This document shows, piece after piece, positions 1 through 64,000 of a stretch of DNA of 64,000 bases (within the stretch, counting starts at the first letter, position 1; each line of letters begins with the position of its first letter). The stretch comes from Eudorina sp. 2006-703-Eu-15 (lineage: Eukaryota; Chlorophyta; Chlorophyceae; Chlamydomonadales; Volvocaceae). The stretch lies in assembly GCA_003117195.1 (NCBI GenBank), contig BDSI01000009.1, positions 1,654,594 through 1,718,593 of the forward strand, read 5' to 3'. The notes below the pieces were generated by a model. That model searched no databases. It saw nothing but the letters and a program-made list of their open reading frames with translations, and was not told where the DNA came from. A program made the position numbers and the translations under genes.

Positions 1-315
1 GACACGTACCCGTGGGGTGGCTGTACTTGTATATACTGACACGCTACTGTGACACATCTACGCGTTACGCACGCAGCACACGCACACACATCTGTGGGTT
101 GCCGCCATGTGGTCACAGAGGTACACGACAGACGTATTGAAGGGAGACGGGCAGCCTCGGGATCACCGGCTGATGGACAGGGCCCCGGCCGCCTGCCTGC
201 GCAAGCCCAGCCCCCACCCGGAGCGAGCGCAAGCCCCCCACTAGTGCCAAGAGGGACGGGCGCGGCCATAACCAGGCCGACAGCCCCGACCGACCGACCG
301 ACCGACCGAACGCAC

Positions 316-7207
<6,892 letters not shown>

Positions 7208-8374
7208 TCTCCCTCCCGGCAGTGATATTTGGCAATGTCTATTGACCAACGAAGCGCACCAACAGATGTCAAAGTCAACATGGCAGAGCGTAAATGAATC
7301 TAGTTAGCTGAAACTGTAGGCTGGCGTGGACGGCCTCGACTTTGTTGTCGCCTCTACGACACAATTTGTACGGCCATGGTACTTCGCGCAACATGCATGC
7401 TCGAACTATTACAGAAAGCAAAAAGTATTGAGCGTACATGACAAAGGCTGCTGAATCACTGCAGAGAGCGCTTGTTATCTACCTGAAGGGTCAACCTCCG
7501 CGACATCGCTTCTGGGCTGCGGGCAGGTAAGGAGGTTACCACCCGGGCAACGCCCTCAATCCACCCTATCCCTCCCGCGCACAGCTGCGCCCTCCGATCG
7601 CGTCGTACTTTTGCGCTTCAAGCCGCTCTTGCGTGCTGCTGTACCCGGCCCCGCGCGCGTTCCGGTCCCCTCCCCTTGCAGCGCATCGCCCATCTCCCTC
7701 ACCCGGCCCCCCACATACACACACAACGAGCTCCTTTCATACCTCTCATGTTGGCACCGTCCCGGAACGTCGTCGCCCCGGCGGCCGCCGGCACTGGCCG
7801 CCTGTCAGCTGTCCCCTTCGTGCCTCCGCGCGTGCTTTCGCGCAGGTGCCGGTGGGACCCCAGCGAGTGAGAGAGGTTCCTCCCGGGGCAGAGCCGGCGG
7901 AGCAGCCCACGGCCGACAGCCCCCGCTGTTGGCTGGTTTTCCTTTTTGACCCCCGGCCGATAGCCCCGCGCTGGCCCTCACCAGTATCCCCCACTCGGAA
8001 CCACAATCAAGCAACCAGCACCGCAAAAGCGCATTCGACATCTCTGAGTCCAGCTGGAGCCATCATCGTAGCCAGACCGCGTTGGTGGCTTTTATCGTTG
8101 TGGTTCCGGAGCGTAGCCCAGATCCTCGCCATCGGCTGCACCCAGAGATTCTATCCCTCTAGGGAGATTCAGCGCAGCCCCAGACCTCCCCACGGCCACC
8201 CAACTGCGCCTTCATCCCCCTGGTTCGGTGTCCTTGTGAGGGGGGAAGGGAACTGGTAGAGCAGAGCCTCCGCCATAGCCCTGACTGCGAAGCCGCAGCA
8301 GCCCCCAAGTCCCACCAGCAGCCGCAGCAGCCCCCAACCCATCAACAGCCGCGGCGGCCGCCGCCGTTCCCGCC
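7208..8374. promoter_or_regulatory. Divergent intergenic region between RRC1 (-) and the methyltransferase (+)
   Basis: About 1.17 kb separates the two start codons, so it must hold both 5' UTRs and both promoters. I see no coding exon in it. The half next to RRC1 (7.2-7.5 kb) is clearly less GC-rich than the half next to the methyltransferase. The ATG at 8375 sits in a good context (CCGCCATGCC). No TATA box could be assigned with confidence. Confidence 0.4.
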
Positions 8375-9696
8375 ATGCCCTCGGTTCTGGACAAGGGCCC
8401 AGTGGCCAGCATCCTCTTCGAGATGCGGACCTGGCTACGCTGCATGCTGCCGTACACGCCGTACGTGGCGCCCTTCTACCCCACGCCAGACTCGGTGGGT
8501 CTGCCGCGCCGGGGCGCTGCGGCGGCGGCGTCACTGCCGCCGCCACCGCAACACCCTACACCCCTGCCTCCCTGCCTCCCCCACGCCCCGCAGGTGATCT
8601 CCCGGGTGTTGGATCTGACGGCGGTGGGCCCCGGCGACTGTCTGTACGACCTGGGCTGCGGCGACGGCCGAGTGCTGCTGGCGGCGGCGCGGCGCGGCGC
8701 GCGCGGTGTGGGGTACGAGCTGGATCCGGAGCTGGCGCGCGACGCAGTGGCGGCGGCGCGCGCCGCGGGGCTTGAGGCGCTGGTGCGGGTGGTGCGGGCG
8801 GATGCGGCCTCCGCGGACGTGAGCGAGGCCACCGTCATTGCGCTGTAGGTGGGGACGTGCTGGGGACTGGGTGCGGCCGACTGGGTGCGGGGGACTGGGC
8901 CTCGAGGCAGTCCCAAGACGACGCGCGGCGCGGCACCTCCGAGCCGGGGCCCCTAGGAGGGCTCCGTGTCCGCGTCCGCGTCAGGTAGCGGAGTAGCATC
9001 GGCCCCCAGCGCCCCGTTCCAGCGTTGAAAGTTCCGTGCCGTGCAGTACAGGCCCGTAGTCACGGCCGCAGCCCGTGGCTGCAGCTGCCGCGCGCGCGCA
9101 CCCGACTGCCCTGCCCTGGCCAGGAGGGGCCAGGCCGCCCGCATGCTCGTCGCGTGGGGTTCTTGCACCGTCGTTGCGGATCGGGCTGACCCCTCTCCCC
9201 CCTCGGGCCGCCAACTGACCTTCCCCGTCCCCCTTTCCCTGCATTACCTTCTCCACCCGCTTGCCTGCCTCTACTTCCGTACTTGATCCCCCAACTCCCT
9301 TAATCTTCCCAACGCCAGCAGCCGAGCAGCCACCACCCTCCACCCATTCGCTGTCCCCTCCCCGTCCCCGCCCCGTCCCTTCCCCATCCCTTCCCCATCC
9401 CCTCCCCATCCCCTCCCCGTCCCCTCCCCGTCCCTTCCCCGTCCCCTCCCCGTCCACTTCATCGCCTCGGTTCTGGGTTTCCTGTGTACGGCACCGGCCC
9501 TCCGGCCACCCGTGGGCGCAGCTACCTGTCCGACCACGGCAACAGCCGGCTGCTGTCGGCCGTGACGCCCTCCCTCCGCCCGGGTACCCGAGTGGCGTCC
9601 TTCTACTTCCCGGTAGGGCTGCCGGGCTGGCAGGAGCGGCTGGTCAGGACCGACCGGACAGACGGTCTGGCGGTGTACATCTACAAGGCGCCTTGA
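8375..9696 (+). CDS. FAM173-like class I SAM-dependent methyltransferase
   Basis: Three exons, 8375-8494, 8594-8844 and 9522-9696, give 181 residues. The seven-strand methyltransferase core is clear: a PFYPTPDSVISRVLDL lead-in, motif I YDLGCGDGRVLLAAARRG, an acidic strand-2 end GYELDP, and SEATVIALYLSDHGNSRL, where FAM173 and related bacterial enzymes have the VYL(T/L) strand. The tail SLRPGTRVASFYFPVGLPGW also matches the family. Animal FAM173 proteins are mitochondrial lysine methyltransferases; one modifies ATP synthase subunit c. The substrate here is inferred only, and no clear targeting peptide is visible. Codon CT|C is split by intron 2, and that intron carries a C-rich repeat. The gene converges on ARL16. 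Confidence 0.85.
9371..9452. repeat. C-rich 10-11-bp tandem repeat in methyltransferase intron 2
   Basis: Units of the form CCCC(A/G)TCCC(C/T)T repeat about eight times between the exons ending at 8844 and starting at 9522. The array is intronic and pyrimidine-rich on the coding strand. Confidence 0.7.
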
Positions 9697-10318
9697 GAGG
9701 CGAGACGCGGGGCCGACCCCGGCCAAGCGAGCGAGCTGAGCGCGCGCTGGCGCGAGAGGGACCAGTCGACGGATCGGGGGGGAGCCGGATGGATGGCTGC
9801 CTGCCTGCCGTCCTGCCCATCTGCCGCCGCCATGTCAGCCACCTCGTCGCTGTCGCCTCCGCCACCGCCATGTCACCTCCGCCACGTCGCCCTCGCGCCA
9901 CTTCAGCCCCGCCACAGCACTTCCGCGTTCCTCACGCCGAGCAGCTGGCTCCCGGCTGAGGAATCTAAGGGGGGTTAGGGGGCCCTAGGGGGTCAACCGG
10001 GCAGTCCTGTGGCACACCGGCGCTGCCGCGAGGTGAAGGCCCCCAGTGGGGGTGTCCAGGAGGAGGGGCATGATGGGTGAACAGCCCCCCGTTCTGGGCT
10101 TGGTCTTCCGTTGAGACCTCCTAGTCGAACCGGGCCCGACCCGACCCGACCCGGCCCCGATTTGATTTATCGTCCACGGAGGACATGGAGGTGATGTGCC
10201 GGTTTGCTTGAAGAGTCTGCCTGCCTGCGAAGCTCATGGCCAAACGGCCGCGGCATGCGGCTGGGTTGAGCTGGGTTGCGTGTTCTGGCGATCGGTGTTC
10301 TCTGGCGGTTGATGGCCG

Positions 10319-10343
10319 TGTGTGTGTGTGTGTGTGTGTGTGT
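10319..10343. repeat. (TG)n microsatellite
   Basis: About twelve TG dinucleotides lie in the convergent intergenic region downstream of the methyltransferase. A shorter TG run lies near 10821-10838, next to the proximal ARL16 poly(A) signal. Confidence 0.8.
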
Positions 10344-10564
10344 ACCTGCGGCGCCGGCAACCTCTGGGGCGGTGGCTCCGCGTCTGTGCTCCCTTCATAT
10401 GGGGGCGTGCGAGCACAGGAAACCCGTAGAGCGCCACGAGAACGGAGCGCGGCCCTCGGGCGCTTGCACAGAGAGGCCTCAGTTGCGTGTGTGAACATGT
10501 TGTGTATGAGAGGGTTGATCCGTGTGAACGTGAACTACATGTGTGCGTGTGTTTGGATTTTTAT

Positions 10565-10577
10565 TGTAACCGTTACA
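10565..10577. terminator. Overlapping TGTAA poly(A) signals on both strands between convergent genes
   Basis: The sequence TGTAACCGTTACA carries TGTAA on the plus strand and, four bases on, TGTAA on the minus strand. TGTAA is the volvocine poly(A) signal. It lies about 870 bp after the methyltransferase stop and about 350 bp after the ARL16 stop. ARL16 also has a nearer minus-strand TGTAA at 10838-10842. Confidence 0.5.
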
Positions 10578-10926
10578 GGGTGGACCCTATTGATGACATC
10601 ACAGAGCCCAAACCGCCGATAGCCGTTGGCCACTGCCTGTGTGCGTTGAGAAAAGTAACCATGTGTGTTCTTAGGCAGGGAGGCAGAACAGGTGTGCGTG
10701 ATGTACAAGGGACTGAGCAGCGCCCAACTAGTTGCCCGTGATCATGCGTCGTGATCATGTCTATCTTCGTAGGAAACCATGTGTATTAGTATACCATGTG
10801 TATGCTTGTAGAAAACCTTTCTGTGTGTGTGTGTGTGTTACATATCTGACCGGGCCTCTGACGTTGGCCAGGGACAGTTAACGTAGCCCCAACGGAAAGC
10901 CCCCCGCGGGGTGGGATGGAGTTTCG

Positions 10927-12901
10927 TCATCCTCTCCGTTTGGCGGTCAGGACCGCTCCCGTATGCCGCGCCTTCACCTCCACCATCCATTCCACCAACG
11001 TCTCCAGATCGGGGCACTCCTCCGGCCCCTGCACCGAACTGACGGTGACGACCCGCAGCCGACCCGGGTACAGCTGCTGCAAGGGGGGAGAAGCACGGCC
11101 GGCCGGGGTCGCGCGTGTGTATGTACCGTATTTTGTGTGCGATTTAGCAACCAAAATATTGTGGTGATGGTGGTGGCGGTGGTGTGTGGTGGTGGTGGTG
11201 GGGGGGGGGTCCTGGGGGCCGCCGAGCACAGAGCAGCAAGGGCGGTATCATCCGGCCAACTCCAGGTCCAACAGGTTCCAGGTGCGTGTGATGTGGTGCA
11301 CAGCGGGAACGCCCTCCCCCTTTTCGCGTGGAGGGCAGCACCCAGCAAGAGGTTGCAGCCCGCGCCTACGGATCCCCTCGTCCGGCTGCAGCCCTCCCAG
11401 TTCACGGCAGTCCCGCGCAGCCCCACCCCAGGAACCCCGTTGTCGCCCACCTCGAGATCCGCCAGCCCCAGCGCCAAGTCCAGCTCCACACGGCTCGCAA
11501 TGAAGGGCAGGTCCGCCTTGGTCAGAACCAGGCACACGGGCTTGGACGCGAGCTCGGGTTGCTGCAGGAAGGGTGTGGACAGGCGGTGGCGAGGGGCAGC
11601 GGTGAGGACGAGGTCGAGGTGGTGCCAGCGGCGACGGCAAGTGGCCGTCCCGATCGTCACTTTCGAAGACCAGCAGGTTCACCGCACTCCACTTTGTCCA
11701 AAAGTTATTCCGTCGTGTTTGGTGACAGACCTGAGTTGGTGATCCTTCGACTCGCTGACGTGTATAATCAATACAACCCATGGGTCTTGTAGACTACCTG
11801 GAAGCTATGACTGATGTATGAGCGCGAGCATCGGGTTGTTCGGCGGTTGGGTCGGCGGTTGGGTCGGTTGTTGGTTGGGTGGTGCGTGGTGGATAGTTGG
11901 GTCGGTGGCAATGTCGCCCCCCAGCACCCCCATCTCGACTGCCCGCACCTGCATGATGCTGTGCAGCTCCATCCCGCCCGCCGCCAGCGCGCCCGGATCG
12001 GAGATGTCCAGTGTGAACATCACGGCCTTGATGGGCCGGCTATACCAGTTGCGCCACAGAGGCTGCATGGAGCCGCCGCACTCCCTGCAGCCGCGGCCCC
12101 CGCGATGAGGCCCGCGAGGGCAGCGTGTGGGCAGTGCCGGCAGTGGGCGGTCTTCATGGTGGAGCCCGGGCAGCGCAGTTCGCACATGGGCGCTATAGGC
12201 GGCCATGGGGCTGGTTCTCGTCATCGGTCGTCACAAGCATGCGGTACGCGCGCAGTCACCAATCACCGTGTGCTGAAGAGGGTGGGGTGGGGGAGGGCAT
12301 GCTGCACGACGCGATGGAGAAAGCCATCACGGCGGCGTTGAACGCCGGGGCGATGGCGGATAGCAGGTCCTCCGTGTCCAGGACAGTGATGCCGTACATC
12401 TGCCCCGTGCATCGGGCTACTTTCCCGTTTGGACGAGCAATACTGGGCCGGGCGCGCGAGCCTCTGTCGCACCTGATCCGAATTTCCTTAAACGGGCAGC
12501 TCTTAAATGTAGGTATCCGGAAGTCCTGACTGCCATTGGTCTCGGTGGTCGCTACGCGAAAGGTCGCGGGCCCCTTGCCGTACACCGCTGCCGAAGGTTG
12601 TGAGGACACGCACAGGCTGATGGGGTTAAAGATTGTTCAAAGCACGAACAAAGTTATAAAATATGCTTGGTACATTACTCACTCCTCAGGCGCTGGCACA
12701 GAAGCGTTTTGCCGCTGCCCTGCATCGCAGGACATAAAGTACCGTGGGTCGTCAGCCACCATCCTACTTGGTCAGGAAGCAACACACATTACGATGCATA
12801 GAAATAATATGTGGTACCTGGAGGCCGACGAGGAGAATATCATCTGTGTCATCTGTGGGACTGCCCTGCCCGGACCCACAGCACAAAGCACCAGTTGACA
12901 T
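10927..12901 (-). CDS. ARL16: ARL16-like small GTPase
   Basis: Six exons close in phase: 12901-12818, 12719-12683, 12587-12473, 12084-11949, 11561-11451, 11076-10927, giving 210 residues. The P-loop is assembled across an intron: exon 1 ends ILLVGLQ and the 37-bp exon 2 begins GSGKTLLCQRLR. The switch region reads KEIRIRECGGSMQPLWRNWY, close to the unusual RELGGCMGPIW of human ARL16, which also lacks a normal WDxGG. G4 reads VLTKADLP instead of NKxD, and a G5-like VSSVQG follows. ARL16 proteins work in ciliary traffic in animals, and a ciliary role would suit a flagellate alga (inference). There is no N-terminal Gly2 for myristoylation. A minus-strand TGTAA lies 85 bp past the stop. Confidence 0.9.
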
Positions 12902-15018
12902 GCTTAAACTCTGTATACTTGCTACATTCTGACACAATAAAAGGCCTTGCGTGATGTAAAATTTAACTGTCAAGTACAGCGTTTTTCAAGGACACCACGA
13001 CGTTGTCTGCAGACGAATATATTGATTTGTCAAGTACGCAGCATAGATTAATTTGTTTACAGGACATAGGGTTGTCCTTGAAGTCGTAGGATGGCTCCGA
13101 GACCTATGAACATGCCGTACGTCGGGTACTTTACCCTCATAACCACATGCTGAACCTACATCCGAACCGTTCCGACACGAATCCCTCACCTTCCTTAGCA
13201 CCTTCCAGGCGTTCACTGTATCTTACAGCCACACCTCGGCCAACCAGCCTTCTCGTACCAGACGCGGTCACCTGACTCCCGTGCGACACTCCCACACGTC
13301 CAGCAAACGTCGATGATTAAAAGTTTTGGACGGGGCCATCAGCACGCAGAACTTATTCCTGCAACAGACTAGGCCAACGGAATCGATACATTCATCACAG
13401 GTACCCGACGATCCTTTCAGGCATTTGGGCCGAACAGAATGCGCCCCGCCGACCCTTCCAAGCACCCCTTGTCCACTACGGTGAACTCCGAAAAAGCGGT
13501 GGGAGGTACGAAACCACATGGAGCACGGTACGCCGAGCATGTCCAGTGATGCGGCACCGTAAGCACAACGCAGCCGCCATACTTGCAAACATTCGCCGAG
13601 AAACGTAGAGCACTCGGGGGTGCTCCGCAGGTACTTGCCCCCACGTGCCACCAGACGAAATCCTCCACGGTCGCGGTTCTGTCGCTTTCGTCTTGTGGCG
13701 TATGGTACACGCAGTCGGCATCTCCTCCCGTGCTACAACCAACACCGATGGCACGGAGACTTGCATCCTTTCGGCAACGCGCATCGTTAGCCGCCCGACA
13801 GCACGGGGTTGTAGATAGCGGCCGCGGCAACCTGCTGCGCCACCTGCAGCAGCGGCTGCTGTCGCCACGGCGGCATTTGTTGTCTTGTCGTGGATAGCCC
13901 ACGCACGGCCAACATGCGAATGACGAATACACATACCGCACATACGCACGACACATCAGTGTTTAGGAAAGTAAACCACCCACATCAGTGTTGTTCCAAA
14001 CACACAAACCGCACACGCCGCCGCATCTAGTTGCAGAGCGGCTCGTCGTCCTTCAATGACGTACGCCACTGAGTGCTTTCACAGAGGGACTGACAAACCT
14101 GGAACACACCTGATGGCTATTCTACTCGCGCCCCGCGGCATCCTCTCCACCTACCAACTTTTCCCCTGGCGGTAATTTACCCTTACAAATACACCTCCAT
14201 CCGTCTTCTCCATAGCTGGGCGGGCACGTTCGGCCACATCTCCCCTCGCCCGCCTCGCACGGCCGAGCCTAATATACTGGGTAGGTATCGCGCTACATAC
14301 ACAACCCGCACACGCACAGCACTGACGCAGAAAAGAACATGCAGCGGGAGAGCGTTAAGAAGCCGTACCAACGGCAGCCGGGAAACTAGGATGGCCGGCC
14401 AAACCGCGCCATCGGGGCACAAAAAACGTGCGATGCTTGGTTGCCTTTGCCCACGTGGCCCATCGCCATACGAGGAACAGAGTGGTTGCCAAACAAACGC
14501 TGCTCGTTGAGGTACAACACACATGTACACAGCCGCACATACACACACGATCTGTTTGGGCTCTGCCGTGCCCGTCACATATCATGCACACTGCTCTGCC
14601 TGCCGACGAGCACATACACACATTCTGATCGACTCTTGTAAGGTACATGCCATTCCCCACGGGCCCTCTGGGCTTGCTTGCTTGCCCTGCTGTGATTCTC
14701 TGCTCTGCGATGCTCCGTGCTCACATGCCCCGCCCAGCGCCCACACAACCCACCGGGACCCAGGCCGGGGGACTGTTTGTACAAGGATGAACCCAACCTC
14801 AGACGCGCTGTTCGCTCTCCGCTCTCCGTCCCGTCCCATCCCGTCCCGTCCGTCCGTCCGCCCGGCAACTCTCCCTTGCCTGTCGTCGCCGAGACACCGC
14901 GCGCAAATACGCGACGGGCCATGCAGCCCGTTTCACCTTCTCTCGCCCTCAGTGTACACATGATGGAACAGCTCAACCCCGAAATCCATGACACGTATGC
15001 ACCGTCGGCGGCCATAAC
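12902..15018. other. Gene-poor interval upstream of ARL16
   Basis: No exon can be supported here. The first few hundred bases must hold the ARL16 promoter and are AT-richer than the genes. A Cys-rich minus-strand reading frame (13417-13956) is the longest open stretch but resembles nothing I recognise. The rest has short competing frames on both strands. A minus-strand TGTAA at 15019-15023 is the likely poly(A) signal of the phosphatase gene and marks the right-hand boundary. Confidence 0.5.
13417..13956 (-). other. Cys-rich open frame, function unknown
   Basis: This 179-codon frame has many Cys residues and ends FTVVDKGCLEGSAGRILFGPNA at a stop. Two overlapping frames on the same strand are also open, so coding status is uncertain. 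No domain, signal peptide or splice support was found. It could be a terminal exon of a small secreted protein or chance. Confidence 0.2.
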
Positions 15019-15156
15019 TTACACACGTCGATGCAAATCGGCGACAAGCACAACGCCTTCACGCAGGCACACACGTCGGCGATACCCAGCAGACGTCGGG
15101 TGCCGGTCGGTATCAAGACACGTGCTCCACAGCGACACGGCGCGTGCTACGACAGG

Positions 15157-15390
15157 TCCCTGCCGGGGGACCTGATCCTCCCTGCCGGGGGACCTGATCC
15201 TCCCTGCCGGGGGACCTGATCCTCCCTGCCGGGGGACCTGATCCTCCCTGCCGGGGACCTGATCCTCCCTGCCGGGGACCTGATCCTCCCTGCCGGGGGA
15301 CCTGATCCTCCCTGCCGGGGGACCTGATCCTCCCTGCCGGGGGACCTGATCGTCCCTGCCGGGGGACCTGATCCTCCCTGCCGGGGGGGA
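15157..15390. repeat. 22-23-bp tandem array in the presumed 3' UTR of the PP2C gene
   Basis: About ten near-identical head-to-tail units of the form CCTGATCCTCCCTGCCGGGG(G)GA. Units differ mainly by one G, so they are young or homogenised. The array lies between the phosphatase stop (15899) and the minus-strand TGTAA at 15019, so the transcript probably carries it. There are no spacers, so it is not a CRISPR array. Confidence 0.85.
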
Positions 15391-15898
15391 TCCCAAACGC
15401 AATGCGCTGTCCTCGGCGCTGTCCTCGGCCGCCCAAGTTCCCTGGGCATGAGCAATCCGTGGCCGTGCCCAGCCACTCTCGGCCCGAGCTGCTCGCGGAA
15501 CGGGCACCCTGGGAGGGGGCCCCTGGCCATCAAAGCGCCGAGCCATTCACCGTCCCGGCTTCCCTGCGCGCCTCTCTCGCACATGCCGCCTTGAAAGCGC
15601 TCACACACACAGGCGCGCGCATGCATGCATTCGTCCGCCGCAACAGCCACAAGACTCCGGTCAGCACATGGCCGACTGCCGCGCGTCCTGTCCAAGGCGG
15701 TCCCACCTTCCTCCACCTGCCTGAGGGAACCGGAGGCTGGGAAAGCGCGTGCCAGGGGAAATCCCCTGCGAGCGCTCCCAGCTCGAAGGGGCTCCTGCCA
15801 CCCGGCGCGTGCCATCTGAAGGCTGTTGCTACGCCTGCTGCTACACCTGCTGCTGTGCTGCTACAGCTGCTAGTGCTGCTGCCTGTTGCTGATCTCGC

Positions 15899-16828
15899 TC
15901 AATCCTGGCCGGACACGAACGCCACGAGCACCGTGCAGTCGTCCATCTTGCCGCCGCCCTTGGCAAAGAACTTGGCCCACATGAAGTTGGGCTGCTGTGA
16001 GGACGTGACGCTCCAGGGGGTGCGCTGCGTGGGGTTGCGTGCGTGCAGGTGCGCCCGCTCCGCCAGCGCGCGCGCCACCCGCGCCGCGTCCTCCGGTCTG
16101 TACCCCGCGCTGCTGCCGCCGCCGCTGCCGCGACCACCACCGCCGCCGCCCCCGCCGGCGGTCGCGGACGCGGCGGCCAGGCTCTGGCTCAGCAGGCCCC
16201 GGCCGCCGCCGCGGCCTGCGGCAGCGCCGCCGCCGCCCCCGCCGCCGCTGCTGCCGCTGCTGCCCCCCGCCGTCCCGTTTGGCGCCGCCGCAGCCGCCGT
16301 CGAGGTCGTCGTCGTGGTGGTGGTGGTAGCGGTGGGTTCAACGCTCACCATGGTAGCCACCGCCGTCACCGTCGCCGTCATGACGGGCGCCTTGCCGCGT
16401 CCCGCCGCCGCCAGCTCCCGCAACTGGTGACTCACGATCACTTCGATCTCCTCGTCAAACACGTTATCAAAGAGGCCGTCCGTGGCCAGCATGATCACGT
16501 CGCCTTCCTGAACGTCCAGCATGTGCACATCCGCGTCGTCGGCCGAGTCGGGGTCCTCTACGTTGTTGGGGTGGGAGAGCTGGAACGGCATGTTGAATGC
16601 GTGCTGCTGGGCCTGCGGGGCGGCGGGGGAAGGCCAAGGGGGCAAGGTTAGTGAGGGCGGACAGTGTCACTACACCGCAACTCAGGTCGCCTGTGCTCTG
16701 TGTGGAACAGCAGCGCAGGCCGCAGGGAGCAGCCCCAGGCAAAAGAAGGGTTGCGGAAGATGGGTTGGCGGGCACTGGATAAGGTGAAGCGCAGACGTGT
16801 GGCATGCCGTGCTGTATCCCATTCCCAG

Positions 16829-16864
<36 letters not shown>

Positions 16865-19800
16865 GCACTGCTCCCGTCGTACTGCGCTCTGCGCGCGCGC
16901 GTTGGTGCGCCTCACCTCCGTTCCAAAGATGACTTTGCCGTTCCTCAGGATCCGCACCCCGCTGTCGCCCACGTTGGCGATCTCCAGCTTCTTGCCCGGC
17001 TTCATCAGCGCCATGCACACCGTGCTGCTGCCCTTCAGGTAGGTGCGGTACTGCGGGTGCGGGCGGGGATGGCGGTATGAGATGGGTATGGAAAGTTGGT
17101 AGGGGGGCACACCGGGGTTGTATGGTGTCAAGCGAGTCCGAGCCGGCGGCAGCGGGGACGTGTCACCAAAACCGCTGCCGCATCAGTGAGGCCGCCCACA
17201 CGGGGGCCGACACGAAGCAGTGCGCGACCGGGCGCGAATCTGCATGCACCTGCGCCGCCGCCGCCGCCGCGTCACGCGGCTGGGCTGCTGCGAGCGGCGA
17301 GTGTCAGGGAGCCCCCCGGGGGCATCGTCGGTGGGTGTGGCACCGACTCCGGCGCAGCAACTGGCGGCGAACATCGGTCGAGGAGGCGGTAAGCCCCCTT
17401 CCCCCGGGTAGAGAGTCAGACGATCATCAACTGGGGGGGCACCGACCCGTGCTCCCGGCCCATTGCACCCGGCCCACCTGCGCGTAGCGGATGATATCCT
17501 GTGCGGACATGGCCCCCCGGGCCGCCTCGTACGCGTCCGCGGCGTACCGCATGAGCGTCCTGAGCACGTGGAGGCGGCGGCGGGAGGTATGCGAAGGGGG
17601 CGTGAGGGAGCTCAGGAGTAGAGGCAAGCACGGCAATCGAATGGGCGGCGGATAAGAGAAGGGGGAAGGTTCAACGAAGTTGCGACGGAGGGCAGCCCTG
17701 CTTTTCGCATGGCACAATAGTGGCGCGCACACCCCCGCGCCGTCGATCCTCGCGCGCCACTGTGCGATGCGAGCAGAAGGGCCGTCCTCCGTCGCAACTC
17801 CGCTGAACCTTCAATCCTGGCGCGCGTGCCCCTGGGCTCCCTGCACCAGCTCGAGGACTGGAGTGAGCGAGGGGGCAGCAGCTTCAGCAACCTCTTAAGC
17901 GTCGCTCTCAGGCGACTTGGCGGCTGTCCTGCTGGCCACGTGCTCATGTCGGTCCAGCAACGGTCGGCCTCGGGCCAGCGCCTCGCTTTCCCGTGCAGTC
18001 CTCGGAGCCAGGCCGCACTAGACCTCTTGGAGGCCTCTCCACCGCCCCAGACCCAGCCGCTGCCCGTGCCGCTGCCCGTGCCGCTGCCCGTGCCGCTGCC
18101 CGTGCCGCTGCCCGTGCCGCTGCCCGTGCCGCTGCCCGTGCCGCTGCTCATGCCGATACCCATGCCGGTGCTCATGCCCGCGCCGCTTGTGGTGCCTGGT
18201 CCCGCTCGGTCACAATCAACTCACCGGGGGTACTCCGCGGGGTCGATGCCCTCGTCCGCCCAGCCGCTGACGCCGTCGGCCACACCCACACCGCCCAGCC
18301 CCACGCGGCTGATGAAGTAGGCGTCCTGGGGGTGAGAGGGTGAGAGGGACAGCGACCCAGCCGGGCGCACGCAGGGGATGACGAGCAGAGTCGGCGGGAA
18401 ACGACGGCGCCGGTCGCGGCAGTGAAGTGCGCGCGGCCGCGACAGACAGCGCGACACAGAGCAACGGAGAGGCAGGCAGGCAGGCAGGCAGGCGGGCAAG
18501 CAGGCAGAGGAGGAGGCAGGCCCAGGCCGGTGCTGCGACGCGATTTGGGTACTGCAGTGATCCGCTGCAGGCCCTGCAACCCCCAAATCGCGATCACTGC
18601 AGTGGCAGCGGAACGCACGGGCCCAACGGCAACAACGCGGAGAGGCGCGCAGCAGGCAGGGTGCACACGGGGCTGCTCGCGAGGGCGGCCAGACCCAGCC
18701 CAGCCCAGCCCAGCCCAGCCCAAGCCCCCCTCACCTCCCCGCCCTTGTCGACCTTGTCCACGTGTGGGATCATGTGCGCGCCCGCCACCAACCGGACGCA
18801 GCCCGGCGGCAGGGGGGGCGCCGCCGCAAAGGAGCCGACCAAGCCGCTGAGCAGCCCTGTGAGCAGACCCATGCCGCTGGTCCCCGCAACCGGCGCGGGC
18901 GCGATCACCGCCGACAACAGCGAGGTCTGTGCCGCCCCGTTGGCCCCGCGAGGCTCGTCGGTGCCGTTCGTCGCATCCGGTGTGCTGCCCGCGCCCGAGC
19001 GGCTCTGCGACTCCGGCGTCTTTGCTGCCGCCGCGGCCGCCGCAGCCGCCGCCTTCCGCAGCTGCTCTGTGAGCCCACTGCCGACTGTCCCCAGCCCCGA
19101 AACCAGATTGCTTGCGAGCTGTGTGACGGTCGGCTGCAGACCCGGGGCAGCGGCGGCGCTGCCGCCGGTGCCGGCCTCGCCGTTGGCCTGCCCGTCGAGC
19201 TTGGGCAGCTGCTGCAGCAGCCGCGCCGCCGTCTCCGCCAGCGCCTCCGGCGACAGGCCCAGCGCCGCGGCGTTCTGCTGCAGCGCCTGCACCGCGGCAC
19301 GTGTCTGCTCGATCGCCTGGGCCGCCTCCAAGGCAGCATTGCGCGCGGCAGCGACGGGATCGACCTGCAAGCACAGGCAGGGGTAAGAGCGCAGGAGTAG
19401 GCAGGGAGTTTGGGTACCGGGGGTAAGGGATTATGGCAGGGATTATCGCAGCAGATGACATCGGAAGTGATGGTCACAGCCCGCGGTGTCAGCCCGGTGG
19501 CCCCGGGCATCATACCACATATCAGGGACAGGACTGCGTCATACAACCCATCGTATGACTTCGGCAACCTGCGCTGTATCCTCAATGGGTTGCGTGAGGG
19601 AGAACAGGCGCAATGCGCATCCCGTGCTACACGCACACTCACACTCACTTCTAGCGGCTCAGTTTTTTACACTCGCAAGACACACATTTGTGGGAGGGCA
19701 GGATTTGAGGGAGGGCAGCCCACCGGCAGACGAATGATTCCTTATTCGTACACCGTACCTGCGAGTCAGCCGACGCCCCGGACGCTGGCACCAGCGACAT

Positions 19801-22800
19801 CGGGCGCGGGCGCTGCCGCCGCCCCCGGCCCTTTCCGCCCTTCGCCCCATCGTCGTCATCATCCTCGGTCTGCTCCTCCGCCTCCAACAGCGACAACGGC
19901 CCAGCGCCGCCGCCCCGGCCACCCCTGTTGACGGGCGTGAGCGGCAGGTTGCCGCGCAACATGTTGAGCACGGCATCCGCGTCGGAAGCCCTACGGAGGA
20001 GGTCTTCCGCCGCCGCGCCGACGCCGCCCAGCCCGCCGGATAAGATCGAGGACGCCACCGGCGTCGCCGGCAGCGGCGGCACTGCCGGCGCGACACCCGC
20101 GTCCGCGGCGCCGTTGCCTGCCCCAGCGAGGTACGACGGTGGCGGCGGCGTCGCCGGCAGCGCCGGCGGCACGCCGTTGCCTTTCTCTTCCTCATCGTCT
20201 ACGCTGGACAAGATTCCCTGTGGCGCGGGCGTCGCTGGCAGGCTCGGGAACGGCCGCGCGCCGGCGCCGGTGCCGTTTGCGGCCCCAGGGACCTTGCCGT
20301 TGGCCGCATTCGCCGCGCGCAGCTGCCGCAGCAGCGCCGTCGACGGCTGCTCGCCACTGGTCGCCGCGCCGCCACCGCTTATGCTGCCCATCGCGCTTTC
20401 CGTGGGCAGAGACTGGGACAGATAGGACGACCGACTGTCATAACTACCCTGTCGGTCAACGCCCATCGCCGCCGTCGCGCCCAAGCGCACCGTCACGCCC
20501 GGGGAGTTGTCGTCGTCGGCGATGCCGGGCATCATCGCAGGCCCCGTACCGCTGGTAAGCCGCTCCGCGATACTGTACAGGCTCTCACCGCTACTGCCGC
20601 CAACCGAGGTGCTCCCGACGTTAACGGCCCTAGCGCCCGCGGGGCCCCCAGCCGGCGGCGGCGCCGCAGCCGCTGCCGCTGAAAATGCTGAAACCCCTGG
20701 CCGTGCCTGGCTGCCGCTGCCAGACCACGAAACGGAGACGGGCTGTGGTGGCGGCGTCGCTGCGCCTCTGCCCCCCGCCGCACCGTTCGATACGACCGCC
20801 TCTTTCATCGCCCTTTCACCGTTGCCCCCATTGCCACACTCGGCGCCGCCGGCGCTCCCGCCGCCGGCCCCGCCGGCGCTCGATGCAGTCTTAGAGCGGC
20901 CCTGACTCCATGCCGCGTCCCAGGCGTCAACCAGCCTGTCGAAATCCGCGTCAGTCAATGGCTCCGCCGCCGCGGTCGGGGGTTGCCCCTCTTCACGGCT
21001 GCTCCCAGCGCCCATGGTTACCGCTGCTGTCGAACTGCTCTTCTTCTGCCTGTCGCCGCTGCCCGTGCTGCTGCCGCTCCTGACGTCGCCAGGTGCACCG
21101 GCTGTCTCCGATGGGCCCCCTGTTGTCGCAGTTGCTGCTGGTACCGCAGCCGGGGCCTTGTAATCACGCCCTGAAGGTGTAGAAGGCGCGTCGGCCTCAG
21201 ACGCAAGTGGCGCGGGCGCGGCCGCCTCTGCTGCTACTGGCACCGGTGACGCCTTCGCCTGCCGCTGCGGCTTGGCCTCCGCTCCGCCGCCCTCTCGAGC
21301 GACCGACTTCACGCCGCGTTTCCCCTCGACCGGGTCTTCGGCCTTCTCCGGCGGCGCCTTAACAGGCTCCTTGCCACGGCGCGAAGCTAGGAGTCGAGCA
21401 AAGCGGGAGCTTATGCTGTCCTCGTCCGCCGGTTTTTCCTTCTCCGGCTCCTGTCCCGATGCCTTGGCTTCGCTCGCCTCGACCGGAACCTGCACCTTGA
21501 CCTGGTCTGCCTCCTTGGGTGCAGTTACAGCCTCAATTCCCCGTGCCTGCACCTCCTGCCCGCCTGCTGCTACTACTGTGGAGGCCGCGTCTGCAGGCGC
21601 CGGACTCACTGCGCTCTGCTGCTCGTCAGGCCCACTGAGTAACTGCCGCCACGAAAGACGGCGGCTTGCGGTGCTCGCCGCACTTCCCGACGGCTCTGCA
21701 GCCCCTGGATCAGTAGCGTCGCTCTTGGCCTCTGCTGGTGCTGCTGGCTCCGCTGCCCGGCTGGCCTCCTCCGTGCGCTGTCCTGTGCTCGCGCTTCCTG
21801 GGGCAAAGTCAACTTTCGACTCGTCCACAGATACTGGAACTGCCGCTGCGCGCGCCTCGGCCCTCTCCCCGGCCGCTGTCGCTGCCGGCTTGACGGTTGC
21901 TACCTCAACGACTGCTGGGACAGCCGCAGGCTGCGCCTCCGCCCTGACCTCTGATGCTGCCCCTCCGGCTGGCCCGCTTGTCGCCTGCGACTCGGGCCGC
22001 GCCGCCGCCGCCTGTGTGACGACCGGCTGGCCTAGCTCAGTGGCTGAAGCTGCAACGACAAAGGACCGCTCTGGCTCCGCTGCGCTGCTGCCGCTCTTGC
22101 TGCTACCGGCCTCACTGCCGCTGGCACTGCTGCCGCTGCTGGCGCTGCTAGCCTCTTCACGTGCGGCGAAGGCCAAGGGCTCGCCCTTGGAGGCTGCTGC
22201 CTCCCGGATGCTCCGGGCAATGCCACCTGCCGCCGCCTGCGCCTCTGATGCAGCCGCCGCCGCGGCTGCTACTTCCGGCCCCGGTTTCTCCTGCTGCCCC
22301 TGCTGCGCCTCGTTCGCTGCACCCGACAGCAGATGCCGCCAGCTTCTGACCGCACTGCTGCGCTCGCTGACGCCTCCTTTTACAGGGGGCTGCAACGGCT
22401 GGCTGACCGCTGCCGCACCGTCGTCGTCCCTGGCGACACCTGCGACTCCTCCCGCGCGCTCCTCTTCCCTGGCACTGTGAACGTGAAACCCGGCACCGTT
22501 CCCGTTCGACGGCTTCCCCTTCTCCGCACCAGCCGCTGCTGCCACTACCTCAGCCGGTGCCGCCCCAACCCTGACGACGTCCTGAGCCGCGGTACGCCTG
22601 CTGGGGTCCTCCGCACCGTCTGCGTCTTCCGCGGGCGCACTGCCACGCTGGCTGCGGCTGCTGCTGCTGCTGCTATCGCTAGCACCCGAGCCCAGGAGCT
22701 CCTGCAGCTCGCGGAGCGCCTCTGCCTCGAGCGCCTCCGCTAGCGACCGCTTGCCGCCGGCGACCGCAGGAGCTGCGTGCGAAGTCCCTCCTGCAGCCTG

Positions 22801-24708
22801 CTTGCGCTCCGCGGGGTAAGCCTGTTGTGCGGGCCCCGACGCTGCCGCGGCTGCGCTGACCTCTGCTAGCGCCTTGGCTAGGAGCCTGGCTGCTGCTGCG
22901 CGCTTCTGTCGCGCCGCGACGGAGGCGGCGGAGACGGGCTCGGTGGCTGTGACACGCTGGTCGGAAGTCCGCGACCAAAAGCCGTCGACCCGCAGGCCAC
23001 GGACACCGCTCGGGACCTGAAAGGGTGAGTGGGATCTGTGAGTCATATTTTGGCGTCATGCAAGGGCGGCTTGAGCGGTATTTGCCCCTCGTCCCCGCGG
23101 GAGGTAATTTACCAATGAACGGGCATCCATCAGGGTTAGCTCAGATCGCCTGCGGGCCGGTCCTTTCAAACACGAAAGCAACACGCATCGTTTCCCGGCC
23201 TACTGATACAGGCACAACCACCACCTCTTGACAGAATGCGACGCACCAGGAAAATGGTATTGTCGCCCATTGTGTCCCCCCTCTTCCTACACCACTCTAG
23301 TCAACATGCCGCAATCGGGCTGTTTGTTGCTAAGCAACCATACTGTCGTTGTGCTGGTGTGCTGGCTGTCAGGTAAACCCACGGCAACGCATCCTACATC
23401 GTGTGCGCCCACCCCGCAATCCCATCCCAGCGGTTCCGGTAAAAGTACCTGCCGACCCAGATGGCAACCACAAGCGCTGACCCCCACCTGGAGGATACGA
23501 TTGGCGCCTGGCTCCCAAGAGACGATGTCGTTCCCAACGGCGACCACACACTTGAACTCGTATGAGCCGGGTCCTAGGAGCAGCTCCCCTGTCCAAACGT
23601 GTCCGTCAGTCCACTTCAGCTCGTGCGCGTGATCTGCTTGCCAGTCCCCGAACGTTGACCCGCTTCCAACGACCTGTAACCAGGATCAAGCGACCCAGGG
23701 AGCTTAGGTCCAGGCAGGAGGCGTGGCTTTCCGAGGCAGGGGGCGTGGCTTTCCGAAGCATGCCGTACTATATCTAATAATCATCCGATTGAAGGGTGGG
23801 AGTGGCAGCATTGGGAGGCCGATGCATCGGAAATGTGAGGTGGCGCAGACGTCAGCCAGGCCAGCAACCCGTCCACCAACAACACTGCATGTGGCAATGC
23901 CTCCGTGGGGGGCACAAGCCCACCCGTGCCGCAGGGCTGCATCTAGGCACAAGATCCACTGCCTTTTAAATTGGAGTCTCACACCAACAGAATCTATTGA
24001 ACATGTCCCGCCTGCTTGCCGCGTGCACGGGATAGCAGTTGCTGGCACTCAATCATACCAGCTACGAGCCAGCATAAAAATTGCTTTAGCTTGAGCAATG
24101 GCAGCTCTATGTTGAGCACCTAGCTGCTCATGTAGAACTCGGTCCAAGGGCAGTGGCCTCGTATCACCGGGACACCTTCCGCCGCCAAGCTTGCTCCCCT
24201 TCCCGATTCTGCACTCGCCTGCATGACCTCTTACCTTTAGCACCTGACCGAAAGCAACCTGATGCTGAAAACAGAGACGAACTTTGATTGCGGTTGCTTC
24301 CTGCAAAAGAGCCACCCTTGATTATATCCAAAACCAGGCGAACCGGTCGCAAGATGTGAAGGTATCAGACATACCTGAGAAGCAACAGGCGCAGCTTGCC
24401 CAAGCTGCAAGCCACGAACAACACCTCTCTCTGGCCTCGTCTTGATGAAGTGCCTGGAGGTCAAGGCCTGTTGATGGCCTGCAGCTCGGCAAGAATACTT
24501 ATAAAGCGTTTCATGTTTGCCAAGGTAAAGGATTATAACTGCATGGCAGGGAATTCCTCTGACCAGATTCGCGTTGTGGGACGGTCCGGAGCCCTAGTAA
24601 GGCAGAAGGTGTTGCACGTGGCCTCAAGATACAGGTTATGCATGTAAAACGGATAATATCCCTCCCATTGTTGGCTGCACGTCCTTGGCAAGGCCTCGAG
24701 ATAGTCAT
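15899..24708 (-). CDS. CBM20 starch-binding domain fused to a PTC7-type PP2C protein phosphatase
   Basis: Resolved exons, all in phase: 24478-24375, 24300-24235, 23673-23488, 23016-19759, 19364-18735, 18325-18225, 17559-17478, 17050-16916, 16612-15899. The first exon is tentative (ATG 24708, exon to 24681), giving about 1,767 residues. CBM20 covers about residues 48-130: IKVRLCFQHQVAFGQVLK, VVGSGSTFGDWQ, LKWTDGHVWTGEL, YEFKCVVA, WEPGANRILQVPSG, with the binding-site Trp pattern intact. A linker of about 1,086 residues, rich in Ala, Ser, Gly, Pro and Glu, lies in one exon. The catalytic domain (about 1395-1767) has KVDKGGEDAYF, VGVADGVSGWADEGID, LKGSSTVCMALM, IANVGDSGVRIL, ATDGLFDNVFDEEI and MDDCTVLVAFV. 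All metal-binding Asp positions are present. A Gly/Ala/Thr insertion splits the last two motifs. PTC7-type phosphatases are organellar Ser/Thr phosphatases. With CBM20 this one should dock on starch or glycogen, so a plastid starch-granule role is inferred. Confidence 0.88.
16838..16864. repeat. (AC)n(AT)n microsatellite in a PP2C intron
   Basis: A compound dinucleotide run lies in the intron between exons 17050-16916 and 16612-15899. Confidence 0.8.
17663..17814. repeat. Long imperfect hairpin in a PP2C intron (MITE or small-RNA precursor candidate)
   Basis: Arms of about 65 bases (17665-17730 and about 17749-17813) are inverted copies with roughly 85-90% match by eye. They share GAAGGTTCA, GTTGCGACGGAGG and GTGGCGCGC blocks in order, with a short loop of about 20 bases. 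It lies inside the intron 17560-18224. Volvocine miRNA precursors are often long intronic hairpins; a MITE-type insertion is the main alternative. Confidence 0.65.
18057..18150. repeat. 12-bp tandem repeat GCTGCCCGTGCC
   Basis: About eight perfect head-to-tail copies lie in the same intron as the hairpin, followed by decayed copies up to 18180. Confidence 0.85.
18538..18606. repeat. Compound inverted repeat in a PP2C intron
   Basis: CGCGATTTGGG then CTGCAGTGATC on the left are matched on the right by CCCAAATCGCG then GATCACTGCAG. Each block therefore has its own inverted partner, but the order is A-B-A'-B', which allows two mutually exclusive stems. It lies between exons ending 18735 and starting 18325. 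Confidence 0.6.
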
Positions 24709-25231
24709 GGCGCAAGCATTCCGTGAGGCGCTTCAGGTGTACAGAAGCGCACACTATTTCCTAATGTTTATTTCCACGAGATGGCTGGAGGTCATTCAAA
24801 GAGCGCTATGCAAGCAAATGACTTAGGCTGAATTTCAGTTGCGACCCGGTGGACGACGAACGGCTATAAATGCAACATCTCTCGCCATTACAGCGTATAA
24901 TGCATGTGTGATTCTTCTGTATTTGTCAATCCAAGAATCAAAAGTCGCTTTGCTTCCTTAAATTTGCGTATCTGACGGGTACAGACGCCGGAGGGTTTGG
25001 GCCCTCCGTGCATACGGCAACGTCGGAGCCAAACGCGCAGGATAAGGTCCTCAAAAATTTCCTTCAAATTATATTTGGGCCTCTAGCACTATGGCCTTGT
25101 CAGAAAAAATGTGTTGCGCCACAAGGTGCATATGCAACGCCTGACCTTGGCGTCAAGAACGCGACAAAGGGCTCGCGCATCCGCCGGCACAGGTGGCGTG
25201 TGCGAAATGGTGTCAAGGAGATAAGGTGCTC
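24709..25231. other. AT-richer upstream region of the CBM20-PP2C gene
   Basis: This holds the presumed 5' flank of the phosphatase gene. Base composition is visibly less GC-rich than the exons. I see no exon, RNA gene or clear promoter box. Confidence 0.35.
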
Positions 25232-25548
25232 TCATCCCGTGTCCTCAAACAGCTCTCTTCGCCTCTCTCGGCGCAGCTGCGCGCGTGCTCTGCGCTTTTT
25301 TAGGCCTAGACAGTCGCTTAGGTCCTCCGAGCCTGCAGTCTTATCAATGTAACGTTGCATGGTTTTTGGGTCACTTCCTTGCAGTGTGTTACTCCTGCAA
25401 ACCCTACGCCCTTCACGCGGCAACCCAGCGGGAAGCGTGGACCCTGCCATGGCCCATTGCGTGACCCGCTCTTGCATCTTGGAGCGCATCTGCTGGCGCT
25501 TCCTTGGCGAACTGGGCCACGACGATCCCTCGTCGGTGGGCCACGGGC
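25232..25548 (-). CDS. Candidate terminal exon of an unrecognised basic protein
   Basis: An open frame of 105 codons starts at a good acceptor (CTGCTCTGCAG) and ends in a stop at 25232. Its product is strongly basic near the end: MRSKMQERVTQWAMAG, then LGLKKRRARAQLRRERRREL, then a short acidic tail. The Lys/Arg-rich helix suggests nucleic-acid or ribosome contact, but I do not recognise the family. Upstream exons were not resolved. It could be the 3' exon of a small gene wedged between the PP2C and SET genes. Confidence 0.35.
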
Positions 25549-26337
25549 CTGCAGAGCAGCCCGCAGCGGCAGGGATGCCGGGGATGCCGAAAATATTTGG
25601 GGCGACGAAGATATCCCATCAGTATCGAAGTGCCGCCGTCTGTTTCAGCCGTTGGTGCAAACCATCGGCCCAGACCCCGGAGCACCCTCCCGCTCCGTGA
25701 AAGGCCTAGTACATTTGGCTGACTCCGAGGCGTTTTCGTGTTGCACCTTTGAAGCTCAACCCATGTGTGGGGCGCTGGCCCCGAAAGCCGAAACCCCAAT
25801 CCTGGAGCACGCACGGCATGCCGTACATACGTCATGTGACAACCGCTTGTGTGGCCCAACGGTCTCAGTTACCTTGAGGCTGGGGGCACCGTGCACCTGC
25901 CCGCAGCATCCCGTCGTCCCTTACCCGCGTCGTGGCTGTCGACGGAGGCCCTTTACGAATGCCCCGCCGCGCACGACGGGTGTACGAGAGCCCGGACAGT
26001 ACGGCAGCGGGGACATCTTCTTGGACGAAGGCCATCTAGCGGCTTCCACCTCTCGCTTTCTGTCGCTCCTCGTTCTGGTTCTCGAGCGCCCGTTCTCGAG
26101 CGCCGCGAACCGACAATAGCTCACTCCCTACACCGCGCCTCGGCGATCGGCGCCCGCGGCGATTGGAGGAACCAGATAAAGATTCCCACGTGCTACCCAG
26201 CTACCGGGCGAGTAGACCATTCAGGCCCCTCCGCTGCACCGCAGCGCGCCTGGGAGAAACAAGCTTACGCGTATGATTCCAAACGCTTCGACTCACCGCA
26301 CGAAAACTCCACCTCTCCTACCTCATGAGAAGGACAG

Positions 26338-26373
26338 CGTTACAGTGGACGCCGCGGGTCATCGGTGACAGCC
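26338..26373 (-). repeat. Copy of the GGGTCC-CTGTAAC dispersed element, minus orientation
   Basis: Read on the minus strand this is GGCTGTCACCGATGACCC then GTCCACTGTAAC. It shares about 35 bases with copies at 27564 and 36138. Its TGTAA lies about 200 bp after the SET gene stop and is the nearest candidate poly(A) signal for that gene. Confidence 0.7.
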
Positions 26374-26539
26374 TTAGATCGTCCTCACAACACACTGCAA
26401 GACGACTCCTCACTGTTGCGCACTGACATTGGTATTCTAAAGACTCCCACCAAGTACCGATGCTGGAGCCACCCACCGGTTCTGGAGCCACCCACCGGTT
26501 CTGGAGCCACCTACAAAGATGTGTCAGATCGTTGCGCCG

Positions 26540-29500
26540 TTATGGCGCCGCCGCAGCGCCCGACGAGGCCGCCAACACCCAATCCCACAGCAGCATCTTC
26601 TTGCCCACCCGATACACTGTGGCCAGACGCTGCTGCGGGGTCAGAGCTCCGGAATGCGGAGGACACACCAGCTGCTCCATGGGGCCCCTGCCGCCGCCTA
26701 CACCTAAACCCACACGCCGTCCGGGCTGGGACGCGGGAGACGCAGCAGTGACGGCGGCGCCAGGCGCAGCATCCGGCGGGGGTGCAGCCGGATGGGTACC
26801 CGACGGCGGCATCCCCGCCACTGCCCGCAGCTCCGCCGGCTGGTGAGCCAGCTCTGCCGTGTAGTAGTGCAGCAGTTTTCTCCAGTACTGGCCGCCTGGC
26901 TGCTCCTGCTCCTGCTGCTGGTGCTGCTGGTGCCGCCGTCGCCCCGAGGACACCGATAACCCGGGTCGAAGTGGCGCTTCCAGCTTCTGCTCCGCCTCCG
27001 TCTCCCGACCCGGATCCCCCTGCTGCTGCTGCTGCTGCTGTTGCTGCTGCTGTTGCTGCTGCTGTTGCTGCTCCTGCTCCTGCTGTTGCTGCTGCACATG
27101 CGGCTGTTCTTCGTCGCGTTGCAGCGCCGCCAGGTCGGTCAGCAGCGGCGTCCAGGACCGCAGCAGCTGCATGCAGCGCCGCGACACCACAGCCGCCAGC
27201 AGTGCATCCGACCCCGGTGGTGCGGTGCCGTCACTGCCGGCACACTGTTTACTGCTGCTGCTGCTGCTGCAGCCCCCTTCCAGCCTCGAGCTATCCAAGG
27301 TTGCAGCTGAAAATGCACGTGCAGGTGCGGGTGTGGGTGCGGGTGTGGCCAGGCTGCGGACCGGACCGGACTCACCCTCGGGTGCATCGGCCGTCACCCA
27401 GGGTGCGGCAGTGGGCGCCGCTAGCGGTGGCAGGCGCCGGAACGCCGCTTCAAGGCGGGGACACAGCCGGCCGCCGGCTGCGAGCTGCACGGACCCACGG
27501 GTCGGACCAGCGTGCAGGTGCACGTGTGGGTTTTTGGCAGTGTAGGGTTAGGAAGGAGGTTGCGGCTGTCACCGATGACCCTCAGAGTCCACTGTAACAC
27601 ATCATTATCAATACGCCATGTGGGTCAATACAGATCGGCCGCCAATGGGTGCCGCACCGGGATCACCCGCAAGTGACGCCTCTTATGGACCGGCCCCCCA
27701 GAGCCATGGAGGAAGGCAGCCTCACCAACGACATCCCGGCACGGCACACTGCTTGCAAGCGTGCCGCTTGTACGATACCGTACGGCCCGCCGTACGGCAG
27801 ACTGTCTGTAAAAGCACGGGCAGTTGTGCAGTCTCACCTTGATGGGCGCATCGAGCTCGGCTGCACTGCAGTCTCCGGCCGCAGTCTCGTCTGACGCGGC
27901 TGCGGCTGCCGCGGCCGCGGCCACGTACTGAGCTTCCAGCGCACTGTCCCCCGTGTCCGTCGGACCCGCGGACGCCGCGCATTCGCCAGTAACCTGACAG
28001 GAAGGGTCCAGACGAGTGAGTTTGCTTTGTTTTGTTCTCCGGACAGGCGAGAGCGCGAGAGCGCAGATAAACACAGGTAGCTGACCGGCGCTCGGCTGCC
28101 GCCGCCGCGCCTCCCCGAGAGGCCAGGCACCCTGCCTACCCCGCCCAGGAGTTCATACCGGGCAGCAGTTAGCCCCTGCGGATCGGCCCTCCATGTTCTC
28201 AACTGGATGGGCGGGTTCTCGATCCGGTAATGTTTAGTATCATAACCGTTTCGAGGTGGACCTGCGTCCCGATCCGGTAATTTTGTTGACTGAGCGCGCT
28301 TCGACACGACTAGCTCCCGACACGACCCAACCTCCTGAACACTCCCGCACATACGTTTGTGTTTGTTACTAATATGTATATACACACCTCCGCGCGGTGC
28401 CACGCCAACGCGTCCGCCATGCTGTCGTACAGTTGTACATCATCGTACACGCATCCGCGCGGGACGAACCCGTAGTGCAGCGCGAAGTAATCGCTGGTGG
28501 CGACCGAGTCGTAGTCCAGCAGCAGCTCCTGCCCGGGGGCCAGCTCCGTGCACGCCACCACCGCGATCCGCCAACCGCAATTGCCGCCGCCGCCTCTCCC
28601 CCCGCCGGCGCCGCCGCCGTCGTCGGGGGTTCTGCTGCTATCGTTGCTGCTACTGCTGCTAGTGGTGCTAGTGGTGCTGCTGCTGTACTGACTGACGGGT
28701 CGTCCAGCCGGGCCCTGCTCCTGCTCCGCCTGGGCCCTACTGCCGGCGCCGCCTCTTGCCACAGCCGAGGCGGCGTCTTCGCTGGCACCCTCGCAGCGGG
28801 ACGGTGGCCGCAGCTCCCACCTGCGACATGTCGTCCAGGGTGTGTCTAGAAAAAGAACCCGCCCGACCCAAACCAGTTGCCAAATAAGTTGAATGAATGA
28901 ACGTTACAGCGGACCCCGAAAAGGGATGAACGGTGTGTTGGCGCACAGGGGTGCTCTACAATGCATGTTCCCGCAGCAGCGCCGACCCCGCCCCCTTTCA
29001 AGAGATGTCTTGATACCTACCGGCTTGCCAGCCGTACGGTAGGATATGGTGCACTGCAGTACGTTGATAACAAGCCCATCGCGAAACTGGCGGGTGGCAA
29101 CGACACTAACGCAATTACGATCATTACACACCCCTGGGAGTGGAGCGGCAGTGAGGCCACACCTGACATTGGCATCTGAGATCAAAGGGCCCTCAGGCTC
29201 CTGGTCTCCGCCAATGTCCGTACAGCTGCTCGTACGACGCCGTAGACCCCCGTGATTTATCATGTCCAGCAGCGGTACCAACATCCGCAGCTGACCCCCC
29301 GCCACGGTCGACGCAATGCCGGCGGGCACCTGGCCGCCTTTGCCGGCCGCGGTGGCGCTGCCGCTGGTGCTGCTACTGCTGCTATTGCTGCTGCTGCCGC
29401 CGCTAATCCTATTACTGCTTAAAGAGCACGGCCCCTCATCAGCACTGCCTCTGCCACTGTCATTACCAATGCTATTGCGGCCGGGAGCCGTATCAGGGCC

Positions 29501-31713
29501 GCTGCTGCCGCTGCTGCCGCCGCCGCTGCTGCCGCTACTGCTGCCGCCGCTGCTGCCGCTACTGCTGCCGCCGCTGCACGGGTCCTTCATCTGTCCCTCG
29601 CTGTAACCTCCCGGCGCGGTGCTGCCATCATCCGCCGCCTGCCAGTCCGCACCCACCATAATCTGAAAGAGCGCCGTCAGGGACATCGCAGAGCTGCCGG
29701 CCGCAGAGACGCTACCTGCTGTCGTCGGCGCGGGGGTGGCGCCGACGGTCCCCCGGCCAGAGCAGATCCCCGGGACGGCGCGGCGGGCGGCGGGGCCGTG
29801 TGCCGATGCTGATGCCGATGCTGATACCGATGCTGATGCCGCGGTGACATCATCGGCCGTCATCGGCGCGGGGCCACCTGCCGCCAGGCGATCCCTGCTG
29901 GTCCCCGGGTGCTCTGGGGGCGATGAGGTGCGTCCCGCCAGCAGCGCGAGCAGCAGCATGCTGGCCGCCAGGCTGCGGGAGCCGACGATCTGCGGCGGAG
30001 AGCGGGCGGGCGGGCAGGGGCAACCCCGTGGGGGCCGGCGGCGGGGCTCGGCAGGAGGCCCCGCACGGGGGCATGGAGGCAGTGCAGCGGAGGGGATAGT
30101 GAGCCAGCGCGGCCCTACCGGGGGGCATGGTGTGTGAGCGTGGACGGAGGACAGGACCGAGGGTATTCACCCTCGTCAACGCGTGATAGGTATGCCTGGG
30201 GTTGTCCTTGTCGCAACGCCTGGACTCCGTGGGGTCGTGATGCCGAAGCAGCAGTACTACAACTATGCGCACCGCCAGCGCCCAGGCGAACTGCTCCAGG
30301 GAAGCTCCCGCCAGCCCGCCGGGGCCGCCGCAAAGCTCATAGTAGTGCGCCGTCAGGGACCTGTACGACACCAGCGCGCGCTCCAGGGGCGGGTACTGAA
30401 GCCACGCGATGTCCGACGGGTCGGTGTACGACACCAGCATGGCGGGTGGGTGCGGCGGGAGGGTGCGGAGGTAGGCGCCCCACCCCGGCGCGGCGTCGTC
30501 CACGGCGGCGGCGGCGGCGGCGGGGTGGGCTGCCTGCTGGGGCTGTGCGCTGACGTGGCTGCGAGGTGTCTCCGCTTCCGCCGTCGGCACCGCCGCCACC
30601 GTGGCCGCCACCGTGGCCGCCACCGTGGCCGCCACCGTGGCCGCCACCGGAGGCGGCTGCTGCTGCGGTGGCGGATCGCGGGTCAGGCTTTTGGTGTCCC
30701 CCCCAGGGATGGGAAGTCCCGCCTCTCGGAAGAGCTGCAGCAATTGGATCGCCAGTCGGACTGCGCCGGGATGCTCCTGGGCGGGGCACGAGCATTCACG
30801 CATGCGCGTAATCCGGAAGGTGCAACGTACCGTTTGTCCAACGACTGTTGACGGTAAAACGGAGAAACGGGGCAGACAGCTGCGAGCTACAGGCACATGT
30901 CAGGCACACACGTGCTTGGACTGGCGCCAGGCACAGCACTTCCAGGCAAAAAGAATGTACCGGGTGGTCAGGTGGGGTATGGCGGGTTTAGGGTTCGGGC
31001 CAGGCTGGGGACCTGGGGTCACTGTCATCAGGAGAGAAGAATGCATACATCGACACACGCAGACGCAGACGCACCGACACTGGACCCTCACGACAAGGCC
31101 CAAACTCAAAGGGTTTCATTCAAATAGAAATTTAAATAATCTCTCTTCGCTTCTTTGCGTACCAGCCGAGTTGTGTTTTCGTCGTCGTCGTCCGGCCAGT
31201 CGCATATGGCGCACTCCAGTGGCAAGGAAAAAATGCACTCCTCCTTGTAAAGGAACTGTAATATTAAATTCGAATAGGTGCAGCAGCGCGGATAGTTTTC
31301 AAGCTGTTCGACCGGAACCACCAGTCGAAAGACTATTTTTACCAGGTTGACTTGCCTTTGCGGCCACCAGGCCCCGCTCTCCCGGTGCTTGCTCAACACA
31401 TCTGACATTTTGGGTTCCAACCGCGCCTGCAGCAAAATGAGGTTTGGTCGAGCGCGGCAGCACCTTGAACAGGGCAACGCCTGTCGGTCATCGCACCGCG
31501 CAAGTCCAGCCAGCGGATCAGGTCGCTCGGGTCCCGGCAATCAGACGCCGCTCCGCTGCTCGCGGCTTGCAGGAGGCCTCGTCGCGGCCCAAGCCCCCGC
31601 CGCCGCAGCACGGTGTGCGCCAGACAAGATGGTCGGCTTGCCAGGTTGCCTGCGGCGGCTGGGATCGCGATGCAGTCCGTGTGCAGCCCGCGGGGCGCCA
31701 CGCGCCGATACAT
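26540..31713 (-). CDS. Organelle-targeted SET-domain protein-lysine methyltransferase (Rubisco LSMT-like)
   Basis: Eight exons close in phase to 1,092 residues: 31713-31464, 31426-31356, 31255-31163, 30776-30273, 29989-29163, 28820-28388, 27993-27838, 27484-26540. The ATG at 31713 opens an Arg/Ala-rich, acid-poor leader (MYRRVAPRGLHTDC), typical of an organelle transit peptide. The SET domain is split by insertions: DLIRWLDLRGAM, GERGLVAAK|FLYKEECIFSLP, WALA|IVGSRSL, LVPLLDMINHGG with the conserved Asn-His, DANVR|WEL, and LLLDYDS with YFALHYGF. The last exons match the LSMT substrate-binding region (LAAGGRLCPRLEAAFRRL, LTPQQRLATVYRVGKKML). Insertions include VAAT repeats, a Ser/Gly-rich block of over 100 residues and a polyGln tract. 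The intron after GLVAAK has a GC donor. The substrate is unknown; plant relatives act on Rubisco and aldolase. Confidence 0.87.
27018..27095. repeat. CAG/CTG repeat coding polyGln in the SET protein
   Basis: A run of CTG/TTG triplets on the plus strand encodes about 17 consecutive Gln, plus flanking Gln/Glu, in the last exon of the minus-strand SET gene. Confidence 0.85.
27564..27599 (+). repeat. Copy of the GGGTCC-CTGTAAC dispersed element
   Basis: Plus-orientation copy (GGCTGTCACCGATGACCC, then GTCCACTGTAAC) in the SET intron between 27838 and 27484. It is inverted relative to the copy at 26338, so the pair brackets the last SET exon. Confidence 0.7.
28887..28920 (-). repeat. Dispersed element end with (ATTC)n tail, minus orientation, in a SET intron
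   Basis: Read on the minus strand it is GGGGTCCGCTGTAAC followed by GTTCATTCATTCA. The layout of a TGTAA signal and then a short tandem tail looks like the 3' end of a retroposed transcript. A near-identical copy is at 63454. Confidence 0.65.
30599..30650. repeat. 12-bp coding repeat (VAAT) in the SET gene
   Basis: Four head-to-tail copies of GTGGCCGCCACC encode tandem VAAT units in exon 4 of the SET protein. The length keeps the frame. Confidence 0.85.
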
Positions 31714-33278
31714 CCTGCGATTGCACTACGGTTCCCTGATACAGTACGCCATGGCACGGGACTGTGAGCAGCTATTTTGAGAGCGTGACCGGATTGTACC
31801 TAATCGACCAGCTTTGTCGCTGATACAACAAACAAGTAGGAATACATGACGGCAGCTGTACGAGTGTACGGATATGCAGTAATGCCGTATTACCGTTCCT
31901 CGAGTTGTACTGCATCCACGTTGCAAGTCGAAGCTTCCGCCCTACGCCTCCTGAGTGCTTATCCGGGCATGTTCAGACCGTTCTGCCGAATCGCCAGCCG
32001 AGTGCTCGCTCCGGTTAAAGGAAGATCACGTCGTACAGAAACATCGTACAGCTGGCTGCGCAGGTTACGTCCGCGCTGATCATTGCCAAGCGATGAAACC
32101 TTGTTTGCACGTTCGGTGCTTTTGCATGAGCGGCCACGTAATTCAAGGCTGCTAAAAAGACCCGTCATGAGCTACCGTAAGCTCCGGGGTGCGGCGGTAA
32201 TTTTTGAAAACCAGGAAAAAGGATTACGGGGTCTCTTGGCTCTCGAACATGTCCCTGAGCCAGTGGTTGCCGGCATGGATTCGGGGAAAGCAGGGGACCT
32301 GCTCCTGGCAGTACCGGCCCCGGCTCAGCCTTTGGAAAGTATTCGAGGCACGCCAGGTTGCCACGCGCTTAGTGCGCTCCCTTCTCCTCTTTTGCCCGGT
32401 CGTGTGGCCCGACCACACCTTGGGCTGTCAGCCTGTCACAGGTGCGCCCTGGATCAGCGAACCCCGACTACAAACCACCACGCTCCGGTTCAAAAACACC
32501 GTGACGCACACATCCTCGAAAATGTCCATACGGAGCATCTCCAGCGCGCTGCCATACCGTACATGCTCCTTGCATGTCAGCACCAAGGCACGCTGCCGTT
32601 CACACCTAGAGACACACACGAACACACAGGTGGGTTGCCTACTGCTAAATACAAAGCACAAAACACACACGCGGTCTCTTCTTTAAACACACGCGGGCAC
32701 ACATAGGCCCGAACGTCCTTCAAACGTGCTTAGCGACGCCCGGATGCGTGGTGCTGTAATCAGGAAGCGAGGACGAGCAATCGCCGCAACTGGTGCGCCT
32801 GGGCTGGAGCCCGCGGGCGGGCATCACGGGGGCCATGCAGCACCACCACCAACCTAGAGGACAGCCAACTGGTGTGAAATGAAACAACACACCGTACCCC
32901 GCGCCGCGATGTGGCGGCGCCGTGATGCGAACCAGACGTTCGTTGTATGATGGCCTTATTGACCCGCTCCGCTAGCCCTGGGGACATGCGGCGGGCGGGG
33001 CCCGAAGGGCCACCGCCTCGACTCGCGGACATTGACTGGACGTCAGTCATGGCCTATCGCCTGGTTGTCTGGATGGCAAGCGCACCGAACAAAAACGGCA
33101 TCATCGCCAGGCCAGGCAATGAAGCGAGGTCTGACAACGTCCAAAGTTGACAACCGGTAGAAAGGCGCTGCTGCTGCCCTCAAAGCCTGCCACGCCACGT
33201 TGGCGCGTACAGAGGTTTGCGCGAATGAGGGCGCCCACCAGAGGTCAAACCGTGCAACGCATCGTCGCCCGGAATCTT

Positions 33279-33533
33279 AAAACCCTAAACCCCAACACCC
33301 CGCCCCTGGATCCTTCCCCAAACATAGCCTAAGAACACACTCGCTGTGAGCCTCCGAGCATGATGCTTCGCCGAGCGCTCGTCATTCACCCGAGTCACAA
33401 CACAAAACACCGCCTACAACAAAAGCAAACGTCGTAGCTATTACGTCTTGCGGTACTCACTATTATATTCCTAAACCCTAAACCGCTTTGTGCCCGCGCA
33501 CGCGCGCCTCCAACCGGTTGTCAGGGTTTAGGG
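33279..33533. repeat. Interstitial plant-type telomere heptamers
   Basis: CCCTAAA-type units appear at 33279-33293 and 33470-33485, and the opposite orientation AGGGTTTAGGG at 33523-33533. TTTAGGG is the telomere repeat of Volvox and many plants. Only one to two units occur per site. Confidence 0.55.
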
Positions 33534-36137
33534 CCAAACCCAGTCAGCGCCCACTCCATCCGCGCGCGCCGCAATGGCACGCCGCGAATGATATCGATCT
33601 CCTCGCAGCTCGACGGGCCATCTGCCGGTCCGTTAATGAACTGGAGGGCTGGCGCCGCACGAAGGCTCGAGACAGGGCCACCGTAGCGAAGGCGCCGTCC
33701 TCGCACCCCTCGCACGAACGTTCCCGGTGTTCTCGGGCCTCGCGCCACGAAAGCGATGAGACTCTGTGGAGTGTAATGAAGATAATATAACATCCGAGGT
33801 ATATGAGATATGAGATATGGGTCCCAGGATATAGGTAGGTCCCCGGGTCCCAGCCGCTAGCGGTTGTGCAAATGCAAAAAGATGAATCGTGACGTTGCGG
33901 GGCTCACCCCCCTGACCACACCGGCACAGGACCGGACAGCGTGCAGACCGAGGGGCATCTAGGGATGTGAGCAACACACACGCGCCATCGCAGGTATTCC
34001 AACCGCATATCGCGATACTTGGCCACCGAGTGCATGCACACAGGCACACGGGCGGGTTTCTCGCTACACTCATACATGTAAGAGCCATACACATGCATAT
34101 GCCGACAACTGATTTGGGTCGGGCGAGAAACACACGGACACACACACATATACACATATTCACATATCTTCCCTTGCATGCCACGCACCCAAACTGCTAT
34201 ATCCACCGGCAAGACGACTGGGCCTACGTCCGCACCTCCACCAGTCGGTCCTCCTGAGAGAGAAACACCCGCAGCTCAGTCAGCCATCCCCGACCCCTAC
34301 TTTCCCCCAGATTTCCAGGCCCGGTGCCAGGGACATTCGCGTCCTCACCCACAGACACGACCTCAACAAACACCACTCCCGAACCAGCATCATCGCTCCC
34401 CAAACCTCACCCCAACACAACAAGCGCCAGGCTCGGACCGATATGCAACGAATCGCACACCACTCTCAACCAGCATTTTTACAACCTCGCCCCTACACGT
34501 GACACCACTATGGGCTGCTTATAGGTGGGCTTCTCATTATTTAACACACCACCCTCAACCAGCACCGCATTCCAGCCAACAATGCGCAGTAATTTTTGTG
34601 CTGCCTGTGGGCCATTGGTATGACTAATCCCGCGATGGTCCGCAGCAGACAGACACCGCCTACGAGCCTAGAGCCGGACATGAGGGAGGGAGGGAGGGAG
34701 GGGGTGACTTTTCTCGCGGTTTCGCTGTCGTGATCAACAGGAGGGCGAGACACAACCCAGTGCTGCATGTGTTGGCTTCGCGTGCAGCTGGCCAAGGCAC
34801 GCGCCAACCGGTCCCGCCTTCCCCGTACATGCCCACATCGCCGCGTGTGTGGGTTTGGGATCTTGGGTTGTCCCATCCTGAACGTTCCACTGGCAGCTCC
34901 CCTCTTTGGGCATGTTGGAGGGGGGGTCCAGCAACCCCATTGCCGTACCAGACCATGCCTCGCCGCTTGCCCTACCCCGCCCCGGTGGTGCCCGTGCGGG
35001 GCCGGCCCCAGGCCCCCCTCGATGGCCCAACGAAGGCCCTCACGACGACACCTCTTATCTCTGGACGTGCTCTTTGTTCCTCGCCGGGCAAGTAGCGGCG
35101 GTATGCCCGCTCAAGTTCGCTCGACGGCAGGGGCCGCCCATCCTCAAGGCGGGGCAGGACGCCAAAGGTCCGTCCGTCGGGGCCCTGGCCACTGCAGCGC
35201 AGCAGCTCAATAAAACCTCATACTTTCCGCTGTACGTGTTTCGTACAAATTCTTTCTGCTTTGCACATCCATACCTCCTCCTACCCCTGCTCCAACCTCT
35301 GCTCCTCCTCCTCCTCCTCGCCCTCCACCACCACCACCATCAATTTTCTTGCTCATCACATGGCATTACGCGGATGGGTGGACGGACGACTTCGTCTGCG
35401 CACGGGCGTCCGCGGGTGTGAATGACGACGGGGACCGCCGCCTCGTCATGGCATCCGTGCTTCTTGGAAACTGTTGCCAGCAACCCCGCCAATGGCATCA
35501 GTGCTTGCACATGCGGGGCCCTGGCTGTGCGTGCGCGCCACAGGCACATGTTTGCCGTAACATCACCCCGTACATCCTGTACACATTCGAAGCACGCCCG
35601 TCGCGCAACACCGTACCGTACAAGGTGTTTCTTGGGATGTCAGCTCGGTCGCCGTGGGGCAAAGCTGCCTCCGCGTGCCGGCCCGCCGCTTCCCTTCATC
35701 CCTTGCCACACTCTCCCGTTCGCCACACCACGGGCCAAGGCGAAGGGTGACGTCAGCCATATGACGCACCGTACGACATTCAGTACAACACACCTTCCCG
35801 TGCGACCACTCCTGTCGCACAGGTGGCATGCCACCCTCGCGGTTCCCCATCCGCCTGTGCCGAACCCTCACCCACCTTTCGCCGCCCCGCGCGGAAGCAC
35901 AAGCACGCCCTCACAACACCCAGCGCCAACCTGACTCGATACGGTGAAGCCGGTGACAGCAAACATCTCGGTCCCATGCGGCCAGCCGGGAGGTGGAGGG
36001 CTGTGAGGGCTGCACAGCGCCTACGCGGAGGTCCCGTATGCTGCTCCGACCCCCACCCGACCCCCTCCCGGCCGCTGAGCTGCTGCCCCCTTCAACAGCC
36101 CGCCTCACCAGCATGGAAAGCCTCGGCTGGCGCCGTT

Positions 36138-36172
36138 GGCTGTCACCGATGACCCGCGGGGTCCGCTGTAAC
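36138..36172 (+). repeat. Copy of the GGGTCC-CTGTAAC dispersed element
   Basis: Contains GGCTGTCACCGATGACCC and GTCCGCTGTAAC in the same order as at 27564. It lies in gene-free sequence. Confidence 0.7.
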
Positions 36173-37892
36173 ATCCTTAATGATGGAAAGCAGCCGCCAG
36201 CAGACCCCGTCACGACCGACAGGTCGAACCGCCCTGCAGGACCCCTCCCCCGGCCTTTGGGCGTGGCGATGTGGACGCCCGGCCTTCCATCGACCATTCC
36301 CACCCACCTCCCGTCCTCCAGGACGTTTCCTATGACGCGAATCCAAGACGTACCGCAAAGAGAGGTGCTGCCTTGATTGAATTCAGGTTCATGACCTCCC
36401 TGCGAAGAAAGGTTAATGTGAAAAAATGCAAGCCCAGGACGGGGGGTAAAGGCAGGGAAGGCACCAGAGCCCTCCGCCGATGTCGTACGCCTTGCCCCCG
36501 CAGGCCACCCAGCAGCCGCCACGTGACTCATGCCGTACATCCAGACCGGCAGTCACACGTCCGTTCGCCGGACCATCGAGACCGCGAGATGCGGCCACCC
36601 CGGGGGCACCGGCCCTTCCAATTGTCATGAACTGTTTTTTTGCTGTAAACACCGTCCCGTACAGCCATGAAATGTACCAACCCCGTGCAGTACCGCTCTG
36701 TGCATGCAAATCTCATGCGTGAACGAAAACGACACCACGCTGCACGGCCCTTCCCCCCCAGTGCAGGGTTCCCCCCACAGACCGATACATCAGTCTGTCA
36801 GCCTGTCCATCTGTCTATCTATCTGCCTGCGGCCCAATGCGCCTGCGGGCGGCCCCCAACCCCCGCGGACCGGCTCCAGGATCCGGGATCCCCGTCTGCG
36901 CTCCGCGGATACATACACACACACGTCAGCCACCCGGGGGCCCTAGATACCTGCCGGGTGTGGGTATGTGGGTTTGAGTAGGTCTGTGTGAATGTGATGT
37001 GCCATACCGGGAAACTTGCCCGTGATTTGACGTGTGTGTTTAGAAGTGCAACCCGCCCAACTGCAAGCAATCCGCAGTCCGGCCAACGACCCAACGCCTG
37101 CCATGGAGGAGACCGCGATATCGCAGACATCACACGGCGGAGGACGCCGCATCTGCCGCTCACAGGCAGTTGGGCTCGGCCCCGCCCGACGGCCCTCGCC
37201 CCGCAGAGGCGTCGCATCTCTCTGTAGATACCCCTCCAGTGAGGCCGGGGCCGGGGCCCGCTCTCCCCCCGCCCCGCCCGACCAATGAATCGATCCGGCA
37301 ACATGCCATAAATGTTGAAGAACCACGGACGCGCCCCAATCTTCCCGTTCCGGACTTATTTTTCGATGTGTTGACCCCAAAACCCCCCCGACGACAGCTG
37401 GCAACACATGTGGATGGATATACAGAAAGGCAAATAGAAAGGCAGACAGACAGACGGACGGACGGATCCCCGGAGTGCCCCGGGCACGACGCGTGGCCTG
37501 GGCGCAACCCTCCGGTCTGCGGGTGTCTTCGCCGTGCCTGTGAAACGCACACACACACACACACGCCCACATGGGCCCAATGTGACGGTAAGCCACAAGA
37601 TGGTCGTACACCACACAGCACAGCACACACAGCACAGGGTCTCTTCTCTAAACACACAGCACAGCACACAGCACACGCGCGACCATCGCGCAAATCAGAT
37701 GGATGGCCACAGCCGTGTCGTTGGTGTGAAGGAAACAGGGGATCCAACCTGGGGATTAACGGCACGGCACTGCGACCGACAGCAGGGGCGCACCGGCGTT
37801 CTCTCTCTCTTCTCCCCCTCTCTCGGTGTGTGTTCATCGAAGAAAGCCGCCCCCGTCGCAAGCCACAGGAGTTACCAATCCGTGTGCCGTGC

Positions 37893-40787
37893 TCAGAGTG
37901 CGGCCGCCCGCGAAGCCTCTTGGAGCTGCTGCTGCAGCAGCTGCCGACGCCGCTGCTCTTGCTGGCGCTCGAGCTGGTACTGCTGCCGTATCGACTGCAG
38001 CTCCGAAACCAGCTCGGGAAAACTGGGTCTCGCTTCCGGGCTGCGGTCCAGGCAGCGAGCCACCAGATGCCGCACGGGTCCGGGCGTTGGCGGCCGGCGG
38101 CCGTCGGGTCCCGGCCACACCAGCTGTAGGCCGCCCACGGTATGGCCCAGAAGCACCTGGGCGCTGTACGGCAAGAGGAAAGCGACCCATGGGACCGGGG
38201 GGGGGTCAGACAGCTTGATGTGTATTCAGGGCCGACGCGCAGTAACCCACGCTCACGTCGCAGCGGAGGACCAAGACATGGCTCCCCCACGCGTGGCAGG
38301 TAGCATCCACGCATAAGATCTTGATGTCGTGTTGCCGTACATGGCAACAATTCCCGAGAACCCCCCAGGCCACCCGCAACCATGCCCGAGGCTATATCAC
38401 AGTTTACATCACAGCCAGGAGCTCCGCAACTGCCCCCAGCCCCAGCCCCAGCCCTACCCCGCGAGCCTGCACCGGCCCACACCATCCCAATGCCCTCCTG
38501 GCCTCCAGCGCCCTCCTCCCGACCCTTCCAGACGCGGTTCCGACCCGCGGGTCGACATCCCGACCCGCGGGTCGACATCCCGGAGCCGCCCCACCCACGC
38601 ACATGTGGTATTGGTGGTACGGCGCCGACCCCACAAACAAGTGGTAGCACAGCGCCCCAAATGCGTGCGTGTCCACCCGCTCCAACATCTCATGTGTCAC
38701 GTCTGCGGGCTCCAACTTGAAGCACTCGGGCGCCATGTACGACACCGCGCCCCAGCCGGCCGCGTTGAACGCCAGCTGGCTGGCGTGCTCTACTGGGTTG
38801 ACGAGCCCGTACAGCGTCAGCTTGCATCGGAGCGCCTGCAGCGCCGTCACCGCCGCCGCCGCGGCTTGCAGGCCATCCGAGGATGCGACCCCGGATCGTG
38901 GCTGTGTGGCTGAGGAGGAAGGTTGGGAGAGTGCAGCTGCTGCTGGCGATGACGGGAGCGGCGGAGTGGTGGCGGCGGAGGCGGCGGCGGTGTCGTCATC
39001 GGCAGGCACCATCAGTACGGAAACCGGAGTGAGGGCGCCGTGGTGCACACCCAGTCGGTGCAGTGCAGCGACCGCCTGGGCCACCTGCGGTGGGGACCCG
39101 AAAGCAGGTGTGTTGATTAGGAGACCAACCCACCCGACCCGATCCAACCCGACTCGGGCGCGGCGTGTGTGGACATCAGTATACACCTTTGGCACATGCT
39201 ACCTGACATATGGCGGTCAATACATATATGTAGTGGTCCAGCAAAAAGAACCGCTCGATGAATGTGTGCAGATAGCTACAGGACAGGGCGTGACGCTGGC
39301 CAAGGGCTAACGGAAAGACCGCCGAAGCACTCTCCCCCGGATACCGGGGAGAGGGGCGTAAGTGGTCTCTGTCCTCTCGCTCGCTTGTCAACCAACTGAT
39401 CCCCATTCTGGAAAACGAAGGACAGCCAGGTATTGTGCAGAGTGCAGAACCGGTTCGACATCGAGGATCGAGACATCGATTCGATTCGCTGTGTGAATGT
39501 ATGTTGGTTCCAAAGGATGGTGATTCGATGGGTGACCGGTTCGACAGGAGACATCGATCAATCGGCTTGAGCTTAAGCGGGACTAAAGCCGCAGACGGAA
39601 GGGCGCTGTTTTCCCATCTTGCCGGAAGCCTTTCGCCGTGGCGGGTTTTTCGCCAGGCGCCGCTGGCCCAGACGCAGCGATGACTAAGCGCAGGGCCAGG
39701 CAGGAGCAACAGGGTTTCGCTGCACAGGAACAAAGCAGGGGCATATCACATGCCGTTCGGGAAGAATGGCTCTACTCAATCGTGCATTTTGCGATTTTGT
39801 CCGTCTTAATCCGCCATGTGCAGAGGCAAAACGCAAAAGTAGGTATCGAAAGCAGGTCTTTACACTAGTTCTTTACCTCAAGTGCATACAAAAGAAGCGT
39901 GTCAATCAGCTCCTGCGTGCTTCGTCGATTTTGGATGCACTGCATTATTTGCAGCAGGTTTCCTGCAGCAATCGGAATGAAAAGTCAGCGTCTGGTTACA
40001 AACAAATATTACTGATAGCGAGAATGGCCGCACCGTGCACGTCCGGCAGTTCGTCAATGCACCCCAGAAGTTGGTGACCATCAAATGTCGTGAGATGTGC
40101 CATGGCCGCGGCAATATCTGCGTTTTGCGCGGCCAACCGCGAGCTTGCACCGACGGACAACGACGCACTGCTTGGTACGCATGGGCCGCTGATGCACATC
40201 GACACATCCTTGTGTTCGACAGGATTAGGTGAATTAATCGCTGTACTTATCGCTGGGAAACTGCTCCACTGTACAAGTCGTCCGCTTCTGGCCTCGGACG
40301 TGCCACCGTGACTGCGGCCTTGTGCACCGGATTGAAGCAGCTTCGAACTTGATGAACGCTGCTGAAGAAGCGAAGGCGTTGACAATAGCTCGATAGAAAA
40401 CGCCAACCTCCGTGCAAGACCGCCGTGAACAGCACGCCCAACCAGTCGCTGTAGCTTCTCAACCGCCTCATCGCTAAGGTAGTTCCTGGTTGCGATGTTG
40501 ACACTGACTGGGCGCGATGATGCATCCGAGCCACCGATGATTATGCCGGGGCACGAAATAATTCCACTATCGCCGGCTACAGCGAGAGCCTTCAGTCGAA
40601 CCGCTTGAAAATAATGACTCGTATCTTCAGGTTGACGACAGGTTTCGGCGGCATTACAATCTGCAGCTGCTGGCTGCTGTACCGCCAGTATTTCCGCCGA
40701 AGGGGATTTGGCCTGAAAGGGGCGCTCCTCTGTTTCGGAGTAGCGTTCATCTGGCGCCTTGATGTGCGCACTGTAGCAGGTCCCCAT
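37893..40787 (-). CDS. N-myristoylated protein kinase-like protein, probable pseudokinase
   Basis: Resolved exons: 40787-40013, 39962-39877, then 39275-39203, 39084-38603 and 38163-37893. Exons coding the N-lobe between 39275 and 39877 are not resolved. The protein opens MGTCYSAH: Gly2 with Ser6 fits N-myristoylation and Cys4 could be palmitoylated, so membrane anchoring is predicted. The C-lobe is clear: QVAQAVAALHRLGV, SYMAPECFKLE, VDTHAFGALCYHLFVGSAPY, VRHLVARCLDRSPEARPSF. The catalytic loop reads HHGALTPVSVLM instead of HRDxKxxN, and the DFG position reads LYG, so the catalytic and metal-binding Asp are both missing. A Gln-rich coiled coil (QYQLERQQEQRRRQLLQQQL) ends the protein. An Ala/Ser/Pro insertion lies between the catalytic loop and the activation segment. 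Scaffold or signalling function is inferred. Confidence 0.72.
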
Positions 40788-43308
40788 GACTGAAGAAGAC
40801 CTGAAAAGTGGCGCTAACTATTGGTTCGCGTTTGTCGAGTCTTTAGGCGTCTGAGCAGCACTCATACATTCGTCTCATTAGATTTTTAATCACGGTCAAG
40901 TAGGTATGAGTCGAAAACCGCAGTTTGCAGGAAAGGGATTACACTCCGCAGTACCGGTACGGGTCCCAGTCCAATTTGTAATCTACTTCATGTCATCGGG
41001 AAGGACGCGAAAAAACATGTTGCACGCATACTAAAAAGATTATTTTGTAGAATTGATATGTCACGCAAATGCTTCCATAAACTGCTTAGCCAGCACTGAT
41101 ACGGAAATCATGTTGCGTCGATTATAGCGTAATTGTCCATGCAGATCCTGTTGTCTCATGCTCAGGTTTGCAAGTGTAATCAGTCTTCAGTTGTTGTTCC
41201 TTGTCACCAACTGACCCGTCTACACCTGCACCTTCGTACGCAAGTACCCTCCTGGCTCCTCGTGACCGAGCACAAGAAAACACCATCCTGCAAAAGATGC
41301 AACAACCTGACACCTGCGTATATTGCCAACACGCGTGTCGCATATCCACAAACTCGCACCCACAAGAGCTTAAGACCCGCGAAACCTCCCGCAACCTCCC
41401 GCAATAAATACCGTGATGCAATGAAGGTATTCCCTGTCCGGCAGCGGATCGCCTGGCCACACGGCCGCATCCGTGTCCTGCTCTGACAAAGCGCAGATAC
41501 AACAATGCAGACCGCTACGGGCCACGCACGGTGTTTCACTCCAACCAGTAAGAGCCACCGCACATGATGACCAAATTAAAGGCGGTACGCAATTTCACAT
41601 CACCCACCCAGAGTTATCGAACATCAAACCAACGCACAGAGAAAAAGGCACACACATTCCTATGCGTGCGCGTCCAACATTCGTTCCACGAGCGACTGCC
41701 ATGATGGACTTCGAACAGCCACAACAGCCGGTCCTGCCGCCGACGTATATCGTGCCACGAATCCCCCTGGCTCCCTTGCTATGACTCACGTGTATGCCCG
41801 GTATTTCCCAGTTGCACCAATGGATTCGCCCTCAGCCCGGCGCGCAAGCGCGACGAAGAATCCTTCCCCCCTTCGACTGCACCTCGGCCGACGCCCCCGT
41901 CATCGCAACCATTGAAACCACCACCGCTCGTGCGCCGCCGCGGCCCGTAGCTGCCTGCGACCGACCGCCCCCGTCAGGATGGGTGGCTCGTCCCCACCAC
42001 TGCACGTATGTGCCCTCCGCGACGGCAGCAGGGAGCGGCGGACGACATGTTAGAAACACACTGGGCGGGCAAGCGCCCAGGCGTCGTTGCATGGACCGCC
42101 GCTCAGGCGCTGTCGCTCGCGGCGCTGTCCCCCGACCTACAGGATCCACCTGCCGCCCTACCATAACCCTGGAAGCTCACTCACCCATCAGTCACTCACC
42201 GCGCATGCCGCGACGACGGAATCCCGGCGGTCGATCTGTTCCCCCTTGGGTCCCCTGGGGCCCCCTGGAGTCACGGCTGGCGCCCATCTGTGCAAACTGC
42301 TACCAGCCAGGCGGCCATCCCGGCTGGACCCAACACAGGGGCATACGACGCCCAACAGTACACTCGCCTGCCTGATCACAGATGCGCTGTCAGCCTGCCC
42401 AAGCCCAAGCAGCACTCAACCAGCCTATTGTAATTGTATGGGTACGAGCAGACAGACATATGGGTACGACAACACACACACGGCCGCTCTGCTGCGATGT
42501 GCACACCGCTCAGACACCGAGTCCCAGCCAGTCCTCCTCTTGACATCACTTGTGAGGCCGACGAACCGCGCCTCCGCGGCCAGCAGCAGAGCTGCAGCCG
42601 CAGCCTCGAAACCATGTTGGATGTTGCGGCCTTGGGCCTGAAGGCGCGCTGCCGAGCCATAATCGGTCCGCGCGACCGACCGACGGCCGATGAGACCCCA
42701 CCTCCCCCGTCCGGCGCAACCTGAGCCGCTGCCCCTCCCGTGCGAGCCGCGTCAAGCGTTCACCCGGCTTGTCATAGCTAACGCACCAATCCTAGTCTCG
42801 GCCTCACTGCACCCACCACCGCCGGCCTGAAGAGCGCAACGACCGGCAGCCCGCACGCAGTGTCTCTTTACGCGCGGGCGTTGACTGCAGGGAGGCTTCG
42901 CACGGGTCAGCCGCGCTCTTGTGCCCCACGCAACACATGCGCGATGTGGGTATGGGTGCTGGTGTGGGTGCAGCCGCAGCCGCCGAGCGGGTGGGCGTCG
43001 AGAGAGAAACCCGGCTCCGCCGATGCCCCGCAATGGCGGTGGCGATAGGGTTTTCCCCCGGGCGTATGAACGCCACCGCAGGCGGCCCGGAGGTCCTTCC
43101 CCGAGGAGCCGCCGCGCCGCCCTGCGGCAGCCACACTGGCAGCGTGCCGCCAAAACGAGCGAACAGCAAAAAGCTGCTGCCGCGCTAATGCAGCCAAGCG
43201 CGCGAGTTGCGCGCGCGTCGTGTCGCGCCGCGTCTGCTGCAATCCTCAGAACCTTCCAGCCCGATAGACGTCCGCGCCACCTGGCGATCAGAAACCGCCA
43301 TCCCGCCG
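40788..43308. other. Gene-free interval between the pseudokinase and the viral-like block
   Basis: The left part (40.8-41.2 kb) is AT-richer and is the likely pseudokinase promoter. From 41.5 to 42.8 kb there are proline-rich frames on both strands that look like composition effects. No family, RNA gene or splice-linked exon set was recognised. Confidence 0.4.
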
Positions 43309-45216
43309 CTACGCCTGTGCCTGCTTCAGCAGCGCCGCCTCCACGCGCTTCTGGTGCAACTGGTACAACTGCGCGAAGCTGACCAATGAGGATCGAATCT
43401 CCATGAATCCCTGTGCCATGCTCTCCCCGCCAGGGAGTTGGCTCAGCCACGCACGGACCTGCTCGTCCTCGCTGCTGCTGAAACCGCCGCCGCCGCCGCC
43501 GCCGCCGGCACCGCCCCCCATTCCGTTGATGGTGCCACTGCTGCCTGCCGCCGGCATACCCAGCCCCCCGTTCTGTCCGGCGCCGCTGGCCGCAGAGGCT
43601 ATCCCCGGCCGAAGCCCAGCCGTCGGCGGCTTGCCGGCGGCAGAATGGACGCCTCCGGCCGGCGGCTGCACCAGCGGCAACACTTTGACCAACCCGCCTC
43701 CGCCCGCGCCCATTCCCGCGGTGTTCAGGCCACGGTGCTGCCCCGCGGAGACGCCCCCTTGCGCAGCCATAAGGCCGCCTCCGCCTCCCCGCCTGCCATC
43801 CACAGTGTCTGGGGTGCTGCACGTGGTGTTCAAGACATGTGGGTGCATAGCCCACGACTCCAGGTCCCCGCCAGGCGCTCCAGTCCGCTGTAACGACGTT
43901 GCGTGCGCGTGTACGACTGCGTACGACGCGTCCAGACCCGGCGGGCCTTGCGTCTCCGCTGCTGCAGCAGCGGCGCCGCCGCCGATTAGGCCGACGCCGA
44001 CGCCGTCGGCGGTGACGACGGGCGGCGCACCGCCGCCTTGCGGCGCCCCCATCCCTGGACCGAGCGCCCCGAAGCGCGTGGCTGGCTGATCCAACCGTGT
44101 GGCAAAAGATGTCGATGCAGGGTCGAACGAATCCTTGGTCACGAGCTTGTTGAGGATCACATTGTCTATGTCGCTGCGGCTGAGCGTCTGCGAGCGGCAA
44201 CGAGCCGAGACCCGGTGGTAGGGGGTTCGTCGGCAAAGACCCGGGTGCCGAGGTCCTGGCGCCAAATGCCAGTGACTGGTGTGTTCAGCAGAGTAACCCA
44301 TCCGACCCAACAAGTCAAGTGTGTTCAGCGAGAAACCCGCCAGGTGAATGTATCTACAAACCCTTATACATCCCCCCCTCAACTTTCGTATAATGCCCCA
44401 GCTGCTGCATTCCGTTGAAGGATTCCCATCTCTCTCTGGGACCTCCGCAGCGTGGCGATTCCAGCCGGCACCCAATCGATGTCTCTGCCTTGGCCTGGGC
44501 CTCCAGTAAGCACGCCATGCGTCCCCCGAGGCTTCTTCAGCCGCACGGCGGGCCACAGCATCTTGCTTGGGCTACACCCTCGGTCCCCGTTACACCCCAC
44601 ACGCCCCAAGTCCGCCCACTCACCCCTTGGCACAGCCGTTCGTCCGCTAGGTGCGCCCGGGCCGTGAAGATCACCAGATGGGCCCGGTAGTCCCGGGCAT
44701 GCTGCTCCCGGTCCAGGTACGGTGCCGACTGCCGGGAGGTAAGGATCGCCCAGGGCGGCAGGTATGCGTAGGGTGGTGTCCAATCGGGACGGCATGGCCC
44801 GCGTCCATGCTCGTGCCGGCGGGGCGGGGGGGGGCCCTCGTGTGCACACCCGCACAGGTGCGCTGGCGGACCCGCGCGCCTCCCCCCTTCCGCCCGCGTT
44901 GCTGAGACCAGCCATGAACTCACGGCGGGTCCGGCCCAGCGACCCGGCCCATAGGTCCGACAAGGCGCCACCGCCCAACATCGGTGCAGCCCACGCGCCC
45001 GCGTCAGCCTCCATTGAGGCAATCGCCGCTGGAGACCGCGCTCACCTGGTGAACGACATAATGTCCGAAACACAGCAGGTTGTCCAGGCTGCTAGGCTTG
45101 AACGAAGGTGGCATGACCTGCTGGAGCATGCCCGGGCCACACGCCAATGGCGTCCCCGGCAGCAGCAGCTGGTTGACGGCGGCAGCGGAGGCGCGCTGCA
45201 ACGGGGTGGGGGACAT
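43309..45216 (-). CDS. Multi-exon open region, possible capsid scaffold part of the viral-like protease gene
   Basis: The terminal exon 44187-43309 is clear: acceptor GCCGCTCGCAG, then TLSRSDIDNVILNKLVTKDS, a Gly/Ala-rich disordered stretch, and a helical end with SSSEDEQVRAWLSQLPGG and FAQLYQLHQKRVEAALLKQ before the stop. An exon ending at the GTGAGT donor at 44624 reads YAYLPPWAILTSRQSAPYL then DYRAHLVIFTARAHLADERL. Another exon ends SSLDNLLCFGHYVVHQ at a donor near 45059, possibly opened by ATG 45216. Exons between 44188 and 44623 have competing frames and are unresolved. Herpes-type capsid proteases are fused to disordered scaffolds with a C-terminal helix; this layout would fit, so it may be the C-terminal half of the gene at 46267-47909. 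That link is inference. Confidence 0.42.
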
Positions 45217-46266
45217 AACAGGGACACGAGGGGAGGCGTGTGCAGGGGCGTGTGGCGCTTGCGGCACAGGCCGATGCGAACATGCGGTGCCTGGCCGGTC
45301 GAGTGATCCGAAAAGATTCAACGCGTGCTGAGGCACTCCGCGGGCCTCGGGGACCCCGAGGATAAGCTCCCCGGCCCGCCGGCGCTCCAAGAGTGAGCCC
45401 GCGACACAGAGCGGTGCACGGCCCCGTCGCGGCTTCCTCCGAGACTGCGCGCCAAAGCAGCAGGCACACCGTGCCAAGACAGTAGGCACACTGTGAAACT
45501 CCTAGCATGACACACACGCCGCCGTGTGTGTGTCTTTACAGCTGCACGCTATCGGTGTGGTCCTGGATGCTCTGGACCGGCGTTGCCCGCCTCTCCCGCC
45601 TCGTGCCACGCGCACATCCGCTGCGGAGACTGCGAGTGGAATTCCGAATTGAGAGCCGTGCCGTTGACAGCAGTCGCCGCTGCTTAGGTCCGGGCGTCTC
45701 AAGACGCCCGCGCACGTTCCGCCGGTTATTCCAACCCATCCGGAGCGGTGCGCCGGGCAGGCGGCGGTCAGGCGCAGGCGCCACACGGCGTGTGCCGCCT
45801 GCCCGTATCCCGTGCCAATCACAGGCGGCACACGCGGCAGCTGGCCAGCCGCGTCGCCCATGATGACACGCGCCATCTGACGCATGTTCCTCCATGGCTC
45901 CGCCACTGCTGCAGCAATCGCAGTAGCCATCACCCCCCGCTGCTGGCGACCTTGCCTGCGCCTGCTACCGCCCCGCCTCGTGCGTGACGTCGACGCCTCA
46001 TTGCTGATGGTTCGACGGCGGCACCTCCGAATCTTTGCGTGCAGCCATCTACTGCCACCGAAATGCCCTCCCTGGACTCTGCCGCTGCAGCCGCGTCCCA
46101 TACCGGGCCGGGCTGGGTATGTCGGGGCTGTTTTCAGTTGAAATCCCATCCCAAGCGCGGGCGCAACGCGCGAAGCGTGACGGCCAAGCGAATTCCACGG
46201 GTGGCAGGTCAAGTCACCGACCCATCCCGCCCTTCGACCCCATCCGGCCCCGCCAAGGCCTCGTAC

Positions 46267-47909
46267 CTGCAGCTCCGCTATTCGCTGCACTAGCACCGGC
46301 GGTGCCGGCACTCGCGCCACCTTCTCCATCGCGACAACGCCATGTCCCAGATGCGCGATCGCAATCACCTGTCACCGCACACACCGGCACACAGGCCAAC
46401 GGGAACCGCCGGCCCCCTCGATTCAGTTCATTCATGCGTGCAGCTCTGCGCGCTCTGCTCAGGCCGCACGGTGCTTGCGACCCACATCGCAACGACTGAC
46501 AAGAGAGGCATGCATCCAGCCTGTAATGGCGCCACGACCCCGAGGTGCCCCTCCACAAGCACAGAACCCCCTCGCCTCCGCCAGCGTCCCCACCTTGCTC
46601 TGGTCAGGCACGGTCCGCTTGTACTTCCGCTGCACGGGCGCCAGGTACGCGCCGCGCGTGGACGGCTCCGTGACAAAGTCAAAGGTGATGAGCTCAAAGT
46701 CGTCATCCACGAAGACGCACTTCGAGCTCGGGTCGGAGCGCAACGACGCCCAGCCGCGGGATGACACCCCGAGCTTGACACCCTGGGGGCAGCAGGCGCA
46801 CATGGCGCCGACATGAAGCTCACCACAGCAGCGCCCGGTATGACGGCAGGTAGGTGGCCTAAGCTATGACCGCTGAGTGACACCGGGTGGTGTTACATGC
46901 TGGCTACAGCGGGTAGGGCTCGCGATCGCATGTAACCCTCGGTGCGGCATTTAGCTGACAGATGGCCCAGGAGCCGCCTTCGCACGCGTTTTTATGTTAC
47001 GTACGGGATGGTCCGGGGGATAGGCCTGTGCAGGACGCAGATTCTGAGTTTAGGGGGCCGCTGGGAGCAGGGCCGGGACCGCTGGTGTGCGAATCGGTAA
47101 GGTGCAAGGCGCAGCTTGCGAAAGAAGCTGAGAGGTGGCTTACTCACTCGTGAGTAGAGTTCCCACAGGAGCAGCCCCGAGGGAGTGGGCAGCACCTCGA
47201 TCGTGCCCCACAACTGGTCGCCTTTCCACGTCACCTCGAGCACCTGCCCAGGGGAAGCGAAGAGCGTACGCTTACAGCGTGTCGACGTGCAGGTTGAGAA
47301 CAGGCTTCGAGGAGATCACCGCGGACGCGCTTCGCTGGATTGGGAGGTCTCGACTGCTCCCCTTACGCCCCCTCTGTCCCCTCCCGCAAACTGGCGACGA
47401 CCATCATCCGGCCTGGCGCTCCCCCCAGAAGCGCCGGCTAGATGGCCTCCGCTAAGCGCAGCCTTCGCACCTGATGGCTAACATTGGGGAGATTTAGGCA
47501 CTTGAAGTATTTTGACGCGTAGTTCGGGTGGTCGAGTTCCCCCAGCGCCGTCCCTTGAATAATGTGCTCCGACTCGAACCTGGAGACCTCCCTCTCCAGA
47601 ATATGCTGCAAGTAGTGACCATTTGTATAAACTCTTCAGTTTCGGCCAGGGAGACGGCACTTTCTCTGAAGGCAGCCCTAAGGAAGTAGGAAAACGACAT
47701 GGCAGCCCTTCTGCAGTCGACGCACCTTTGGGTAAACACGCTTGTTGTTGTTGCGAGTATTCGCACGTGCGAAGATACCTGAACAGAGAGGACAAACCTT
47801 AACTCGGACGCTCAAAGGAATACCCAGAAACTCGTGGCCGACTGCCCTCACCATGCACATAAAGCTTCCCTCCGTTCAGAGCAATAGAGCGGTCATAAAG
47901 ACGTTTAAG
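46267..47909 (-). CDS. Prohead (capsid maturation) protease, T4 gp21 type, split by introns; ends unresolved
   Basis: Six exons close in phase (211 codons): 47909-47852, 47778-47726, 47605-47471, 47243-47148, 46782-46594, 46368-46267. In order they read LNGGKLYVHG|IFARANTRNNNKRVYPK|HILEREVS, then GELDHPNYASKY and NLPNVSHQ, VLEVTWKGDQLWGTIEVL with LPTPSGLLL, GVKLGVSSRGWASL, and DDDFELITFDFVTEPSTRGA. These are the consecutive blocks of gp21-type head-maturation proteases; His of NVSHQ and Ser of GVSSRG are the expected catalytic residues. Such enzymes cleave scaffold and capsid proteins inside assembling icosahedral heads. The last exon (GHGVVAMEKVARVPAPPVLV) ends at a donor, so the protein continues. 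The first exon was not found. Introns have canonical GT-AG ends, so the gene is carried in a nuclear, spliced form. Confidence 0.85.
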
Positions 47910-47930
47910 CTGCGGAAAGGACAGGAAGTT

Positions 47931-48818
47931 TCAGAAACTGCTTCGTTTGGCAGGTCCAAGGGAACTCGGGGAGCCGTTTGCCCACCTCCGCTCGGCTAAG
48001 CTCAGTATGGTCATCAGGAACGAGAGGGGCAGAGCAGCACGGAAAGCAACTGAATCCCATTGCGGCCCTGCCCGTGGTCCTATGCTTAACGACGTCATGT
48101 TGTGGAGGCCATATCCCCTTCTCCGAGGTCCTGACAGCCCTCCTCTGCCCCCCAGAATGATCTTAAAAAGTTCTATGCCTAGCTGAAAGGGCTTCAACTC
48201 CAGGAACAATAAATTAAGCACCGTGACGCTGCAACGATTTCCTTGAAATTATTCCTATGTCACTGAAGCTTGTAACATGTCATTTGACTAAGATTTCGCA
48301 AAATTGTTACGACCTTCCTCCTGTCTTACCTTTGAGGAGGTGGTAGTACGGCAGCTAAAGTTTCATAAACAAAAATGCCGGAAAACAACGCAAGGTAAAC
48401 TTGATATGTTTGCCGTATCCTGCTCGCAAGCTCAGATGGATAGAGCGCTGTCTTTGGTGCTCCACGTCGTGGTTTGCCTAGCTTGCTGTCAAAGACTTTC
48501 AGGAAAGTTTTTGCAAGTTTTCCGTGTACAGGCCCAAATGCTGTAGTGGCTTCGTTGATCGTGTTGTGTGAGCCAATCCGGTTTGCGCGCTTGCCTTTCG
48601 CTCGTGCCCACGCGGTCCACCAGGCCTGCATGCCTCACACAAGCCCGATTCTTCCTAATGGTCACCTGTATGCCATCTGGTGTTGTGCGGGTCACGCTTT
48701 TCCGCCGTTGGGGAGTAGGCCGGGCTGGTCTTCGAGTTCCCGTCCGCCCGCGACCTCGCAGCCCCCGACCCCGCAGCCCCCGACCCCGCTGCGGCACCAC
48801 CCACGGCACCGTCGCCAT
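47931..48818 (-). CDS. Uncharacterised three-exon gene next to the viral-like protease
   Basis: Exons 48818-48666, 48625-48330 and 48228-47931 close in phase and give 248 residues. Donors include CAAAG|GTAAGA. The N-terminus is Arg/Gly-rich (RGRGLRGRGLRGRGRTGTRR), then AWWTAWARAKGKRANRIG, a helical middle (KLAKTFLKVFDSKLGK, YQVYLALFSGIFVYETL) and hydrophobic segments (LNLLFLELKPFQLGIELF, ALPLSFLMTILSLAER). It stops only 21 bases before the first resolved protease exon. Base composition is less GC-rich than the cellular genes. An Arg-rich tail plus a folded body would suit a virion or DNA-binding protein, but I do not recognise the family. Confidence 0.42.
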
Positions 48819-50108
48819 CGCCGCCCGGTCGGTTAAGTGATGAGAGTTGCCACGGTAATTTCATTCTGTGTCGCCTCTCCCAGTGCAGCAGCCCTCCGCC
48901 CCCTTGTTATCGAGTGAAGGAATAGACATGTTTGGACGTTGCACACAGGGTGCTGCATAGGCGATTGCGTGACTGGTAAGACCGCGTTTCAATTAAGATC
49001 CTGCGGACCCTGCATGCAACTTTCTGCATCAATGTGTCCATGTATCAGCCACAACTTCTACGCGGCCGGTAAATTTATCGTAGCCGTCACAGTTGCCTCA
49101 TGGTCAAGGATGTAGTTGTGCCTTTGGCAGCTGAGACTACTCGCACAGGGTCGCACGTGTAATCAATGACAACTGGTATGCGGCCTCCACGCCATCTAAG
49201 GAGAACAGAATCACGGAATGCGAACAAAGCCCAACGAAGAGGATGTACTCACAGAGTGCAAACAGGAGTTGAAGGACACCAGAGGTTAGCGGCGGCGTGC
49301 GGCGAATAGTGGCGGGTAGGGTAAGTTACGGTAGCACGGGTAGGGTATGGTACGGTAGGGTGGCAAGGTTGATACGCATCTCGTCATGAACATCAGGGGA
49401 AAACATTTTGTCCATGGCATTATTTACTAGTTTCTGGTCAATACTGCGATACCGGCGTCGCGATCGTGATCTTGACCTATTGCCTAAACACGGCCTCACG
49501 CTGCGTTTCTATATTTTTACGCCGCCCCGATGCTGGTTGCATTCTTGTGTTTACAAATTTTACCAGGAAATTTGTGTGACGCAGATAGGGCCAATCAGTC
49601 TTGCGATACTCGGATGATAATAATGTCTGCGTCCGCGGTACCCCGCGGTACGAAAATAATCTTCGTATGCGTAGCAAGGAGGTAAGGTGGGACTTGAAAT
49701 TAGGCTTGCCATGCCCAATTATCGATTTCTACGCGTCAACTGATCAAACCTAGCTTAACTGTTTGGAGGGGCTTATCTAGGGATGTCCTCTGCTCCGGCA
49801 TGTTAATTGTTAACTCATCAGTCTGGTATGCAGTCTCAATATTTTTCCGAACAGTCTGGGCTGGGTCGGGCAGGTTCGTTTTCAAAGCCAAAGTTCCCGC
49901 CACGGCCGGCTTCAGGCCAAGTTGCCAAACTTCCACATCGATATCACGATATGACGGACTTTTAAGAGCTGGGCTCATATGATGTCGACTCACTTCCGAA
50001 ATGCTGATGAGTGCCCTCAACATGCCGGCTTATGACCGACTTCCAGCTCTACACCCATCATTCGGCAATGTCCGGTTGTGCTCATACTACAGCACATATT
50101 GCTGAAGG
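48819..50108. other. AT-richer interval upstream of the viral-like block
   Basis: Apart from the 95-residue frame at 49736-50023, no coding exon is supported. Around 49.29-49.37 kb there is a short G-rich repeat (GGTAGGGTA-type). Composition differs from the flanking cellular genes, consistent with inserted DNA. Confidence 0.4.
49736..50023 (-). CDS. Small orphan frame, 95 residues, low GC
   Basis: An ATG-to-stop frame with even composition (SYRDIDVEVWQLGLKPAVAG, TVRKNIETAYQTDELTINMP). It lies in sequence less GC-rich than the cellular genes, on the same strand as the viral-like block. No family was recognised. It may be a small viral-type gene, an exon, or chance. Confidence 0.3.
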   Translation of the reverse strand: MLRALISISEVSRHHMSPALKSPSYRDIDVEVWQLGLKPAVAGTLALKTNLPDPAQTVRKNIETAYQTDELTINMPEQRTSLDKPLQTVKLGLIS

Positions 50109-50139
50109 TTGTTCACTGCGCCACTGCGCTTAACCTCCC

Positions 50140-50905
50140 CTTTACAAACCCATGAGCTGGACTGGAGGGCGCAAGGGGAAAAGGTGAAGGCGCGCTTCCA
50201 GGCGTTATCGCGGCTATTACTATCGGTATTCGGGAAGGCATCATCAGCGGCAGCATATGGACTGCAGCGAGTGACGTGGCACATGGAGCACGGCGGGTTA
50301 CCGCCTCGAAGCGAGAGGGAGGCCTGGGAAAAGTTGGTGGCTCGGCCCCGACGATACAGAACGGAGGGCAACGGGGGTTCCATTGCTGTTGGCAGTGCAC
50401 CCGACGGGGGGACGATTTGGGGCACTACCCTGCTGGACCATGCGCGGGCCAGATGGGCAGGACGGGCGACCCGCTTCGTCCTGGCGCGCTTGAGTTCCTG
50501 TGCGCAGCTATACCCGGCTTCAAGCCGATCTTGGCCTTGACGGCGACCCAGGAGGGACCTTGGATGAAGTGGTCCCGAGTTGACGGAGGGGTTGAATCGT
50601 GTACCAAGGGCGCTTAGTGCCCTCCCGCTGGTGATGGATGCCGGTACGGAACCCCTAACCTCAGGGGGCTGGTGCTGGAATGCACCGCTGTGGGGTAATC
50701 CACTACTGCCACAAGGGCTGCAAGAAGCCGAGCCGCCCGGCTGAAAGGTAGGCGCGTTGCCCTTGCCAAATACCTGTCGTTGAGGACCGTTGGCCACGTG
50801 CCCCTGGCAGCCCTGGTCGCCGGTGCTTTTGAGTACTCCTCAGCCGCCACGGCACTTCTGCAAGTTCTTTGGGACACCCCCACATGTCGCCCCGACGCCA
50901 TGTAG
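50140..50905 (+). pseudogene. Decayed LINE (L1-type) fragment downstream of the reverse transcriptase core
   Basis: Frame one reads RFQALSRLLLSVFGKASSAA, then AAYGLQRVTWHMEHGGLPP. Similar stretches follow the catalytic palm in volvocine L1-type LINE proteins. The frame then shifts (PGFKPILALTATQEGPWMKW), meets stops and shifts again (LKGRRVALAKYLSLRTVG). Several breaks and no ends make it a pseudogene fragment. Family assignment is from pattern memory only. Confidence 0.45.
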
Positions 50906-52550
50906 ATAAGGCCGACGCGGCGGCCGACTTCGACCAGGCCTGCAATAGGGCGGCCGCCTCGTGCATCGTGGTGAGAGCTGCTGCGCCACTCCTTGGCAAG
51001 ATCGCGCAGGTGGGGTCCCCTTCGTACTGCGGGGCCCCCCGGTGATGGGTGATGGGGAACCAGCGGCGGGCACCTGTCCGGGTGTCCGAGGAGTGCCGTC
51101 TGGCATGTACAGCACCAGGCAGCGAGGGCGGCGGCGTGTCCGGGGCACCGGCCAGGTGGAAGTGGACTGGGGATGTGGGGTGGGGGTGGTGCACTCGGAC
51201 GAGGTCAGCCGCCCAGCTGGCAGCACCTCTGCATGAGCGGCTGTCCGGGTGTCCACACCAGTACGGCCCAGGCAGCGGGTCCAGGCAGCGAGGGGTCTGA
51301 GGACCGCGCCAAAGATCATGGTCAGGCGTCACACTACGAAGGGCCCCCGGGGTTGAGATTGCACCGGCGGCCCCACCCGCCCTCGTCCGCAGGTCGCGTC
51401 ACGAACGGATCGTGGGCACCCGGGGGGCGGCGCATTCAGCTGCGCGTGTGTCTCCCTTGGCTACGTCAGCCAGCTCATCTCCCAGTACTGTACTGTATTG
51501 TACCGTGTTGCACTGGTGGCGATTACGCCATCCCAGCAGCCGCTCCCACTGGCACAGAGCCACACACATACACGGCCCGCAGCCCCGTCTAACACTCCTC
51601 ACGGACAGGCGGCAGGTGCCTGCGGCTGAGCAGCGGCACCCACCTGATCGCCTGGAGGCGCCGGGCGTCCCGCTCTGCGTTTCCCACGCCCATCCAGCAA
51701 CGCCAGTTCAGGACCGCATTCAGCTGGTGATGCCCGGTCTGCGTGCACGCTGTGCGTGCATGTGTGGTGCCCCACCAACCGGCAACCGCTGTCGACCCCA
51801 AACGTGACCCTGACCCGTCGTGAGGTTCCCTGGATCGCTCTTCCAGCCCCCTGCTGGCAGTACCATTGGCCACCTGCTCTCCTCCCCGGCTCCACTCACA
51901 GAACCAACGGTCGTCATGTACGAGATGCCCACGCGGAACCTGCTGGTACTGCTGCTGCTGTGACTGCTGCTACGCCTGCTGCGGCTGCTGCTACGCACCC
52001 CCTCCTGCGAGCGCCTGTCAGCTAGGGGTGCCAAGCAGACATCTCCTCCCTGCGTCCTGCCCGCCTGCGCGCCCATCACGTCACGGTCCCCTACCCCTGT
52101 CGTGCCCTATGAACACCCGCGCTCACCGCGCCCGCGAGCCAGCACCTCCATTTCCACCCGCCCTACCTTCCGACAACGCCAATCCCCGTCGACATTACTC
52201 CTCGGCGGCAGCCTCGGCGGCGAACGCATCGTCCACGGGTCGCAGCTCCCGCGTGCCGCCCGCGTCGCACGCTACCGCGACCAATCGCTGCTCTCAACCC
52301 AGATGCATTCAACCGTTTACCTTGGAAAAAGCTTTTGAATACATCGGTCAACAGTCCAATTTACTAATGCGCTCCCTCGCCCGTGGGGTGGGGTGGAAGC
52401 AGCGCCCCGCTGCGGGACCGTCGTGCCTTCGCCCAGCACCCCTGCGCCCCTCGGGATGCAACAACGAGCAGCGGAGCTTGGGAAAGCGCGCCGGGCCCAC
52501 GCCGGGCGTCAGGTGGCTGTGTCTAGAAATGAAACCCCCCCGCGACAGTG
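50906..52550. other. Interval between the LINE fragment and the GYF-domain gene
   Basis: No gene is supported. The left part may be more LINE debris. Near 51.94-52.01 kb there is a short CTG-rich simple stretch. The right end must contain the 3' UTR of the PAM2/GYF gene, for which no clear TGTAA was found. Confidence 0.35.
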
Positions 52551-55500
52551 TCATGGGTGAGGGGACGGCAGGGTCAGCAGGGTGTATCCCTGGCCCGCCT
52601 CCGCCGCGTCCAGCAGCGGCCCCAGCGGCCGGAAGGCGTCCACCGGCGGTGTCGAGGGCGGAGGGCCGCAGCCCCGGGTGCCGCACACCGGCAGGTCGCG
52701 GGGCAGCGCCTGGCGGAGGGGGTGCGTACGGGGTGAGGACCGAGTTTGGGCGGCAATGGAGACAAGGGCGGCAAGGGCGGCGATGGAGGCAAGAAGGCAA
52801 GGGCGGCGATGGAGGCCGTTATTGCCCTTGCCTGCATTGCCGCCAGCGGCACCAGGGCCCCCGCGGGGCGCGCGTCGCACCGCATGGGTGCTGGGTGGCG
52901 GGAGAACGCAACACAAACCAAGACAACACAAACCGCGAGCGTGTGCAAAGGGCAACCGCTGAGGGTGCCCCCAGGATGCAGCCCAGTGATTCCGGGCACC
53001 TTGGGGCCCCCTGTCTTGGGGACCGCAGTCGGGCGCAGCAGACACCGCAATGGGGTCCAGCGCAGCGGAAAGAAATCTGGTGGGGTGGGGTGGGGTTTGG
53101 TGACTTGGAGACATCCGGTCAGCCTGGCAGCCTGGCCCCCACCCAGGTGGACAGATAGACAACCAACGAGGCCACTCAGCGCTCCGCAGCCAGGTGCACA
53201 CAATGTACGGGATGCCGTACCTGTGCAATGTACGCCAGGATCATCTGCTCGCAGCTGTAGGGCCCCAGCACGCGGGCAGCCCGCGGTGCGGGCTGCTCGG
53301 TGGCCGGCCGCGGGGACGGCGCCGGCGAAGTGGAGGCGGAGGCGGTGCCCGAGGGGCCGCGCGCAGCGGCGGACCCGGTCTCCACTTCACCCCTTCCCTG
53401 CTGCTGTTGGTCCCCCGAGTGACCCGTGGGGTGGTCGCGCGTGTCAAGGCACCACCACAATGAGTCCATGCCGTACTCCCCACCATGGCCTTGGAACAAG
53501 CTGGGGGTCGGGGGTCGGAGGGGGCGGTTTGGGGCGGGAGGTTGGGAAAGAGGTTCCTACAGAGCGTGGGGCTGCGATAAACCGGCATGACGTGGGTGCC
53601 ACCTATCCTCATCGCCCGGCGCGGCGCTGGTCGGTCGGCGGCGCAGCGCCCGCGTACCCCCCGAGTGACATCCCCCGCGCCCGCGTGTGCGGCGCTGCCA
53701 GCCCGCCGGTGCGGCCCTACAACGGCTCCGGTATTGATGATACGACGCCCCCTCGCCCTCTACGTACAAGTGCGAGGGGCATCGTACGTCGTGCCGTACA
53801 TACCAACGCCCCATCAAGGCCCCAAGGTCGCATATGGACCCAACCACCCACGCACACCGCACCGCGCCGCGCCGCCCCGCACCTGAACAGCCCCGTGGCA
53901 AAGGCACGGAAAGGCGTGGAGATGGGCGGCAGGTCGGCCATGGTCAGTGGCTCCTCCCGACCCTTCGGACCTCGCCCGTCGCTGCTGGCACCCCTGCTGC
54001 CGCTGCTCGCTCCGCCGCTGCCGCTGCCGCTTGCGCGCGGCGCTGCCACAGGCGCTGCGGCTTGCCCTTCCCTAGACCCCGCCGGGGGCTCAGCCGCCAC
54101 ATCCCTGGAGCCCTCGAATCCAGAGAGTCCCTTCCCGGCCGCCGTGGCCGGTGCGGTGGCCTCCTTCGCCGAGTCCGCCGCTGCGTCCGCTTTGGGCTCG
54201 GCCGCTGGAGAGTCCCCGGTGGGGTGCTGAGCCCCGCGGTCCTGCCCCTGCCCCTGAAGGGGGGATCTCCCTGCACATGAGGACATACACCAGTGCGACA
54301 GCGCCAGGGCGCGATCCCGCCGGGTGGTGGTGCCTCAGCGCCTCTGTGCGCCTCGGCGAGTGGATGGTCGTGCGTCCAGTGCACATGCTGCGCACGGGTG
54401 CACGGCCGGGTGCGGAACGCCACGTTCCGACACGTTGCAGCGCGAGGTCCTCGCCGTGCCGTCGTCCGATGACCTCACGGGACAGCAACGCAGGCTTTGC
54501 GGACAGGTGCGAGATGCCCGCATTCCCAGGAGCCGTTGGCGGGAATGATGTGTGAGTAGGAGGCCCCCCTGCACCCCAGCACCATGCACCCCTGCACCCT
54601 GTGATGGGCGAGCCCGGCTGGGTGCCTGGAGCCCGTCCCGCCACCGCCCGAAAGAGCGACCTAAAGTTTGGCCAGAGCCCCTGCGCCCCTGCCCTCGTCC
54701 CCTCCGGCCCCTCCAAAGCTGCCTCCATCCTGACGGCCACGCACGCGGGCTCACAGCCCCTCCCCGACCTCCGCTGTGGCAGTCAACCGCAGTTTGAATA
54801 CGCCCGCTGATTTTGCGATGTACCCACCTCCGGCCGTGGAGCCCGGGCTGTTGATCGGGATGGGAATGGGCAGGCCAGCCGTCCCAGACTTTGCAACCGG
54901 CGGCTTGGACGGCGCGGCGCCCGAGCCCTGCGACTTGGGTGGCGATGCCGTGGGCGCGACTGAGGAGGAAGGCGCGGCGGCGTGACCAGCGCTGGAGACC
55001 GTGTCTTCCGACTCCGCCACCGGCACCGCCGCTGCCGCCCCCGCACCGCCCGCCTCCCGGCCAGCACCCGGCCCCCTTGCCTCGGCAGCCGCAACACCAT
55101 CGGCTGCACCCACCGTGTCGCGCGCAGGCTCGTGGGAGGGCCCATACGGGTTCTCGGCCTTTTCCCCTGACTCCCTGGCCTTGACCGCCGTCTCCAGCTT
55201 CCCTTCCACACCGACGGCCTCGATCATGTGGCTCTGCTCGTCAAGGCCCGCGCCCGACGTCGGCGCCGGCGCTGGCTTGGCGCCGGGCGGCACAAACGTC
55301 TTCGCGCCCGGGTTAAGGAACGTGGGCGCACTGGGGTTCAGTTTGTGGGTTGTGGGCTTCGCCGTCGCCGCTCCCGCGACCGCAGCCTGGACGGCCTGCT
55401 TCAGCGCGGCGACGGCCGAGGCTTTGCGGCCGCCCTCTCCCGATTGCGCAGTCGTGCTGCCTCCACCGCTGGTAGCTGCCCCGCCGCCGGTAGAGCCCCC

Positions 55501-56233
55501 GGTGAGGCCGCTGCCGCGGTCATTGCCGTCCGCGGCGTAGCCTCCCGCCTCATCCTCCGCCTCCGGCTCCTCGGGGGGCTCGTCGTAGCCCGCCTCGGAG
55601 GCCTCAAGTTGCCCATCTCCGTGTTCTCCTTCGTAGCCCCGGTAGAAACCTGCGACGCCGGGCAACGAGTGCACACGGGCGAGATCGCTGAAGGACTGCA
55701 GCCCGGGCGCGTTACAGAACTGAAAAGCGGACGAGTTCCGCTTCCCGAGCTTGAATTCAGGTGGTACTCCAGAGCGACGCACGTGCAAACTCCGGCGCAG
55801 TTACACATGGAGTCTATAAGTATAAATAGGATGCCTTGTAGGTCCTTCCCACCAATAACTGGTGTCACGCGTCGCCGCTGTGGTTGGCGTGGCTGTCGTG
55901 ATGCCGACATCCGCGCAGACGGCATTTGGGTCATGCAGTCCACAGGCACCACGTTTGGGGCGTGGCAGCCTACAGCTCACCTTGGTACCAGTTCGGGTCG
56001 TACGCCTCGGGACCGTCCGGGTCGCGCGGGTAGGCGTAGGGGTAAGCAGGGGCTGGGAACGCGGCCATCGGCCCATACGCCACTGGGCCAGCGGGTCCCG
56101 CAGCCATCGGCACAACGACAGATGCCGGATACACTCCCCCGTAGGCATCCATCGCCGGCCCGAACCCTGGGGCAGCTGTGCCCATCGCGGCGGGCCACCG
56201 TTGCCGCTGGCCGAACCTAACGAGGCCGTCCAT
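52551..56233 (-). CDS. PAM2-motif protein with an interrupted GYF-like domain
   Basis: Five exons close in phase to 672 residues: 56233-55981, 55766-54828, 54270-53883, 53500-53221, 52709-52551. The N-terminus is Pro/Tyr/Ala-rich. At about residues 225-242 lies KLNPSAPTFLNPGAKTFVPP; LNPGAKTFVP fits the PAM2 consensus LNPxAxxFxP for the MLLE domain of poly(A)-binding protein. Near the C-terminus WWCLDTRD, then after about 50 Gln/Ser/Pro-rich residues LGPYSCEQMILAYIAQALPRDLPVCG, matches a GYF domain (W-x-Y-x-D, GPFS, hydrophobic helix, DLxV), which binds proline-rich peptides. The middle is disordered. PAM2 plus GYF suggests a cytoplasmic mRNA translation or decay factor comparable to GIGYF proteins. 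That role is inferred. Confidence 0.8.
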
Positions 56234-57394
56234 CGATGCCGCTGCGCACGCAGTGATTCAATTCTGAAGCTTAGCGCGCTCTTGCAGGTTGTCCAAGGCC
56301 GCTGACCCTTCTGGCGTAGAGCCGAGTCGCGCCTAAGCAAGAAAAGTGCTGGATACAGTGACGTTGAGCTGGTAAAATTCACATGCAGAAAGCGATGCTG
56401 CCTCAAGCCGAGGCTCAATGGCAGCGGTTGCCTAGTACCAAAACGATTGACAAACGAACCGTCTTAAGCTTGCGCGCTTTGGGCACAGGAATGTTCTAAC
56501 AGTCAAGTAATTGAAATTATGGCATCTGAACAGAGTTACCTACAAAACAAACACGTCAAAGCCGTTCTGTATCTGGGATAAAAAGCAACACGATGAAACT
56601 ACCCCAATTCATTCGTGTGAAGCCATGCCGCCAACGCGCTAAACTACTATGTGCATAGCAGTTTAGATGGTGTTTGTCCTCACTTTGCATAGCCGTACAC
56701 GCTCTGGATCTATCCTGGCATTGCATGCATGCAGAGGTCCTGCTATATGACTAGCTACAACCTCGAAACTCCATGCGTGGCTGCCATCGTCACTCCTTAA
56801 GTCCTGCTGGCGGCCGTCGCGCCTCTACCTCCTCGTGGCCATTCGCTGGAGCTGTTGCTCATACACGGCCTTGCCATTTACCAGTTCGGCGTCGTGTCTG
56901 ATCCACCTGCCTGCCCTCCCTTACCCACTTGCCATGCGGCGACAGCTTGGCGGCAAGCTCCCAGCGCCCCAGGCTGTTCCGCGCATTCCTCAGATCTGCT
57001 TAGATCCTTACACGCATAGCCGCACGTGGGACACCTGCAGCACTGTCTCGCTGCGCAAGAGTAGAAACCGTGCCTGTCGCGGTCAGGGGCGGCGACACGC
57101 CGTATGAAAAGGTACCGAAAGCTGCCATTCCGCGTTGAAGAAGAGCGCTCACCACCGTTGTTGTGCGCACAACACGAGGATGCGGCTTTGAGGGACCCGC
57201 GGACCCCGCTCCGCATATCGCATTGCTAGGGTGGATTAGTTAGGCGGCAGTTGACCGTCGCGCTGGTGGTTGATGAAGTTTGTTCCTCTTAGTCCGTTGG
57301 TGGGCGGTTTCGACTTGCGGTCCTCGCCCCGTGGGAGGGTCATGAGGGTGCTCGGCCTGCTGGCGGGCATGGACCCTGTCTGCCGGAGGGTGGG

Positions 57395-57522
57395 TTGTCA
57401 TGCGCTGCAGGGAGGGAGGGTGGGTGGGTGGGTGGGTTGTCATACGCCGCCGGGGGGGAGGGAGGGTGGGTCGTGGGTTATCATGCGCCGCAGGGAGGGA
57501 GGGTGGGTGGCTGGGTGGGTTG
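57395..57522. repeat. About 40-bp G-rich minisatellite
   Basis: Three imperfect units begin TTGTCATGCGCTGCAGGGAG or a close variant and continue into (GGGT)n. The GGGT and GGGA runs on the plus strand could form G-quadruplexes. Confidence 0.7.
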
Positions 57523-57709
57523 GAAGATGACTTTTCATACAAACCCGCTCATGTACCTTCACCGGCTGCAGCAGCAGGTACAGCCGAGCAACTGACGCAC
57601 TCGCTCGGTTGCGCAATGTGCGAAAATCGCCATGGTGTGCAGCCGAACTGGGGATCCGATCTATCTAGCTGATGCGGCCACGTGACGGCGGCTGTCCGAA
57701 CCGGAGCCT

Positions 57710-57760
57710 AGTACCCCCCTAGTACCCCCCTAGTACCCCACTAGGTCAGTACCCCACTAA
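57710..57760. repeat. TAGTACCCCCC short tandem repeat
   Basis: Four imperfect units of CCTAGTACCCC(C) lie head to tail, the last ones diverged. Confidence 0.75.
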
Positions 57761-58231
57761 CCTGACCGTCATTCCAAGCTTTCCACCACGCTGGCCCCAA
57801 CTAACTGCTTCCACAACGCACAGGCGTAGCACACCGCTGCACGCTCGAGCCTCAATGCGCACCTGCAGCAGATGCCAAACCCCAGATTGAGTTGGCGCAT
57901 GCCAGTGCATAGGCCGGTTTGTGGGTACCACATCTCCGTATGCATGTCGCATGCAGCGGGGAGGGAGCGGAGGGACAGGGCCTGCTCGATTACAAACCCT
58001 AGATCATTTACACTCGCTCACGCACAGGTGCACTCGAAGGGGGGGGCCAATTATGGCCCGTCCTTCCGGCATGCAACTCTTGATTGGCCATCTTGGCCTC
58101 CCGGGAGGTGCAGGGCTCATCACACCCCATCCCGGCAATAACTTGTCCCGGGGGGCCCTGTAAGTCCTAGGGTTATCAATCCACGATTCCTCCCTCCTGC
58201 CCAACAGCCGTCCCTACCCACCCGGGTAAGC

Positions 58232-58284
58232 CACGAATACGAACATTAATACACGAATACGAACATGAATACACGAATACGAAC
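58232..58284. repeat. 20-bp tandem repeat ACGAATACGAACATNAATAC
   Basis: Two full units and one partial unit, differing at one base. Confidence 0.8.
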
Positions 58285-59065
58285 GTCCATGAGCAAATGA
58301 ATGTGGCATGATGAATACGGTGGTATCTTTCCGCAAACGACCAAAGCTGGACACCAACCCAACTGTTTCAGCGTTCCCCAGTAGTACAGTATGGCATTTA
58401 CGAGCAACGGTAAGCCCGTGGGCTTACGTTGCCAACAGTTCTCTTGAGCATTGTGTCACCGCCTGTCCTGCGTACGGATTCGCCTTCTTCGCCAATGCCG
58501 TACATACCATACATGACCATAACTCACGCCTGCGATATATGACCAAACCAGCGCGCGAAGATAACAGGCCGACCAGTTCATCAACTTTGTAATGTTAACC
58601 TGGGGCAAATGGCCTGCCGGAATCGATGGCATCCCCAGCTTAAAAAGCATAAAGCGGCGGCAGGCTGACATACCCGCCACCCTCCTTCCAGTGGGTCCAC
58701 GGACACACTTTATTCGCGCATCACGTTCCCCACCGTCACCATGCGTTCATTTGCTGGAAGAACTAAACATGCCGTCGAATTGACGCTCGTCGGACCCCGG
58801 GAACTGGTTACCTCCGGGGAGCTACTTTCTATCGAGTCGGACAACGAACATCCCTGCAGTTGCTCGCACACGCGTCCGTATCAATTCAGCGGACTCCTCC
58901 TAGCCGTCTAACCGTCTGCGGGCTACCCAAAATTATTTTTCCAGTAAATCCGCTTCTCCTATGTCCCTGCTGTCCCTCTTGATGGGTAGCGGTGGTGCAA
59001 ATGACTTCCTGCTGCGTACCCCTCTCCTCGCACGCGCCCCAAGGACTCCGCCGCCGCAACGCCCC

Positions 59066-61579
59066 TCAAAGCCGGTTGTTGCGGCGCGGGCGGTTCCTGC
59101 GAATCCGCCGCCACAATTTCCCGGCGCGCCACCAGGGGGCCTGGCTGCGCTGAGTCGCCTCCGCGGCCATCTCCGAGTCCGAGTCCGCCGCCGCCGCTGC
59201 CGCCGCCGCCGGCTTGCACCCGGGCTTGGCGCCGGGCGAGCAGCCTTCTTTGCTGTCATCCACGTCCACATCCACATCCGCGTCCACATCCGCGTCGCAG
59301 TCGCCCTCCAGCGCGTCGCCGAAGACCTCATCACCGTCCTCGGAAGCTCCCGAGAAGGTGCCCGAGATGGACCGGTCGCTCAGCGCCCAGGCCTTGGGGC
59401 CGCCGCCGCGGCCGCCGTGACCCACGGGTCCGCGCACCACGGGCGTCCCCGCGCACGACTCGTAGAAGTCGGACAGCGAAGCGGAAGAAGAGGGAGAGAG
59501 CGGGGGCGACGAGATGGGAGAGGGCGCGGGCGGGCGCTGCAGCTGCGCGCACGCTGGCTCCGGACGGGTGTGGGTCTGCGGCACCTCGGGCGACTGCGGC
59601 TGACGGGGAGTCGCAGGCTGCGACGTCGCGGGCGAAGGCGGCTGCGTAGCTGGCCTGGGCGATGACGCCGGCGAGGCCTGCCGGTTCGGTGACGGCTGCC
59701 TGGACGACGCTGGAGACGGCGACGATGAAGGCGACGCCGACGGCGCGGAGGACTGCCGCCGCGGCGTCGCCGCCGGCGACGGCGCTGGAGAGGCGTTGCA
59801 CTTTGGGGGCTCGGCCACCGGTTCCGGCGCCTTGTCGGCGGACGCTGGGGTGGGCATGGCGGCCGCAACGGTGCCGGGGCCGGTTTGCCTGAGGTGCGCC
59901 GGTCGCTCTGAGGACCTGGCGTAGGTGTTGTGGACGTCGTCCTGCAGCTGTAGTGCCGTGGCGGTGAGGCGCTTGCGCAGCAGTCGCAGCTCCTGGGGCA
60001 GTCCCTCCAGACTGCGCATGAGGGGAAGGTGAGCGTTGGGGCGGGGGCCCGATGAGCATCATCATGCAGTAACGGTCATGGAGCGGATCAGCAGACACGG
60101 AGGGGCGCCTGGATCAACAAGCGCTGCAGCCCCCATGACATCTCAGTCGGACACGTCCTACACTGGGGAAACCCTTGCTTCCAAGTCCCAATCCAAGTCC
60201 CAATCCAGGTCCCAATCCAGGTCCCAATCCAAGTCCCAACCCAAGTCCCAAGTCCAATCCAAGTCCCCGCCTACCCGTCCAGCTTCAGGATAGTCCTCAT
60301 GGCCATCTCGTTGACCTCCAGCTGCTGCAGGTCAGTCAGGTTGCCGGCCGTGGCGGCGAGGTGCTCCTCGAAGCGGCGACTTGCGGCCCGGAGGTCCCGG
60401 GACATGGCCACCAGCTGCCGCAGCGCCGCGGAGTGGCGCCACAGCCGCCAGCCGCGCCAAAAGCGCTGGATGGTGCGGGCGGCCTGCGAGGAGGAGCAAA
60501 ATGGACGGAGGCGCGGGCGACGAGAGCGGCAAGGGGCGGTTAGGATACGGTATTCGGACACCATCGAATGCCGGCCGGTGATCCGCTCCGTCTGTGAACA
60601 AACCCCAGTCGCGACGTTGACCCGCAGACACACTACAGACAATCAGGCACTCAATGCACTCAACAAAATGTCGGTAAGCACTGTCCGCATTCCCGGGCCA
60701 CGCAGGATTCGAGCAATGCAGACGGCGCGCGCTTGCTAAGAGGCTTTGGACGGTATCTACGGTAACGGCCGCACCACAACCCAGCGGCCTTGTGACAACC
60801 ACGCACAGGCCCTCACTGCACCTCCCGCGCGGAGCACCTAGCCACTTCACTCCACTGCCTACCTGACTGGGGGGCATCGGGGGCCGAGGACCGTGGCTGG
60901 TATTGTGGGAGCCCGTGGAGTTGGGCGCCGCAGCCGGAGGCGGTGCCGAGGACGCCGCGGCCTGAGCCGCCTTGGGACGCGCACCCGCCCGGGTGTCGGA
61001 GGTCCGGACGGGGACGCGGGTGGGATCCTCCTGGGCAGCCGGCGTCATCGGAGGTCGGCCGGCTGCCGATGAAGGCGCAGGCCGCGCGGGCTGTTGCCGT
61101 CGATCGGGAGCCGGTGGCGAACCCTCGGCCGGGAAAGCGGGCTGATGCCTGCTGGCTCGTGTTTGGTGTTGTTGCTGTTGTTGCTGCTGCTGCTCGCGCG
61201 GGTACTGGCGTTGTGCGTGTTGGAGCGGGGCTTGTGGGTGCGGCTGCTGGGCTGAGCGCCCTTGCGGAGCGGCTGCGGCGCGCCTCTGCTTGGAGGTGGT
61301 AGGCTCCGGGGCGGCGGCGCGGGAGCGCCGAGTCGCCATCGGGTCGCAGAACCACTCGGGCTCAGGCTGCGCTGCGCGGCGGGGTGCCGCGGAGCGGTAG
61401 TAGTCGTTCTGGTAGATGTCACTGTCGGAGTCCTCAGACTCGTCCCCCATCCAAGCCCTTCCGAAGGTGAAAGGGTCTGCGACGCGCTTCCGGCGAACGC
61501 CAGCTCCCGAAGCCCAGGGGTGACCGTAGTTTCCTGAGTGCATGCCCCAGGCATCCCAAGGACTAGCCATGTGGAACAT
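59066..61579 (-). CDS. Plant-type IQ-motif BAG-domain co-chaperone
   Basis: Three exons, 61579-60863, 60483-60275 and 60011-59066, close in phase to 623 residues. Exon 2 begins with an IQ motif (AARTIQRFWRGWRLWRH), followed by helices LRQLVAMSRDLRAASRRF and TDLQQLEVNEMAMRTILKLD. Exon 3 continues LEGLPQELRLLRKRLTATAL, the C-terminal BAG helix that contacts the Hsp70 nucleotide-binding domain. An IQ motif just before a BAG domain is the layout of plant BAG5-8 proteins, which bind calmodulin and Hsp70. The N-terminus (ATG 61579, or Met4 at 61570) has an acidic patch (DESEDSDSDIYQND) and Gln/Pro/Ala-rich sequence. The tail is Ser/Pro-rich with an acidic DADVDVDVDD stretch and a basic Trp/Arg end (WWRAGKLWRRIRRN). 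Confidence 0.85.
60181..60265. repeat. 12-bp tandem repeat in a BAG-gene intron
   Basis: About six units of CCAA(T/C)CCA(A/G)GTC lie in the intron between exon 2 (ends 60275) and exon 3 (starts 60011), next to the exon 2 donor. Confidence 0.8.
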
Positions 61580-63000
61580 ATTGGTTGTCTTGATGTTAAA
61601 GAGTCGAAAGGTGGATATTTGCTGCCGCCTGTAACCCCAATTTTGTAATGAGATAAAAATGAGGAAAATAGCAAGAGCCGTTAATTGAAACGTTTATATA
61701 TTGAAACTGAAATTTGTGTTGTGGACAAGAAGTTTAGGTGTCAAGGCCCATATATACTTTTAGTGTTGAAAAGAATAACTGTCGTACAGCGTCTATCCAG
61801 AAACTTCCAACCGGTTCGAGAATTGTCGCGATCGTTCAAGAACGTGGCAGAAGAATCTCATGAAACCTAGATGGTTCCCTCCATTTATTAACATTGTTTT
61901 TCAGTGTTTCAAGGAGCGTCGTTGCAAAAGATATGCTCGCCGTGGTGCCGCTGGTGCGTGGTCTCTTTACGCGCAAAGAACTTAAACCCTGCATTCAAGC
62001 TACGTCATGCAACACGGATGTTATTTACCTAGGCAACGAACGAGCAACGTGATGGCTGGCGAAATTCCGGTAAGGGGATTTAAGGGTGCATATCTCGGTC
62101 AAGCCCCCGAGACTTGAACCATTTCACATTCAGTAATATATCAATTGAAGCATTTGTCGGGGCAGCAGGTAACGTTGCCGTCAGAATTTCAACGCCTCAA
62201 GTTCACGTTAGATTCGCCAGCGTTACCGGTTCCATTACCCCGTTACCCGGTTCGTGAGAACAAACTAATTTTCCCCTTCAGTGATTACGGACCGTTACAT
62301 GTAAATCCACTATTATGCCTGTACCTGCACCGTTCAGTTGCAACGTCGAACATTACACGACAACGGATCGCCGGGGATGCAGATGCTGCCCAGAGAAGAA
62401 TGGGACCGTACAGGGTCATTCCATTACACATTGTATCACGTTGCAAGCTTGCAGCAGTGCGCGCCTACGCCTGTCCTCGATATCTCGTAGTCCTCAGGCG
62501 CGAGGAGTGTAGATTGTTCCGCGCCCTGCTTGGGATTTCAAATATATTTCCCCAAATCAACCCCGATTGCATGGCCAAGGGCATCGCCCAGCGGCTCGGA
62601 CCACTTCTTGTGTATGTTACATGCTGTTATGGTCGTATGGCCAAAACTGACATGCGCCCCTCAGGGTTGCCCCGCAACGATTTACGTCAAGGGGCGCATA
62701 TTAAGTTATTCAGTGGATTAAATACCAGGGCAATCCCCAGCAGGCCCCACCGCCAAGGCGGCAAGACACCTCCACACCTCAACGCCGCACACGTGAGAGT
62801 ATGTCCTTACGCGCTTAGACCCATGCAGTCGTACCCTTGTTGCACGTCAGCAGTGCACGTCAGCAGTCCTGCACTGGTGATGGTGAATGCATCAGCGCAC
62901 TTGTTCAGGACGCTAATGAATGCACCCTCACCGATGTCGCCGCAAACAAGTAACCAACTAACAAACTAACACGGGCGCCCCGTCCTCTATCTGTTTGCTA
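61580..63000. other. AT-richer interval upstream of the BAG gene
   Basis: Contains the presumed BAG promoter at its left end. A 274-codon plus-strand frame (62145-62969) opens at a TTG and shows no recognisable domain or splice-linked partner, so I do not call it a gene. No RNA gene was seen. Confidence 0.4.
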
Positions 63001-63490
63001 CGGGTTCACCTGCCCGGGGCCCAAGTCGGGGACCTGGCCTGCCCTCAGCTGTTGTAGAAGGCCGGGCTTCCGTCGGTATTGTGTTGCTTGGTCACGGTGT
63101 TTCGTTTGATGCGGGTTACTCCATTAGCAGTCGCTGGGCAGTGTCACGAGCCAGGCGTGGGTCTTCCAAGACGTCGAGAGGTTGCAGCGTTGGGTGGTTC
63201 AAGGGTGGTGGTAGCTGGGTAATGGGGTGTCTGTGTGGGCGACCTTGCTTCGCTGTGCTTGGCTTTATCCACTTCTGGGGATCCCGCCCTTAACTGTGCC
63301 CATCCCTTTGGTCGTGTTGCCCCGATGTGCGCCTGTGCTTGCTTCGGTGTCTGTCTGGGTGGGGTCATGGCCCGGTGTGTTTTATGTTTGCGGCGTTGAG
63401 GTGTGGAGGTGTCTTGCCGCCATGTCGGTGGGGCCTGCGGCGTTGATCCCTTTGGGGTCCGCTGTAACATTCATTCATTCAAATCAACCG
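63001..63490 (+). mobile_element. Retroposon-like 3' end with TGTAA and (ATTC)n tail
   Basis: A G/T-rich block ends GGGGTCCGCTGTAAC followed by ATTCATTCATTC. The same ending occurs in inverted orientation at 28887. This suggests the 3' terminus of a non-LTR element or a SINE-like copy. The 5' extent is unknown. Confidence 0.5.
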
Positions 63491-63666
63491 ACCGCTGACG
63501 GCGAGACAGTCAAAAGATGACAAAGCAGTGTCCTCATTTCCCTCACCGGACGTTGACCAGCAATGATCACCAAGGGGGGGGGGCTTGCAGCTCATGGTCT
63601 GATGGAAGGGGGTCGGCTCTTCGGCTGGTGGTGCACGCGACCAGTTGCATATCCGGCTGGTGTTGC

Positions 63667-63692
63667 ATAACGTTCATTCATTCATTCATATC
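63667..63692 (+). repeat. Second (ATTC)n tail
   Basis: TGCATAACGTTCATTC followed by ATTCATTCATA ends another short G/T-rich block (63.57-63.69 kb). It may be a second, diverged insertion, just downstream of the stop of the frame at 63720. Confidence 0.5.
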
Positions 63693-63719
63693 CAGAAGTT
63701 GCCGTCCCGCTTCATCCTT

Positions 63720-63995
63720 TCACAGCTGCGGTCGCTGCCTGTCGATGCTGACGAGCAGCGGCCGCCCGGTACCCGCGGCAGGAGTTACAAAGCCGACAAA
63801 GCACAGGTCTGCCGAAATCATCAGAGACGTCGCCATATGGGCTTCGGAACAAACCGAAACAGAAACTTCCGGTCGAGGAGGCCATCCAAGGTGCTGCTGC
63901 TGCTGCTGCCCCTGCTGATCATGATTATGATGTTTGTCTGTATGATGTTTGTCGTCCCCAGTGCAGTGAGCCATATCCCGAACGTGGCCCGCCAC
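63720..63995 (-). CDS. Candidate terminal exon of a gene entering from the right
   Basis: An open frame reads GWPPRPEVSVSVCSEAHMA, then SADLCFVGFVTPAAGTGRPL, and stops at 63720. A His/Asp/Gln-rich stretch precedes it. Composition is coding-like, but no family is recognised and the upstream part is outside the window. Confidence 0.3.
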   Translation of the reverse strand: MAGHVRDMAHCTGDDKHHTDKHHNHDQQGQQQQQHLGWPPRPEVSVSVCSEAHMATSLMISADLCFVGFVTPAAGTGRPLLVSIDRQRPQL

Positions 63996-64000
63996 CCGGT

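What the first reader, a model, noticed from the sequence alone, without database searches (positions are those of the whole stretch)
46267..47909. Tailed-virus-type prohead protease encoded by a spliced algal nuclear gene
Six exons, joined at GT-AG introns with matching phase, rebuild an uninterrupted gp21-type head-maturation protease with every conserved block in order, including the likely catalytic His (NVSHQ) and Ser (GVSSRG). Known carriers of this fold are tailed phages and, as distant relatives, herpes- and mirus-type viruses. Finding it intact with spliceosomal introns in a volvocine genome suggests an endogenous virus of that realm, or a domesticated capsid protease.
Basis: partly seen in the sequence, partly recalled or inferred. 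Interest (0 to 1): 0.92.

Follow-up and report, generated by a model that had tools for sequence, protein, structure and literature searches.

The report
Domesticated phage capsid protease in algae
This is an intact, intron-containing algal gene, kept with little change in Chlamydomonas, Volvox and other green algae, for an enzyme otherwise known from phages, which use it to mature their heads; what the algae use it for is unknown and can be tested.

Summary
The six exons are exons 2-7 of a ten-exon gene (48060-43309, minus strand) whose joined exons give an open 613-residue protein. It holds a gp21-type Peptidase S77 domain. The Ser-His-Asp triad is intact in 46 of 46 algal rows examined. The model of the Volvox africanus ortholog fits solved T4 gp21 at 1.8 A over 142 residues.

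It is not a local endogenous virus. One locus was found in this genome. Ten named green-algal species in three classes carry orthologs. Algal rows form one clade apart from phage rows (99/99). The nearest viral relatives sit in phage head-gene clusters (77 of 80 contigs); the window shows no other head gene. The genome-wide search for capsid and terminase genes did not complete.

Algae have swapped the phage N-terminus for a Cys-rich, sometimes MGC-type start: two or more Cys in the first 15 residues in 27 of 34 algal rows, 0 of 22 and 0 of 80 phage rows. Best reading: an anciently domesticated phage protease, probably lipid-anchored and active. One 2021 sentence already notes family S77 in Chlamydomonas, role unknown (PMC8643629, passage seen).

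The parts
47986..48060 (-). exon 1: start codon and Cys-rich N-terminus (MGFSCFPCC...), putative lipid-anchor signal
   Evidence: matches residues 1-25 of the Volvox africanus and Pleodorina proteins; donor GAG|gtgggc; anchor function inferred
47852..47909 (-). exon 2: start of the protease domain
47726..47778 (-). exon 3: GIFARANTRNNNKRVYPK block
47471..47605 (-). exon 4: holds H88 of GELDHP (likely catalytic) and H106 of NVSHQ
   Evidence: alignment to 5jbl_A
47148..47243 (-). exon 5: protease domain
46594..46782 (-). exon 6: holds S146 of GVSSRG (likely nucleophile) and D174 of TFDFV
46267..46368 (-). exon 7: IAHLGHGVVAM segment conserved in Chlorophyceae
   Evidence: one search reports a TGA in its longer match, at the intron side of the acceptor
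45046..45195 (-). exon 8: linker and LDNLLCFGHYVVHQ
44624..44728 (-). exon 9: APYLDREQHARDYRAHLVIFTARAHLAD helix region
43309..44187 (-). exon 10: DIDNVILNKL segment, low-complexity linker, C-terminal helix, stop TAG

Best explanation
A green-algal nuclear gene descended from the gp21-type prohead protease of a T4-superfamily tailed phage (or a close viral relative), taken up once before the sampled green algae diverged, and kept as a cellular serine protease. Shown by sequence: intact fold and triad, ten exons, orthologs across Chlorophyta, one clade, no capsid genes around it in the window. Inferred mechanism: in phages an N-terminal segment plugs the active site and is cut off by the enzyme itself inside the prohead. 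In algae that segment is replaced by a Cys-rich, sometimes MGC-type start that would be palmitoylated or myristoylated, so the enzyme would sit at a membrane and make limited cuts in a few substrates there, controlled by location or oligomer state instead of by prohead assembly. Substrate, membrane and biological role are not known.
Against: No activity, localisation or lipid modification was measured. Only 10 of 34 algal N-termini begin MG, and the window's own (MGFSCF) fits the usual myristoylation consensus poorly (consensus recalled); 2 of 34 have no early Cys. The motif and Cys tests were framed after seeing the sequences; with a looser motif algae score 3 of 34, and a single early Cys also occurs in 8 of 80 IMG/VR rows. 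Most unnamed rows were called algal by me from sequence and tree position. In the widest tree the clade has only 87 support and is sister to, not nested in, the aquatic phages. dN/dS could not be computed (no coding DNA of relatives).
Confidence: 0.72

Rival explanations
1. Remnant or live endogenous virus (mirusvirus-like or tailed-phage-like) integrated here.
For: Head proteases are viral; mirusviruses carry intron-rich virion genes and integrate into protist genomes (PMC12768974, passages seen).
Against: Orthologs in ten named species with 96-98% domain identity among volvocines; one locus found; of 16 head-region proteins of two phages only the two proteases hit the window convincingly (one 26-bit hit, E 0.022, at 38007-38090); Pfam scan of 15 kb on each side showed nothing viral, though a control shows this scan is weak for split genes.
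Confidence: 0.04
2. Ancient transfer from an unknown eukaryotic virus of the same realm, not from a bacteriophage; the later history is as in the best explanation.
For: The stem of the algal clade is long and its place beside or inside the phages is unsettled. Mirusvirus proteases could not be compared.
Confidence: 0.15
3. Domesticated as an antiviral factor that mis-cleaves scaffolds or capsids of algal viruses.
For: Such domestication of capsid-module genes is plausible; the substrate of the family is viral scaffold and capsid (PMC9958956, passages seen).
Against: The active domain is nearly invariant among volvocines, unlike fast-evolving defence genes; membrane-type N-terminus conserved.
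Confidence: 0.1
4. Contaminating phage DNA or an annotation artefact.
For: None found.
Against: Nine spliceosomal introns, algal flanks on a contig position above 1.6 Mb, orthologs in other algae.
Confidence: 0.005

Closest known systems
Phage T4 gp21 prohead protease (Peptidase S77, PF03420, PDB 5jbl)
   Different: Cellular, spliced gene; no head genes beside it in the window; Cys-rich N-terminus in place of the self-cleaved segment; long C-terminal extension with conserved helices.
gp21-type proteases of aquatic T4-superfamily phages (IMG/VR loci L015-L094, Microcystis phage Mel-JY01)
   Same: Closest viral sequences, 38-47% identity over the domain.
   Different: About 170-210 residues, intronless, in head-gene clusters.
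Family S77 entry of the Chlamydomonas protease inventory (PMC8643629)
   Same: Surely the same gene family (C. reinhardtii ortholog P0123).
   Different: That paper gives one sentence in the passage seen: present in Chlamydomonas, absent from Arabidopsis, role unknown. It does not treat origin, distribution, triad or N-terminus in that passage.
Herpesvirus assemblin
   Different: 10-16% identity; third catalytic residue is His there (recalled).

Membership tests
Peptidase S77 (gp21-type protease) as a protein family | match above the curated Pfam cut-off | tested here: met
   78.5 bits against 27; 10 of 10 algal proteins scanned above cut-off
Peptidase S77 (gp21-type protease) as a protein family | gp21 fold | tested here: met
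Peptidase S77 (gp21-type protease) as a protein family | His-Ser-Asp triad | tested here: met
   H88, S146, D174 in 46 of 46 algal rows
Phage prohead protease in function | N-terminal self-cleavage segment | tested here: not met
   motif L[LIVM]{1,2}[ED] in first 15 residues: 0 of 34 algal, 13 of 22 phage, 61 of 80 IMG/VR; motif framed by me after the T4 review
Phage prohead protease in function | encoded among portal, scaffold and capsid genes | tested here: not met
   window tblastn with 16 phage proteins: only proteases, apart from one 26-bit hit
Phage prohead protease in function | cleaves scaffold and capsid proteins | not testable with these tools
   needs protein assay
Endogenous mirusvirus or other duplodnavirus | HK97-type capsid, terminase and portal genes in the same genome | tested here: inconclusive
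   none in the window; genome-wide requests unanswered
Lipid-anchored (N-acylated) protein | N-terminal Gly2 and/or clustered Cys | tested here: inconclusive
   two or more Cys in first 15: 27 of 34 algal rows; MG start only 10 of 34; no modification measured

The most novel reading that the evidence does not exclude
A phage head-maturation protease was captured by the ancestor of green algae and re-wired: its self-cleaved, assembly-gated N-terminal plug was replaced by a lipid anchor, giving a membrane-bound, constitutively spliced and near-invariant serine protease that does essential limited proteolysis in green algae: a capsid-protease fold turned into a eukaryotic membrane protease.
Probability: 0.4. 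Interest if true: 0.87.

Novelty: new variant of a known kind. Interest (0 to 1): 0.75.

Why it matters
Head proteases are strictly viral tools, normally active only inside a closed prohead. A copy kept across green algae with the enzyme domain almost frozen means a cell found a use for one. Because the ortholog is present in Chlamydomonas reinhardtii, a model with mutant collections (recalled), the question of what a domesticated capsid protease does is directly testable. It also shows that an intron-bearing viral hallmark gene in an alga need not mean an endogenous virus.

Tried and rejected
Searching the own genome with the Pfam family gave 0 candidates and rang in none of 14 controls, so it says nothing. 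The exon-wise Pfam scan of the flanks found only a sub-threshold fatty-acid desaturase; its control detected the known gene only at 8.9e-4, below cut-off, in one of three frames, so it is weak evidence. Rfam: no match in the window. NCBIfam: nothing for the algal proteins. First tree: algal label needed two changes because I had called P0046 a phage protein; its sequence is algal-type, so I relabelled it and also left out two long-branch phages (L008, L012). Later trees were thinned: one search left out 10 algal rows of the earlier set, one search also four long or divergent algal rows (P0003, P0011, P0155, P0161). The V. carteri model P0132 was left out of trees because of an insert, and short fragments (such as P0013, P0018, P0026, P0034-P0036, P0038) were left out too. 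Nesting of algae inside aquatic phages was not upheld with more phages. Herpes- or mirus-virus origin: herpes proteases are distant; mirus proteases not available. Literature: no paper holds both 'prohead protease' and 'green algae' or all of 'head maturation protease', 'eukaryot', 'domesticat'; 'prohead' with Chlamydomonas reinhardtii gave 2 papers, of which one is relevant; PF03420/S77 terms gave 2. Searches were badly framed and uninformative. The library lacks most subscription papers.

Full report
What is there. They are exons 2-7 of a longer gene. Proteins of Volvox africanus and Pleodorina starrii, laid on the window, add exon 1 and exons 8-10. The full model runs from 48060 to 43309 on the minus strand: ten exons, nine GT-AG introns, 613 residues, no stop inside, stop codon TAG. 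The gene is read from homology and splice signals; I had no reads.

Who has it. In the listed (best 120) rows every fully named organism is a green alga: Chlamydomonas eustigma (two genes, numbered next to each other on one contig), C. reinhardtii, C. schloesseri, Chlamydomonas sp. UWO 241, Gonium pectorale, Pleodorina starrii, Volvox africanus, V. carteri, Tetraselmis chui and Ostreobium quekettii: ten species. I looked up three lineages, giving Chlorophyceae, Chlorodendrophyceae and Ulvophyceae. Tetraselmis striata is my reading of a JGI code. MMETSP and transcript-assembly entries show that family members are transcribed. The lists were capped at 120 of 318, 6057 and 2145 hits, so absence elsewhere is suggested, not proven. 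The prokaryote genome collection gave 52 pattern matches and no relative. Phages: 2,476 of 50,697 records match, all under 60% identity, best Microcystis phage Mel-JY01.

History. With 46 algal and 23 phage rows, algae form one clade (99/99); with 36 and 38 rows, 100/98; with 32 and 89 rows, still one clade but support 87 and sister to the aquatic phages instead of nested in them. Inside the clade a marine, prasinophyte-like group (my label; unnamed rows) splits from a group holding Tetraselmis, Ostreobium and the Chlorophyceae, as vertical descent would give. The enzyme domain is 98.1% identical to Pleodorina and V. africanus and 96.8% to C. reinhardtii, while the rest of the protein is 69-72% identical. 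That contrast is the mark of strong selection on the enzyme. One locus was found in this genome (only best candidates are scored there).

Surroundings. Of 16 head-region proteins from two phages, the window is hit by the two proteases, and otherwise by one 26-bit match (E 0.022) at 38007-38090. The flanking 15 kb on each side gave no viral Pfam match, a weak test. In contrast 77 of 80 related IMG/VR contigs carry terminase, portal or capsid genes within about 6 kb ('portal' is my reading of an unannotated protein). The genome-wide capsid search did not complete.

What changed. T4 gp21 is held inactive by its N-terminal region and frees itself by cutting off nine residues inside the prohead (PMC9958956, passages seen). 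Phage rows show a fitting motif, hydrophobic residues then E or D, near the N-terminus: 13 of 22 and 61 of 80; algae 0 of 34 (loose motif 19 of 22, 75 of 80, 3 of 34). Algae instead begin with clustered Cys: two or more in the first 15 residues in 27 of 34, against 0 of 22 and 0 of 80; 10 of 34 begin MG, in Tetraselmis and the prasinophyte-like group as MGCGxS-type. This looks like an N-terminal lipid anchor. The tests were framed after seeing the data. Chlorophyceae also share C-terminal helical segments.

Reading. The steps shown are identity, intactness, orthology, single algal clade and the N-terminal swap. The steps inferred are activity, membrane anchoring and control by location. Known before: a protease inventory states that S77 is present in Chlamydomonas, absent from Arabidopsis, role unknown (PMC8643629, passage seen). 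I found no account of its origin, spread or N-terminus in the held library, which lacks most subscription papers.

Noticed in passing
window 29458-29859, minus strand: Sub-threshold match to fatty acid desaturase (PF00487, 20.7 bits against 29.7); possibly an exon of an ordinary algal gene.
   Followed up: no
protein P0002 and P0129 (C. eustigma g3177, g3178): Two adjacent-numbered paralogs of the protease on one contig, 337 and 432 residues: a tandem duplication.
   Followed up: partly
proteins P0140, P0150, P0153, P0154: Clusters with 55-164 member sequences in metagenomes: an abundant, unnamed, probably marine prasinophyte-like carrier of the gene.
   Followed up: no
protein P0132 (V. carteri VOLCADRAFT_90584): Carries an insert of about 41 residues at the exon 5/6 boundary, absent from all near relatives; probably a gene-model error.
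   Followed up: partly
model of P0126, residues 300-321: Alignments to herpesvirus proteases run on to the conserved C-terminal helix beyond the gp21 core (model range up to 321); whether algae convergently rebuilt that helix is open.
   Followed up: no
window 15157-15387, 9353-9455, 18056-18171, 57388-57522: Minisatellite arrays with periods 22, 11, 12 and 42.
   Followed up: no
window 38007-38090: Weak 26-bit match to a small phage protein of Mel-JY01 encoded next to its protease (E 0.022), likely chance.
   Followed up: no
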